Position numbers and translations under genes: made by a program
Shown: in pieces, positions 1 to 43,877 of the stretch
Layout of the letters: each line of letters starts with the position of its first letter
Numbering within the stretch: the first letter of the stretch is position 1
From: a virus
Reading direction: 5' to 3' (one strand)
Virus record (IMG/VR): IMGVR_UViG_3300046780_000840
Location: 1 to 43,877 of that record
DNA length: 43,877 bases
The notes under the pieces: generated by a model
Databases searched by the model: none
Seen by the model: the letters and a program-made list of their open reading frames with translations, nothing else
Told to the model about the DNA's origin: nothing

Positions 1-2018
1 AAATTCGCGCCGGCGGGGTCGCCCACGACGGCCTCGGCCCACAGTTGGTCGCGGTCGCGACGCAGTGCTTCCAGATCGATCTGCTCGCACACCGGCACCG
101 GCCAGAACCGGACGTTGCCGGTGACGTCGGAAAACACTTCGTCGGGATTGCTCGTGCCGCAGAAAACGCAACAGCGCGGAATTGTTTGCACGCGCCGCGC
201 GTACGCCGGGCGGTACGTGTCATCGTTGGTCGACAGGAACGACTTGATTCCTTCGAGGGCTTCGGCGCGGCGCACCGTCGCGAGCTCGGCCATCTCGATG
301 ATCCAAGCCTTCGAGCACTGCTCGATGGCCCTCGTGCTGTCGCCGGTCATGCTGCCGTGCTGCACGGCGTACCACGGTCCACCGAGGATCCGGAACGCTT
401 CGCTCTTGCCTGAGTCCTGCTTCCCGAACAGGATCAGGCAGGTCTTCACCTGCGCGCCGGGATGGATCGCACGCGCGACCGCGGAGATCAGCCACGCCTT
501 GCCGACGAAGACCGTGAATTCGGTGCGCGCCGTGCCGCAGTAATTGAGCAGCCAGTCATCGATCCGCTTGACGCCGTCCCACTTCAGCGAGGTGAGGTAG
601 TCGCGCACCGGGTGGAACGAGTTGCGATGCGCGACGACGTCGACGGCCTCGCTGATCAGCCCGGCGAAGTGCAGCCCGGCGCGGTCGTACCAGCAGGCGA
701 GCTCGGTGTCGTGGTGATCGGCCCACTCGAGCGGCTGGTCACCCCACGGCGTCGGGCGCGCCGTCGTGATGCATTGCCGGAGCTCGTCCCACGCGAGCAG
801 CCCTTTCCACTCCTCGGCGTACTCGAGCGGCACGGTGGCATTCTCGGGGCAGCGCAGCGGCGTCTGCTTGCCGTCTTTCTTGTTCGTCGACAGGATCAGC
901 TTCTCGCGCCAGTCGGCCAGATCCCAGTTCTTGACCTTGGGTGACGTGCGGGTCTGCTTGCGCGGCGGCGCGCGGCTCGGCACGAGGGCAAGCATGCCCG
1001 GCACCGTCGCGTCCGGCGCGATCAGGCCCGCGCGCACGGGCTCGTCGCCGTAGTCGTGCTTGTGCAGCCGGGCCACCCCTGCGATGGGCTCATTGAGCCA
1101 GTGGTCGAGCCGGGCACCGTCCCAGCCATCGTCCTCGACCGCGTCAGCGATGTCCCAGCCCTCGGGCATGTCGTCGGTGTCGATCAGCCAGACCTCGCTG
1201 GCGACGCCCCGCAGGCGCAGCAGGAGCTCGTCACGGGCCTGCCTGCCCGCCTTGTCGGGGTCAGGGCAGAGGAAGACGCGCCGCCCCTGCAGCGGGCTGA
1301 AATCAGCGTAGGCCACGCCGCCAGCGCCCGCGGGCCACGACGCGGCGACCCAGCGGCTCCCGCCGATCTGTCCGCCTGCGTCGGCAGCCTTCTCGCCCTC
1401 GAACAGGCAGACCACCGCGTCGGGCTGCTGCGTGAGGTTGTGCAGGTTGTAGAGCGGGCGCGGCGTCTGCCACTGCAGGCGCTTCCAGCCATCCTTCGCG
1501 TACGTCCATGCGCGGTAGCTCTTCACGAGATCGCCCTCGGCGTTCCACCACTCGTAGCGCGCGACGTAGAACAGCACCTCGCGCCCGGTGCCGTAGTACG
1601 TCCAGACCTGCTTGAGCGCCCACGAGTGGCCCTCGCTCGGCGGGAGTGTCATGTCCTTCGGTTCGAGATCCTCCACCGGCGGCGCGAAGCAGATGCGCTC
1701 CGGCTGCGCGGGCACTTGGCGCGGGTACGCGATGCGCGGTCGCGAGTTGTCCTTGTCCGGCTTGCCGCCGATGATGTCGAGCGCCCGCTGAAACGAGCAG
1801 TCCTCGATGCGGCGCACGAACGCGATCACGTCGCCGCCGACCGCGCAGGAGTGGCAGTAGAACATCTCCTTGTGCGGCACGACCGACATGCTCGGATTGC
1901 GGTCTTCGTGGAACGGGCACAGCCCTTTGAATTCGCGCCCGTGTTTGCGTAGTTCGACGTAGCGCCCGATGACGTCAACGATGCTGACGGCGGCTTTGAA
2001 GCCAACCGGAGTTGCCAT
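1..2018 (-). CDS. Primase-helicase (CHC2 zinc finger, TOPRIM, VirE-type helicase), C-terminus cut off
   Basis: This is a replicative primase fused to an SF3/VirE-type ATPase, which would prime and unwind phage DNA. About 672 codons are visible and the frame is still open at the left edge, so the C-terminus is missing. Seen: a CHC2 zinc finger (C34, H37, C55, C58), a TOPRIM-like core (EGEK at 207-210, DPD at 253-255), a 'W-D-G-x-x-R' stretch typical of VirE proteins, Walker A GKQDSGKS at about 532-539, and a following acidic stretch and G-T-S-N sensor-like motif. The ATG at 2018 is preceded by GGGGAG and starts just before the zinc finger, which fixes the start. It is last in the minus-strand replication operon, 23 bp after the helicase stop. 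The domain order is that of known phage primase-helicases; the role follows from the family. Confidence 0.9.
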   Translation of the reverse strand, partial: MATPVGFKAAVSIVDVIGRYVELRKHGREFKGLCPFHEDRNPSMSVVPHKEMFYCHSCAVGGDVIAFVRRIEDCSFQRALDIIGGKPDKDNSRPRIAYPRQVPAQPERICFAPPVEDLEPKDMTLPPSEGHSWALKQVWTYYGTGREVLFYVARYEWWNAEGDLVKSYRAWTYAKDGWKRLQWQTPRPLYNLHNLTQQPDAVVCLFEGEKAADAGGQIGGSRWVAASWPAGAGGVAYADFSPLQGRRVFLCPDPDKAGRQARDELLLRLRGVASEVWLIDTDDMPEGWDIADAVEDDGWDGARLDHWLNEPIAGVARLHKHDYGDEPVRAGLIAPDATVPGMLALVPSRAPPRKQTRTSPKVKNWDLADWREKLILSTNKKDGKQTPLRCPENATVPLEYAEEWKGLLAWDELRQCITTARPTPWGDQPLEWADHHDTELACWYDRAGLHFAGLISEAVDVVAHRNSFHPVRDYLTSLKWDGVKRIDDWLLNYCGTARTEFTVFVGKAWLISAVARAIHPGAQVKTCLILFGKQDSGKSEAFRILGGPWYAVQHGSMTGDSTRAIEQCSKAWIIEMAELATVRRAEALEGIKSFLSTNDDTYRPAYARRVQTIPRCCVFCGTSNPDEVFSDVTGNVRFWPVPVCEQIDLEALRRDRDQLWAEAVVGDPAGAN

Positions 2019-2041
2019 GAGAGTCTCCCCGCGTGCTGCAG

Positions 2042-3445
2042 CTACTGCCGCGCTCGCGTCTTGTTTTGTCTGCCTGCCATGACGTGCATGGCCCACCGCT
2101 CCGGCTTCGGATATTTTCTCGCGACGCCGATGCGGACCAGTTCCTCCAATGATTTTGCGCGACCGCGTTCGCGGTCAAATTTTTTGCCGTAGCGGGACTG
2201 GGCCAGCATCTCCTTGTTGAGCTCCTGCAGTTCGCCGTCGACCTTCTTCGGCTCGACGCGCGGAACGCCGCCGACGACGATCGCGCCGCAGCCGGGGCAG
2301 ATGCGGAAGGGCTTGCCGAACGTGCCAAAGCAAATTTTGCACATGTATACCGGGAGCGGCTTGTACTTCGCGCGCTTGCCGTCGAGTGACCACGGTCGCG
2401 GCTCGTCGGGCATGCCGTGCCGCAGGGTGTTGCCGACGTGGTCGAGATAAATTCCATGAGTCTTGCCGGGTGCGGGACGCAGCATCCTTCCGATGTACTG
2501 GAGGAAGAACGTCAGCGAGTCGGTGGGGCGCAAATCGATGAGGGATTGTACGCCGGGAATGTCGATCCCTTCGCCAAATAAATCCACGTTGCACAGGTGC
2601 GAGATCTCGCCGCGGCGGAAGTCGTTGAAAACCCTGCGGCGCTCGCCATCGGAGGTCTTGGCGTCCAGATGAACGGCCACGAATCCCGCGGCCTTGAACG
2701 CCTCGGCGGTGTGGAAGCTGGCCTCGACGCCGACCGAGCGGATCAGGCAGCGCGTGCCCATCGCGTGCCGCTTGTATTCGGCGATCGCATCGCCGAGGAT
2801 GGTCGACTTTGCCACGCGCTCGGCGACCTGATGCTTGTTGAAGTCGCCGCCCTGATGCTTGAGGTGCGTCAGATCCAGATCCTTCGTCGGCGGCGCGAAG
2901 ATCCGGAAGTCGGCGAGGTAGCCGTTGTTGATCAGCCAGCGCATCGGTGGCCCCTCGATAATCTCATCGAAGTGCTCGCCGAGGCCGCGGCCGTCCAACC
3001 GTTGCGGTGTCGCGGTCAACCCGACGTAGAACGCGTCAGGGAACAACTCGCGCAGGTGCGCCCACTTCGGCGCGACGCAATGGTGCGCCTCGTCGGGAAT
3101 GATCACGCGCGGCTTGGCGAGGTACTGCATGCGCCGCGGCAGCGAGTCGATCAGCACGATCTGCAGCGACCGGCTGCCTTCGAGGTCGTAACCGCGCGCG
3201 ACGATGCCGACGTCGAGCCCGGCGTTGGCGAATGCCTTGGCGGCTTGGTCGAGAAGTTCGCGCCGATGCACGACGAACCACATCGGCGCGAACCCTTTCC
3301 TGATTGACGTTTTGCACATCTTTGTCGCGATGACCGTCTTGCCGCCGCCAGTCGACAGGACGATCAACGGACGCATCACCTTGCGGCGCATGCTCGCCCG
3401 CACGCGCTCAAGCTGCTCCTCTTGGTGCGGGTAGAGCTCGATCAT
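2042..3445 (-). CDS. DEAH-type superfamily 2 helicase with C-terminal zinc ribbon
   Basis: A 467-residue SF2 helicase/ATPase, probably used in phage DNA replication or recombination (ResA/UvsW-like group). Visible motifs: an N-terminal Q-type motif (YPHQ), Walker A STGGGKT near residues 31-37, Walker B PDEAHH, motif III TATPQR, motif V around GEGIDIPG and motif VI QYIGRMLRP. After the helicase core comes a C-x-x-C...C-x-x-C zinc ribbon (CKIC, CPGC), then a basic tail. The frame is open for 122 codons further upstream, but those residues are Arg-rich shadow of the preceding gene. The chosen ATG at 3445 overlaps the upstream stop as ATGA, the junction style used throughout this genome. Family assignment is firm; the exact substrate is not known. 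Confidence 0.92.
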   Translation of the reverse strand: MIELYPHQEEQLERVRASMRRKVMRPLIVLSTGGGKTVIATKMCKTSIRKGFAPMWFVVHRRELLDQAAKAFANAGLDVGIVARGYDLEGSRSLQIVLIDSLPRRMQYLAKPRVIIPDEAHHCVAPKWAHLRELFPDAFYVGLTATPQRLDGRGLGEHFDEIIEGPPMRWLINNGYLADFRIFAPPTKDLDLTHLKHQGGDFNKHQVAERVAKSTILGDAIAEYKRHAMGTRCLIRSVGVEASFHTAEAFKAAGFVAVHLDAKTSDGERRRVFNDFRRGEISHLCNVDLFGEGIDIPGVQSLIDLRPTDSLTFFLQYIGRMLRPAPGKTHGIYLDHVGNTLRHGMPDEPRPWSLDGKRAKYKPLPVYMCKICFGTFGKPFRICPGCGAIVVGGVPRVEPKKVDGELQELNKEMLAQSRYGKKFDRERGRAKSLEELVRIGVARKYPKPERWAMHVMAGRQNKTRARQ

Positions 3446-3801
3446 TGGTCGACCGGGGGCGGCATCCCTGCGACCAGAAAGCAAACGGTCTCCTTGTCGT
3501 CTGGCGTCGCCATCCTGATCTTGGTGTCGAAGTCGTACGCGACGACCCTCCACCGCCGACGGTTGGAGATCTGCGCGGTCGGGTTGAGGAACTTGCGCGC
3601 GGCAGCGATCACGTCGGCGTGGGCACCATGCACCTCGACATCGGTGTGGTGCCGCAACTCGCGCAGCAACTGCGAGAACGCGCACGTCGCGAACGTCATC
3701 ACGTCGAGCTTCGGGTTTTGCGTCAACTGCAGGTCGGTCAGTTCGGTGACGCTCGAGAGGATCTCGTGCAGTTGCTGCGAGGAGATGTTGACTCCGCTCA
3801 T
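3442..3801 (-). CDS. Hypothetical protein, 119 aa
   Basis: Not recognised. A small soluble protein with a Gln/Leu-rich helical N-terminal half (an LHEIL...LTDLQL stretch), a middle segment with several His residues (RHHTDVEVHGAHADV) and a beta-like C-terminal part containing WRVVAYDFDTK. No signal peptide or membrane segment is seen. It overlaps the upstream gene by ATGA and the downstream helicase by ATGA, so it is translationally coupled inside the replication operon. A replication accessory or helicase partner is possible by position only. Confidence 0.75.
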   Translation of the reverse strand: MSGVNISSQQLHEILSSVTELTDLQLTQNPKLDVMTFATCAFSQLLRELRHHTDVEVHGAHADVIAAARKFLNPTAQISNRRRWRVVAYDFDTKIRMATPDDKETVCFLVAGMPPPVDQ

Positions 3802-4340
3802 TCCGGATCACCCACCGCCAGCTTGAGTTGCTCCGGCGGGCCGGGCTGCTTGGTCGCGTCGAAGATCTGCTCGGGCTTCAAGCCGATCGCCTCACGGGCA
3901 TGCAGGGGCCGCACCTCGAAGCGGTAGTACTTCGCGAAGTTCTCGGCCTGCGAGCGGCCATTCGCGATGACGTAGATCACGTCGCCGCTGATGCGATCGC
4001 GCACCTTGTAGGGCAGGGGTTCCCGCGGCTCGCGCTTCTTGGCGACGGGCGCAGGCGGGGGTGTGGGCGTCAGGACGGGAGTCGTGGCGGTCTTCTTCTT
4101 GCGGGCGTTATCGTTCATTTGTGGATTCCTGTACTTTTTCAGTTCGGTGGCTCCGGCCTCGATCATTCGTTCGAGGGCTGCGGAGTGTTCGGGTTTCTTG
4201 ATGCAGTGTTCACAGCAGAGAACTTCGTGTCGTCCGTACCCTCCTTCTGGGTTGATGGTGTAGTAGCCGTCGCAGGGGTCGATAAAATGCATGCCGTAGC
4301 CGCAGAAGCGGATGTAGTCACCGCGCGCGTGGACGTTCAC
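3798..4340 (-). CDS. Hypothetical protein, 180 aa, Cys-containing N-terminal half
   Basis: Not recognised. I start it at the GTG at 4340, which overlaps the VRR-NUC stop as GTGA; the open frame reaches 70 codons higher, but that part is Arg-rich shadow. The N-terminal 60 residues carry several Cys and His (FCGYGMH, DPCDGYY, LCCEHC), suggesting metal binding. A Lys/Pro/Thr-rich linker (KKKTATTP through KKREPREP) follows, then a compact C-terminal domain of about 65 residues (VRDRISGDVIYVIANG, ENFAKYYRFEVRPL). An internal ATG before NDNARKKK could make a shorter product containing only the linker and C-terminal domain. It lies between the nuclease and helicase in the replication operon. Function unknown. 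Confidence 0.72.
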   Translation of the reverse strand: MNVHARGDYIRFCGYGMHFIDPCDGYYTINPEGGYGRHEVLCCEHCIKKPEHSAALERMIEAGATELKKYRNPQMNDNARKKKTATTPVLTPTPPPAPVAKKREPREPLPYKVRDRISGDVIYVIANGRSQAENFAKYYRFEVRPLHAREAIGLKPEQIFDATKQPGPPEQLKLAVGDPE

Positions 4341-4723
4341 TCGGCGTGCCCGATCAGCTTGTGGTAGTCCTCGATGCACTCGACGCTCCCCGCGATGCCG
4401 CCGGAGTCGCGCACGAACTGCAGGTATTTTTGCTGATCCTCCCAGCGTTGTTTTTCCTTCTTGTTGCGCGGGCGAAAGCCGAGGCGCTTGCACTCGATGG
4501 CGGTGAAGACGGGCACGATCTCGTCGACTCTGAAGAGTTGCCGGTAGCACCTGCGAGTGAAGCCGATCATGTCCGCGCCGCCCTTGCCGCCGACGCCGTA
4601 CGGCACCGTGTATACATTTCCACTCTCGGCCGTGTACTTCGCCATGCCGATGTTGTTGCGCCAGAGCCGATTGCCGAGCCGCGTGGCCTCGACCATCAGT
4701 TCGCCGTAGAGATCAACTTCCAC
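4337..4723 (-). CDS. VRR-NUC domain nuclease, 128 aa
   Basis: A small stand-alone VRR-NUC (PD-(D/E)XK) nuclease, a family that in phages acts on branched or flap DNA during replication and recombination. Seen: the K-G-G-A-D-M-I-G acidic strand, the catalytic E-C-K (IECKR) and a conserved Q-Q-x-Y helix start followed by GG and VECIED, the usual order for this family. Length is typical of the single-domain phage members. Its ATG at 4723 lies inside the end of the HTH gene (11-bp overlap) and its stop overlaps the next gene as GTGA, so it is translated as part of the replication operon. The Holliday-junction or flap preference cannot be read from sequence. Confidence 0.88.
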   Translation of the reverse strand: MEVDLYGELMVEATRLGNRLWRNNIGMAKYTAESGNVYTVPYGVGGKGGADMIGFTRRCYRQLFRVDEIVPVFTAIECKRLGFRPRNKKEKQRWEDQQKYLQFVRDSGGIAGSVECIEDYHKLIGHAE

Positions 4724-4922
4724 CGGCGGCGACCTGCGGCTGCTTGCGTTTCGCTTTTTCCAGCTTGCAGACCTCGATCAGCTTCATGCCGGTGTCCCAC
4801 GCTGGCATGACGCCGCCCTTGATGCGGTGGATCGTTGGCTGGGTGACGCCGACGGCGTCGGCGATGTCCTCCTGCCTCCAGCCGCGTGCGAGGAGGGACA
4901 GGACTGCGAATTGTGGGGTCAT
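4713..4922 (-). CDS. Small helix-turn-helix (Cro/XRE-like) regulator, 69 aa
   Basis: A one-domain DNA-binding protein. Residues about 13-36 form a classical helix-turn-helix: the segment RQEDIADAVGVTQPTIHRIKGG has the Ala-Val-Gly turn and a Thr-Gln-Pro-Thr-Ile recognition helix. A short Lys/Gln-rich tail ends the protein. ATG at 4922 is chosen because the open frame beyond it runs antisense through the exonuclease gene. It is first in the minus-strand replication operon, 35 bp downstream of a TTGAAA-17-TATCCT promoter, and faces the divergent recombination operon. By position it is likely to control one or both promoters, perhaps through the inverted repeat at 4982-4995. Whether it represses or activates is not visible. 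Confidence 0.88.
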   Translation of the reverse strand: MTPQFAVLSLLARGWRQEDIADAVGVTQPTIHRIKGGVMPAWDTGMKLIEVCKLEKAKRKQPQVAAGGS

Positions 4923-4956
4923 GGGGCGCTTTGCCTCCGTTGGCGAGATGCCCGCG

Positions 4957-4985
4957 AGGATACGGCAGTGATCTGTGCCTTTCAA
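4957..4985 (-). promoter_or_regulatory. Sigma-70-like promoter for the replication operon
   Basis: On the minus strand there is TTGAAA (4985-4980), a spacer of exactly 17 bp and TATCCT (4962-4957). The predicted start of transcription is near 4950, about 28 bp before the HTH regulator ATG. Read by eye; no expression data. Confidence 0.6.
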
Positions 4986-4995
4986 TGAGTATTGA
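4982..4995. promoter_or_regulatory. Operator candidate spanning both -35 boxes
   Basis: A perfect inverted repeat, TCAAT-GAGT-ATTGA, whose left arm overlaps the -35 of the minus promoter (4980-4985) and whose right arm overlaps the -35 of the plus promoter (4992-4997). A dimer of the adjacent HTH protein bound here would cover both promoters. The repeat and its placement are seen; the binding is inference. Confidence 0.45.
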
Positions 4996-5020
4996 CCACT
5001 TGTATCCCCTCGCGTATTCT
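4992..5020 (+). promoter_or_regulatory. Sigma-70-like promoter for the recombination operon
   Basis: TTGACC at 4992-4997, a 17-bp spacer and TATTCT at 5015-5020, giving a predicted start near 5027 and a leader of about 37 nt before the exonuclease ATG. A second inverted repeat, CTCGC (5009-5013) with GCGAG (5022-5026), brackets the -10 box. Confidence 0.6.
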
Positions 5021-5063
5021 GGCGAGTGCAAGAAACCGCCCACTCACCCCCAAAGGAAACCCC

Positions 5064-5957
5064 ATGAGAATCACCGCGCCCGGCATCTACGACATGCCGT
5101 TTTCTGAGTACCTCGCGGATCCCTGCGAGAACCCCTCGCTGTCCTCCTCGATTGGACACAGGATGCTCACAGCTTCTCCACTGCACGCTTGGCAGGAGCA
5201 CCCCCGCCTCGGCGCGCTCGGCACCTTCGAGGCGAACGAAGCCGACATCGGATCCGCCGCGCACGACCTGTTCCTGCACGGCGAGGAACGCATCGTCGTC
5301 GTCGACGCCGACAGTTGGCGCACGAACAAAGCAAAGGACGAGCGCGACGCCGCGCGTGCGGCAGGCAAGATCCCGATGCTCGCGATCAAGATGCCTGCGG
5401 TCAACGCGATGGCTCTGCGTGCGCACCGCTTCATCGAGCAGTCTCAGTTCGACGGCATCTTCGAGCGCGGCGCGGCCGAGCGCACGATCGTGTGGAAGGA
5501 AACCGGCCCCGACGTCAAGCACGACATCTACTGCCGCGCGCGTCCGGACTTTATGACGCACGACTACGACCTGATCCTGCACTACAAGACGACGAGCGCG
5601 AGCGCGCGCGCCGACAAGTTCATCCGCGGCATCATGCAGAACATGGGCTACGGTTTCAGCCTGCGCTTCTACGCGCGCGGCCTGTCGCAGATCATCCAGC
5701 CCACGCCGCACACCCACCACCTGATGCTCGTGCAGGAGCAGGACGCGCCGTACGCCTGCACGCTGATCGGCCTGACGCCAGCGAAGGCGCAGATCGAGGA
5801 CGACCGCGTGAAGGTCGCGATCAACAAGTGGCAGCACTGCATCGCGGACGACCACTGGCCGGACTACGATCACCGGATCCACTACGCCGAGCCCACGCCG
5901 TGGGAACTCGCGGAGGCCGAGGGCGAGATGCTGGCTACACAGGAAGAACTGCCATGA
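5064..5957 (+). CDS. Exonuclease VIII/DUF3799-like PD-(D/E)XK nuclease with an unusual HYK motif
   Basis: A 297-residue protein resembling the C-terminal nuclease domain of RecE and phage DUF3799 exonucleases, which resect double-stranded ends for annealing proteins. Seen in order: the short N-terminal G-I-Y-D-M-x-F-x-E-Y-L motif, the helix G-S-A-A-H-D-L-F-L-H-G with the conserved His, E-R-T-I-V-W, the R-A-R-P-D strand and then L-I-L-H-Y-K-T-T. In most members this last strand reads D-x-K; here the acid is His (CAC at 5580-5582). ATG 5064 is chosen for the AAAGGAAA before it (5052-5059) and because it begins at the family's first motif. First gene of the plus-strand early operon and four genes before a Sak4-like ATPase, the usual partnership. 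Family sure; activity uncertain because of the His. Confidence 0.87.
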   Translation: MRITAPGIYDMPFSEYLADPCENPSLSSSIGHRMLTASPLHAWQEHPRLGALGTFEANEADIGSAAHDLFLHGEERIVVVDADSWRTNKAKDERDAARAAGKIPMLAIKMPAVNAMALRAHRFIEQSQFDGIFERGAAERTIVWKETGPDVKHDIYCRARPDFMTHDYDLILHYKTTSASARADKFIRGIMQNMGYGFSLRFYARGLSQIIQPTPHTHHLMLVQEQDAPYACTLIGLTPAKAQIEDDRVKVAINKWQHCIADDHWPDYDHRIHYAEPTPWELAEAEGEMLATQEELP

Positions 5958-6112
5958 CGTGGATAATCGGCTTCATCCTCGTCGCTCTGAAACTCGCGGG
6001 CGTGATCCACTGGGACTGGATCTGGGTCACGCTGCCGCTGTGGATCGACTTCGCGTTCGCCGCCGCCGTGTACTTGCTCAGTGAAATCCAGAAAGACTGG
6101 AGCGGCAAATGA
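5954..6112 (+). CDS. Small two-helix membrane protein, 52 aa
   Basis: Two hydrophobic segments (residues about 3-18 and 24-44) separated by a Trp-rich hinge (HWDWIWVTLPLW), with a charged C-terminal end. The sequence style matches the small phage membrane proteins often labelled 'transmembrane Fragile-X-F protein'; their role is unknown. ATGA overlap with the exonuclease stop and with the next start. A holin is possible from size and topology, but the early-operon position argues against it. Confidence 0.8.
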   Translation: MTWIIGFILVALKLAGVIHWDWIWVTLPLWIDFAFAAAVYLLSEIQKDWSGK

Positions 6113-6381
6113 AGACGACTCTTGGTGTCATTGGTGCCATCCTCATGGGGGTCGGGATCCTCGGGATGTTTGGATTCCACTTGTATACAGCGTGGCTGGC
6201 GAACAAGGAGTTCGGTGCCTTCTGGGGCTTCATCGTGTTCTCGTCGCCGCCGTTCGCTGACCTGTACTGGATCGGGCACATGATCATGCGCGACGGGCTG
6301 ATCAGCTTCTACACCGAATGCCTTGCGGGAATCGTCGGTGCCTTGAGCCTCGGCCAGTACCTGTGCGGGGAGGAGGCATGA
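6109..6381 (+). CDS. Small membrane protein, 90 aa
   Basis: Not recognised. The N-terminus (MKTTLGVIGAILMGVGILGMFGFHLY) is a strong membrane anchor or uncleaved signal. A second hydrophobic stretch lies at about residues 36-56 and a weaker one near the C-terminus (LAGIVGALSLGQYL). It is coupled by ATGA to both neighbours and sits directly after another small membrane protein, so the two may act together at the inner membrane. Superinfection exclusion or membrane modification is a guess from location only. Confidence 0.75.
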   Translation: MKTTLGVIGAILMGVGILGMFGFHLYTAWLANKEFGAFWGFIVFSSPPFADLYWIGHMIMRDGLISFYTECLAGIVGALSLGQYLCGEEA

Positions 6382-6674
6382 GCGACGAAAAGCCAGACGT
6401 GTTGAAGGACGAATACCTCTCGCCCGAGGGCGTCGAGGAGCGCATCGTCGACCAGCGCACGTACACGATCACGCTGACCGGCGGCGGCAAGTTCCGGCTC
6501 TACTTTGAAGAGAAGGGCGAGCGCCGTCACTCGATCAACGTCTTCGACGACATCAAGGAGGCGCGCGAGCGCCTCGGCTACCTGATGAACATGCAGGGCG
6601 CGATGATCATCAAGCCGCAGATGGTGATCAGCACGATCCTGCGCGACTTCTTCAGCGGTGGAGAAAAGCCATGA
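6378..6674 (+). CDS. Hypothetical protein, 98 aa
   Basis: Not recognised. A charged soluble protein: an acidic N-terminal part (DEYLSPEGVEERIVD), a beta-rich middle (RTYTITLTGGGKFRLYFEEKG) and a helical end (IKEARERLGYLMNMQG). The start at 6378 is fixed by the GGAGG upstream and the ATGA overlap with the membrane-protein stop. Its own stop overlaps the start of the Sak4-like ATPase by ATGA, so it is made together with the recombination proteins. Confidence 0.75.
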   Translation: MSDEKPDVLKDEYLSPEGVEERIVDQRTYTITLTGGGKFRLYFEEKGERRHSINVFDDIKEARERLGYLMNMQGAMIIKPQMVISTILRDFFSGGEKP

Positions 6675-7636
6675 CATTCGAGTTCAGACCAGCAACACGA
6701 GAGTCGGTGGGCCTGCTCGTCGGGCTCGCCGGTGGCACCGGATCCGGCAAGACCTACAGCGCGATGCGCCTCGCCACCGGCATCTGCCGCGCGCTGGGCA
6801 AGCCCAAGTTCGCGGTCATCGACACCGAGGCGCGCCGGGCGCTGCACTACGCCGACCGCTTCACGTTCGACCATGGCGAGCTCAAGGGGCCGTTTACCCC
6901 CGAGCGTTACACCGAGGCGATCGTCGCGGCCGACGACGCGGGCTACCCGGTGATCCTCACCGACTCCACCTCGCATGTGTGGGCGGGCGACGGCGGCGTG
7001 CTGGAGCAGCAGGAAGACGAGATCGACCGCATGGCGGGCACCGACTGGAAAAAGCGCGACCTGTTCAAAATGGCGTCGTGGATCAAGCCGAAAGGCGCGC
7101 ACAAGAAAATGGTGAACCGGCTGCTGCAGGTTCGCGCGCATTTGATCCTGTGCTTCCGCGCCGAGCCGAAGATCGAGATGGTCAAGGATCCGCAGAGCGG
7201 CAAGATGGTCGTGACCGCGAAGCAGAGCCTGACCGGCCTCGACGGCTGGATCCCGATCAGCGAAAAGAACCTGCCGTTCGAGCTCACGGTGTCGTTCCTG
7301 ATGATGGCGCAGAACCCCGGCGTGGGCCTGCCGATCAAGTTGCAGGAACAGCATCGCCCGATGTTCCCGACCGGCGCGCTGATCGATGAGGAGTGCGGCG
7401 TGCGCCTCGCGCAGTGGGCCGAGGGAGCCACGCCGAGCACGCCCGCGTCGCCGCAGGGGCCAGTCGACAGCGCGTCCGGCGCGGCAGTGAACCCGGTCAT
7501 CGCGCGCCTCGAAGCCGCCGCGAAGATCAGCATGGCGAGCCTGCTCACGGCGTGGCAGTCGCTCACCGAGGAGGAGCGCAACGAGGCCAGCCCGCAATTC
7601 GGTCGCATCAAGCGCGGCGCGAAGAGGTCAGCATGA
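6671..7636 (+). CDS. RecA-fold AAA_24 ATPase, Sak4-like annealing protein candidate
   Basis: A 321-residue ATPase of the phage AAA_24 group, which includes Sak4-type single-strand annealing proteins. Seen: Walker A G-G-T-G-S-G-K-T at residues 21-28, an early acidic E-A-R-R motif after strand 2 (VIDTEARR), Walker B-like V-I-L-T-D-S-T-S-H, and a basic helical region (WKKRDLFKMASWIKPKGAHKK cut by GAH). A Pro/Ser/Ala linker near residue 255 leads to a short C-terminal helical domain. Adjacent to an exonuclease VIII-like gene in the same operon, it would supply the annealing or strand-exchange half of a recombination pair. The pairing is inferred from context; the ATPase fold is clear. ATGA overlap on both sides. 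Confidence 0.85.
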   Translation: MTFEFRPATRESVGLLVGLAGGTGSGKTYSAMRLATGICRALGKPKFAVIDTEARRALHYADRFTFDHGELKGPFTPERYTEAIVAADDAGYPVILTDSTSHVWAGDGGVLEQQEDEIDRMAGTDWKKRDLFKMASWIKPKGAHKKMVNRLLQVRAHLILCFRAEPKIEMVKDPQSGKMVVTAKQSLTGLDGWIPISEKNLPFELTVSFLMMAQNPGVGLPIKLQEQHRPMFPTGALIDEECGVRLAQWAEGATPSTPASPQGPVDSASGAAVNPVIARLEAAAKISMASLLTAWQSLTEEERNEASPQFGRIKRGAKRSA

Positions 7637-8187
7637 AATTTCCCACGGTCTTCGTAACCGACGAGATGAGAATGCAGGCGCTGGAGCGGTCGAGGCTGCC
7701 GTTCCGCCGCCCGGTTTTCGGGAAGGAGGGATTCCGGACCGAGATCGGGTTCCTCGGCGAACTGGCGGCAGAGAGCGCCATGACCAAGTTGAAAATTCCC
7801 TTTGTACACATCGGAGGCAGGACGCACGACTACCAGATCCTCGGACACAAGTTCGAGGTCAAGACGCAGAATTGCTCGACCTACCCGCAGCCGCATTACG
7901 ACTGCGACGTGGCGGATCACAACTACGAGAAGCAGGTCGTCAACTACATCTTCACGCGCGCACGCAGCGAAGGCCATGTCGCGTTCGAGTCGTACCACAC
8001 CGTGTACATCGTCGGCTGCTGCACGCGGCTCATGTTCGAGGAGCACTGCGCGCATAAACGCCAAGACGAGATCAGCAACAAGCTGAAGTTCCACAACCCC
8101 TGCCGAACGATCGAGATCAAACGCCTCAAGCCGCTGCACCTTCTACCGACGCTACTGGAGGAACCATGCAACAGATCATCGCTCTGA
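7633..8187 (+). CDS. PD-(D/E)XK nuclease-like protein, 184 aa
   Basis: A restriction-endonuclease-fold candidate. Seen: G-E-L-A-A-E in a helix near residue 42 (typical of the first acidic helix), then D-Y-Q-I-L-G-H-K-F-E-V-K-T, which fits the acidic strand and E-x-K catalytic strand of PD-(D/E)XK enzymes. The C-terminal half has several Cys/His (CDVADH, VGCCTR, EEHCAHK) that could bind metal. Start fixed by ATGA overlap with the ATPase. The stop lies 22 bp inside the next gene. It follows the annealing ATPase, so a resolvase or flap nuclease role is possible; a role against host DNA cannot be excluded. Confidence 0.75.
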   Translation: MKFPTVFVTDEMRMQALERSRLPFRRPVFGKEGFRTEIGFLGELAAESAMTKLKIPFVHIGGRTHDYQILGHKFEVKTQNCSTYPQPHYDCDVADHNYEKQVVNYIFTRARSEGHVAFESYHTVYIVGCCTRLMFEEHCAHKRQDEISNKLKFHNPCRTIEIKRLKPLHLLPTLLEEPCNRSSL

Positions 8188-8837
8188 GCCCCACCGACCT
8201 CGCGCCCGCGCAGCAATCGCTGGTCGCGTGGTTCGAGCAACGCATCGAGTTCTGGATCGCGCAGCGCGCGGAGGCGCAGGAGTGCTACGACCACACCCAG
8301 AGCTACGAGTGGAAGGGCGCGCCGTTCAAGCGGCTGATGAAGAAGGCCGATCGGCGCATCGGCTTCTACCGCAAGGTCAAGGCCGCGGTCGAGGCGGGCT
8401 ACCTGATCGTGCCCAACTTCCCGCTGGAGATCTTCGCGATCCGCACGCACGCGAAGAAAGGGCGCATGGAGGAAAAAAGCTGGAACGACGGCTTCCGCCA
8501 AGAGCCGCACCGGCTCGCGCAGGGCGAGGGCGAGTACAAGAACCCGCTCCCGATCGTGTACAAGAGTGAGATCGACGACGGCAAGGGCGGCAAGAAAAGC
8601 ATCTACTCCCCCGGCGCGCTGTCGACCGAACTCGAGATCCCGATGCACCTCGTCAAGCCTCAGATCATGGAGGCGGTCGACAAGGCGCGGGCGATGAAGC
8701 TCTTCGACGCCATCGGCATCTGCACCGACCAGCGCGCGGATCCGATTGTGTGCGGCCAGATCGAAAGCGAGGCAGGCTGGGCGCGCAAGCGCGTGACGTT
8801 CTTCATCGCGTGGTTCGTGGATCTGGAGCGGCTGTGA
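8166..8837 (+). CDS. Hypothetical early protein, 223 aa
   Basis: Not recognised. A mostly helical, charged protein rich in Trp/Phe/Arg. The first 80 residues form a likely helical hairpin (WFEQRIEFWIAQRAEAQECY... to RRIGFYRKVKAAVEAGYL). A basic middle (THAKKGRMEEK) and a C-terminal beta/alpha part (DAIGICTDQRADPIVCGQI) follow. The start at 8166 has a strong GGAGGAA (8157-8163) and overlaps the upstream gene by 22 bp. The stop overlaps a GTG start of a Cys-rich protein. Probably a DNA-metabolism accessory by position; no stronger claim is possible. Confidence 0.78.
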   Translation: MQQIIALSPTDLAPAQQSLVAWFEQRIEFWIAQRAEAQECYDHTQSYEWKGAPFKRLMKKADRRIGFYRKVKAAVEAGYLIVPNFPLEIFAIRTHAKKGRMEEKSWNDGFRQEPHRLAQGEGEYKNPLPIVYKSEIDDGKGGKKSIYSPGALSTELEIPMHLVKPQIMEAVDKARAMKLFDAIGICTDQRADPIVCGQIESEAGWARKRVTFFIAWFVDLERL

Positions 8838-9037
8838 GCCAGAGTCGCTGGACGCACAACATCTGCGAAGCTTGCTGGCAGCGCAGGTCTCCGCAATTTG
8901 ATCCGATTCGCTTCACGCTGAAGGCGCAGGAAATCTGCTGCTTCTGCGGCAAGCCGACGGCGGCGGGCATCTACATTCGCTTTGACCCGGCCGAGACAAT
9001 GTGCAAAGGCAAGCATCCGATGGAGGAGGTGCCGTGA
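8834..9037 (+). CDS. Zinc-finger-like small protein, 67 aa
   Basis: GTG start overlapping the previous stop as GTGA. The sequence contains C-E-A-C-W near the start and C-C-F-C-G-K-P about 25 residues later, a two-knuckle zinc-ribbon layout, then a hydrophobic strand and a final C-K-G-K-H. This style of small zinc protein is common in phage early operons, where such proteins may bind host factors. No specific function can be assigned. Confidence 0.75.
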   Translation: MSQSRWTHNICEACWQRRSPQFDPIRFTLKAQEICCFCGKPTAAGIYIRFDPAETMCKGKHPMEEVP

Positions 9038-9294
9038 TCTGGCTGATCTGCCGCTACTGCATGACCGTGCTCGCGCCGGGATCCGGCGAGTGCAAATGTG
9101 TACAAGTCCCCGGCTTGCCCAAGACCCAGACGCTGATGAACTTGGTGTTGCCGGATGGTTACGAGATCAGAAGGAGTACTCACGATGAAGACGCTGCTCG
9201 CACTGCTACTGCCCTCGCTCGCGCTCTCCGCGACGATGTCGATCCGCAACGTCGAGAAGATGACCCTGCAGCCGCCGTGGCTGACCGTGATTGA
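9034..9294 (+). CDS. Small Cys protein, up to 86 aa, overlapping the next gene
   Basis: GTG start overlapping the preceding stop as GTGA. The first 45 residues are the convincing part: C-R-Y-C followed by G-E-C-K-C, a second compact zinc-ribbon pattern, then KTQTLMNLVLPDGYEI. After that the frame runs 110 nt into the signal-peptide gene that starts at 9185, and its C-terminal 40 residues are Asp/Arg/Ala-rich and look like shadow. Either the overlap is real or a frameshift hides the true end. I am sure of the first half only. Confidence 0.6.
   Translation: MIWLICRYCMTVLAPGSGECKCVQVPGLPKTQTLMNLVLPDGYEIRRSTHDEDAARTATALARALRDDVDPQRREDDPAAAVADRD
9171..9176 (+). promoter_or_regulatory. Ribosome binding site deciding the 9185 start
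   Basis: AAGGAG lies 8 nt before the ATG at 9185 and inside the reading frame of the preceding Cys protein. It supports independent initiation of the signal-peptide gene despite the long overlap. Confidence 0.6.
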
Positions 9295-9424
9295 AGCCGG
9301 GCAGAACGGCTACGTGTGGCGCTGCCCCGGCGCTGACACGACGGAGTACCAGACGACAAAGCAGGTCGTGTCGCCCGCGCTGTGCGCGCAGGACCGTCCC
9401 TTCGCGAACGGGTTCGAGCAGTGA
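9185..9424 (+). CDS. Small exported protein, 79 aa
   Basis: Not recognised. It begins with a short signal peptide (MKTLLALLLPSLALSA), with a likely cleavage after an Ala near residue 16-17. The mature part of about 60 residues has two Cys (W-R-C-P-G and L-C-A-Q-D) that could form a disulphide in the periplasm. The start is placed by AAGGAG at 9171-9176; a longer frame from 9155 lacks a ribosome site. A periplasmic or envelope-located early protein; superinfection exclusion or a phage lipoprotein-like role are guesses. Confidence 0.72.
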   Translation: MKTLLALLLPSLALSATMSIRNVEKMTLQPPWLTVIEAGQNGYVWRCPGADTTEYQTTKQVVSPALCAQDRPFANGFEQ

Positions 9425-9639
9425 GCGAGTGGACCGAACACGAGCGCCGACTGATCCGGCGCGCCGTCCTGCGCTTCTCCATGGAGGCGCGCAACGCGGA
9501 GCAGTTTCACCTGCAGAAGGGGCCGAACAGCAACCTTGAAAAAGCCCACGCGGCAGCGAGCGACGCCGCGATTCTGGAGCGGATTCACGCTCGCATGATG
9601 GAAGCCGAAACGATGATTCCCAAGACCCAATCCCACTGA
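9421..9639 (+). CDS. Hypothetical helical protein, 72 aa
   Basis: Not recognised. GTG start overlapping the exported protein's stop as GTGA. A short, charged, helical protein (WTEHERRLIRRAVLRFSMEARN..., ending MMEAETMIPKTQSH) without membrane segments. It may be a coiled-coil partner or regulator; nothing in the sequence fixes its role. Confidence 0.68.
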   Translation: MSEWTEHERRLIRRAVLRFSMEARNAEQFHLQKGPNSNLEKAHAAASDAAILERIHARMMEAETMIPKTQSH

Positions 9640-9650
9640 GGAGACCGAGA

Positions 9651-10082
9651 ATGTTTTCAGTTGCACAGAAGCGCGCCATCGCCGAAGCCCTGCAGGGGAT
9701 CCTGCGCGCCACCGGCCATCCGGAACTGCCGCCCGGCGAGATCTCGTTCAAGCTTCACGTCGACGGCGCAGAGTCGTGGTCGTGGGCCGACATCCAGAAC
9801 AACGGCGCGGTGCCGGTGCCCACCGTCAACCCGCACAACGAGGCGATGGCGGCGCAGAATCCGCTCGACAAGGCCGACGAACTGATCGCGAAGGGCACCG
9901 AGCTCATCGACGACGTGATCGAGAAGATCGACGGCACGATCAAGCGACTCGGAGGGCTGGACGCGGGGCTGCAGGGGCTGCTCACGAAGTGGCGCACCGA
10001 AGCGGGCGACGGCACCGAGAGTTACTACCGCGCGCTGCGCGTGTGCGCCGACGAACTCGAGAAGGTGCTCCTGCGCACATGA
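9651..10082 (+). CDS. Hypothetical protein, 143 aa
   Basis: Not recognised. The N-terminal 50 residues look globular (VAQKRAIAEALQGILR, then ISFKLHVDGAESWSW). The C-terminal half is an amphipathic helical bundle (ADELIAKGTELIDDVIEKIDGT). ATG 9651 follows GAGGAG by a good distance and an 11-nt gap from the previous stop. Its stop overlaps the next start as ATGA. Soluble and probably cytoplasmic. Confidence 0.75.
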   Translation: MFSVAQKRAIAEALQGILRATGHPELPPGEISFKLHVDGAESWSWADIQNNGAVPVPTVNPHNEAMAAQNPLDKADELIAKGTELIDDVIEKIDGTIKRLGGLDAGLQGLLTKWRTEAGDGTESYYRALRVCADELEKVLLRT

Positions 10083-10207
10083 TGAAGCGACTCAGGCGTC
10101 TGCTGTGCTGCCGCTGGTTGAACCGACACCAGTGGCGGCGCATCAACCTGCGCGACAACCTGTTGCGCAGATGTATACATTGCAAGAAGTTCTCGAGGGC
10201 GACATGA
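10079..10207 (+). CDS. Very small Arg/Cys-rich protein, 42 aa
   Basis: Overlaps its neighbours by ATGA at both ends, which is the main reason to call it a gene. Thirteen Arg/Lys and four Cys (L-L-C-C-R and R-C-I-H-C-K-K) in 42 residues suggest a tiny zinc- or nucleic-acid-binding peptide. An alternative ATG two codons on would also work. The size leaves real doubt. Confidence 0.6.
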   Translation: MMKRLRRLLCCRWLNRHQWRRINLRDNLLRRCIHCKKFSRAT

Positions 10208-10509
10208 TCCCGAACGACGTGCGCAAAGGGCTGCTCGAAAAAGACTACATGAGCGTCGACGTTCGCCAACTGCAGAAGGTGGCGACGGACATGGCCGATG
10301 AGATCGATCGTGCCATGCGCTTGCTCGGCGTGTACGGCGTGTCGCAGGAGCGCGCGCGCAACCGTGTGTCGACCGGCATCGAGGTGCTGGTCACGCGGAT
10401 GGACAAGGAGAACATCGGGCTACGCGGCGAGGTGCTGCGCTTGAAGGCCAGACTGCACAGGATTGAACAGGCGGTGGGCGCGTCCTTGCGCCCCGATCCG
10501 GATTCCTGA
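10204..10509 (+). CDS. Hypothetical coiled-coil protein, 101 aa, last gene of the plus operon
   Basis: Not recognised. The C-terminal half is a likely coiled coil (RMDKENIGLRGEVLRLKARLHRIEQ has leucine-type spacing). The N-terminal half is helical and acidic (DVRQLQKVATDMADEIDRAMRLLGVYGV). The frame opens upstream at 10105, but ATG 10204 is preferred for its ATGA overlap with the 42-residue gene. Its TGA ends at 10509, directly abutting the last base of the convergent secreted-protein gene, with no terminator between. Confidence 0.75.
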   Translation: MIPNDVRKGLLEKDYMSVDVRQLQKVATDMADEIDRAMRLLGVYGVSQERARNRVSTGIEVLVTRMDKENIGLRGEVLRLKARLHRIEQAVGASLRPDPDS

Positions 10510-12153
10510 TTACGGCTGTGGTGCCGGGCAGACCGAGCAGTGCGCGGTCGCCATGTCGGTCGGCTGGTTCGCCACCGGGATCGCCGGGTTGGTTCCCATC
10601 GCCGTCACCGTGTCGCTGAACAAGCCGCCGCTGGCCGGGCTGGTCGAGCCGTCGCCCGCGTTCGGCTGGTAGGTGTACGAGTAGTCCGCACACGCGCCCT
10701 GCACAAGGTGACCGCTGTACACCTGCGTCGGATCCGGCGGGTTGTTGATGCCCACCGCGTCGTCGGCAACGGTGACGTCGAGGTCAAGACCCGTCGTCTG
10801 CGAGGTGTTGCAGACCTGACCACTGACCTTCACCTGCGCCACAAGTACACCGTTCTGCGGCACCAGTTCGACCGTGTTGCACGTCTTGGTCACATGGATG
10901 TCCGGAGACAGCGGCAGCGGCGTGCAGTCGAACGTGTTGGTCGCACTCAGCGTGTTACCGCTGAAGGAGGCCGAACCGAAGACGGTGTTGTGCGGGCCGT
11001 TGTCGTTGCTGAAGAACGAGCCACTGAACGCCTGCGTTCCATTCTTGGCGAGCGGAGCGGCGAGCGTGAAGGTCTGCGTCTGGTCATCGGCCAGCGTGCC
11101 GGGCGTGCCGACATCGTCGCGTACCGTGATCACGGTGCCGATCGGCAGCGAACCGTCCGACGTGTTCGTGACTTGGCCGCTGTAGTCAACCGAGAACAGC
11201 AACGAGGTGTTGTCCGCTGCCGTGGTCAGGCGACCCACGCTGCACGTCTTGGCGATCGCGATCGAGCAGTTCTTGAACGGACCCAGCACGAAGTCTTTCA
11301 ACTGCGCCGTGGTCGAGGCGCTGGTGCGACTCATCACGAGGAAGTTGCTGAAGCACTCCGATCCGCCGAGCAGTGCGGTCAGGTCGACGCCACCCTCGAA
11401 CAGCGTGCCCTGCGGCAGGTTGGCGTCCAGACCCACGCCCTTGAAGTTGTAGCTCCACGGTGCGGGCGTCGCGGTCTTGTTCGCCACCGCGCAGGCGACG
11501 TCGTCGGTCGTGCAGAACAGGCCGGTGGCCGGGTCGATGGTGCCGCCGACCGGGACGCCGTTCTTGATCTCGCTGTGCGCGAGCAGCGTCAGCGGCGAAC
11601 CGGCATTGCCGTTCCACTTGAAGACGTTGATCACGCTGGCACCGCCGCCCTGCAGGAAGTCGGACGTGACCAGAATGTCACCGACCGAATGCTTGCCGAC
11701 GAAGTTGCCACTGGCACCGACGGCGACCGCCGAGCGGAAGAACCAGAAACCGATGGCGCTGTCGCCGCTGTTGGAGAAGCGGTCTGCGCCAAAGTATACA
11801 ATTTCATGGTCGTTCACCGTGAAGAGCGCGGCGAACGCATTCTCGAGGTCGTCCTTGTCGGGGGCCGAGCCGATCGTGTTTTGCCAGAAGGTGTTGGTGA
11901 TGCCCAAAGCCGAGATGTCGCGCTCGTCCTTCGAGCCGCCGCCGATGAAGATCGTGTCGGACGTGCTGACCGCGTCGGGAATGAAACTCTGGCCGACGCC
12001 GGGATTGGCGAAAACATCGGCCCAGTCGATGCCGGGCTTGGCCGGATCGTTGACCGCGTTGCCGTCAAGCTCGAACACGCCATCGTTGTGGACAGCGAAA
12101 GCAGGTGCAGTGATACACAGGCCCAGTGCAAGGGCCAGAATGCGGCTCTTCAT
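10510..12153 (-). CDS. Secreted bacterial-type protein with two DUF11-like repeats, 547 aa
   Basis: An exported protein of unknown role. Seen: a Sec signal peptide (MKSRILALALGLCITAPAFA, cleavage after the A-F-A near residue 20). A first domain of about 270 residues follows, holding the acidic H-N-D-G-V-F-E-L-D-G-N and the motif D-R-F-S-N-S-G-D-S-A-I-G-F-W-F, which resembles a family of secreted bacterial proteins. The C-terminal half has two Ig/DUF11-like repeats, starting near I-A-I-A-K-T-C-S and I-H-V-T-K-T-C-N, each followed by a V-x-x-S-G-Q-V-x-N-T-S strand. Cys residues recur and could form disulphides. It is the last gene of the late operon, 70 bp after the tail fibre, with an AAGGGGA ribosome site. 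Possibly a cargo ('moron') gene altering the host surface, or an unusual adhesin; not a standard virion protein. Confidence 0.85.
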   Translation of the reverse strand: MKSRILALALGLCITAPAFAVHNDGVFELDGNAVNDPAKPGIDWADVFANPGVGQSFIPDAVSTSDTIFIGGGSKDERDISALGITNTFWQNTIGSAPDKDDLENAFAALFTVNDHEIVYFGADRFSNSGDSAIGFWFFRSAVAVGASGNFVGKHSVGDILVTSDFLQGGGASVINVFKWNGNAGSPLTLLAHSEIKNGVPVGGTIDPATGLFCTTDDVACAVANKTATPAPWSYNFKGVGLDANLPQGTLFEGGVDLTALLGGSECFSNFLVMSRTSASTTAQLKDFVLGPFKNCSIAIAKTCSVGRLTTAADNTSLLFSVDYSGQVTNTSDGSLPIGTVITVRDDVGTPGTLADDQTQTFTLAAPLAKNGTQAFSGSFFSNDNGPHNTVFGSASFSGNTLSATNTFDCTPLPLSPDIHVTKTCNTVELVPQNGVLVAQVKVSGQVCNTSQTTGLDLDVTVADDAVGINNPPDPTQVYSGHLVQGACADYSYTYQPNAGDGSTSPASGGLFSDTVTAMGTNPAIPVANQPTDMATAHCSVCPAPQP

Positions 12154-12223
12154 TTGGAATCCCCTTCAGTTGAGTTGCGGATGGCTCGGCTCTGTGACCG
12201 CTCCGGCGCGGAGTGTACTCCCA

Positions 12224-14161
12224 CTACGGCGCGGCGTTGAACATGCCACCGACGTAGTAGTACTTGCCGTTGCCGTCGTAGAAAAAAATGTAGACCGAAT
12301 TCTTGCCCGCCTGAAGCTGGGTGACCGGCACGCCCTTGGTGTCGGACCCGAAGTTGAGGTTCATGGTCACGCCCGCGTAGACGTTGAGGGTCAGGAGGCA
12401 ACTGCTCGCCGGGGCGGTGAAGGAGCAGGACACCGACGACGAAGAGTTGGGAGCGACGGCTTGGCTGGTCGCCGTCGGCCAACTGACGTTGAAGGCCGAG
12501 GCGCTGATGATGCCGATGTCGAAGTACGGATTGAGGATGCTCGGTGATGTAGCCAAGCCGAGCGAGACGGCACCGCTGAAGGTCTTGGCACCGGCGATGG
12601 TCTGCGTGCCTGTGGTCATCACGCCGCCGAAGTTGGCGCTCGCCGGTTGCAGGGTGAGGATGTTGTTGCTTGCGCCGGAGATCGTCGCGCCCTGCGCGTT
12701 CGAACCGCCACCGATGTTGCCCAGTGCGTTGATGCCGCCCGCGGGGCCGACGGTGCCGGTCGCGCCTGTCGCACCCACCGCGCCCTGCACACCCTGCACG
12801 CCCTGCGGACCCTGCACGCCCTGCACGCCCTGCGCGCCCGTCGCACCCACCGGCCCTGTCGCGCCCGTCGGCCCCGGCGGCAGCACTGCCGGAAGGTTGG
12901 CCGCGACGAGGTTTCCGCTGAACGCCCCGCCGCCCTGCACCTGCAGCGTGTTGACGCCGTCGTCGGTGCTCTTGCCGATCGCGATGCGCCCGGTCGAGAC
13001 GTTCAGGGCAGTGCCGGTCAGGCCGAACCCGTAGATCATGTTCGCGATGACAAGCTGGCCGTTCGCGGTCGGGCTCGGGAAGGAGACGCTGTAGCCGATG
13101 GCGACGTTCTGCGCGCCGGTCGTGAGGTTGCTGCCAGCACTGCGACCGAGCGCGGTGTTCTGAGCGGCGGTGGCCTGCGACAGTGCGGAAGTACCCACCG
13201 CCGTGTTGTCGTTGCCGGTGATGTTGGCGTTGAGTGCCGCGTAGCCGACGGCGACCACGCTTTGGCAGGTTGTCGCGTTGAGCAAAGACTGGTAGCCGAC
13301 GAACGTGTTGAAGCTGCCGGTCGTCAGGTAGTAGCCAGCGGCGTTGCCGACGGCGGTGTTTCGGCTCCCGGTCGCGGTGAAGTTGCCGCCTGCGCTCTGC
13401 CCGACGAAGAAGTTGGGCTGGATGCCCCCGCCGAAGCAGTGCAAAGCGGGATTGCCATTGATCGTCAGCACGCCGAGGGTCGGGCTGGTCGTGTTGGGCA
13501 GATCGAACGAGGAGTTGCTGATCACCTGCGCGAAGGTCTTCGCACCGGCGAACGCCTGCGCGCCGGTCGTGACCACGCCGCCGAACGACACGCTCGCAGG
13601 CTGCAGGTTGAGGACGCTGCCGCCGGTGATCGTCGCAGCGTTCGCATTCGGCACCGCGCCGATCGCGGAGAGCGCGCTGATGCCGCCGCTGCCGGGAATG
13701 CCCTGCGGTCCCGTGGGTCCGGTCGGACCGCCCGCAGCGCCCGTCGCCCCGACCGCTCCCGTCGCGCCCGTCGCGCCCGTTGCGCCCGTTGGCCCGATCT
13801 GGCCGGGGTCGCCCTGCACGCCCGCGCCTGTCGGTCCCACCGGGCCCGTCGCACCCGTCGGGCCGGTCGGGCCTACCGTGCCGGTGGCCCCTGTCGCACC
13901 TGTCGCACCTGCGCCGGTTGGCCCCGTAGCGCCCACAGGGCCGGTGCTGCCGGTCGCGCCGGTCAGCCCCTGCGTTCCGGTCGCGCCCGTCGCGCCCGTG
14001 GTTCCTACCGCGCCTGTGGGGCCGGTGATGCCAACGCCGTTCGACCCGGTCGCGCCGGTTGCGCCAGTTGCGCCGGTTGCGCCAGAGCCCGTCGCGCCGG
14101 TTGCGCCGGTCGCGCCTGTTGCGCCGGGTGCGCCGCTGCCGGGGAGTGCGGACTGGCTCAT
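12224..14161 (-). CDS. Collagen-like tail fibre with YadA-type head repeats, 645 aa
   Basis: A trimeric appendage protein, probably host-binding. Seen in order: a short N-terminus; a first Gly-X-Y collagen block, residues about 8-157, dominated by GAT and GPT triplets; a roughly 70-residue domain ending T-T-G-x-Q-x-x-A-G-A-K-T-F; N-T-A-V-G/A-x-G repeats (about 250-357) like the trimeric beta-roll of YadA heads; a second Gly-X-Y block (about 425-474); a second copy of the 70-residue domain; and a C-terminal beta domain ending [12 protein letters not shown]. The two copies of collagen plus domain indicate internal duplication. A seven-T run with slippery T-TTT-TTC lies near the end (12281-12287). 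It follows another fibre-like gene by 3 bp. Confidence 0.88.
12765..12890 (-). repeat. Second collagen-like Gly-X-Y repeat block
   Basis: Coding repeats in the fibre gene, including repeated GVQ triplets ([16 protein letters not shown]). Together with the longer block upstream it makes the fibre's two triple-helical segments. Confidence 0.85.
13090..13415 (-). repeat. YadA-head-like beta-roll repeats
   Basis: Repeating units with N-T-A-V-G or V-A-I/V-G-Y followed by A-x-x-x-x, spaced roughly 14-24 residues, as in trimeric autotransporter heads. Seen in the translation of the fibre gene. Confidence 0.75.
13690..14140 (-). repeat. First collagen-like Gly-X-Y repeat block
   Basis: About 150 residues of Gly-X-Y triplets (GAT, GPT, GPV) near the N-terminus of the fibre, visible at DNA level as a 9-nt-periodic GC-rich repeat. 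It is a coding repeat, not a CRISPR array. Confidence 0.9.
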
Positions 14162-14164
14162 GGT

Positions 14165-15514
14165 CTATAGCCCGATGATCGCTCGCCAGTGCGACCCGGC
14201 GGCACCGTTCGCTGCGAACTGCATGGACAGGTAGCTGTACGTCGCGTGCGTGCCCAAAGCCACGGTTCCAGCGAACGCGGCAGGCACCTGCATCACGTCG
14301 AGGCCGCTGGTCGAAAACGAGATGCCGCCGGTGTTGTAGGTCGAGGATGCGATTCGAGTGAATCCGGCGGGCGCAGCCGGGATCGCCGTACCCGATGTAT
14401 TCGCTGCCCACGCCAGACTGAACATCAGGCCGCTGCCCATCGTGTAGGCCGCAGTGACTTGACCGGCTCCCGCGACAGCTTGGCTCGCGGGCAAATTGCC
14501 GCTCGACACCATGATCTGCGATTTGTTCGAGCCCACCAGAGGGATCGAGTAGACGTGCATGTGGTCGATGGCGACCGAGGTCGTGATGTTGATCGTCGCG
14601 CCCACAAGCTGCACGCCGTTCAAATCGATGTACATCACCTGCCCGAAGCTGTGCTGAACCGGCGTGGTGATGGGCGCTGCGGTGAAATGCGTGACGGGTA
14701 TTTGCGCGCGAATGTCGGCTTGGCCGTTCACGTTCACCGTGACAGTCCCGGTGATTACCTCTGCCGCCGTGTTGGCGTTGAACGCGAGCGCGATCAGCAG
14801 GCAGTCTGCCGCCAACGGCGTGGTGATCGTGTAATTGTTGGACGTGCCGAGGGTGAAGCCATTGAACTGCACCGGCCCGACGATGTGAGGAATTTCCGCT
14901 TGCGGCGACTGGATGTACATCGTCCCCGCGTAGGACTCGAAATACAGATCGCCATCGCTTCCCAGCGCGGTCGGCACGCCAAGACCAAAAGTTATATTCA
15001 TGCTACCACCCCCGCCGACCGACCTGCCGCGCATGTTGAAGAAGTAGCCGCTGGCCGCGGTGTCGGCCCACACAATCGGCTTCGAGATCTGCCCGACCGT
15101 CGTGGGTTCCACCGCCGTGATCGCGCCCGCGGTCGTCGGGCTGAGAAAGTAGATGACGTCCGGAGTCAGCCCGGCGAAGCCGGTGATGTAGCCGCCCCAG
15201 CACAGCTTGAAGTGATCGGCGTCGACGACCGCGATGACGATGCCGACAACCTCCGCGTTCGCCGCGGTGTCGGCCTTTGCTTTCGAGTACGTTCCGGATC
15301 CGCTGATCTGCAAGACGTCGCCGACCGCGAACCCGTGGCCGACTTGCGTGATCGTTCCGGAGAACGCCGTGCCACTGCCGCCGCCGCCGGTGCCGGGGAA
15401 GGATGACTGCAGAGCCGCGATCGGGATCGGCACGGCTTGCGCCGGGCCACCGCTGATGTTGCCCCACAGGGTTTGGTCAGCGCCGAGGTTCTTGTCGCCC
15501 GCGAGGTTGCTCAT
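14165..15514 (-). CDS. Tail fibre/spike-like protein, 449 aa
   Basis: Not firmly recognised. The start is the ATG at 15514 overlapping the upstream stop as ATGA; the open frame beyond it is Arg-rich shadow. Seen: a Gly-rich linker (GTGGGGSGTAFSG), a first beta-rich domain (residues about 45-170: GHGFAVGDVLQISGSGTYSKA, DPGxx-type loops), a glycine run (VGGGGSMN), a second beta domain and a C-terminal Ser/Thr/Gly-rich beta part (YNTGGISFSTSGLDVMQV). No collagen repeats. Sitting between the polyvalent protein partner and the collagen fibre, it is probably a virion appendage: a fibre base, chaperone-like domain or decoration. The H-M-H-V-Y segment and alternating hydrophobic strands are typical of fibre proteins. 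Confidence 0.75.
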   Translation of the reverse strand: MSNLAGDKNLGADQTLWGNISGGPAQAVPIPIAALQSSFPGTGGGGSGTAFSGTITQVGHGFAVGDVLQISGSGTYSKAKADTAANAEVVGIVIAVVDADHFKLCWGGYITGFAGLTPDVIYFLSPTTAGAITAVEPTTVGQISKPIVWADTAASGYFFNMRGRSVGGGGSMNITFGLGVPTALGSDGDLYFESYAGTMYIQSPQAEIPHIVGPVQFNGFTLGTSNNYTITTPLAADCLLIALAFNANTAAEVITGTVTVNVNGQADIRAQIPVTHFTAAPITTPVQHSFGQVMYIDLNGVQLVGATINITTSVAIDHMHVYSIPLVGSNKSQIMVSSGNLPASQAVAGAGQVTAAYTMGSGLMFSLAWAANTSGTAIPAAPAGFTRIASSTYNTGGISFSTSGLDVMQVPAAFAGTVALGTHATYSYLSMQFAANGAAGSHWRAIIGL

Positions 15515-17628
15515 GTCGGCGGCTGATTCGGGCTGCGCTTCACAAACGGGCGAGCGCCGGGCACTGCCGCCTCGAACGTGTCGAGGAGTCCCTTCGTGCT
15601 GCGCTTGACCTCCCTGCCGCTCGACATGCGGATGCCCAAACCGACGGCTGGCAGCCCGAGCTTCTCGGCCATCTCGGCAGCCCTTTGGACGTCCGGATCC
15701 ATGCCCTGACGATCCAGCTTGCGCGCGGCCCACGACATCATGCCGGGCAGCACCGAAGCCGCCTGCTCACCGGCGAACTTCGAGACGCTCTTCTGGCCGG
15801 TGATGAGCTTGCCGATGTTGAGGCTCTCCTCGATGAAGGGATTCGTTTGCACCAGCGCGCGGAAACCTGCAGAGGCTCCCTCGCCGATATTCTTTCCCGG
15901 CCTGTGCGCGACCCACGCGACCGTCGCGCCCATCTGCATCGCGGTGGCGAGCGGGTGCTCGAGCAGTTGCTTGGAGATGTCGACGTGATGGCCGAACGCC
16001 TCGAGCCGAATCGTCTCGTCTTCCGGCTTCATGCCGCCGTGCCCGCCGGGCTGGTACAAGCCGCCGAAGTTCCTGTAGAGGAACCAGCCGATTGCCATGC
16101 CCGCCATGCCGACGGTCTGCTTCTTGAGGTTGCGCATGATCGAGTCGGCCTGCTCGGGCGTGAGCGCGGCGAGCGCGTCTTTCACCGCACTGCCTTCGCT
16201 CTTCATCAGCCCGGCGCGAATGTCGGCGCGAGCCTTCTGCCCTGCCGCTCGCCACTGCGCACCCGCGCCCGCGAATCCGCCGACGTAGCTCATGCGTGAG
16301 ACCCAGACGTTGCTCGGCACCTTCGTGATCGGCAGCAGCCAGCGCAGCGTTTTCTCTCCCGTCTTCGCCGCGAACGACATCGACGTGTTGCCTGCCGCAA
16401 CGCGCTGCAAATTGCCGAGCAGGTTCGAGTAGACCTCGCTCATCACGTTCTTGTTCTGGAAGATCTCGCGCTCGCCGTCGGCCCATGCTTTCGCTGCGAT
16501 CTCTGACATCACCGCCGGATCCGCCATGTGATCGGCGATGTCCTGTTCGCTCACTCCGGCCTTCCGCAACCTCGCGATCTCGCTCGCCGTGCGATGCGTG
16601 AGTGAGCGCGACCACTGGTTGATCGCGGCGGGCACCTTGAGCATGCCGTGGATGTTGCCGATGAGTTGCGTGAGCTTGAACTCGGATTGGAAGTCGCTAT
16701 GTACCTCGGCCTGCCCGTGCAGCCGCGCGATCTCGTGCGTGCCGGTGCGCGCGTACTCGCCCATCAACTGCAGCGTTTTCTTCGACCCCGTTTCCTTGAG
16801 TGCCTTGGCTTCGGTGCGGAACAATCCTGCAGCGCCGCCTTCGCTCGCCGCCTTCGCCGCGACGTTCGGGAAGATCTTGCGCCAGAATTTCCCGCTGGGC
16901 TCGAGCGCGAGCGAGCGCAGCGCGATGTTGCTGAAAGCCGTCGCCGGAAGTTTCACGAGCACGTTCGGACCGAGCAGCATCATCGAGCGGTGAACCTCGA
17001 CGACCATGTCGGCGATTTTCTCGCTGGGACTGCGGTTCTCCATCTGCGCTTTGCGCTGGCCCTTCTCCCACTCGTTGCGCAATCCGTTCAAGCGCGCCTG
17101 CGCCTGTTCGGTCTCGGTCGTCTGGAGGTACGACTCGCGCGGCGCGGCCCTGCGGTAATCACCGGCGGCGATGCGGTCCTCGAGCGCCTTGACCGACTTC
17201 TCGATCACGTTCTGGCGCGCCTTGTTCTTCAGCGCGTTGTCGCGCTCGGCCTTGAGTGTCGTGACCTCTTCGGTCTGCGGCCCCTGCTGCTTGGCTGCTG
17301 GCGTGCGCGTCTCGCCGGAGGCGATCCTGTCGATGTCGGACTTGAGTTTCGCGACGCCACCTTCCTCGCCGCGCCCGCGTAGATCTTTCAGTTCCCGGTG
17401 GAACGCCGCGACGCGCGCCTGCAGATCGTCCTTCTTCGGCTTGTCGCCGCCGGGATGCCCGACGAGGATGTCGGCGATCTCACTGCGCTCGAGCGGCGCG
17501 TCGTCTTTGATCGCCGCCTTGATGTGGTCGAGGATCACGTCGGGATCGGTGTGGCCTTCGTCGACCTTCGCGCTCGCCATGCGACGCAGGATCGCCTTGA
17601 GTTTGTCAGTGGCGTCGCAGCCGTTCAC
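15511..17628 (-). CDS. Helical partner of the giant polyvalent protein, 705 aa
   Basis: This looks like the C-terminal module of the very large virion proteins of Bcep22-like phages. It is long, helical and charged at first (LKDLRGRGEEGGVAKLKSD, then NEWEKGQRKAQMENR). A middle region around residues 205-480 has hydrophobic helices (MLLGPNVLVKLPATAF, WRKIFPNVAAKAASEG), one clear hydrophobic segment is MAGMAIGWFLYRNFGGLY, and the rest is basic. In relatives these residues usually continue the giant chain. Here they form a separate gene: GTG 17628 overlaps the upstream TGA as GTGA and AAGGAG lies at 17636-17641, 8 nt ahead. Probably an internal or ejected protein acting with the 2274-residue protein. 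Confidence 0.8.
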   Translation of the reverse strand: MNGCDATDKLKAILRRMASAKVDEGHTDPDVILDHIKAAIKDDAPLERSEIADILVGHPGGDKPKKDDLQARVAAFHRELKDLRGRGEEGGVAKLKSDIDRIASGETRTPAAKQQGPQTEEVTTLKAERDNALKNKARQNVIEKSVKALEDRIAAGDYRRAAPRESYLQTTETEQAQARLNGLRNEWEKGQRKAQMENRSPSEKIADMVVEVHRSMMLLGPNVLVKLPATAFSNIALRSLALEPSGKFWRKIFPNVAAKAASEGGAAGLFRTEAKALKETGSKKTLQLMGEYARTGTHEIARLHGQAEVHSDFQSEFKLTQLIGNIHGMLKVPAAINQWSRSLTHRTASEIARLRKAGVSEQDIADHMADPAVMSEIAAKAWADGEREIFQNKNVMSEVYSNLLGNLQRVAAGNTSMSFAAKTGEKTLRWLLPITKVPSNVWVSRMSYVGGFAGAGAQWRAAGQKARADIRAGLMKSEGSAVKDALAALTPEQADSIMRNLKKQTVGMAGMAIGWFLYRNFGGLYQPGGHGGMKPEDETIRLEAFGHHVDISKQLLEHPLATAMQMGATVAWVAHRPGKNIGEGASAGFRALVQTNPFIEESLNIGKLITGQKSVSKFAGEQAASVLPGMMSWAARKLDRQGMDPDVQRAAEMAEKLGLPAVGLGIRMSSGREVKRSTKGLLDTFEAAVPGARPFVKRSPNQPPT

Positions 17629-20600
17629 AGGTAGCACTCCTTGGTCATCATCTCTTCGCGCTTCAGTTTCTTGAAGTCCTCGAGCGCATCGGCGAATTTT
17701 TTCTTCGCGTTGTTGACCACCATCTCGGGCTTCTCCTTGAGACCCGGCGATGCGAGTTTATCCTTGAGCCGCTTGCGCTCGTCGGCGTCCTTCTTGATCT
17801 CGGCGCGCTCGGTCTCGGAGAGGTCGCGACCGGCCTTGACCTTGCGCGCGGCGAGCAACCCGCCGTACGACTCATCCGAATTCACCAGCAGTCTGCGCGC
17901 GAGACCGGAATTCGACCACTCGGTTCCGGCGTGGACGGCTGCCTTCTCGTTCGTGTCGCGCTCTGCCTCGTGGAGCTTCATCATCGCGAGCGCGACCTGC
18001 GTGGCGTCGTGGTCTTTCAGATCCATCGCATCGGACGCGCGCTTGGTCGCGTCGTCGTGCGCACGCACGATGCGCTGCCGGTCGACGGCGAGGATCGCCG
18101 CCTCGACGTCGCTGATGTTGCGCGGGGTATTTGCGACTTCGTTCGCGATCTCGCGCCCGCGGTTCGGGTTCTTGCGCAACTCCTCGTGCGCAGCGGCGTG
18201 GAGTTCCTCGCCGGTCTTGCCGCGGATCTTCTCGATCATCTCCTTGCCGCGGGCCAAGCGCGCCGCCTCGGTGTCGACATTCGCAATCGACGACGCCTCG
18301 TGCTCCGCGGTCAGCCCCTGATGTGAAGTCTGCCCCTTCTGCTCATCGGGAACGCGAACGCCTTCATCTTTGACGGTGCCTTCGCCGGTTGTTTCGTCGC
18401 CTTTGGTCTCAGCAGCGCGTGCTGTAGTTTCGCCTTCACGAACGGGTGCATTGTCGCGCCCGGCATTTTCCCCGGCGACGCCGGTGATGCGTCCTGCACC
18501 AGACTCGGTGCGTTCGGTAGCCAGCCCATGTCCCACCTCCGTTGTCTTCGCGCGCGTCGGCACCTTCGCGCCGAGCACGGTTGCCTGACCATCAGGCGTC
18601 TTGTAGCCATCGAAGCCGTGCGAGATAACGAGCCTCTCGAACTCGTTCATTATGTGCGGCAGATCCACGGGCAACGAGTGCGCGTCGAGGTTGTCGCGCG
18701 CGATGTCGAACAGGCCGCGCGGATCTGCTTTCGCGTCGTAGAGATTGCGCAGCACGGTCTCGTGCTTGCCGCCGCCGCCCTCGGCCGACGTGAACTGCGT
18801 GCGCGAAGCGATGCCCTTCACCGCGTTCGGCAGATCCAGACGGCCATGCTCGTTCGCGGTGCGCTCCGGCAGCGCCCGGTCGGTGACCGCGTGCATCGCG
18901 ACGGCGTCGGGTTGCTGGCCGCGGATGTTCGCGCGCGGCACGGCCGGATCCACCTTGCCGACCTGCGCCTGCTCGCGGCCGGTCGTGCGCGCCCACTCCT
19001 TGAACTGCGCCGGGGTGAACTGCTCGACCTGCCCCATGCGGTCCCAGCCCTTCGGGTATTCGGACAGGTACGCACGCTCGGCATCACGCTGATTCTTCGC
19101 GCCGACGACAACCTTGTGCTCGTCGAATCCACCGGCGGCGTTCTTCTGGTGGATCACGAACACCGGGCGCGATGGATCCGCGGCTTCGCCCGCGACCAGC
19201 ACGTCCATGGATCCGCCGTCGCGGCCGGGCACGCCCTCGACGTAGCCGTAGGGGTGCTTCATCACGGTCGAGAAAGGCTTGCCCTCCTCGGTCGTGCCGG
19301 TGCGCGTCTGCCCCTTGTCGGTCTCGATGTGGAGGTTGCCGATCGAGGACTTGATCGTCCTGACCGGCTCGCCGTCTTCGGTCTTGTCGGAGTGCGGCGG
19401 AACATTTTCTTCCGCCGCGAGGCTCAACTCCGGTGCTTCGGTTACGCCTTCGGCTCGGCCTTTGTCCCAGCCGTAGCGTTTGGCGAAGTCTTGGTTGACG
19501 GCGTCAACGCGGGGACGGAGGTCTTTCTCAATCCAGTCTTGTATATCGGATCGTCCGGCCCAGCTACGTGGTCGAGCTTCTTCAATCGCTCGAGACGCCG
19601 CTTCGATTCTTCCTCGGTAATTTGCTGGTCCATTTGCTGCCTCGCTGCTGATGTATTCGCCGTCACTCTGGAAGCGAGTGTAGTCGGACACCTCATTGTG
19701 CCATGGTTGATCATGTATAGCCATCTGGACGGCTGAATGAAAATCGTCATTCGCCTTCCTCGTGACCGACACGAGCTTGCCTTGGGTGAGACCCTTGGGA
19801 ATCGCGGGGAAGTTGAGGACGCGCACGCCCTGCCCGTCGACAGTCGGGATCGGTGGTGCTTCGCTGTGCCCGAGGTGCTTGGCGAGGGCGGTGTAAAACG
19901 CCGCGTTTTCCTCCTCGGTCAGGTGCCGCCCGAGGTTGATCTCGGCCCCGTTCTGGACGTACTTCGAGCCGTCGTAGATCGGGTAGTGCCACGCCATCGC
20001 TTTCTGGTTCAGCAGTTGCCCGCGGATCGACTGCGAGAGCTCGATCAGCCGACGCGAGTTCTCGCTGACCTTGCCGTCCTTCGTGTAGATCGGCTGCGCG
20101 TGCTGCGTGCCGACGGTCGACTTGCCTTCCCATCCGGAGAAGCCCTCGACGCCGGGACCAGCGAACGGGCCCACCTCGGTGTCGATTGCGTCGCGGCCAT
20201 CCTCGTTCTTCAGCGCGTCCTGAATCGCGCGGTGATACTCGATCTTCTGCTCCATCGGCGCATCGTGGATCCCCGGCAGCACGCCAGACTCCACCGACGG
20301 GATCGACTCGTGGCTCAGTTGCGCGGCGCGATCGTTCAGCGCGTTGCCGAAATCGTACGACGCCGCGCGCGTGTCTTCGGCCGACACGTCGAGCGCCATC
20401 GCATGCTTGAGCCAGACCCCGCGATGCTTGCCTTCGTCGAGGACGTTGCGAACCTCCTCGCCTTTCGGGTTCGTGTCGTAGCGCATGTAGCCTTTCTTCG
20501 TCGACTCGGCTTCGGTGCGCTCCTTCACGCCCTTGTTTTCGGTGCGCGCTTTCATCGCGACCCAGATCGCGGCCTGCACTTCCTCGGGGCTCCAGCCCAT

Positions 20601-23600
20601 CTCTTGCGCGACGCGGTTCACTTCGTTTTCGACGAAGCGGTAGGCCGCATCCGTTGGCGAGTCGGTGTGATATCCGGCTGCGCGCATCATCCACAGATCG
20701 ATGGTCGCGCCCTGCTTCGCGTGCGACGCCGGATCCACATGGCGCATGAGGTTGTTGTAGAAGTTGTTGGTCTTCTCGCCGCCCTCGAACACGCCGTCGC
20801 CGTACAGCACGCGAGAGGCGTACGCATCCTGCACGCCGGTCTTCGCGTTGATCGGCTGGCCCGCCTTGTACTGCTCCCACGCATGCAGGGCCATCGTGGT
20901 GTTGGCGTCGACCTTCGCTTGCGGCGAGTAGATCGCGAGCACCTTGGCGAGCTTGCGCGCTTCCTCGACGCTGCCCGCGTGCTGCAGGATCCATGCGCCC
21001 GAATCCCTGTACCAGTACCTGCCGCTCTCGCCTTCTTGCGTCAGTTGGCGGAACAGTCGGCGCAGGCCACCGATCTTCGCGGGCGTGTTGTACTTCGCCG
21101 GTGCGCCGATGTATTGCCCGGCTCGAGCGCCGCCCTGATACCGCGCGTTGTCCGCAACTTCGCCGCCGCGGCCGAAGCCGCCAAGCTGCTCCGGCGAGGT
21201 TGTCCTCTCGGCCTTGCCCGCGGCTGCAGCGACCGCTTGCTCCTCCTCGTCGTCCGGAGCCTTGCGGAGTGATGGCGCGCCGACGCGACGCATCGTGCCC
21301 GATTTGATCCCGGCGTCGAACGCGTGCGTGTGCATCACCGCCGACAGCACCTGCCGGTACGCGTCGACATCTTTCACGTACCGATTGGTGCCGTAGTCGG
21401 AAACCTTTCCGAGGAACGTGTCGAGGTACTTGCCGAAGGACGATGCGAGCTTGCCGAACGCGGTCGGGTTTTCCTTCGCCATGCGCTCCATGAATGCGCG
21501 ATCGCCGAGCGCGTCGCCGTTGGTGTCGGCCGTCAATTCCTCGGCGTGTTTCTCCGGCCTGTAGCCGCGGCCTACCGCGCTCTGGCCGAACGCCTCGACG
21601 CCGCCCTGACGCTTGATCTCGTTCTCGAGGATCTGGTAGAGCGGCGGCGCTGTGCGCTTGAGTTGGTGCGTCCATTCGTGCGCCAAGGTGTGAACGATCG
21701 GATGCTGCGAACTCTCGTTGACGAAGAGATGGCCGTTGTACATCGCGCCGTTGAAACGCACGCGGCCTTCCCAGCCCGGCGTGTTGTCGCGGATGACGTG
21801 AACTTGTGTACCTGTGAACTTCTCCACTTCGTTGATCGCGGTCTGCACTTCCGGCGGCAGGTGATCGCGGTGGATCTCCTCGAGGTCGATCTTCGCGCCG
21901 GTCGGATCCGGAGCGTGCTCGTTGAGCGCCGCTGAGAGTTTGTCGGTCTGCTCGGTCTTCGCCGACGGCAGATCCTTCGGGATCCCGGTGTCGCCCGCGG
22001 GTGCGCCCAGCGCCTGCTTCAACTCCGGCTCCTCGCCCTCGGGTGCCGCCAGACGCAGATCCGGAGCCTCGGTTTTCACCTCCGGCCCTTTTGTCAGTGC
22101 CTTCTCGGAAAGCTGAAACTCGGGACTCGTCGGCGGCGAGGGCCGATGCCCTTCGATCGTTTGCTCGCCCTCGCGGACCGGCGTCGGCGCTTCGCCGCCG
22201 GTGACCGTGCCTTCTGTCAGTTTTGGCGGCTCCGGCTTCGGCTTGGGTGGAACCCGCTTGGCCGTCTCCATGGCCGCGGCCAGCGTGGTCGGGATCGGCG
22301 GGCCTTGGCCGCGCGCAGCAGCCTCGCGCGCTGCGTCTTCGCTCGCTGCGATTGAGGCCGCGGTCTGGACGTCCCCAGACTGCCGCTCGTGCTCGATCTC
22401 AGCCTCTTGCCGTGCGCGGTCGGCCTCTGCCTGCGCGTGCGCCGCCTCGGTGGCCTGCACGTCGGTCACGCGCACCGCGGGCGCGCCCACCGGCGCTACA
22501 GGCGGCTGCAGGCGCTCCTTGGCGACCGCCTCGAGGCCCGTGGCAGGGATCGGCTCGCCCTCCGGCGCTGGCGGCACCTGTGCGCCGGGATGCTCGTCCG
22601 GCGGCAGCGGTGGCAGGACGTGGATCGCCGTGGTGTCGAGCGCGCCCGGCGAGCCGATGGGCGGCGGCGTGACGTTGAGCGGCTGGCCCGGCGCGCCGAC
22701 GAGATCCTCGGCTGCCTGCAGCGTCGTCTGCCCTTCGCCCGGCGCTTGCTCTGCGGCGGTCGGTTCGGTGACCGCCTTCGCCGCCTTCCACTCTTGGTAC
22801 GCGGCCTCGTCGCGCGTCTCGCCCTTGACCGTGATGTTGTGCAGTTCGGCGGTCGCCCAGAGCCCTCCGGCCGCACCCTTGTCCTTCATCGTCTCGGCGA
22901 CCCACGTCAGGCGCGACATGTTCTCCGGATCGTGCTCGAGCGCCGACATCGCGTTCGCGAACTTCGGCAGCAGGATCTTCTGCTGCTCTTGGTGCATCTG
23001 GCCCATGGCCGCGCCGACGGCCATCGATGCGATGATGCTCGCCGGTGTGATCGGCTGGCCTGCTGCTGCCGACGCCGCGATGTCCTGCGCGGTGAACGCA
23101 CTGCCACCGCTGATCGCCTTCTCCCACCACGCGCCGCCGCGCGCCATCGGCATCGACATCTGCACCGTGCCTGTCGCGAGCTCCTCCGCGGTGCCGAGCG
23201 CGGTCGCCGCTGCCGACCCGCCCTTCTCCGCGATCTGCTGCCCGCGCTCGATTGCGCCCGGCAGGGAACCGACCGCACCGGCAGGCATCTGCTGCACCGT
23301 AGTCTCGACCGCCTGCTGCCAGACCTGCCGCCACAACGGCATGCTGAAGAGCTCTGTCGCTGGCGTCAGGAGCATCTCGGGGTTGTAGGTCGCGGCCATC
23401 GCAACGAGGCCGGGGATCATCTTCGCAACCTTGTCGACGGCCTGCTCGCCGATGCCTACCGGGAGCGGCTTGTTCGCTTCGGCCATCGCGACCATGTCGT
23501 CTTGCGGCTTGACGCCGTACTTGAACAGGAAATCGCGCGCAGCCTCCGCATGGTCGCCGAAGATCGACAGCACCCCGGCGGCGGTGAGCGCCGGGAGTTT

Positions 23601-24449
23601 CGCGAATTCCTCGGTGCCCTCGAGGACGTCGTAGGCAACGATCTGGCCGTAGCGCCCCGCCGTCGTTCGACCGAACGCCGCGAGCTCCTCTTTTGAGACT
23701 TTCCCGGTGCCGAAATCGGGTGCGGTCTCGGACGCGTAGCCCGGCTCGACCGCAGAGAGTTCTGCTTGCGGTGTCGGCGGTGCGGGCGGGTTGTAGTTCT
23801 TGTCGAACGCGGTCGCCTTCGGCGCGCCCATGAGATCCGAAAAAATGCTGTCCGACATGTACGGGATGAAGTGCGCGTCGTTGGCGACGACGTTCTTCGC
23901 GTACGCGTGCGCGTCATCGGCACCGAGCACCGGGCTGGCCGCGTCGTACGCCTGCTGGTAGCGATCGCTCGCCATCAGCTTCTCGTGCGGGAGCGCATCG
24001 ATGATGTCGCCGGGCTTCTGCACGCCGGTGGCGAGCTCGCCGGTTGGCGTGCCCATGGTGCCGAGGACGTGGTCGATTTTCGCGAGGCGCTGCGCCGCGA
24101 GCTTCGCCTGCGCTCTCGTCTCGCCGTCGGTGTTCGGATCCGCGCCGTCGAAGATCTGCTGCTGCAGCGCCGTGCGCTTGTCGAGGAGATCCTTCGCCGT
24201 GATCGGATCCGTCTCAGGCATTGAGACGGGCTTGCCGTCGAGCGAGTTGTTGTACGCCCGCGAGGCGTGATCTTTCAGGTGGCCCCAGTAGTCGCCCCAC
24301 CAGTCGTCGGGTGCGGGCTGCGCAGGTGGCGGCGTTGGTGCCGCGGGCGAGTCGGCCAACAGCCCGGTGTTTGGATCGAACTGGAAGCCCTGCTGACCGC
24401 TGTCAGCCAGCAGGCCAGTTTCGGGATCGAACTGGAATTCGCCTGCCAT
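17625..24449 (-). CDS. Giant polyvalent virion protein (zincin, pyrophosphatase-like and possible ART domains), 2274 aa
   Basis: A very large multidomain protein of the kind packaged in podovirus-type virions and delivered with the DNA. Seen: a tandem N-terminal repeat F-Q-F-D-P-E/N-T-G-L-L-A-D-S (residues 5-34); mostly helical, Ala/Pro-rich sequence to about 800; a metallopeptidase-like site H-E-W-T-H at 924-928 with a downstream E-E-L-T-A-D (970-975) as candidate third ligand; a large unassigned domain at about 1100-1655; an inorganic-pyrophosphatase-like domain at about 1690-1826 (Y-G-Y-V-E-G near 1734, then G-R-D-G-G-S-M-D-V-L and F-D-E-H-K-V); a segment at about 1888-1962 resembling ADP-ribosyltransferase-like polyvalent domains; and a helical C-terminus. 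The zincin and pyrophosphatase matches are fairly clear, the ART match weak. The gene just downstream is probably its continuation. Confidence 0.88.
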   Translation of the reverse strand: MAGEFQFDPETGLLADSGQQGFQFDPNTGLLADSPAAPTPPPAQPAPDDWWGDYWGHLKDHASRAYNNSLDGKPVSMPETDPITAKDLLDKRTALQQQIFDGADPNTDGETRAQAKLAAQRLAKIDHVLGTMGTPTGELATGVQKPGDIIDALPHEKLMASDRYQQAYDAASPVLGADDAHAYAKNVVANDAHFIPYMSDSIFSDLMGAPKATAFDKNYNPPAPPTPQAELSAVEPGYASETAPDFGTGKVSKEELAAFGRTTAGRYGQIVAYDVLEGTEEFAKLPALTAAGVLSIFGDHAEAARDFLFKYGVKPQDDMVAMAEANKPLPVGIGEQAVDKVAKMIPGLVAMAATYNPEMLLTPATELFSMPLWRQVWQQAVETTVQQMPAGAVGSLPGAIERGQQIAEKGGSAAATALGTAEELATGTVQMSMPMARGGAWWEKAISGGSAFTAQDIAASAAAGQPITPASIIASMAVGAAMGQMHQEQQKILLPKFANAMSALEHDPENMSRLTWVAETMKDKGAAGGLWATAELHNITVKGETRDEAAYQEWKAAKAVTEPTAAEQAPGEGQTTLQAAEDLVGAPGQPLNVTPPPIGSPGALDTTAIHVLPPLPPDEHPGAQVPPAPEGEPIPATGLEAVAKERLQPPVAPVGAPAVRVTDVQATEAAHAQAEADRARQEAEIEHERQSGDVQTAASIAASEDAAREAAARGQGPPIPTTLAAAMETAKRVPPKPKPEPPKLTEGTVTGGEAPTPVREGEQTIEGHRPSPPTSPEFQLSEKALTKGPEVKTEAPDLRLAAPEGEEPELKQALGAPAGDTGIPKDLPSAKTEQTDKLSAALNEHAPDPTGAKIDLEEIHRDHLPPEVQTAINEVEKFTGTQVHVIRDNTPGWEGRVRFNGAMYNGHLFVNESSQHPIVHTLAHEWTHQLKRTAPPLYQILENEIKRQGGVEAFGQSAVGRGYRPEKHAEELTADTNGDALGDRAFMERMAKENPTAFGKLASSFGKYLDTFLGKVSDYGTNRYVKDVDAYRQVLSAVMHTHAFDAGIKSGTMRRVGAPSLRKAPDDEEEQAVAAAAGKAERTTSPEQLGGFGRGGEVADNARYQGGARAGQYIGAPAKYNTPAKIGGLRRLFRQLTQEGESGRYWYRDSGAWILQHAGSVEEARKLAKVLAIYSPQAKVDANTTMALHAWEQYKAGQPINAKTGVQDAYASRVLYGDGVFEGGEKTNNFYNNLMRHVDPASHAKQGATIDLWMMRAAGYHTDSPTDAAYRFVENEVNRVAQEMGWSPEEVQAAIWVAMKARTENKGVKERTEAESTKKGYMRYDTNPKGEEVRNVLDEGKHRGVWLKHAMALDVSAEDTRAASYDFGNALNDRAAQLSHESIPSVESGVLPGIHDAPMEQKIEYHRAIQDALKNEDGRDAIDTEVGPFAGPGVEGFSGWEGKSTVGTQHAQPIYTKDGKVSENSRRLIELSQSIRGQLLNQKAMAWHYPIYDGSKYVQNGAEINLGRHLTEEENAAFYTALAKHLGHSEAPPIPTVDGQGVRVLNFPAIPKGLTQGKLVSVTRKANDDFHSAVQMAIHDQPWHNEVSDYTRFQSDGEYISSEAANGPANYRGRIEAASRAIEEARPRSWAGRSDIQDWIEKDLRPRVDAVNQDFAKRYGWDKGRAEGVTEAPELSLAAEENVPPHSDKTEDGEPVRTIKSSIGNLHIETDKGQTRTGTTEEGKPFSTVMKHPYGYVEGVPGRDGGSMDVLVAGEAADPSRPVFVIHQKNAAGGFDEHKVVVGAKNQRDAERAYLSEYPKGWDRMGQVEQFTPAQFKEWARTTGREQAQVGKVDPAVPRANIRGQQPDAVAMHAVTDRALPERTANEHGRLDLPNAVKGIASRTQFTSAEGGGGKHETVLRNLYDAKADPRGLFDIARDNLDAHSLPVDLPHIMNEFERLVISHGFDGYKTPDGQATVLGAKVPTRAKTTEVGHGLATERTESGAGRITGVAGENAGRDNAPVREGETTARAAETKGDETTGEGTVKDEGVRVPDEQKGQTSHQGLTAEHEASSIANVDTEAARLARGKEMIEKIRGKTGEELHAAAHEELRKNPNRGREIANEVANTPRNISDVEAAILAVDRQRIVRAHDDATKRASDAMDLKDHDATQVALAMMKLHEAERDTNEKAAVHAGTEWSNSGLARRLLVNSDESYGGLLAARKVKAGRDLSETERAEIKKDADERKRLKDKLASPGLKEKPEMVVNNAKKKFADALEDFKKLKREEMMTKECYL
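17636..17641 (-). promoter_or_regulatory. Ribosome binding site for the 705-aa gene
   Basis: AAGGAG on the minus strand, 8 nt before GTG 17628 and inside the end of the 2274-aa gene. It decides the start at 17628 over a GTG at 17637 that overlaps the site itself. Confidence 0.65.
24348..24437 (-). repeat. N-terminal tandem repeat of the giant protein
   Basis: Two copies of F-Q-F-D-P-x-T-G-L-L-A-D-S, residues about 5-17 and 22-34, differing only by Glu/Asn at x. It may be a targeting or capsid-docking tag for packaging; only the repeat is seen. Confidence 0.8.
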
Positions 24450-24453
24450 TCAT

Positions 24454-25884
24454 TCACGCCACTTGCTGCTGCGAGTTCTGGTCGAGGAAGTAGTCGATGA
24501 AGCCGCCGTTATCTTGGTCAGGATACTGGTTGTCGAGTTGGATCTCCGCGGCGCGGCGCATCTTGTCGGCGACCGGTCCCTGCTTGGCGTCGGCGAGGCG
24601 AGAGAGCGTGGCGAGCACACCCTGACCGTCCGGCGACTGCGGCAACTCCTGCGCGGTCTGCTCCCACTTCGAGGTTTGGTCGTCCGGCGGCGCAGCAGCG
24701 GCGTCAGGCGCTGCTATAGCAGTGCCGGAAGGTGCTATAGCAGCATCTGGAGGCGGACTTGTGGTAGAGGCGACCTGCGCCGCGTTCGGATCCATGGCCG
24801 TCGGCGTCGGCGGCGCGTTCGGATCCGCCACGCCGGTCGGTGACACGAAGCTTGTGCTCGTCGCGCCCGGCGCGGCTGGTGCAGGTGCAGGTGCTGCGGG
24901 CGCGGGCTTGGCGAGCAAGGGAGGCGGGGCCGGGGCAGCATCCGCTGCCGCGGGTGCCGGTGTCGGCGTCGTGACCGCCTTCTTGATCATGTCCGGCGTC
25001 AGGCTTGGATCCTGCGCCGCCTTCGCGATCTCCTCGCGCGACTTGCCCGGCGTGGCCTGTGCTTGCCTGTCCGCCCACGCTCTCCGGTCCGGCGAGAGCG
25101 TCTCGAACGGGTCGGGTGGCTTCGGCCCGTAGCCGAGATTTGATGTGATCTTGTCGCGGATTTCCTTCTGCGTGTCGACGACGCCGGAGTACGCCGAGGT
25201 CGCCGCTTCGAGCTTGTCCTTCGCCGCTTTCTGCAGCGGATCACTGGCGTCGGCGCGACCGCCTGCGGTGAGGTTTTCGTACTCCTTGCGCGCGTTGTCC
25301 ACCGCGATCTTGTACGGGTTCACCTGAGAGTCGAGAACGCTGATCATTTCCTTCGCGTCACCGCGCTTGGCGGCGGCATCGAGCGAGTCCTGTTGCTTCG
25401 CACGCAGCTTCGCGGATTCCTCCCGATCCTTCGCCATGGCCTCGCGCTCTGTCGTGAGGCTCGCTGTCGCTGCCGCTTGATTCGCCGCTTCGGCTCCGCG
25501 GATCCTCAACTCGCCCGCTTGAAACCTCCCGGTCTGCTCCATTTGTGCGATTTCGCGGTTGTAGTTCAGCGCAGCTTCTTGTACGCGCAGCAGATTTGAC
25601 TTGTCAGAACGCTCCGTCTCGCCGGTCTGTCGCGTCGCCTCGCGCTCGGCCTCTGCCGTGTTGCGCCAGCGTTCGATGTTCTCGCGCGATGCACGCTCGG
25701 CGAGCGCACGCGCATCTTCACGCGAGCCACGCTTCTCCTCGAGCTCGCTTGCTGCACGCGACTTCGCCCACTCGCCCAGCCCTTCGCCGAGACCGAGGAA
25801 CATCGCCGACAGACCGCCCGGCTGCTGACCGACGACTCCACCGCGACCGCCGCCACCGAATGACTTGAAGGAACCGAATGCCAT
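24454..25884 (-). CDS. DNA-ejection/internal virion protein candidate, 476 aa
   Basis: Not assigned to a precise family. Glycine-rich start (GSFKSFGGGGRGG), then a Met/Leu amphipathic segment (LSAMFLGLGEGLGEWAKS), a long coiled-coil region of charged heptads (about residues 45-235: ELEEKRGSREDAR..., REIAQMEQTGRFQAGELRIRG cut by A), an Ala/Pro-rich linker from about 315, and a short C-terminal part (GGFIDYFLDQNSQQQVA). This build is typical of podovirus internal core or ejection proteins. ATG 25884 is preferred over GTG 25887 because GGGAGG lies six nt before it. Its end is only a few bases from the giant protein's start. Two TGCTATAGCA palindromes lie inside it (24711-24743). Confidence 0.75.
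   Translation of the reverse strand: MAFGSFKSFGGGGRGGVVGQQPGGLSAMFLGLGEGLGEWAKSRAASELEEKRGSREDARALAERASRENIERWRNTAEAEREATRQTGETERSDKSNLLRVQEAALNYNREIAQMEQTGRFQAGELRIRGAEAANQAAATASLTTEREAMAKDREESAKLRAKQQDSLDAAAKRGDAKEMISVLDSQVNPYKIAVDNARKEYENLTAGGRADASDPLQKAAKDKLEAATSAYSGVVDTQKEIRDKITSNLGYGPKPPDPFETLSPDRRAWADRQAQATPGKSREEIAKAAQDPSLTPDMIKKAVTTPTPAPAAADAAPAPPPLLAKPAPAAPAPAPAAPGATSTSFVSPTGVADPNAPPTPTAMDPNAAQVASTTSPPPDAAIAPSGTAIAAPDAAAAPPDDQTSKWEQTAQELPQSPDGQGVLATLSRLADAKQGPVADKMRRAAEIQLDNQYPDQDNGGFIDYFLDQNSQQQVA
24711..24743. repeat. Paired palindromes 21 bp apart
   Basis: CTGCTATAGCAG (24711-24722) and TGCTATAGCA (24733-24742) have centres exactly 21 bp apart, two helical turns. They encode A-I-A twice with the rare codon ATA. 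They may be a DNA-binding site or just a protein repeat. Confidence 0.5.
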
Positions 25885-26909
25885 CACTGACCTCCCGCCG
25901 CTGCGGCGGCTTGCGGCGGCGCGCCCTGATCAGGCGGTGGTGCCGCGCCTTGGTCCGGCGGTGGCGCACCCTGCGCGCCCTGATCGGGCGGCGGACCTTG
26001 GTCGCTGCCGTCGGTGGGAACGAGTTGCGGTCGACCGGCTGCCGCGAAGTCGGCGATCGAGCTCGGCATCGGCCGACCCTTGATCTGCGCGTCGCCCTTC
26101 GCGGCCTTCGACAGGAACCCTGACAACTGCGCGGGCGTGAACTGCTTCGAAGGATCCCAGTTGTCGAGCTCGCCGCTCTCGCCCTCGCGCTGGATCTGTG
26201 CGAGGTAGTACTGCTGCGCTTCCTGCTGATTCGCCTGCCCGGTGTCGATCAGGTTCTGGCCGAAGAATTTGCACGCGACGAGCTTCGCCATGCCGAGCAG
26301 GTGCTGCTCCTCCACCGAGCCGTCCGGCGGCGGGTTCTTGATCACCTTGGCGGCGACGCCGACCTGATACAGGTCAGACATGATCTCGTCGGCACCGTGG
26401 TAGAGCACGTCGGGCGTGTACGGGTAGCCCTGACGCTTGGCGTTCATGTACATGATCCAGCACACCTGCGCGGTCGTGCGGCCGACCGCATCGGCTGCCG
26501 ACATGCCCTTGACGTTGAGGTGATCGATGATCACGTCGCGCGGCGCTTTTCCGTTCGGCCGGATGCCGCCCTTCTTGTCCTTCGGCACGCGCGCGTCGTG
26601 GATGAAGAGCTTCGCGCGCGTCACGAAATCCTCGTACTGCTTCTGCTCTTCCGGCGTGACCTGCGTGTCGTCGGCAGCCTCGGGCTGCTCGCTCATCGGG
26701 TGATCGCCGGGCGGGCCCGCGGTCTGCGCGCCCGACGGGATGAACGACTCGCCGCCGGTGAACGAATTCGGATCCGCGGGCGGTGCGGCCCCAGCGTCAG
26801 GCGCGCCAGCATCCGGCGCTGCGGCTGCGGCATCAGGCGGTGCGGCTCCGGCGTCCGGTGGTGGCGCGCCAGCATCCGGCGGCAGTGCTTGATCAGGCGT
26901 TGCTTGCAT
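25884..26909 (-). CDS. Probable internal virion protein with PDAG/PDQG low-complexity ends, 341 aa
   Basis: Not recognised. Both ends are low complexity: N-terminal repeats of P-D-A-G-A-P and C-terminal repeats of P-D-Q-G-A-P. The middle (about residues 75-260) is helical with an acidic and a basic half (TPEEQKQYEDFVTRAKLFIHD, then DAVGRTTAQVCWIMYMNAKRQGY). ATG 26909 sits after GAGGAA and overlaps the upstream gene by 17 bp; the frame above it is Arg-rich shadow. It lies between two ejection-type proteins, so an internal core or gp14/15-like role is likely. Confidence 0.72.
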   Translation of the reverse strand: MQATPDQALPPDAGAPPPDAGAAPPDAAAAAPDAGAPDAGAAPPADPNSFTGGESFIPSGAQTAGPPGDHPMSEQPEAADDTQVTPEEQKQYEDFVTRAKLFIHDARVPKDKKGGIRPNGKAPRDVIIDHLNVKGMSAADAVGRTTAQVCWIMYMNAKRQGYPYTPDVLYHGADEIMSDLYQVGVAAKVIKNPPPDGSVEEQHLLGMAKLVACKFFGQNLIDTGQANQQEAQQYYLAQIQREGESGELDNWDPSKQFTPAQLSGFLSKAAKGDAQIKGRPMPSSIADFAAAGRPQLVPTDGSDQGPPPDQGAQGAPPPDQGAAPPPDQGAPPQAAAAAGGQ

Positions 26910-28011
26910 TGCGGTTCCTCGGGTCGAGGCGCGCCATCGTCTGCTGGATGAAATCAGCGTTCGCCGCGCCTGCTCTCTGCAGCGAGTCTTCCTGCGTCTG
27001 CGTCGCCTGCTGCGCGGTCGCCGCGCCGGTGCCTGCCGTCGGCAGGAACGAGGATCCTGTTTGCGCCGACGCCGCGGGCGAGGGCTGCTGCGGTTGCGCC
27101 TGCGACGTGTCGCCACCGGCAGCGAGCGCCGGGGTCGGTGCGGGCGCTGCGCCCGTGAGCGGTGTCGACGCGGAGGCTTCGGCGTCGCCGCCCTCGCCAG
27201 AGGAGGTCGACGTCGCCGTCTTCACCGGCGCAGCCTGCGCGTTCGCGTACGTCTGGCCGAGGTCGACGCCCTTGCCCTTCTCGTCCATGCCGAAGAACGC
27301 GCCGCCCGGCCACAAGCCTTGCTGCGCTTTCGTCGGTCCCGGCGCGAGCAGGCCCGAGATGCCCTTGAACACGGTCGCGCCGAACATCGCTTTGTCCGAC
27401 GAGCTCATGCCGCTCCAGAAATTCTTCGCGGTGTTGAGGAAGCCGCCCGCCTCGGCGGGGCTGTTGGTGATCGCTCCTGTCGCCGCCGCGTTGAGGACCG
27501 ACGGCGCGGTGTCCGCGAGCATCACGCCCGCGCCGGGAGCCAACGTGCTCGCGCCACCCGCAGCGGCTTCTCCTGCGCCCCAAGTGGAAAGGCCCGCGGT
27601 GCCGGTTCCTTCAGCGCCCAGACCGCCGAGCGGAGCCCCGACCGAGACGGCCGAAGAGAGCCCGGTCTCAGCCGCGATGGGCGCTTCAGCGCCGACCGCG
27701 AGCGCGGTCGTGCCCGCAGCCGCAGCACCTGCAGCACCTACAGCGTTGCCGAAAATGCCGTACCCGGCCGCGACGTTCGCCGCGCCTTCAGCACCACCGA
27801 AACCGATCGCCGTCGCCGCGCTCGAGAAAATTCCGGTCGCACCGAATCCCGGCATCGCTGCCGCGAAGCTTGCCGTCGCGGGCATGGCCGCGAGCGCGAT
27901 GCCCGCCGTGAAGTAGATCGCCGCCGCGATCAGGATCGGCTTCCAGTACTTCTTGACGAAGCCGCCGACGGCCTTGAAGACCTTCTTCACGCCTTTGACT
28001 AAGCCGCCCAT
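26893..28011 (-). CDS. DNA-ejection protein with N-terminal membrane-active segment, 372 aa
   Basis: Seen: a basic amphipathic N-terminus (MGGLVKGVKKVFKAVGGFVKK) followed at once by a hydrophobic segment (residues about 24-44, ILIAAAIYFTAGIALAAMP), then a long Ala/Gly-rich part (AAAAGTTALAVGAEAP) and a Thr/Ala/Pro-rich C-terminus. The start-with-basic-helix plus membrane segment is the hallmark of ejection proteins that enter the host envelope when podovirus DNA is delivered. ATG 28011 is chosen because the frame above it belongs to the opposite reading of the GNAT gene. It overlaps the next gene by 17 bp and the GNAT by 13 bp. Confidence 0.8.
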   Translation of the reverse strand: MGGLVKGVKKVFKAVGGFVKKYWKPILIAAAIYFTAGIALAAMPATASFAAAMPGFGATGIFSSAATAIGFGGAEGAANVAAGYGIFGNAVGAAGAAAAGTTALAVGAEAPIAAETGLSSAVSVGAPLGGLGAEGTGTAGLSTWGAGEAAAGGASTLAPGAGVMLADTAPSVLNAAATGAITNSPAEAGGFLNTAKNFWSGMSSSDKAMFGATVFKGISGLLAPGPTKAQQGLWPGGAFFGMDEKGKGVDLGQTYANAQAAPVKTATSTSSGEGGDAEASASTPLTGAAPAPTPALAAGGDTSQAQPQQPSPAASAQTGSSFLPTAGTGAATAQQATQTQEDSLQRAGAANADFIQQTMARLDPRNRNASNA

Positions 28012-28472
28012 TTCACTCTCCTCACCCTCGTGCCGGGATCCATCGAGATCACGAGTCCGCGCTCGACGAAACCGGACTTCGCCATGAGGGCCATCGCACT
28101 GCGCGCGTTGTGGAATCGCGACGTGAACGACACGAGGAACTCCTTCGCTCCATGGATCGCGACCCACTCGGATCCGGCTTGAACGAGCTTGCGGCCGAGG
28201 CCCGGCTGCACGCAGAACAGGCCATCGTCGAGCGCGTACTTTTCGGTGGAGCTCCACCAGTACGGCACCAGCACGATGATCAGGAAGCCGACAATTTTCC
28301 CTTTGTATACCGCGACGCCGAGCCACTCGTTCTTCGAGCGGATCGCGCGCAACAGCCGGTCGACGCATGCCTTGTACGAGATCGTCGTGTGCTTGTACGC
28401 GCTGCGTCCGACCAGCACCGTGCCGAGCGCGATGATCGCGTCGATGTCGTCGAAGGTGGCGCGGCGGATCAT
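27999..28472 (-). CDS. GNAT-family N-acetyltransferase, 157 aa
   Basis: A small acetyltransferase, which would use acetyl-CoA to modify an amine on a protein or small molecule. Seen: N-terminal MIRRATFDDIDAIIAL, the typical GNAT opening, a V-A-V-Y-K-G-K-I-V-G-F-L strand pair, and the core Q-P-G-L-G-R-K-L-V-Q-A fitting the acetyl-CoA binding loop, followed by a helix and a GFVERG turn. Length fits the family. It lies inside the ejection-protein cluster and is coupled by ATGA to the upstream gene. Such genes occur among podovirus internal proteins but their targets are unknown. An enzyme packaged or made late to modify a virion or host protein is inference. Confidence 0.85.
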   Translation of the reverse strand: MIRRATFDDIDAIIALGTVLVGRSAYKHTTISYKACVDRLLRAIRSKNEWLGVAVYKGKIVGFLIIVLVPYWWSSTEKYALDDGLFCVQPGLGRKLVQAGSEWVAIHGAKEFLVSFTSRFHNARSAMALMAKSGFVERGLVISMDPGTRVRRVKWAA

Positions 28473-30241
28473 GGCACGAACCTCCCGGTGCCCGTTGGCT
28501 GCGCCGTCTGATTCTGCTCGCCGACGTTGCTCATCGCGCCGCCGATCTCCGGTGCCGGGCTGATGTCGTAGCCGGGGTAGACCATGTAGTTGCCGTAGAC
28601 CCCGTACGGGTTGCTCGCCGTTGCCCCGGCCGGTGCGCCGGGCAGCGGGTTGTTCGGATCGATTGCGCCCGCGAGCGTGCCGTCCTGCGCGCCGTGCGTG
28701 ATCGTGTCCCAGCTTGCGTCCTTCAGCGCCTGATCGGTCTTGTGCCAACTGGTGGCGGTCTCGACGGCGTTCGCCTGCTGCTGCGGTGTCAGGCCCGGCA
28801 TCGTGCTGATCGCCGTCAGGTTCGCCTCGAGTTGGTTCAGGCCCGTCGACATGTCCGACTGCCGCGCCAGCGTCGCCTGCTTGACGAACGTGTCGGCGTT
28901 GATCGCGATCGTCGCGCCGGTCTGCGCACCGATCCTCTGGAGCTCGCCCGCGGTTTGCTCCTGTCCCAGCGACCACGCCGACTTGAAGTTGAGGTCGATC
29001 GCGTCGAGCGTGGTCTTGCGCTGCAGATCCGCTTCCGACAGCGACGTTGCCGCAGCGAGCTTCGCGTTCTCCATCGACGCCTCGGCCGAGATCGACGACG
29101 AGGAGATCTGCGCGCCCGCCATCTCGCCCGCCGCCTCGACCTGCGCCGCCGCCGACACGCGCGTGGATTCCAGTTGCCCGGCCACCTGCCGATCGACCGA
29201 ATCGAGGTTGCCCTTGATCTGCTCCGACTGCAGCACCTGCGACTGCTTGTAGTTCTGGTCGGACAGCAGCGCCGTGTGCATGAATTGCTGCGTCGCGAGG
29301 CTGAACTGATTCTTCATCGTCGCGTTGAATTCGGCGCTCTTCGCGAACGTCGCGGCGTCGGCGCTGGCGACGTTGAACGCCAGCCCGATGACCTTGTCGT
29401 AGGCCGCGGTCTCGGCCATCAGGCTGTTGCCGCCACCGGCGGCTGCACTGGCGCGCTTCACCGCCGAGGCGAGTGACTGGTAGACCGGATTGGTCTGCAG
29501 GTCGGTCGTCAGTTGCTTCATCTGCCCTTGCACGGTCTGCTCGGGCGTGACGTCCCACGGGGTGGCCGTCGGCTCGTCGTCCGGCACCTTCGGGATGAAA
29601 CTCTTGTCCGGAGCCTGATAATCTTCGGCCTTCGCCGGGGGCGGCGCGGTGTAGCCAGCCGCGAACCCAGTTGACGAACTCGAGCTCGCGGTGGATGTGC
29701 CCAGCGCCGCACCCTTGCCCGCCGCTTCCGGCGAATTCGGATGCGCCGCGATGTACGCCTGCCGCTGGTCGGCCGACATCGAGGCCCACAGGTTCTGGCT
29801 GACCGGCGGATCCGAGAATCCTTGGGCCGCTGAAGCGGCGGCAGCCTTCTTCCTGTCGTACGCCTTCTGGTCGGCCGGAGACAGCGCCTTGTACTGCGCG
29901 TTGGTCAGCCGTTGGAACGTCTGCGTCGGTGCGCCACCGGCGACCGCGGCTCGAGTTGCCGCAACTCCCGTTGCCCCTGTGGCCCCCGTAGCGGGCGCAG
30001 GAGCCGCGCCGGTCGCACCCGGTGCCGTCGTAGCGGCCCCGGTGGCCCCCGTAGCGCCTGCAGCCGCTGCGGCGTCAGTCGTGCCCGTTGCGCCGGTCGT
30101 CGTCGCCGCGGTGGTGGTGCTGGGCATCGCGCCGGTGTCGCCCGGCTGCCACGGGCGTGGCGGCGCAGGCAGTGCCAGCGCCGACGGGTCCATCGTGGCT
30201 CCCGCCTCGTTGAGGAAATCAGCCGCGGTTTTGTCGACCAT
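28469..30241 (-). CDS. Large internal/structural virion protein with GAT repeats, 590 aa
   Basis: Not assigned. The first 110 residues are disordered: Pro/Ala/Thr-rich with collagen-like GATGATG runs (about 44-95). The rest is a long helical, Ala/Gln/Ser-rich domain (DLQTNPVYQSLASAVKRASAAAGGG, then many heptad-like stretches such as QVEAAGEMAGAQISSS) ending in a Tyr/Gly/Pro tail (NPYGVYGNYMVYPGYDISP). Heptads and length suit an internal core or tail-tube-associated protein of podoviruses. ATG 30241 is 6 bp after the preceding gene's stop (30248). The GAT repeats echo those of the collagen fibre, but no homology can be claimed. Confidence 0.75.
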   Translation of the reverse strand: MVDKTAADFLNEAGATMDPSALALPAPPRPWQPGDTGAMPSTTTAATTTGATGTTDAAAAAGATGATGAATTAPGATGAAPAPATGATGATGVAATRAAVAGGAPTQTFQRLTNAQYKALSPADQKAYDRKKAAAASAAQGFSDPPVSQNLWASMSADQRQAYIAAHPNSPEAAGKGAALGTSTASSSSSTGFAAGYTAPPPAKAEDYQAPDKSFIPKVPDDEPTATPWDVTPEQTVQGQMKQLTTDLQTNPVYQSLASAVKRASAAAGGGNSLMAETAAYDKVIGLAFNVASADAATFAKSAEFNATMKNQFSLATQQFMHTALLSDQNYKQSQVLQSEQIKGNLDSVDRQVAGQLESTRVSAAAQVEAAGEMAGAQISSSSISAEASMENAKLAAATSLSEADLQRKTTLDAIDLNFKSAWSLGQEQTAGELQRIGAQTGATIAINADTFVKQATLARQSDMSTGLNQLEANLTAISTMPGLTPQQQANAVETATSWHKTDQALKDASWDTITHGAQDGTLAGAIDPNNPLPGAPAGATASNPYGVYGNYMVYPGYDISPAPEIGGAMSNVGEQNQTAQPTGTGRFVP

Positions 30242-30247
30242 GGCCGG

Positions 30248-31057
30248 TCACCGGACGACCGGCGCGGCGATGGGCCGGGGCTGCGCAGCGACAGGCGGTG
30301 CCGCGACGGGTGCTGGCTGGGCCTTGTTCGCGCGGCCTGCGATGAAGTTCTGCGCGGCCTGCGCGGGCGTGACGGGCCCGGCCTTCTTGCCCGGCACGGG
30401 CTGGCCCGGCGCTTGCCCTGCGCCGATGCCGCGGCGCTGCATCGAGCTCGTGCGGCCCTTGTTCGGGGTGACCGCCGCCGGTGCCGTCGGGCGTGCGCGT
30501 GGCTTCGGCTGGCCGCTGCCCATCGTGCCGATCGGCGTGGCCCCGCGCGCGGCCATGTACGCCTTCGGGTCGCCGCCGGATCCCAAGATCGCCTCGGCCG
30601 CGGCCTGTCCCGCCGTCGGCTGCATGCCCATCTTCGTGCGCAGGGCAGTCAGCCCGCTGGCGTTGTCGCGCGCCTGTCGTGCGGCCACGCTGAGACGAGG
30701 CTGCGGCTGCGTCGGAGGCGGCGGCTTGAACGATGATCCGAACCCCTGCGCCTTCATCGCGTCGATGCTGGCCTGCAACGGCAGAGTGCCGGGGATCTCT
30801 TGCCCGGCCTTCATCGGCGTGAACGAACCGGGCGCGCTCGGGCCCGGTGCCGCCGTCGCTGCGGTCGGCTTCCAAGGCGCTACGGTCAGGCCCGCTGCTG
30901 GCTGCGGCGCGGGTTGCGGGGTGCGCGGTGCCGCCGTCACGGTGTTGTTGACGACCGGCTGCGGCGTGGGGGCCGGGGCGGGACGCGCAACAGGCGCTGC
31001 AGGAGCAGCAGTAGCGGGACGCGCAGCGGGTGCTGCAGGATTGAGTGCGGTAGGCAT
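30248..31057 (-). CDS. Ala/Pro-rich virion protein, 269 aa
   Basis: Not recognised. Very Ala/Pro-rich at both ends (PAAPAARPATAAPAAP, PVAAPPVAAQPRPIAAP), with a short ordered core (residues about 85-135: GTLPLQASIDAMKAQGFGSSF...). Basic overall. AGGAGG precedes ATG 31057 with good spacing. Because the composition is biased, an extra-genic shadow was considered, but the ribosome site, the conserved junction style and the length support a gene. Possibly a flexible internal protein. Confidence 0.65.
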   Translation of the reverse strand: MPTALNPAAPAARPATAAPAAPVARPAPAPTPQPVVNNTVTAAPRTPQPAPQPAAGLTVAPWKPTAATAAPGPSAPGSFTPMKAGQEIPGTLPLQASIDAMKAQGFGSSFKPPPPTQPQPRLSVAARQARDNASGLTALRTKMGMQPTAGQAAAEAILGSGGDPKAYMAARGATPIGTMGSGQPKPRARPTAPAAVTPNKGRTSSMQRRGIGAGQAPGQPVPGKKAGPVTPAQAAQNFIAGRANKAQPAPVAAPPVAAQPRPIAAPVVR

Positions 31058-31103
31058 GGCGCGCCTCCTGTGGCTGCGGCTGGATACTACTGCTGAAAGA
31101 CGT

Positions 31104-31484
31104 TCAACCGATAATTGTCGAGTTCACCACGAAGCCGATGCCCGGCGACGTGCCCGTGATCGGCGCGCTGACAATCAGCGCGAACGCATCGAAAAAACCC
31201 GCGACTTCGAACTGCAGGCAGGTCGCTGTCGCAATGTTCACATTTTCAATTTCAATCTTCGTGAAGCCGGTCGTGCCGAGATCCACACCAACGCCCGCCG
31301 GTTCGCCGCGGATGCTGAAGCTGCCCGCGCTCGAGCCGGGCGTGAGCAGCACCGTGATGTAGTGCTTGTTGCAGAACCCCATGCTCGGATTCGAGATCGA
31401 GTACGTGCCGACCGCGGTCTTGCCTTTCGGCCCCGGCGTCGTGACTCGTTTGCGAACTCGCTGGTCGCCCGGCTGCTCGGCCAT
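31104..31484 (-). CDS. Small beta-rich tail protein, 126 aa
   Basis: Not recognised. Basic start (MAEQPGDQRVRKRVTTPGPKGK), then beta-strand repeats with Gly/Thr turns (YITVLLTPGSSAGSFSIRG; GTTGFTKIEIENVNIATATC). A virion tail or fibre-associated protein is likely. ATG 31484 shares one base with the upstream stop (TGATG). It follows the tandem paralogue pair and might be a third, shorter member of the same structural group; similarity was judged too weak to claim. Confidence 0.7.
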   Translation of the reverse strand: MAEQPGDQRVRKRVTTPGPKGKTAVGTYSISNPSMGFCNKHYITVLLTPGSSAGSFSIRGEPAGVGVDLGTTGFTKIEIENVNIATATCLQFEVAGFFDAFALIVSAPITGTSPGIGFVVNSTIIG

Positions 31485-32284
31485 CACGCCACCTCGAACG
31501 TCTTGACGTCGGTCAGCGTGAACAGGTGCTCGACGTAGACGTCGCTGATCACGAAGGGACCGGGCGCGCCGTTGAACGTGTAGCTCGAGTCGCCGAGCGT
31601 GATGATGCCGCCAACGCTCGTCATCGCGAACCACTGGCCGGGCATCGTGATGCCGTCGAGCGGATACACCGCGCCACTCGTGAGGATCGACTTCTGCCAC
31701 GGGCCGGGGAACGCCGCGCGCGCGGGCGCGGTGAACGGCACGTTCGGATTCACCACCGTGCCGAGCAGCAGGAACGTGCGCCAGCCGACGACCGGGCCGA
31801 GGTAACGGCACACGGCGCGATCGCCGGGGTTGTACAGCGCGACGCGGTTGTAGCCGGTCACGTTGTCCGGCACGACGCCGTTGATCAGCGACTGGTCGAC
31901 ATCGGTCGTCGAGATCACCACCGCCGTCTCAAGATGTGAGCCTGCCGTGTGGTAGCCGCTTTTCTGCACCTCGATGATGCACGGCGGATCCCCGATGCCC
32001 GGCCCTTCCGGCAGGAAGACCTCCACCGCGCCGTCGCTGTTGATTGCCGCCGACAGGTCGACGAGCACGTTGCGCGCGTTCCACTGCAGCGCGATCTGGC
32101 TCGCACCACCGGCGGCGGCGACCGGGAGAGCGGACAGCGAATCGAACGCCGCCGCGATCGCGCGGAGCTCGGCGTTGAACAGGTCCGGCGCTTCCGGCGC
32201 GTCGACCGGCGCTTCCGGCTTGATCATCGACAGCACGGCAACGCCGATCGGCGTGTAGCGCGGATGGTTGACGACTTGTGTCAT
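31484..32284 (-). CDS. Tail protein, tandem paralogue B of the pair, 266 aa
   Basis: A beta-rich virion protein related to the 250-aa product encoded directly upstream (32281-33033). Shared features in the same order: L-R/S-x-I-x-x-A-F-x-x-L-S-A near residue 40, N-V-L-V-D-L-S-A, G-D-P-P, D-G-I-x-x-P-G-x-W, and a final H-L-F-T. ATG 32284 overlaps the upstream stop as ATGA. Function unknown; probably a tail or tail-needle component. Confidence 0.75.
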   Translation of the reverse strand: MTQVVNHPRYTPIGVAVLSMIKPEAPVDAPEAPDLFNAELRAIAAAFDSLSALPVAAAGGASQIALQWNARNVLVDLSAAINSDGAVEVFLPEGPGIGDPPCIIEVQKSGYHTAGSHLETAVVISTTDVDQSLINGVVPDNVTGYNRVALYNPGDRAVCRYLGPVVGWRTFLLLGTVVNPNVPFTAPARAAFPGPWQKSILTSGAVYPLDGITMPGQWFAMTSVGGIITLGDSSYTFNGAPGPFVISDVYVEHLFTLTDVKTFEVA

Positions 32285-33033
32285 GTCGTGCGCACGAAGT
32301 TGTTCGTCGCGATGCAGGTGAACAGGTGGCGGATGTTCGGTGTGACCGGGATCACGTAGCCCGCCGCGCCGTTGATCGTGCCCGCCACGTTGAGCGTCTT
32401 CGGCAAGGATCCCGGTGCTTGCGTGAACGCGGTCCACAGCCCCGGCACGTTGATGCCGTCGAGCAGCAACCCGGTGTACGCCAGCGCGGTCGTGTCGACG
32501 ACCTGCTCGAGGCGATGGAACGCGACGAGGTTGATGGCGTTCCATCCCTGCACCGTCGTGACGCCGAGCGGCGTGGCGAGCGCCGACAGGCTGCTGTTGG
32601 TGATCGCCCAGCCGCAGGTGCCACCGACGTACTGGAACGTCAGGCTGTCGCCGCTCGCGGTCAGGAACGGCTGGCCGTTGGCCGACACGATGCCCATGAT
32701 CGGCGTGCCGCCGCCGAGGACTTGGCAACTCGACACCACCGTGCCGACGGTGGATCCCTGCCCGACGGTAACCGTCACCGGCGGATCGCCGACGGCAGCG
32801 AATGCCGGGAGCGTGACGCTGACGTAGTTGAAGCCGCTGTAGCCGACCGCCGACAGGTCAACAAGCACGTTGCTCACGCCGCCGGTCGAGACGAACGTGT
32901 AGCCGCCGCCGGTCGAGTCGACCGCGCTCAAGTTGTTGAACGCATCGCGGATCAGCGACAGGTTCGTGTTGACGTCGGAGTTCTTGACGCTGCCGAACGC
33001 CTGCACGAACTGCGGTGTATACAATTTGCCCAT
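32281..33033 (-). CDS. Tail protein, tandem paralogue A of the pair, 250 aa
   Basis: Beta-rich protein lying directly downstream of the gp10-like hub gene. It shares ordered motifs (N-V-L-V-D-L-S-A, G-D-P-P, D-G-I-N-V-P-G-x-W, H-L-F-T) with the 266-aa product of the next gene, so the two arose by tandem duplication. Position and beta-richness suggest a short-tail component such as a needle or tail tip accessory. The open frame above ATG 33033 is Arg-rich shadow of the hub gene. Confidence 0.75.
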   Translation of the reverse strand: MGKLYTPQFVQAFGSVKNSDVNTNLSLIRDAFNNLSAVDSTGGGYTFVSTGGVSNVLVDLSAVGYSGFNYVSVTLPAFAAVGDPPVTVTVGQGSTVGTVVSSCQVLGGGTPIMGIVSANGQPFLTASGDSLTFQYVGGTCGWAITNSSLSALATPLGVTTVQGWNAINLVAFHRLEQVVDTTALAYTGLLLDGINVPGLWTAFTQAPGSLPKTLNVAGTINGAAGYVIPVTPNIRHLFTCIATNNFVRTT

Positions 33034-33035
33034 CG

Positions 33036-35630
33036 CTACCTCCAGCCCTGCCGCGTGCGCGTGGCGTAGTTCAACTTTACCGCCTGCAGCGTGTGCGGGA
33101 ATGCGATGTCGGACTCGCCGAACGCGAGGATCGAGATGCCCACGCCCTGCCCGTGCAGCATCTTGCGGATCACGTTCTTGCCCGCGCCGCCGTAGAAGCC
33201 GGTGCCGTACAGCGCCATCTGGTCGAAGAACGACAGCGTCATCGCGCGCGTCACCACTTCCGGTTTTTCCGGCGAGCGGTAGCCGTAGCCGTCGTCGTAC
33301 TCCGCGGCGATGGACAGGTTCGTGAACGCATCGGCACCGATCACGTCGAAGTCGCCGCGCCGGTAGTACTTCATCTTGTCGATGTTTTGCTGGCCGCAGT
33401 AGAACTGGTTCTGCAGCGAGAACGCGATCGGCGTGCCGAGGCAGCCGAAGGATCCGCCGACGTCGTCCTCGTACAGGTAGCCGTCGTCGCCGCAAAAGTA
33501 TATTTTTTCGCCCGGCGCAAGGTTGTAGTTGCCGTTCGTGACCGTGCTCGCGGCCGACCAGAAGTTGCGCGCGCTGTTGACGGCGGCGCTCTGCACGGTG
33601 CCGACGACGACATTGTCGGCGTAGACGTTGGATCCGACCGGCCACTTCGCCGGGTCGATCGTCTGGTTGACCGTGTGGATCGACAGGCTCTGCGCGCCGA
33701 CCGGTCGCACGACATGGTTGCGCACGACGAACGAGGCGGTGCTGTCGAAGTTGGTGTGCAGGCTGCCGCTGTAGTCGGTGCCCGCCGTCGTCTCCAAGAT
33801 CACGATGTTCGAGCCGAGGTCCATGTCGCACTTGCCGATGCCCTTGAGCTCCTTGCCGACGATGCAGAACGAGAAGAACGTGCCGCCGTCGAAGTACAGC
33901 CGGTACAGGCTGTGGTCGCGCTGTTGCGTCGCCTCGAGCGGGCCGTCGCCGGTCGACATGTACGACTTGAGCAGCGTGTTGATGTCCTGCGAAAGGCTGA
34001 TGCCGCCGAAGTTGCCGAACTCGGTCTGCTGGTCGTAGAAGTTCACGCCCTCGTCGGAGAGGAGCGCGACGCCGCCGATCGGCACGGCGGTGAAGGCGTA
34101 CGCGCCCGCCTCGGTGTTGAGGTCGCGCAACTGGTACTGCTCGGTGACGTCGCCGTACAGCATCCGCGTGCGGTTGCGCGTCGTGATGAGCACCGTGTTG
34201 TTGATGTTCTCGATGATGTTGGTAATGTCCTCGCCGAGGTAGCGTTGGTTGGCTCCCTCGACGAACTGCCAATCCGCCGGGGTCTGGTAGCCGGAGTACG
34301 ACAGGTTGCCGCCGGGGTAGCCGACGAACAACTGGTCGTGCGCGATCGCGATGATGTTCGGCGTGTCCAGCACCGGCGCGTTGTTGAACGTCGCGACGTC
34401 GAGACCTTGGCCGGTGATCAGCGGCGTGAAGACGGCCGTCGACCACACCGCGTTCGCGGGCAGCCAGATCTCGAACGCCGTGTCGAGTCCACTGATGCCG
34501 TACATGCGCGTGTCGTACGCATTGCCGCCGAAGTTCCAGCGGCGGAAGCGGTAGTTGCCGCCCGCCGGGAGGCGGTTCGCCCTGACCACAGGCCCGGCCG
34601 CGGGTGTCGTCGCGACCGTGACGCCGCCGACTTGGATCGCGACGCCGTTGCCGACCGCGCCGCCGGTGATGCCCGCCGGGCCGGTCGAGAAGTAGCCGCA
34701 CGCATCGCCGCCGCCGACCGTGCCAAATTGCGTGTTGATCCGCTTGGCGATCATGCTCGTCGCGCCGATCGTGACGGTCGCCCCTTCGACGAGGGCCGGG
34801 TTGTTGTTGTTGACAAAGTATACAATGCTACCGAGCGCGAGCTGGTTCCAGCCGATCAGCGGCGAACCCGTGCCATCGCCCGGCCCCTTCGCCACGAACA
34901 GGCCCGCGTCGGCCACCGGATTGATGAGGCCGCGGATGCCGAACACACGACCGTTGAGGTCGAACCCGCCCAGCGCACGGCCGATGCCCTGAAAATTCCC
35001 GATGCCTTGGATCAGATCCCGTGCGACCTTGCGCGCGAGGCGGATGTAGAGCGCCGCCCTGCTGACGTCCCCGAAGAAGGCCGCAGGTCCGGTGACGGTG
35101 CCGAAGTTTTGCGCGATCGACGCCGGGCCGGTCCACAACGTCGTGCCGACGGGGAACATGACGACGTCGAGAAACTTCTCGCGGTAGTCGCGTCCGGAGA
35201 CGAGGTTGTGGTCGTAGCTGCTGGTGATCAGCGAGCGGATCGTGTGCGTGAGCACGATGTACTTCTGCCCGCCGATCGTTTCCCAGCCGAGGAAGAACGG
35301 GCCCACGTCGCGCAAGCCGTCGGCCATGTGGACATTCGCGCCGATGGAGCCCGGCACGTTCGCCGGATTCGTGATCGTCACCGGGTACAGGATGTATACA
35401 AATGCACTCGGCTGCCGGTGGCCGTCGACCGGCTCGCAGCCGCCCTTGCTGCGGTAGCCGCCCGCGTAGTTCGGTTCGTAGTTCTTGCAGAAGAGCAGTT
35501 TCGCCGGATCGCCGATCGCGGCGACCTGCTCGATCGACAACCCACCGCCGAGCGCGAATCGCTCCGAGGCGTTGTTGTCTTCCTGCGGATATCCGATGGC
35601 GGCGCGGAACTGGGTGAGAGACTTGCTCAC
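33036..35630 (-). CDS. P22 gp10-like tail hub/stabilisation protein, 864 aa
   Basis: A large beta-propeller-like connector protein that closes the portal and stabilises packaged DNA, by analogy to P22 gp10 or T7 gp12-type tail nozzles. Seen: an N-terminal receptor-like region (SLTQFRAAIGYPQED), many beta strands with Gly/Asn turns, and segments such as H-D-Q-L-F-V-G-Y-P-G-G-N-L-S-Y-S-G-Y characteristic of 'tail accessory' proteins with blade repeats. GTG 35630 overlaps the upstream stop as GTGA; the N-terminal 125 codons of the open frame above it are shadow. It follows a gp4-like adaptor gene, the usual order. Confidence 0.78.
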   Translation of the reverse strand: MSKSLTQFRAAIGYPQEDNNASERFALGGGLSIEQVAAIGDPAKLLFCKNYEPNYAGGYRSKGGCEPVDGHRQPSAFVYILYPVTITNPANVPGSIGANVHMADGLRDVGPFFLGWETIGGQKYIVLTHTIRSLITSSYDHNLVSGRDYREKFLDVVMFPVGTTLWTGPASIAQNFGTVTGPAAFFGDVSRAALYIRLARKVARDLIQGIGNFQGIGRALGGFDLNGRVFGIRGLINPVADAGLFVAKGPGDGTGSPLIGWNQLALGSIVYFVNNNNPALVEGATVTIGATSMIAKRINTQFGTVGGGDACGYFSTGPAGITGGAVGNGVAIQVGGVTVATTPAAGPVVRANRLPAGGNYRFRRWNFGGNAYDTRMYGISGLDTAFEIWLPANAVWSTAVFTPLITGQGLDVATFNNAPVLDTPNIIAIAHDQLFVGYPGGNLSYSGYQTPADWQFVEGANQRYLGEDITNIIENINNTVLITTRNRTRMLYGDVTEQYQLRDLNTEAGAYAFTAVPIGGVALLSDEGVNFYDQQTEFGNFGGISLSQDINTLLKSYMSTGDGPLEATQQRDHSLYRLYFDGGTFFSFCIVGKELKGIGKCDMDLGSNIVILETTAGTDYSGSLHTNFDSTASFVVRNHVVRPVGAQSLSIHTVNQTIDPAKWPVGSNVYADNVVVGTVQSAAVNSARNFWSAASTVTNGNYNLAPGEKIYFCGDDGYLYEDDVGGSFGCLGTPIAFSLQNQFYCGQQNIDKMKYYRRGDFDVIGADAFTNLSIAAEYDDGYGYRSPEKPEVVTRAMTLSFFDQMALYGTGFYGGAGKNVIRKMLHGQGVGISILAFGESDIAFPHTLQAVKLNYATRTRQGWR

Positions 35631-36508
35631 ACCGTCTCCACCGTCATCTCGATGTCGTTCTCCGAGACGCGATCGTGCTCCATGCCCGGCAACTGGTCCG
35701 CGCGGAGCTCCTCGAGGAGATCCTGATACTCCGCGAGCGCGGCCTGCATGATCTCGGTCGCGCCCTCGGCCGTCGCGTACAGCACCTGCGCGCGCGCGAT
35801 GATGATGCGGCACGACTCGAGCCGCTGCGGTGCGGTCGGCGTCGGCAACACGCCCTTCGTCGGCACGATGCCGTCGTTCGATGGGTACGGCTGATTCTGC
35901 AGCCGCGGCGGCACCATGTTCGCGCCAGAGTCGTTGAGCGCGACGGCGAGCGTGAGCGGCGAGACATCGCCGTCGTCCTTCAGCCGCATCGGCCGACCCC
36001 AGCACTCGTAGCGGTACGGCGTCGCCGAGGCCATCAGCGTCGACACGATGATCTGACCGCCGGGCGACTGCGAGAAGTACGGCGGCGAGTTGCTCACCGA
36101 CTTCGGCCCGCGGTTCTGGTTCATGTACTCGAACTTGCGCCAGTCCTGAAAGACCGGCCGGTTCGCGATCGAGGCGTCGCTGTAGTTGAAGACGAGCGAT
36201 TTCCGGTCGATCTTGCGGAACTGGTACACCGACATGTTCGCGCTCAACGGCGGGTTGCCGCTGATGTTGCCGTAGGTCGGCGAAGCGAGCGTGTCGTAGC
36301 CCGGCTGGAGCGTCCCGGCGAATTGCCGCCAGAGGAATTTCCAGTTGTGGTGAAGCGACTGGATCTCGTAATCCGCGTCTGCGATGAAGCCACAGATGCG
36401 GATCGACTCGAGGCTGTTTGTTCCTGAAGAGACGCTCGCCAGCGTGTTCCCGCCGTTGATTCCCAACTCGACGATGAAAGCATTGACGAGGTCGAGGTAG
36501 GTTTGCAC
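35627..36508 (-). CDS. Head-tail adaptor (P22 gp4-like) protein, 293 aa
   Basis: Likely the first tail-connector protein binding the portal. Seen: an N-terminal helix (YLDLVNAFIVELGI), N-S-L-E-S-I-R-I-C-G-F-I-A-D-A-D-Y-E-I-Q-S-L-H-H-N-W, a mid-protein beta region (YFSQSPGGQIIVSTLMASATPYRYECWGRP cut) and a C-terminal helical end (QDLLEELRADQLPG...DRVSENDIEM). This mixture of an alpha N-terminus, beta core and C-terminal helices is that of gp4-like adaptor proteins. Its position, just before the gp10-like gene, fits. Family call by pattern only. Confidence 0.75.
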   Translation of the reverse strand: MQTYLDLVNAFIVELGINGGNTLASVSSGTNSLESIRICGFIADADYEIQSLHHNWKFLWRQFAGTLQPGYDTLASPTYGNISGNPPLSANMSVYQFRKIDRKSLVFNYSDASIANRPVFQDWRKFEYMNQNRGPKSVSNSPPYFSQSPGGQIIVSTLMASATPYRYECWGRPMRLKDDGDVSPLTLAVALNDSGANMVPPRLQNQPYPSNDGIVPTKGVLPTPTAPQRLESCRIIIARAQVLYATAEGATEIMQAALAEYQDLLEELRADQLPGMEHDRVSENDIEMTVETV

Positions 36509-36529
36509 GGCGGGAACCTCGCTACGGTG

Positions 36530-37051
36530 TTATCGCCTCTGCTGCGGTTTCGCCACCGGCTGCTGCGGCGGCTGCGGAACAGGCTGGTGACTCGGCCTGC
36601 CCGGCGAACCCGCCACGGGCGGCAGCCCTTGATCCGGCGCGGGCGGCAGATCCTGATTCGGCTCGCCCGGTGCGCCCGCAATCGGATGCGTCGGCGTGCC
36701 CGGCGCGCCCGGCAGACCCTGATCCGGCTCACCCGGTGGCAACGCAATCGGATGCGTCGGCTTCACGTCCGGATACTCCGTCGGTGGCCGCGCCGGACCA
36801 TCGCTCGGCAGATGGGTCGGGTACGGCGGAACCGGCGAGAGCGTGTACGGCGCGGGCACCGCCTCGGGCGGCAACACCGGCGTCATGTCGAGCACCTCGT
36901 AGTCCGGCTTGAGCGGCATGTCGACCGCCTTGCGTGCCTCGTCGGTCATCAGCACGTCCTGCGGGATGAGCGCACCGTACGACGTGTACGTGTTGCTTTC
37001 CCAGACCCAGCGACCGCGATGCTCACCAATGATTTCGTTTGCCTTGTCCAC
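36530..37051 (-). CDS. Pro-rich structural protein, 173 aa
   Basis: Not recognised. A normal N-terminal part (first 60 residues: EIIGEHRGRWVWESNTYTSYG...) followed by a long Pro/Gly/Glu/Gln tail (PGEPDQGLPG, PGEPNQDLPP repeats). The C-terminal PDQG style is shared with the internal protein at 25884-26909. Likely virion-associated, between adaptor and capsid genes. Confidence 0.7.
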   Translation of the reverse strand: MDKANEIIGEHRGRWVWESNTYTSYGALIPQDVLMTDEARKAVDMPLKPDYEVLDMTPVLPPEAVPAPYTLSPVPPYPTHLPSDGPARPPTEYPDVKPTHPIALPPGEPDQGLPGAPGTPTHPIAGAPGEPNQDLPPAPDQGLPPVAGSPGRPSHQPVPQPPQQPVAKPQQRR

Positions 37052-37053
37052 GA

Positions 37054-37320
37054 TTACCTCCGCTTGAATGAGAGGCGATCTTCGGCGTCGAGTTGATCAG
37101 CCATCGCCTGCCTCGACGCGACGCCTTCGCCAATTTCCGGATCACGAATCTTGCCGGGCGCTTTGAAACCGACGCACGCAACATCCGCACCGGGCAACGG
37201 ACTGGCGTTGTCACCCGCGAGACCGTCGTTGGTCTTCTGCGTGTAGTCGCGGCCCTTCTCGGAATCGCCTTCGCTGCCTTCGCCGAGAGCGAAGCCCAGA
37301 GTGAGTGTGTTGCGCGCCAT
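37054..37320 (-). CDS. Small structural protein, 88 aa, with extended Shine-Dalgarno
   Basis: Not recognised. Charged, Gly/Asp-rich (EGSEGDSEKGRDY) with K-A-P-G-K-I-R-D-P-E-I-G in the middle. ATG 37320 is preceded by a 12-nt perfect match to the 16S anti-Shine-Dalgarno and comes directly after the intrinsic terminator, so it may need a strong ribosome site to be made from read-through or local transcripts. Small head or connector accessory by position. Confidence 0.7.
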   Translation of the reverse strand: MARNTLTLGFALGEGSEGDSEKGRDYTQKTNDGLAGDNASPLPGADVACVGFKAPGKIRDPEIGEGVASRQAMADQLDAEDRLSFKRR

Positions 37321-37332
37321 GGATCACCTCCT
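37321..37332 (-). promoter_or_regulatory. Extended 12-nt Shine-Dalgarno
   Basis: AGGAGGTGATCC on the minus strand is complementary to the full 3' end of proteobacterial 16S rRNA (GGATCACCTCCT) and lies directly against the ATG at 37320, core AGGAGG six nt away. Confidence 0.85.
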
Positions 37333-37333
37333 G

Positions 37334-37371
37334 AAAAAAAGACCGGGCCGCACGAAGGCTGTCGCCCGGTC
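37334..37371 (-). terminator. Rho-independent terminator downstream of the capsid cluster
   Basis: Stem GACCGGGC (37371-37364 on the minus strand) pairing with GCCCGGTC (37348-37341), loop of 15 nt, followed by seven T (37340-37334). It lies after the 86-aa gene and before the adaptor/tail genes, so it would cut the excess of capsid-region transcripts. A clear intrinsic terminator, and the only one I see in the window. Confidence 0.82.
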
Positions 37372-37398
37372 TGCCCTTCCTCACTCTGCGGTTATTCC

Positions 37399-37659
37399 TC
37401 AACCCCAACGGGTGCCGCGACCGGCGCTCGTCTTCGGGTGCTGCATGTGGATCTGACCCGCGCCCTCGGTGTCCGCGCCGATGTCTTCGGGCGTGACCGA
37501 ATGGATCTCTTCGCGGCAGGAAACGCCGTCCTCGAGACTCGCGCCGGTGCTCGAGCCGCGATCGGGTGTCTTGATGCGCGTGCCCGGCAGCGCCGGTTCG
37601 ACGTTGGTGGTTTCAGTGTCACCGGCGTTGTTGCCGCCGGGGTAGCTCATCTTGCCCAT
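37399..37659 (-). CDS. Small structural protein, 86 aa
   Basis: Not recognised. Asp/Glu/Thr/Gly-rich, starting MGKMSYPGGNNAGDTETTN and with D-R-G-S-S-T-G-A-S-L-E-D. Begins after GAGGAG. It lies after the decoration-type gene and before the terminator, so it is probably made with the capsid proteins. Confidence 0.65.
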   Translation of the reverse strand: MGKMSYPGGNNAGDTETTNVEPALPGTRIKTPDRGSSTGASLEDGVSCREEIHSVTPEDIGADTEGAGQIHMQHPKTSAGRGTRWG

Positions 37660-37680
37660 GGTGCTCTCCTCGGTAGGGCG

Positions 37681-37700
37681 ACCCGCTTTGTCGTGCGGGT
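37681..37700 (-). other. Hairpin in the 54-bp gap downstream of the decoration-type gene
   Basis: ACCCGC (37681-37686) pairs with GCGGGT (37695-37700), loop of 8; after one mismatch four more pairs are possible. No T-run, so not an intrinsic terminator as it stands. It may be an RNA processing or stability hairpin. Confidence 0.45.
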
Positions 37701-37713
37701 GGCCCCGATTGTA

Positions 37714-38178
37714 TTACCAGAAGCGGACGGTGATGGTGACGTTGTACGTGCCCGCAGGCGTGCCTGTGGCCGCAGCATTGGACACACGCAACGCTGTCTG
37801 CAGCACGCCCGGCGTGTCGCCATCCTGCATCAGGTCGATGCGCCCCTTCTGCGTTGCCGATGGAGCGAGGCCGGGGTTGTAGGCCGCGACACGTCCATCG
37901 AGATCTTGACTGCCGTACGCTGAACCGACGTTGGGCAATCCGGTCAGCGGGCCGACAGCCTGCGCGGCGTACTTGGCGATCGTCGCAACTGTGCCGATCT
38001 GGATGAGACCGGCAGCCGTCGTGCCGACAATTGCCGCGGCGACGCCAGCCGAGATGTCATCGATGGCAGCGAAGCGGCAGCCCGCCGGGACGCGAATCGC
38101 GCCAAGCGCCGCCGAGGCGGCGTTGTTGACGCCGGAGAAGTTGTAGACGTTGCGGATGCCGGAGGTGTCGTAGCTCAT
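37714..38178 (-). CDS. Probable capsid decoration/head-stabilisation protein, 154 aa
   Basis: Beta-rich small protein directly downstream of the major capsid gene (ATGA overlap at 38178), the usual place of head decoration proteins. Ala/Gly/Thr-rich (GVAAAIVGTTAAGLIQIGTVA), a central D-L-D-G-R-V-A-A-Y, and a C-terminal beta hairpin (LQTALRVSNAAATGTPAGTYNVTITVRFW cut). No motif proves it. Start 38178 is used rather than the GTG at 38193 because of the junction. Confidence 0.72.
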   Translation of the reverse strand: MSYDTSGIRNVYNFSGVNNAASAALGAIRVPAGCRFAAIDDISAGVAAAIVGTTAAGLIQIGTVATIAKYAAQAVGPLTGLPNVGSAYGSQDLDGRVAAYNPGLAPSATQKGRIDLMQDGDTPGVLQTALRVSNAAATGTPAGTYNVTITVRFW

Positions 38179-39215
38179 GTCTGGCTCTCCCACTTCAGAA
38201 TGCGGGAGTTCGGGAAATCGTCCGCAGTCTTGTCACCCTGCGTCCTCCCGTACCCCAGCAAAGCGTACCACGCGATGCCCTTGCTCCGACCGTAGTCGGT
38301 GGGGATCTTGCCGCGGATCTCCTCGGGAATCGCGATGGCCTCGGCGACAGTGTCTTCGCCGAAGAAGAAGATCCAGTCCGACTTGTTGTTCGACCACGGC
38401 TGTGGTGTGTCGGTCTGCGGGTTGAACGTCGTGAAGTTTTCCGCACCGCCTTTCGGGATGTGCGTCTGCTCCACGAAGCGCATGTTGTAGAAGCGGCCGA
38501 TCTCGCCGTTCATAATCATGCCGAAGCCCGTCTCGGTGTACTGATACGTCTGCTCCAACTGCGGGTTGGCCGGGTCCGAACCCTTGATGTACGTGAAGGT
38601 CGTCGGCCGCGCGATGCAGTAGTAGTCATCGCCGATGAAGGCCGGGATGTTGCGCTCCTTCATGTTGTCGACGATCAACCGCAGGTGGCCCTTGGCGAAC
38701 GGGCAGTTGTTGACGACGCCGATCGAGCCGGTGCCGGGCGACGAACTGATCACGATCGACGCGCCCGCGCTCGCCGCAGCATCCGAACTGTTGACCTTCA
38801 GTCCGGTCGAGTTGAACTGCGCCCACGCTTGGATGTCGAGCGCCTGCTTGCAGTCGTGCTTCAGCACGCGGTGGATGATCTCCTGCACCGGGTGCTGCGA
38901 CAGGTTGTCGAGCTTCTGGGTGAAGGGAACGGAGTTGCCGTACTCCGTCATCGTCACGCTCTTCTGCGTGATGATGAAGTTGGTCTCGGGCATGGCGTTC
39001 GTTTCGTTCAGCGGCGCGCCCTTGGTTTGCGCGCGTGAGTAGACGTTGAACGAGTACGTGTCGCCGCGCTGCAGACCCTTGTCGGTGGCGTCCTTCGCAT
39101 CGCAGAACTGCCGGAATTTCACGACCGGCAGCACGGACATGCGGAGTACGTTCGACAACTCGGGGGCGAACATGAAGCCGCCGAGCGCGTTCACACTCCA
39201 AATTTGACCCGCCAT
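38175..39215 (-). CDS. Major capsid protein (N4 gp56-like HK97 fold), 346 aa
   Basis: Likely the shell protein. Seen: an early G-G-F-M-F-A-P-E-L-S-N-V-L-R-M-S part, a beta segment D-T-Y-S-F-N-V-Y-S-R-A-Q, then S-V-T-M-T-E-Y-G-N-S-V-P-F-T-Q-K-L-D-N-L-S-Q-H-P-V, which matches the pattern of N4-gp56-type and related coat proteins, and a later V-L-K-H-D-C-K-Q-A-L-D-I. Preceded by the scaffold gene, followed by a small decoration-type gene. Ribosome site GAGGAG. A 9-bp hairpin lies 39-63 bp upstream of the start. Confidence 0.82.
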   Translation of the reverse strand: MAGQIWSVNALGGFMFAPELSNVLRMSVLPVVKFRQFCDAKDATDKGLQRGDTYSFNVYSRAQTKGAPLNETNAMPETNFIITQKSVTMTEYGNSVPFTQKLDNLSQHPVQEIIHRVLKHDCKQALDIQAWAQFNSTGLKVNSSDAAASAGASIVISSSPGTGSIGVVNNCPFAKGHLRLIVDNMKERNIPAFIGDDYYCIARPTTFTYIKGSDPANPQLEQTYQYTETGFGMIMNGEIGRFYNMRFVEQTHIPKGGAENFTTFNPQTDTPQPWSNNKSDWIFFFGEDTVAEAIAIPEEIRGKIPTDYGRSKGIAWYALLGYGRTQGDKTADDFPNSRILKWESQT

Positions 39216-39253
39216 GGGGGTGACTCCTCATCAGGCCCGCCCCCGCCGACCCT

Positions 39254-39278
39254 CGTGTACTGCGTTTGTCAGTACACG
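39254..39278 (-). other. Strong hairpin between scaffold and capsid genes
   Basis: CGTGTACTG (39254-39262) and CAGTACACG (39270-39278) form a perfect 9-bp stem with a 7-nt loop. On the minus strand it begins inside the last codons of the scaffold gene, includes its stop (TGA 39271-39269) and has no T-run. It may be a ribonuclease or stability element raising capsid over scaffold messenger. Confidence 0.6.
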
Positions 39279-40531
39279 GGCTGATGTCGCGAGGCGCGGT
39301 ACATTTTGACCACGTCTGCCGGTGAGGTTGGGTAGTCGGGCACGACCTCTTGCGCGGGAACCCGGTCCGATGCCGTCGAAGGCTGCGGGATGCGCCGCTT
39401 GAAGTTGGTGCGTGTGTGGACCGCTGCCGTGACATCGGCATTCGGTGCATCGACGATACCTGCTCGACCCAGCACTCGCTTTGCAACTTCGTCAGCGATG
39501 ACGACCCATGGCCTGCCGCGGTTCTTCGCGTCCGCCACTTCGGCGTTGTACAGGTGGGCGCAATCTTTGCGCAGCGTCGGATCGTCGAGGATGACCTTGT
39601 ACCGATCCTGCATCAGCCCATTGACCGCGTCGACCTGCGACTTCGTCGCAGCGGCAGATTCCCTCTCTGCCCACTCCTTCTCGAACCTCGCCTGCTCCAG
39701 TGCAATCAGCTTGTCGACGTCCACACCCGGTGAACGATGAGTCGCTTCAAGCACTTCCGCCATGGCCGCTACGGCACGGTCGGGATCTCCCGCGTAGAGC
39801 TCGGTCACCAAATTTTCAATCTTGGTGCGGTCTACTGGTCCCTTGGGTGCCGGGGTCTCGGCACTTGCGGGTTGGCGCGCCGGGGAGCCGGTGGCCGTTG
39901 CTGAAGCCGGTTCAGTGGGTCTGCTGTCGGCGTTCAGTTCTTTCTTCAGCTTCTCGAAAGCGCGGCGCTTGTCTGCCGCGACCTGCGAGAGCTCTTGTGC
40001 TCTGTGAGCATCGCGCTCGGCTTGGGCGATGTTGAGATCGCCCTGCTCCAGCTTGTGCTCGGCGGCGAGTTGGATCTGTCGAGCCTCGACGCCGCCTGCA
40101 GCTTCAACTGCGGCGCGCGACTCTTGGATCTCCTTGCCGTAAACCTTGAGCGTGACAAGTTCGTCGCCGCTCGCGCCGGAATCTACACCCGGCGTCGGCT
40201 CTTCCGCAACCACATTGCGCGGCGTCTGCATCGCGCTGTCGCCCGCCGTCGCGACGTCAGCAACCACGGCATCGCCACCCTCCTCGTACCCGGCCTGCAG
40301 TTCGGCCGCGCCGGGAACCTCCGCAAGATCCTGCTCGCGTTCGGCCTGATGGAGCGCGTTGTAGCGCCCGATGATCGCCTTGCGCGACGCGTTCGGATCG
40401 AGGTTGCGCTCGATGATGTCGCGCTGCGGGCGCTCCAGATCAACCTCGCGAGGATCGCCCCCGCCCCTGATCTTCAACGTGTCGGTGCCGGTGCCCTTCG
40501 TGGTGCTCGATGCTGTCTCTCTGATTGCCAT
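39269..40531 (-). CDS. Scaffolding protein candidate, 420 aa
   Basis: A charged, coiled-coil-rich protein directly upstream of the capsid gene. Heptad-like, Glu/Lys/Ala stretches (EARQIQLAAEHKLEQGDLNIAQ; ADKRRAFEKLKKELNAD) and a Pro/Ser/Ala linker precede a helical C-terminal part (EQARFEKEWAERESAAATKSQ) and a final basic segment (NFKRRIPQ). This is the usual architecture of podovirus scaffolds, though a capsid-associated or protease role is not excluded. It ends in a hairpin. Confidence 0.75.
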   Translation of the reverse strand: MAIRETASSTTKGTGTDTLKIRGGGDPREVDLERPQRDIIERNLDPNASRKAIIGRYNALHQAEREQDLAEVPGAAELQAGYEEGGDAVVADVATAGDSAMQTPRNVVAEEPTPGVDSGASGDELVTLKVYGKEIQESRAAVEAAGGVEARQIQLAAEHKLEQGDLNIAQAERDAHRAQELSQVAADKRRAFEKLKKELNADSRPTEPASATATGSPARQPASAETPAPKGPVDRTKIENLVTELYAGDPDRAVAAMAEVLEATHRSPGVDVDKLIALEQARFEKEWAERESAAATKSQVDAVNGLMQDRYKVILDDPTLRKDCAHLYNAEVADAKNRGRPWVVIADEVAKRVLGRAGIVDAPNADVTAAVHTRTNFKRRIPQPSTASDRVPAQEVVPDYPTSPADVVKMYRASRHQPVY

Positions 40532-40543
40532 GGCCGCAGCCTC

Positions 40544-40813
40544 TCATCCGCCGTTCGGTTCAATTGGGTGATCGCGTTTCGTGAAGAGGGTGAAGGAATT
40601 CTCGCCGCGCACAACGGAGTCGCGCACGGTCAGCAGCAGCTTGTCGAGCTCGAGCGCCTGCTCGCCGCCGACGCCACCGGCCCAGCCGCCCTGCTTGTTG
40701 ACGAGCAGCACGACGACGCAGCCGAAGCCCTCGCCGTCTTTCTCCATCGCGTGCGCCGTGCGCGCGAGATGCTCGAGGACGTCGCCGACCGGAATCATTG
40801 CCTCTTCAGTCAT
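40544..40813 (-). CDS. Hypothetical protein, 89 aa
   Basis: Not recognised. Mixed alpha/beta: an N-terminal helix (VGDVLEHLARTAHAMEKDG) then G-F-G-C-V-V-V-L-L-V-N-K-Q and a short charged end. It overlaps the upstream gene by 8 bp. Position between portal and scaffold suggests a head-assembly accessory. Confidence 0.7.
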   Translation of the reverse strand: MTEEAMIPVGDVLEHLARTAHAMEKDGEGFGCVVVLLVNKQGGWAGGVGGEQALELDKLLLTVRDSVVRGENSFTLFTKRDHPIEPNGG

Positions 40814-41192
40814 TGCCGACTTCCCTCTGGATGCGCTCGAGATCGTTCTGCGCTTCCTTGCTTTCGAGGAGAACTTCGTCGAGCGCGAAGATCGCCATGT
40901 GCGCGGCCTGCGCACGCCGGTGCGCCTTGACCACTTCCGGATCCAGCGGATCATCCGCGAGCAGCCACGCCTCTTGCGCGTCGGTGATCGTGCGGACCAA
41001 TCGGTCGACGACATGCTTGCCGGTGCGCGACTCGAGGAATTTTTCGCAGTGCAGGCCATCCTTGACCTTTTTCCACACTTCCACAAGTCCACGATTCTGC
41101 AAATGCTCGAGCAGGTCCGCCTCGGCGGCATGCGCGGCGGCGATGCGTTCGTCGGCGGCACGTTGCAATTCGTCGAGGTCTTGTTCAGCCAT
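40806..41192 (-). CDS. Helical head-region protein, 128 aa
   Basis: Not recognised. All-helical by eye: heptad-like charged segments from the start (EQDLDELQRAADERIAAAH...AEADLLEHLQN) through D-V-V-type helices to E-A-Q-N-D-L-E-R-I-Q-R-E-V-G-N-D. The ATG at 41192 overlaps the upstream gene by 8 bp. Likely a head-assembly helper. Confidence 0.7.
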   Translation of the reverse strand: MAEQDLDELQRAADERIAAAHAAEADLLEHLQNRGLVEVWKKVKDGLHCEKFLESRTGKHVVDRLVRTITDAQEAWLLADDPLDPEVVKAHRRAQAAHMAIFALDEVLLESKEAQNDLERIQREVGND

Positions 41193-41382
41193 GCTTGCGC
41201 TTCCTGTGCTTCGGCGTGCGGCGCTTGTAGACGGGCCGGTACTTGCGCTGCCACGCCACGAGGTAGAGGAGATTTCCGCGGTGCAGTGTGCCAATCGGAA
41301 ACGGCTCGCACAAGCGCATGCCGAACTCGCTGTCGACGAACGACTGCGCGAGCGCGACCGAGATGCCGAACGATTCGGTCAT
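41185..41382 (-). CDS. Small basic protein, 65 aa
   Basis: Not recognised. First half mixed (SFGISVALAQSFVDSEFGMRLCE), second half strongly basic (RKYRPVYKRRTPKHRKRKHG). ATGA overlap with the preceding gene. A nucleic-acid-binding head component is possible. Confidence 0.65.
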   Translation of the reverse strand: MTESFGISVALAQSFVDSEFGMRLCEPFPIGTLHRGNLLYLVAWQRKYRPVYKRRTPKHRKRKHG

Positions 41383-41564
41383 GCAAACCGCGGCGGCTTC
41401 GTCTTGCGCTGGGGCAGCGCGTTGACGTACCGCTTGCCCTTGGCCTTGTCCGCTGCGGTGAATTTTGCCGCGACCTCGGGCGACGGTCCGCCGCCGCCGG
41501 GCTTCTTCCAGCCGTGCTCCGTCGCCAGCATCAACTTGCGCTGCGCCTTGCTGACGTCGGGCAC
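41379..41564 (-). CDS. Small head-region protein ('VSKAQRKLM' type), 61 aa
   Basis: A short basic protein with V-S-K-A-Q-R-K-L-M, then H-G-W-K-K-P and V-A-A-K-F-T-A-A-D-K-A-K-G, a pattern seen in small phage proteins found near portals. GTG start one base after the upstream stop. Function unknown. Confidence 0.68.
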   Translation of the reverse strand: MPDVSKAQRKLMLATEHGWKKPGGGGPSPEVAAKFTAADKAKGKRYVNALPQRKTKPPRFA

Positions 41565-41565
41565 G

Positions 41566-41838
41566 TCAGTACTCCGCGGTCGGCTTCGCGCGGCCCGTGC
41601 CGTACTTCGCCTTCGGGATGATGTGCTTGCCCTTGTTCGTCTTGCCCTTCGCGAACAAGCTCGAGCGATGGTGCGGCGTCTTGCCGGTGGGCGCTGACAG
41701 CGTCGGATCCGGCGGCATCGGCTTGCCGAAGCGTGGTCCCGGCAGCGACGCGCGATTGCCGCCCGCGGGCTGCGACGGCGGCGTCGGATTCGTCGGCGAC
41801 ACCGGCGTCGGCGTGATGTTGAACGGCTGTGGAGGCAT
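41566..41838 (-). CDS. Pro-rich small protein, 90 aa
   Basis: Not recognised. Pro/Thr-rich N-terminus (MPPQPFNITPTPVSPTNPTPP), then a basic end (HHRSSLFAKGKTNKGKHIIPKAKYG). ATG 41838 is preceded by AAAAGGAGATT. First gene downstream of the portal, 28 bp after its stop. Confidence 0.68.
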   Translation of the reverse strand: MPPQPFNITPTPVSPTNPTPPSQPAGGNRASLPGPRFGKPMPPDPTLSAPTGKTPHHRSSLFAKGKTNKGKHIIPKAKYGTGRAKPTAEY

Positions 41839-41866
41839 TTTTAATCTCCTTTTGCGAATTACTAAT

Positions 41867-43877
41867 TCACCCGGCCGCGCCGGGCAGTTGGCCGAACTTG
41901 CCGCGCTCGATCGTGCCCGCGGCACCGGGCACCATGGGCCCGCCGCCGTTGGAACGCAACGACTGGATGAACGGCTGGTCTTGCGAGAGCTCCGGCGTCT
42001 CGGTCGGCAGCGTCGCCTGCTGCGGCGACGGGATGGACGTCGCGATCTTCAACTGGAATTCGCGATCGGCCTGCATGATCGAGTTCGACAGCGCCTCGCG
42101 CTCGAGCAGCAACTGGCCCTGCTTGATCACGTTGCCCTCGCGCAGGATCTGCGTGTCGAGTTGCGCGATCTGGTGCTTGAGGTCGGCGACGTAGTGCTTC
42201 GCGGCCTGCGTGCCGAGCGCGACGTTGGCCTGCACCTGCGCCTTGATCGTCGCGATCTTTTCCGCGGACGACGCCCTGATCTGCGCAATCTTTTCCGCCG
42301 ACGCGTGCTTCGCCGCTTCCTGTTGCGCCGCGGCCTGCAGATCCGCCACCTGCTTCTTGAGGTTGGTGACCTGCGGATCTTCCTGCCCCTGCTGCTTGAC
42401 CGACGGGAAGAAGCGCGAGCCGTCCTTGTAGCCGAGGATGCCCATCACCTCGCGCACGACCTCGGGACCGCTGACCTCCGCGGCCATCTGCGGTGCCATC
42501 TGGCCGATCGTCGAAAAGCCGATCGCGAGGCGCTGGATCCGCTGCAGCGGGTCGGTGTTGCCGAAGCCGACGCTGACCTGCAGGTTGACCGGCTGCTGCA
42601 TCGCGCGGAACGCGGTCTGCCAGTCGGACTGCGAGGTTTCGCCTGCGGCGATCTCGAGCACGGTCTGGTCGTTCTCGAACTCGCGCTCGAGCTCCACGCA
42701 CTGCGCCAGCACCGGCTGCACCCATGTCTCGACGTACGTGCGCAGGCCCAGTTCGGTGACGAGGTCCGCGCCTTGGCCGAGGAGCTCGGTGTTGCGCACC
42801 TTCTGGTCGCGCTGGCTGACCGCGCCGATGGTCGACTGGCTCATCGTGCCGGTGACGTCGCCGAAGTCCAGATCAATGCGGTCCTGCTCGGTGTACGCCG
42901 CCGACGTGACGTCCTTCGTCTCGAGTTGCTTCACGTCGGAAGTCGGCTCGGTCGTCATCGTGATCGAGCCGGGCACGTTGCGCATCAGCGAGCGCATGTC
43001 GGTCATCTGCCCGCGCTTGACGATGTAGCGGTTGTTCAACGCGAGGCGGATGTTGTCGTTGCGCTGATTGAGAATATCGTTGCCGAATTCCTGCAGCGAC
43101 TTGCTGACCTCGACCGGGCCCGACGGGTAGATCCGGTGCGGCTCGATCATGCAGTTGCCCATCACGTACGGGCGACGCGAGATGCCGAACACTTCCTCGA
43201 GCGGCACCGGGTCGGAAAGCTGGCGCACGGTGCCGAGCGTTTCGTAGACGTAGTCGAGGCCGTCGACGCGCACGATGTTCCGATGCACCCACACGATGCG
43301 GTTGTGCTGGCCCTGCTGCACCTGCGAGTAGCGGTCGAGTCGTGCGCCGGTCTCGCGCGCTTGGCGAATGACCTGCGCGGTCGCGCTCTGGTCGGAGCCG
43401 CCGGAGAGCAACTCCTGCTCGTTGAAGTCCTTGAGGTACGGCACCTGCGAGCCGTACGAGCGCGCGTTCTTGATGTGGTAGACGAGGTCGTCGACGAACC
43501 ACGGGATCTGCTCGATCACGTACGGGCTCGAGTTGATCGGATCGGCCCAGTCGCTCGACGGGTGGATGCGCACGTTCTCCACCGGGATCAGCCGCACCCA
43601 CGGCGTGTCGCGCGTGATCTTCGTCTTCTTGCGTTCGACGCCGGTCGCCTTGCCGGTGGCGTCGTATTCGTCCTCGATGATCGTGGCCTCTTGGTAGCGC
43701 CACTCCTGACACGAGAGCACCACGCCCTGCGACATCGCGTCGAAGAAACCTGCGAGCGCGATCTTGAACCACGGCACCGTTTGCTTGAGCCGGTGATTGA
43801 GCACCGCCGTGTGGACTTTCGCCGCCGTGACCTGCGCCGGATCCGACTGGTTCAATGCTTCGCAGTTCGTCACCTCC
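41867..43877 (-). CDS. Portal protein, C-terminal part; N-terminus outside the window
   Basis: The head-to-tail DNA gate. About 669 codons are visible. Seen: T-P-W-V-R-L-I-P-V-E-N-V-R-I-H-P-S-S-D-W typical of the portal wing/stem region, Q-F-x-x-D-I-L-N-Q-R-N-D-N-I-R-L-A, D-F-G-D-V-T-G-T-M-S-Q-S, and a coiled-coil C-terminus (residues about 515-615: VTNLKKQVADLQAAAQQEAAK, EKIAQIRASSAEKIATIKAQ). A long coiled coil at the end is known for P22-like portals. A GTG at 43873 follows GGAG but sits inside a conserved region, and the codon before it is in frame, so I treat the gene as cut at the edge. Confidence 0.88.
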   Translation of the reverse strand, partial: EVTNCEALNQSDPAQVTAAKVHTAVLNHRLKQTVPWFKIALAGFFDAMSQGVVLSCQEWRYQEATIIEDEYDATGKATGVERKKTKITRDTPWVRLIPVENVRIHPSSDWADPINSSPYVIEQIPWFVDDLVYHIKNARSYGSQVPYLKDFNEQELLSGGSDQSATAQVIRQARETGARLDRYSQVQQGQHNRIVWVHRNIVRVDGLDYVYETLGTVRQLSDPVPLEEVFGISRRPYVMGNCMIEPHRIYPSGPVEVSKSLQEFGNDILNQRNDNIRLALNNRYIVKRGQMTDMRSLMRNVPGSITMTTEPTSDVKQLETKDVTSAAYTEQDRIDLDFGDVTGTMSQSTIGAVSQRDQKVRNTELLGQGADLVTELGLRTYVETWVQPVLAQCVELEREFENDQTVLEIAAGETSQSDWQTAFRAMQQPVNLQVSVGFGNTDPLQRIQRLAIGFSTIGQMAPQMAAEVSGPEVVREVMGILGYKDGSRFFPSVKQQGQEDPQVTNLKKQVADLQAAAQQEAAKHASAEKIAQIRASSAEKIATIKAQVQANVALGTQAAKHYVADLKHQIAQLDTQILREGNVIKQGQLLLEREALSNSIMQADREFQLKIATSIPSPQQATLPTETPELSQDQPFIQSLRSNGGGPMVPGAAGTIERGKFGQLPGAAG

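Follow-up and report, generated by a model that had tools for sequence, protein, structure and literature searches.

A phage gene at the end of a virion-gene run encodes a predicted secreted protein of very probable bacterial origin

The window analysed here is the whole 43,877-nucleotide stretch comprising positions 1 to 43,877 of IMG/VR virus record IMGVR_UViG_3300046780_000840. On its minus strand lies a gene (10510–12153; assigned from the ORF, its translation and full-length homologues) for a 547-residue, predicted secreted protein, referred to below as P0002; the reading frame opens with ATG and runs 12153→10510, completely filling the span singled out in an initial annotation of this DNA. 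An RBS-like AAGGGG, read from the sequence (12161–12166, minus strand), is located 7 nucleotides before the start codon. The gene directly follows that of a 645-residue collagen-like fibre (12224–14161, minus strand, located with tblastn) and closes a co-directional, leftward run of virion genes that takes in an SU10-type portal (41867–43873) and the major head protein (38175–39215). A convergent plus-strand ORF (10105–10509) ends with its stop codon abutting that of P0002. The initial annotation described it as the last late gene, after the fibres, which holds for its position in the gene run; no promoter of its own was recognised in the window, and the arrangement suggests that P0002 would be expressed late, from the virion-gene transcript. 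Two other contigs of this phage carry the gene in identical form, and the GC content of its region (64%) compares with 65.5% for the window. Relatives of a neighbouring 708-residue protein, sought for an empty-site comparison, came from the same phage only, as did relatives of the helicase (at 99–100%).

Just after the P0002 stop codon, inside the convergent ORF, lies a 22-nucleotide G+C-rich hairpin (10474–10495, minus strand; GGGGCGCAAGGAYGCGCCC) that resembles a terminator or stabiliser and has AAGGA in or beside its loop. The same element, identical at 21 of 22 bases, follows the closest copy of the gene, in the phage locus L056 (11637–11655). We considered the hairpin as a mark of a mobile cassette and dropped that idea, since a 19-mer from it also follows capsid-like genes in other phages (L071 and L074); it is probably a common terminator or stabiliser hairpin.

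P0002 is a real gene and not a chance ORF, since full-length homologues exist and since the L056 copy, 72% identical in protein sequence, differs from it by saturated synonymous change with a dN of about 0.23. The same two values indicate an old age and purifying selection for both copies. Identity between them is 70–77% across the mature domains (77% for the N-terminal domain and first repeat) and 50% in the signal region. The L056 gene is 45% GC in a 20-kb locus at 42% GC, carried by a phage of 63.5 kb, and the base composition of each copy is fitted to its own phage.

The first 20 residues of P0002 (12094–12153, minus strand) form a predicted Sec signal peptide, recognised by N-terminal hydrophobicity and an A-x-A site; the N-terminus reads MKSRILALALGLCITAPAFA and continues VHN, with cleavage predicted between AFA and VHN, a junction retained in the L056 copy. 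Compared with the other N-termini of 25 likely window genes, this hydrophobic stretch is the strongest (a Kyte-Doolittle value of 2.99 across 10 residues; the runner-up reaches 2.2) and is followed by A-F-A, two properties that uphold the clean Sec signal peptide read by the initial annotation. Homologues likewise begin with a signal peptide ahead of the N-terminal domain. The mature protein contains 11 cysteines in 527 residues, against 0.49% in 12 other proteins of the window (a 4-fold excess, p 8e-5). Given this enrichment together with the signal peptide, P0002 fits an oxidised, extracytoplasmic protein, and we regard it as a predicted exported protein, probably located at the surface or outside the cell.

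A Sec signal and a late gene position could also describe a periplasmic lysis or envelope helper, the lysis role having been raised by the initial annotation. We consider this very improbable: P0002 has no enzymatic or muralytic domain, no spanin or lipoprotein features and no membrane anchor except the signal peptide, and its bacterial relatives (described below) are encoded in biofilm- or secretion-type neighbourhoods with no lysis context.

The signal peptide is followed by a beta-rich N-terminal domain (residues 21–297; 11263–12093, minus strand), delimited by an alignment of relatives (A6) and an AlphaFold model, which defines the family and is a putative binding domain. The alignment contains 22 invariant columns across 47 relatives, and P0002 carries its pattern, a domain of about 275 residues with invariant K, PDK, R, GD, W and ESRxS...LKDF elements; the motif DRFSNSGDSAIGFWFF at residues 124–139 falls where conservation in the family is highest. 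The model of this domain (pLDDT 88.9, pTM 0.90) matched no PDB structure or viral model at E<=0.001, and P0002 contains no known adhesive tip domain, the N-terminal domain having neither a Pfam family nor a fold match. The leads that did appear, to 2ivf (ethylbenzene dehydrogenase gamma) and the L-type lectins VIP36 and ERGIC-53, were below significance and were set aside.

The remainder of the protein consists of two DUF11/DUF7507-like repeats with an Ig fold. Repeat 1 (residues 298–410; 10924–11262, minus strand), identified by a repeat-versus-repeat profile match, has KTC at its start and a cysteine at its end, and repeat 2 (residues 416–541; 10531–10908, minus strand), identified by profile match and Foldseek, ends in a C-x-x-C tail that is conserved in bacterial relatives and also present in phage copies. 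A comparison by hhalign shows that the two repeats are homologous (probability 98.6, E 6.7e-16). P0002 itself matched nothing in Pfam even at E 1, and the gathering cut-offs of DUF11 (PF01345) and DUF7507 (PF24346) were not reached; DUF7507 is found at the equivalent position in relatives, and 26 of 43 family members match it, with 10 of 43 matching DUF11 (E<=0.1), so that the 'DUF11-like' label of the initial annotation was right. The full model (pLDDT 85) has its Foldseek matches in the Ig-like stalk regions of integrin alpha chains. This agrees with a published analysis in which DUF11 repeats are stalk domains of fibrillar adhesins and one DUF11 cluster is integrin-like in structure (PMC9210967). 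P0002 resembles those fibrillar adhesins in being a predicted exported protein with an N-terminal domain and Ig-like, DUF11/DUF7507-type stalk repeats; it differs from them in having two repeats only, no recognised adhesive domain and no cell-wall or membrane anchor, and any binding activity is putative.

Searches of Pfam, PHROGs, NCBIfam and PDB sequences with P0002 returned no family or match. P0002 is a divergent, full-length member of a family of secreted bacterial proteins represented at 48 chromosomal loci with about 30–44% identity; in the literature searched, neither phage nor bacterial members of this family are described, nor are its N-terminal domain and its repeated capture by phages. 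Full-length relatives occur in Gammaproteobacteria, Acidobacteriota and others, and relatives of the N-terminal domain in Chloroflexota and Myxococcota. Two conjugative Vibrio plasmids, pLMB143 and pHLB-202008, also encode a full-length relative, situated at a distance of a few kb from genes for replication/partition and for a CS1-type pilus. Members of the family (e.g. WP_077202393.1, a 'hypothetical protein' of pLMB143, and those of loci L007–L054) align with P0002 over its full length and share its signal peptide, N-domain motifs, two cysteine-bracketed repeats and C-terminal CxxC. We are confident, from these comparisons, in the identity of P0002 and in its bacterial origin. They support the initial annotation where it supposed a host surface gene as the source and where it judged P0002 not to be a standard phage part: the homology search returned overwhelmingly bacterial secreted proteins and not a set made up wholly of phage fibres, with no copy in a named phage and no PHROGs family.

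The bacterial genes have recurrent neighbours that are missing next to P0002. With neighbour families defined as clusters, one representative of each being checked by Pfam, an M11-like secreted peptidase is present at 26 of 49 loci, a VpsR-domain sigma-54 regulator at 18 of 49, and the type II secretin GspD at 9 of 49, the last together with other type II genes. Such neighbours suggest that bacterial members act outside the cell in connection with biofilm or the surface, and possibly that they are exported via type II secretion. At L009, L016, L046 and similar loci the secreted N-domain/DUF11-type protein, the peptidase and the regulator form a conserved and hitherto undescribed cluster, joined at some loci of this type by a type II secretion operon; we regard the cluster as a candidate extracellular matrix system.

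These surroundings raise the possibility that the phage copy acts as a mimic, disturbing or adding to a matrix protein of the same family made by the host itself (through dominant-negative or cross-linking effects), so that biofilm or clumping would be changed and progeny would escape or be retained. The adjacent secreted peptidase, VpsR-domain regulator and occasional type II secretion genes of bacterial relatives are consistent with such an activity, as is the retention of the C-terminal CxxC tail in phage copies. However, identity to the nearest bacterial copies is about 44%, with no close homologue in a known host, and several phage carriers have other C-terminal modules (PKD, SprB), so that copying of a whole host protein is not general; we consider the idea possible but doubtful. 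The plasmid copies bear on a further proposal, that P0002 is a conversion gene serving the fitness of a host or pseudolysogen (the attachment or persistence of infected cells) and not a tool of the lytic cycle. Carriage by conjugative Vibrio plasmids indicates that other mobile elements find the family useful, but a scan covering a subset of the window's ORFs recognised no integrase and the gene sits within a virion-gene run, and we judge this proposal to be improbable.

A search of 50,697 named phages with two family members found no relative. A set of 2.9 million viral contigs yielded at least five further phage lineages that encode the family, whose presence in phages is sporadic. Identity to P0002 is 72% for L056/L057, 34% for L055, 44% within the N-domain for L058, 35% for L059 and 31% for L084, with L060 a distant addition. 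The A6 profile matched all 7 of the other carrier contigs, six of them at E<=1e-81 and G007 at 5e-8. Phage hallmarks in these contigs include terminases (L056/L057 and L059), a portal (L055), an SU10 portal (L084) and SbcCD-like, amidoligase and DnaB phage families (L058). G007/L060, which is distant and actinobacterial in type, was kept apart, with no terminase or portal family found; its gene (L060, 9557–11074) encodes a relative of that type that has SpaA/SdrD_B repeats, and the contig, which is only putatively viral, is rich in collagen-like repeats.

In a tree of the N-terminal domain, phage copies are scattered over several positions, a single phage origin was rejected (AU p 0.0015), and at least three changes were needed under well-supported branches. 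Because the tree has long branches, the exact count is loose; that phages acquired the family more than once is a firm reading of it. The donor of the window's copy is absent from the sampled sequences. The gene itself occupies various positions: in both L056 and L058 it lies among early or replication genes, and in L055 it precedes the portal. These differences indicate that lateness is not a general property of the family.

The variable position is also relevant to whether P0002 might be a surface-exposed virion part, carried on the tail or on the collagen-like fibre, in which case the signal-like segment would be a structural helix or the protein would join the particle after lysis. Ig-like domains are common on phage virions, and Hoc is an Ig-like domain protein found on the virions of tailed phages. 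P0002 is like Hoc-type proteins in its Ig-like domains and unlike them in its Sec signal peptide and in having bacterial secreted proteins as relatives. Placement directly after the collagen-like fibre gene within the virion-gene run would suit a virion part, as would the similarity of DUF11 to a collagen-binding domain fold (PMC9210967). Against this stand the strong signal peptide with its A-x-A site in phage copies, which speaks against ordinary virion assembly, the bacterial secreted homologues, and a gene position that changes from phage to phage, unlike that of a conserved virion part. P0002 also has no homology to known virion families, as judged from PHROGs and named phages. Taken together, a virion location seems to us quite unlikely.

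The window and L056 phages have a second gene in common. The fibre upstream of P0002 is collagen-like (with GATG repeats), YadA-head-like in its middle part and conserved at its tip, and has a counterpart at 11982–13550 (minus strand) of L077, to which it is 42% identical by tblastn over 582 residues; the tip is 43–45% identical in both related contigs. The two phages additionally share a 120-residue stretch of a neighbouring 522-residue ORF (58%) and a weak stretch of a giant protein. Their portals are related only by profile, and the window's proteins show almost no tblastn similarity to contig G003. We describe these phages as very divergent and not as wholly unrelated, since SU10-type portals are common to the window, G003/G004 and G008 by profile. 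A shared fibre and secreted protein would be expected if both phages infect the same or similar hosts. A more specific version, in which the fibre and P0002 move as a pair between very divergent podoviruses sharing a host, P0002 being a repeatedly captured, secreted mask or matrix modifier matched to the fibre, we consider unlikely.

Our leading reading, held tentatively, is that P0002 is a captured and exported fibrillar-adhesin- or matrix-like protein that acts late in infection to alter the surface of the infected cell or what surrounds it, with reduced re-adsorption or superinfection as the most likely result. It would be an accessory ('moron'-type) phage copy of a bacterial secreted protein, made late from the virion-gene transcript and then exported by the Sec route; where the host has a type II system, P0002 would probably be passed on to the cell surface or the outside. 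There the N-terminal domain may bind a surface or matrix ligand, with the two cysteine-rich Ig-like repeats serving as a short stalk. The benefit would most likely be that the doomed cell and its debris are coated or altered, so that progeny or competing phages neither re-adsorb nor superinfect; a close alternative form would be altered clumping or an altered biofilm matrix around the cell. A protein that coats or modifies the surface of the infected cell, as the initial annotation proposed, would be compatible with the features of P0002, namely its signal peptide, its many cysteines, its stalk-like repeats and the gene neighbourhood of its bacterial relatives. That an adhesin-like family was captured by phages more than once suggests, without proving, that phages use the protein in this manner.

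Exported proteins encoded by phages are a known kind, as are accessory genes that change the surface, and little is known of phages exporting a large, multidomain, surface-type protein. Among superinfection-exclusion proteins that phages send to the envelope, T4 Spackle acts early, inhibiting the gp5 lysozyme in the periplasm (PMC7677548); P0002 is predicted to be similar in being made by a phage and leaving the cytoplasm, and differs as a 54-kDa, multidomain protein encoded at the end of a virion-gene run, with a putative role in exclusion. If P0002 does act by late receptor masking or matrix change, it would represent a novel means of curbing wasted re-adsorption or superinfection, and would provide a direct handle on an undescribed, widespread family of bacterial extracellular proteins.

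Elsewhere in the window, a 2274-residue protein (17625–24449, minus strand) contains an inorganic-pyrophosphatase-like domain (PF18823), a DUF7178 and a weak M91 peptidase-like stretch, and is probably a multi-domain virion or ejected protein.
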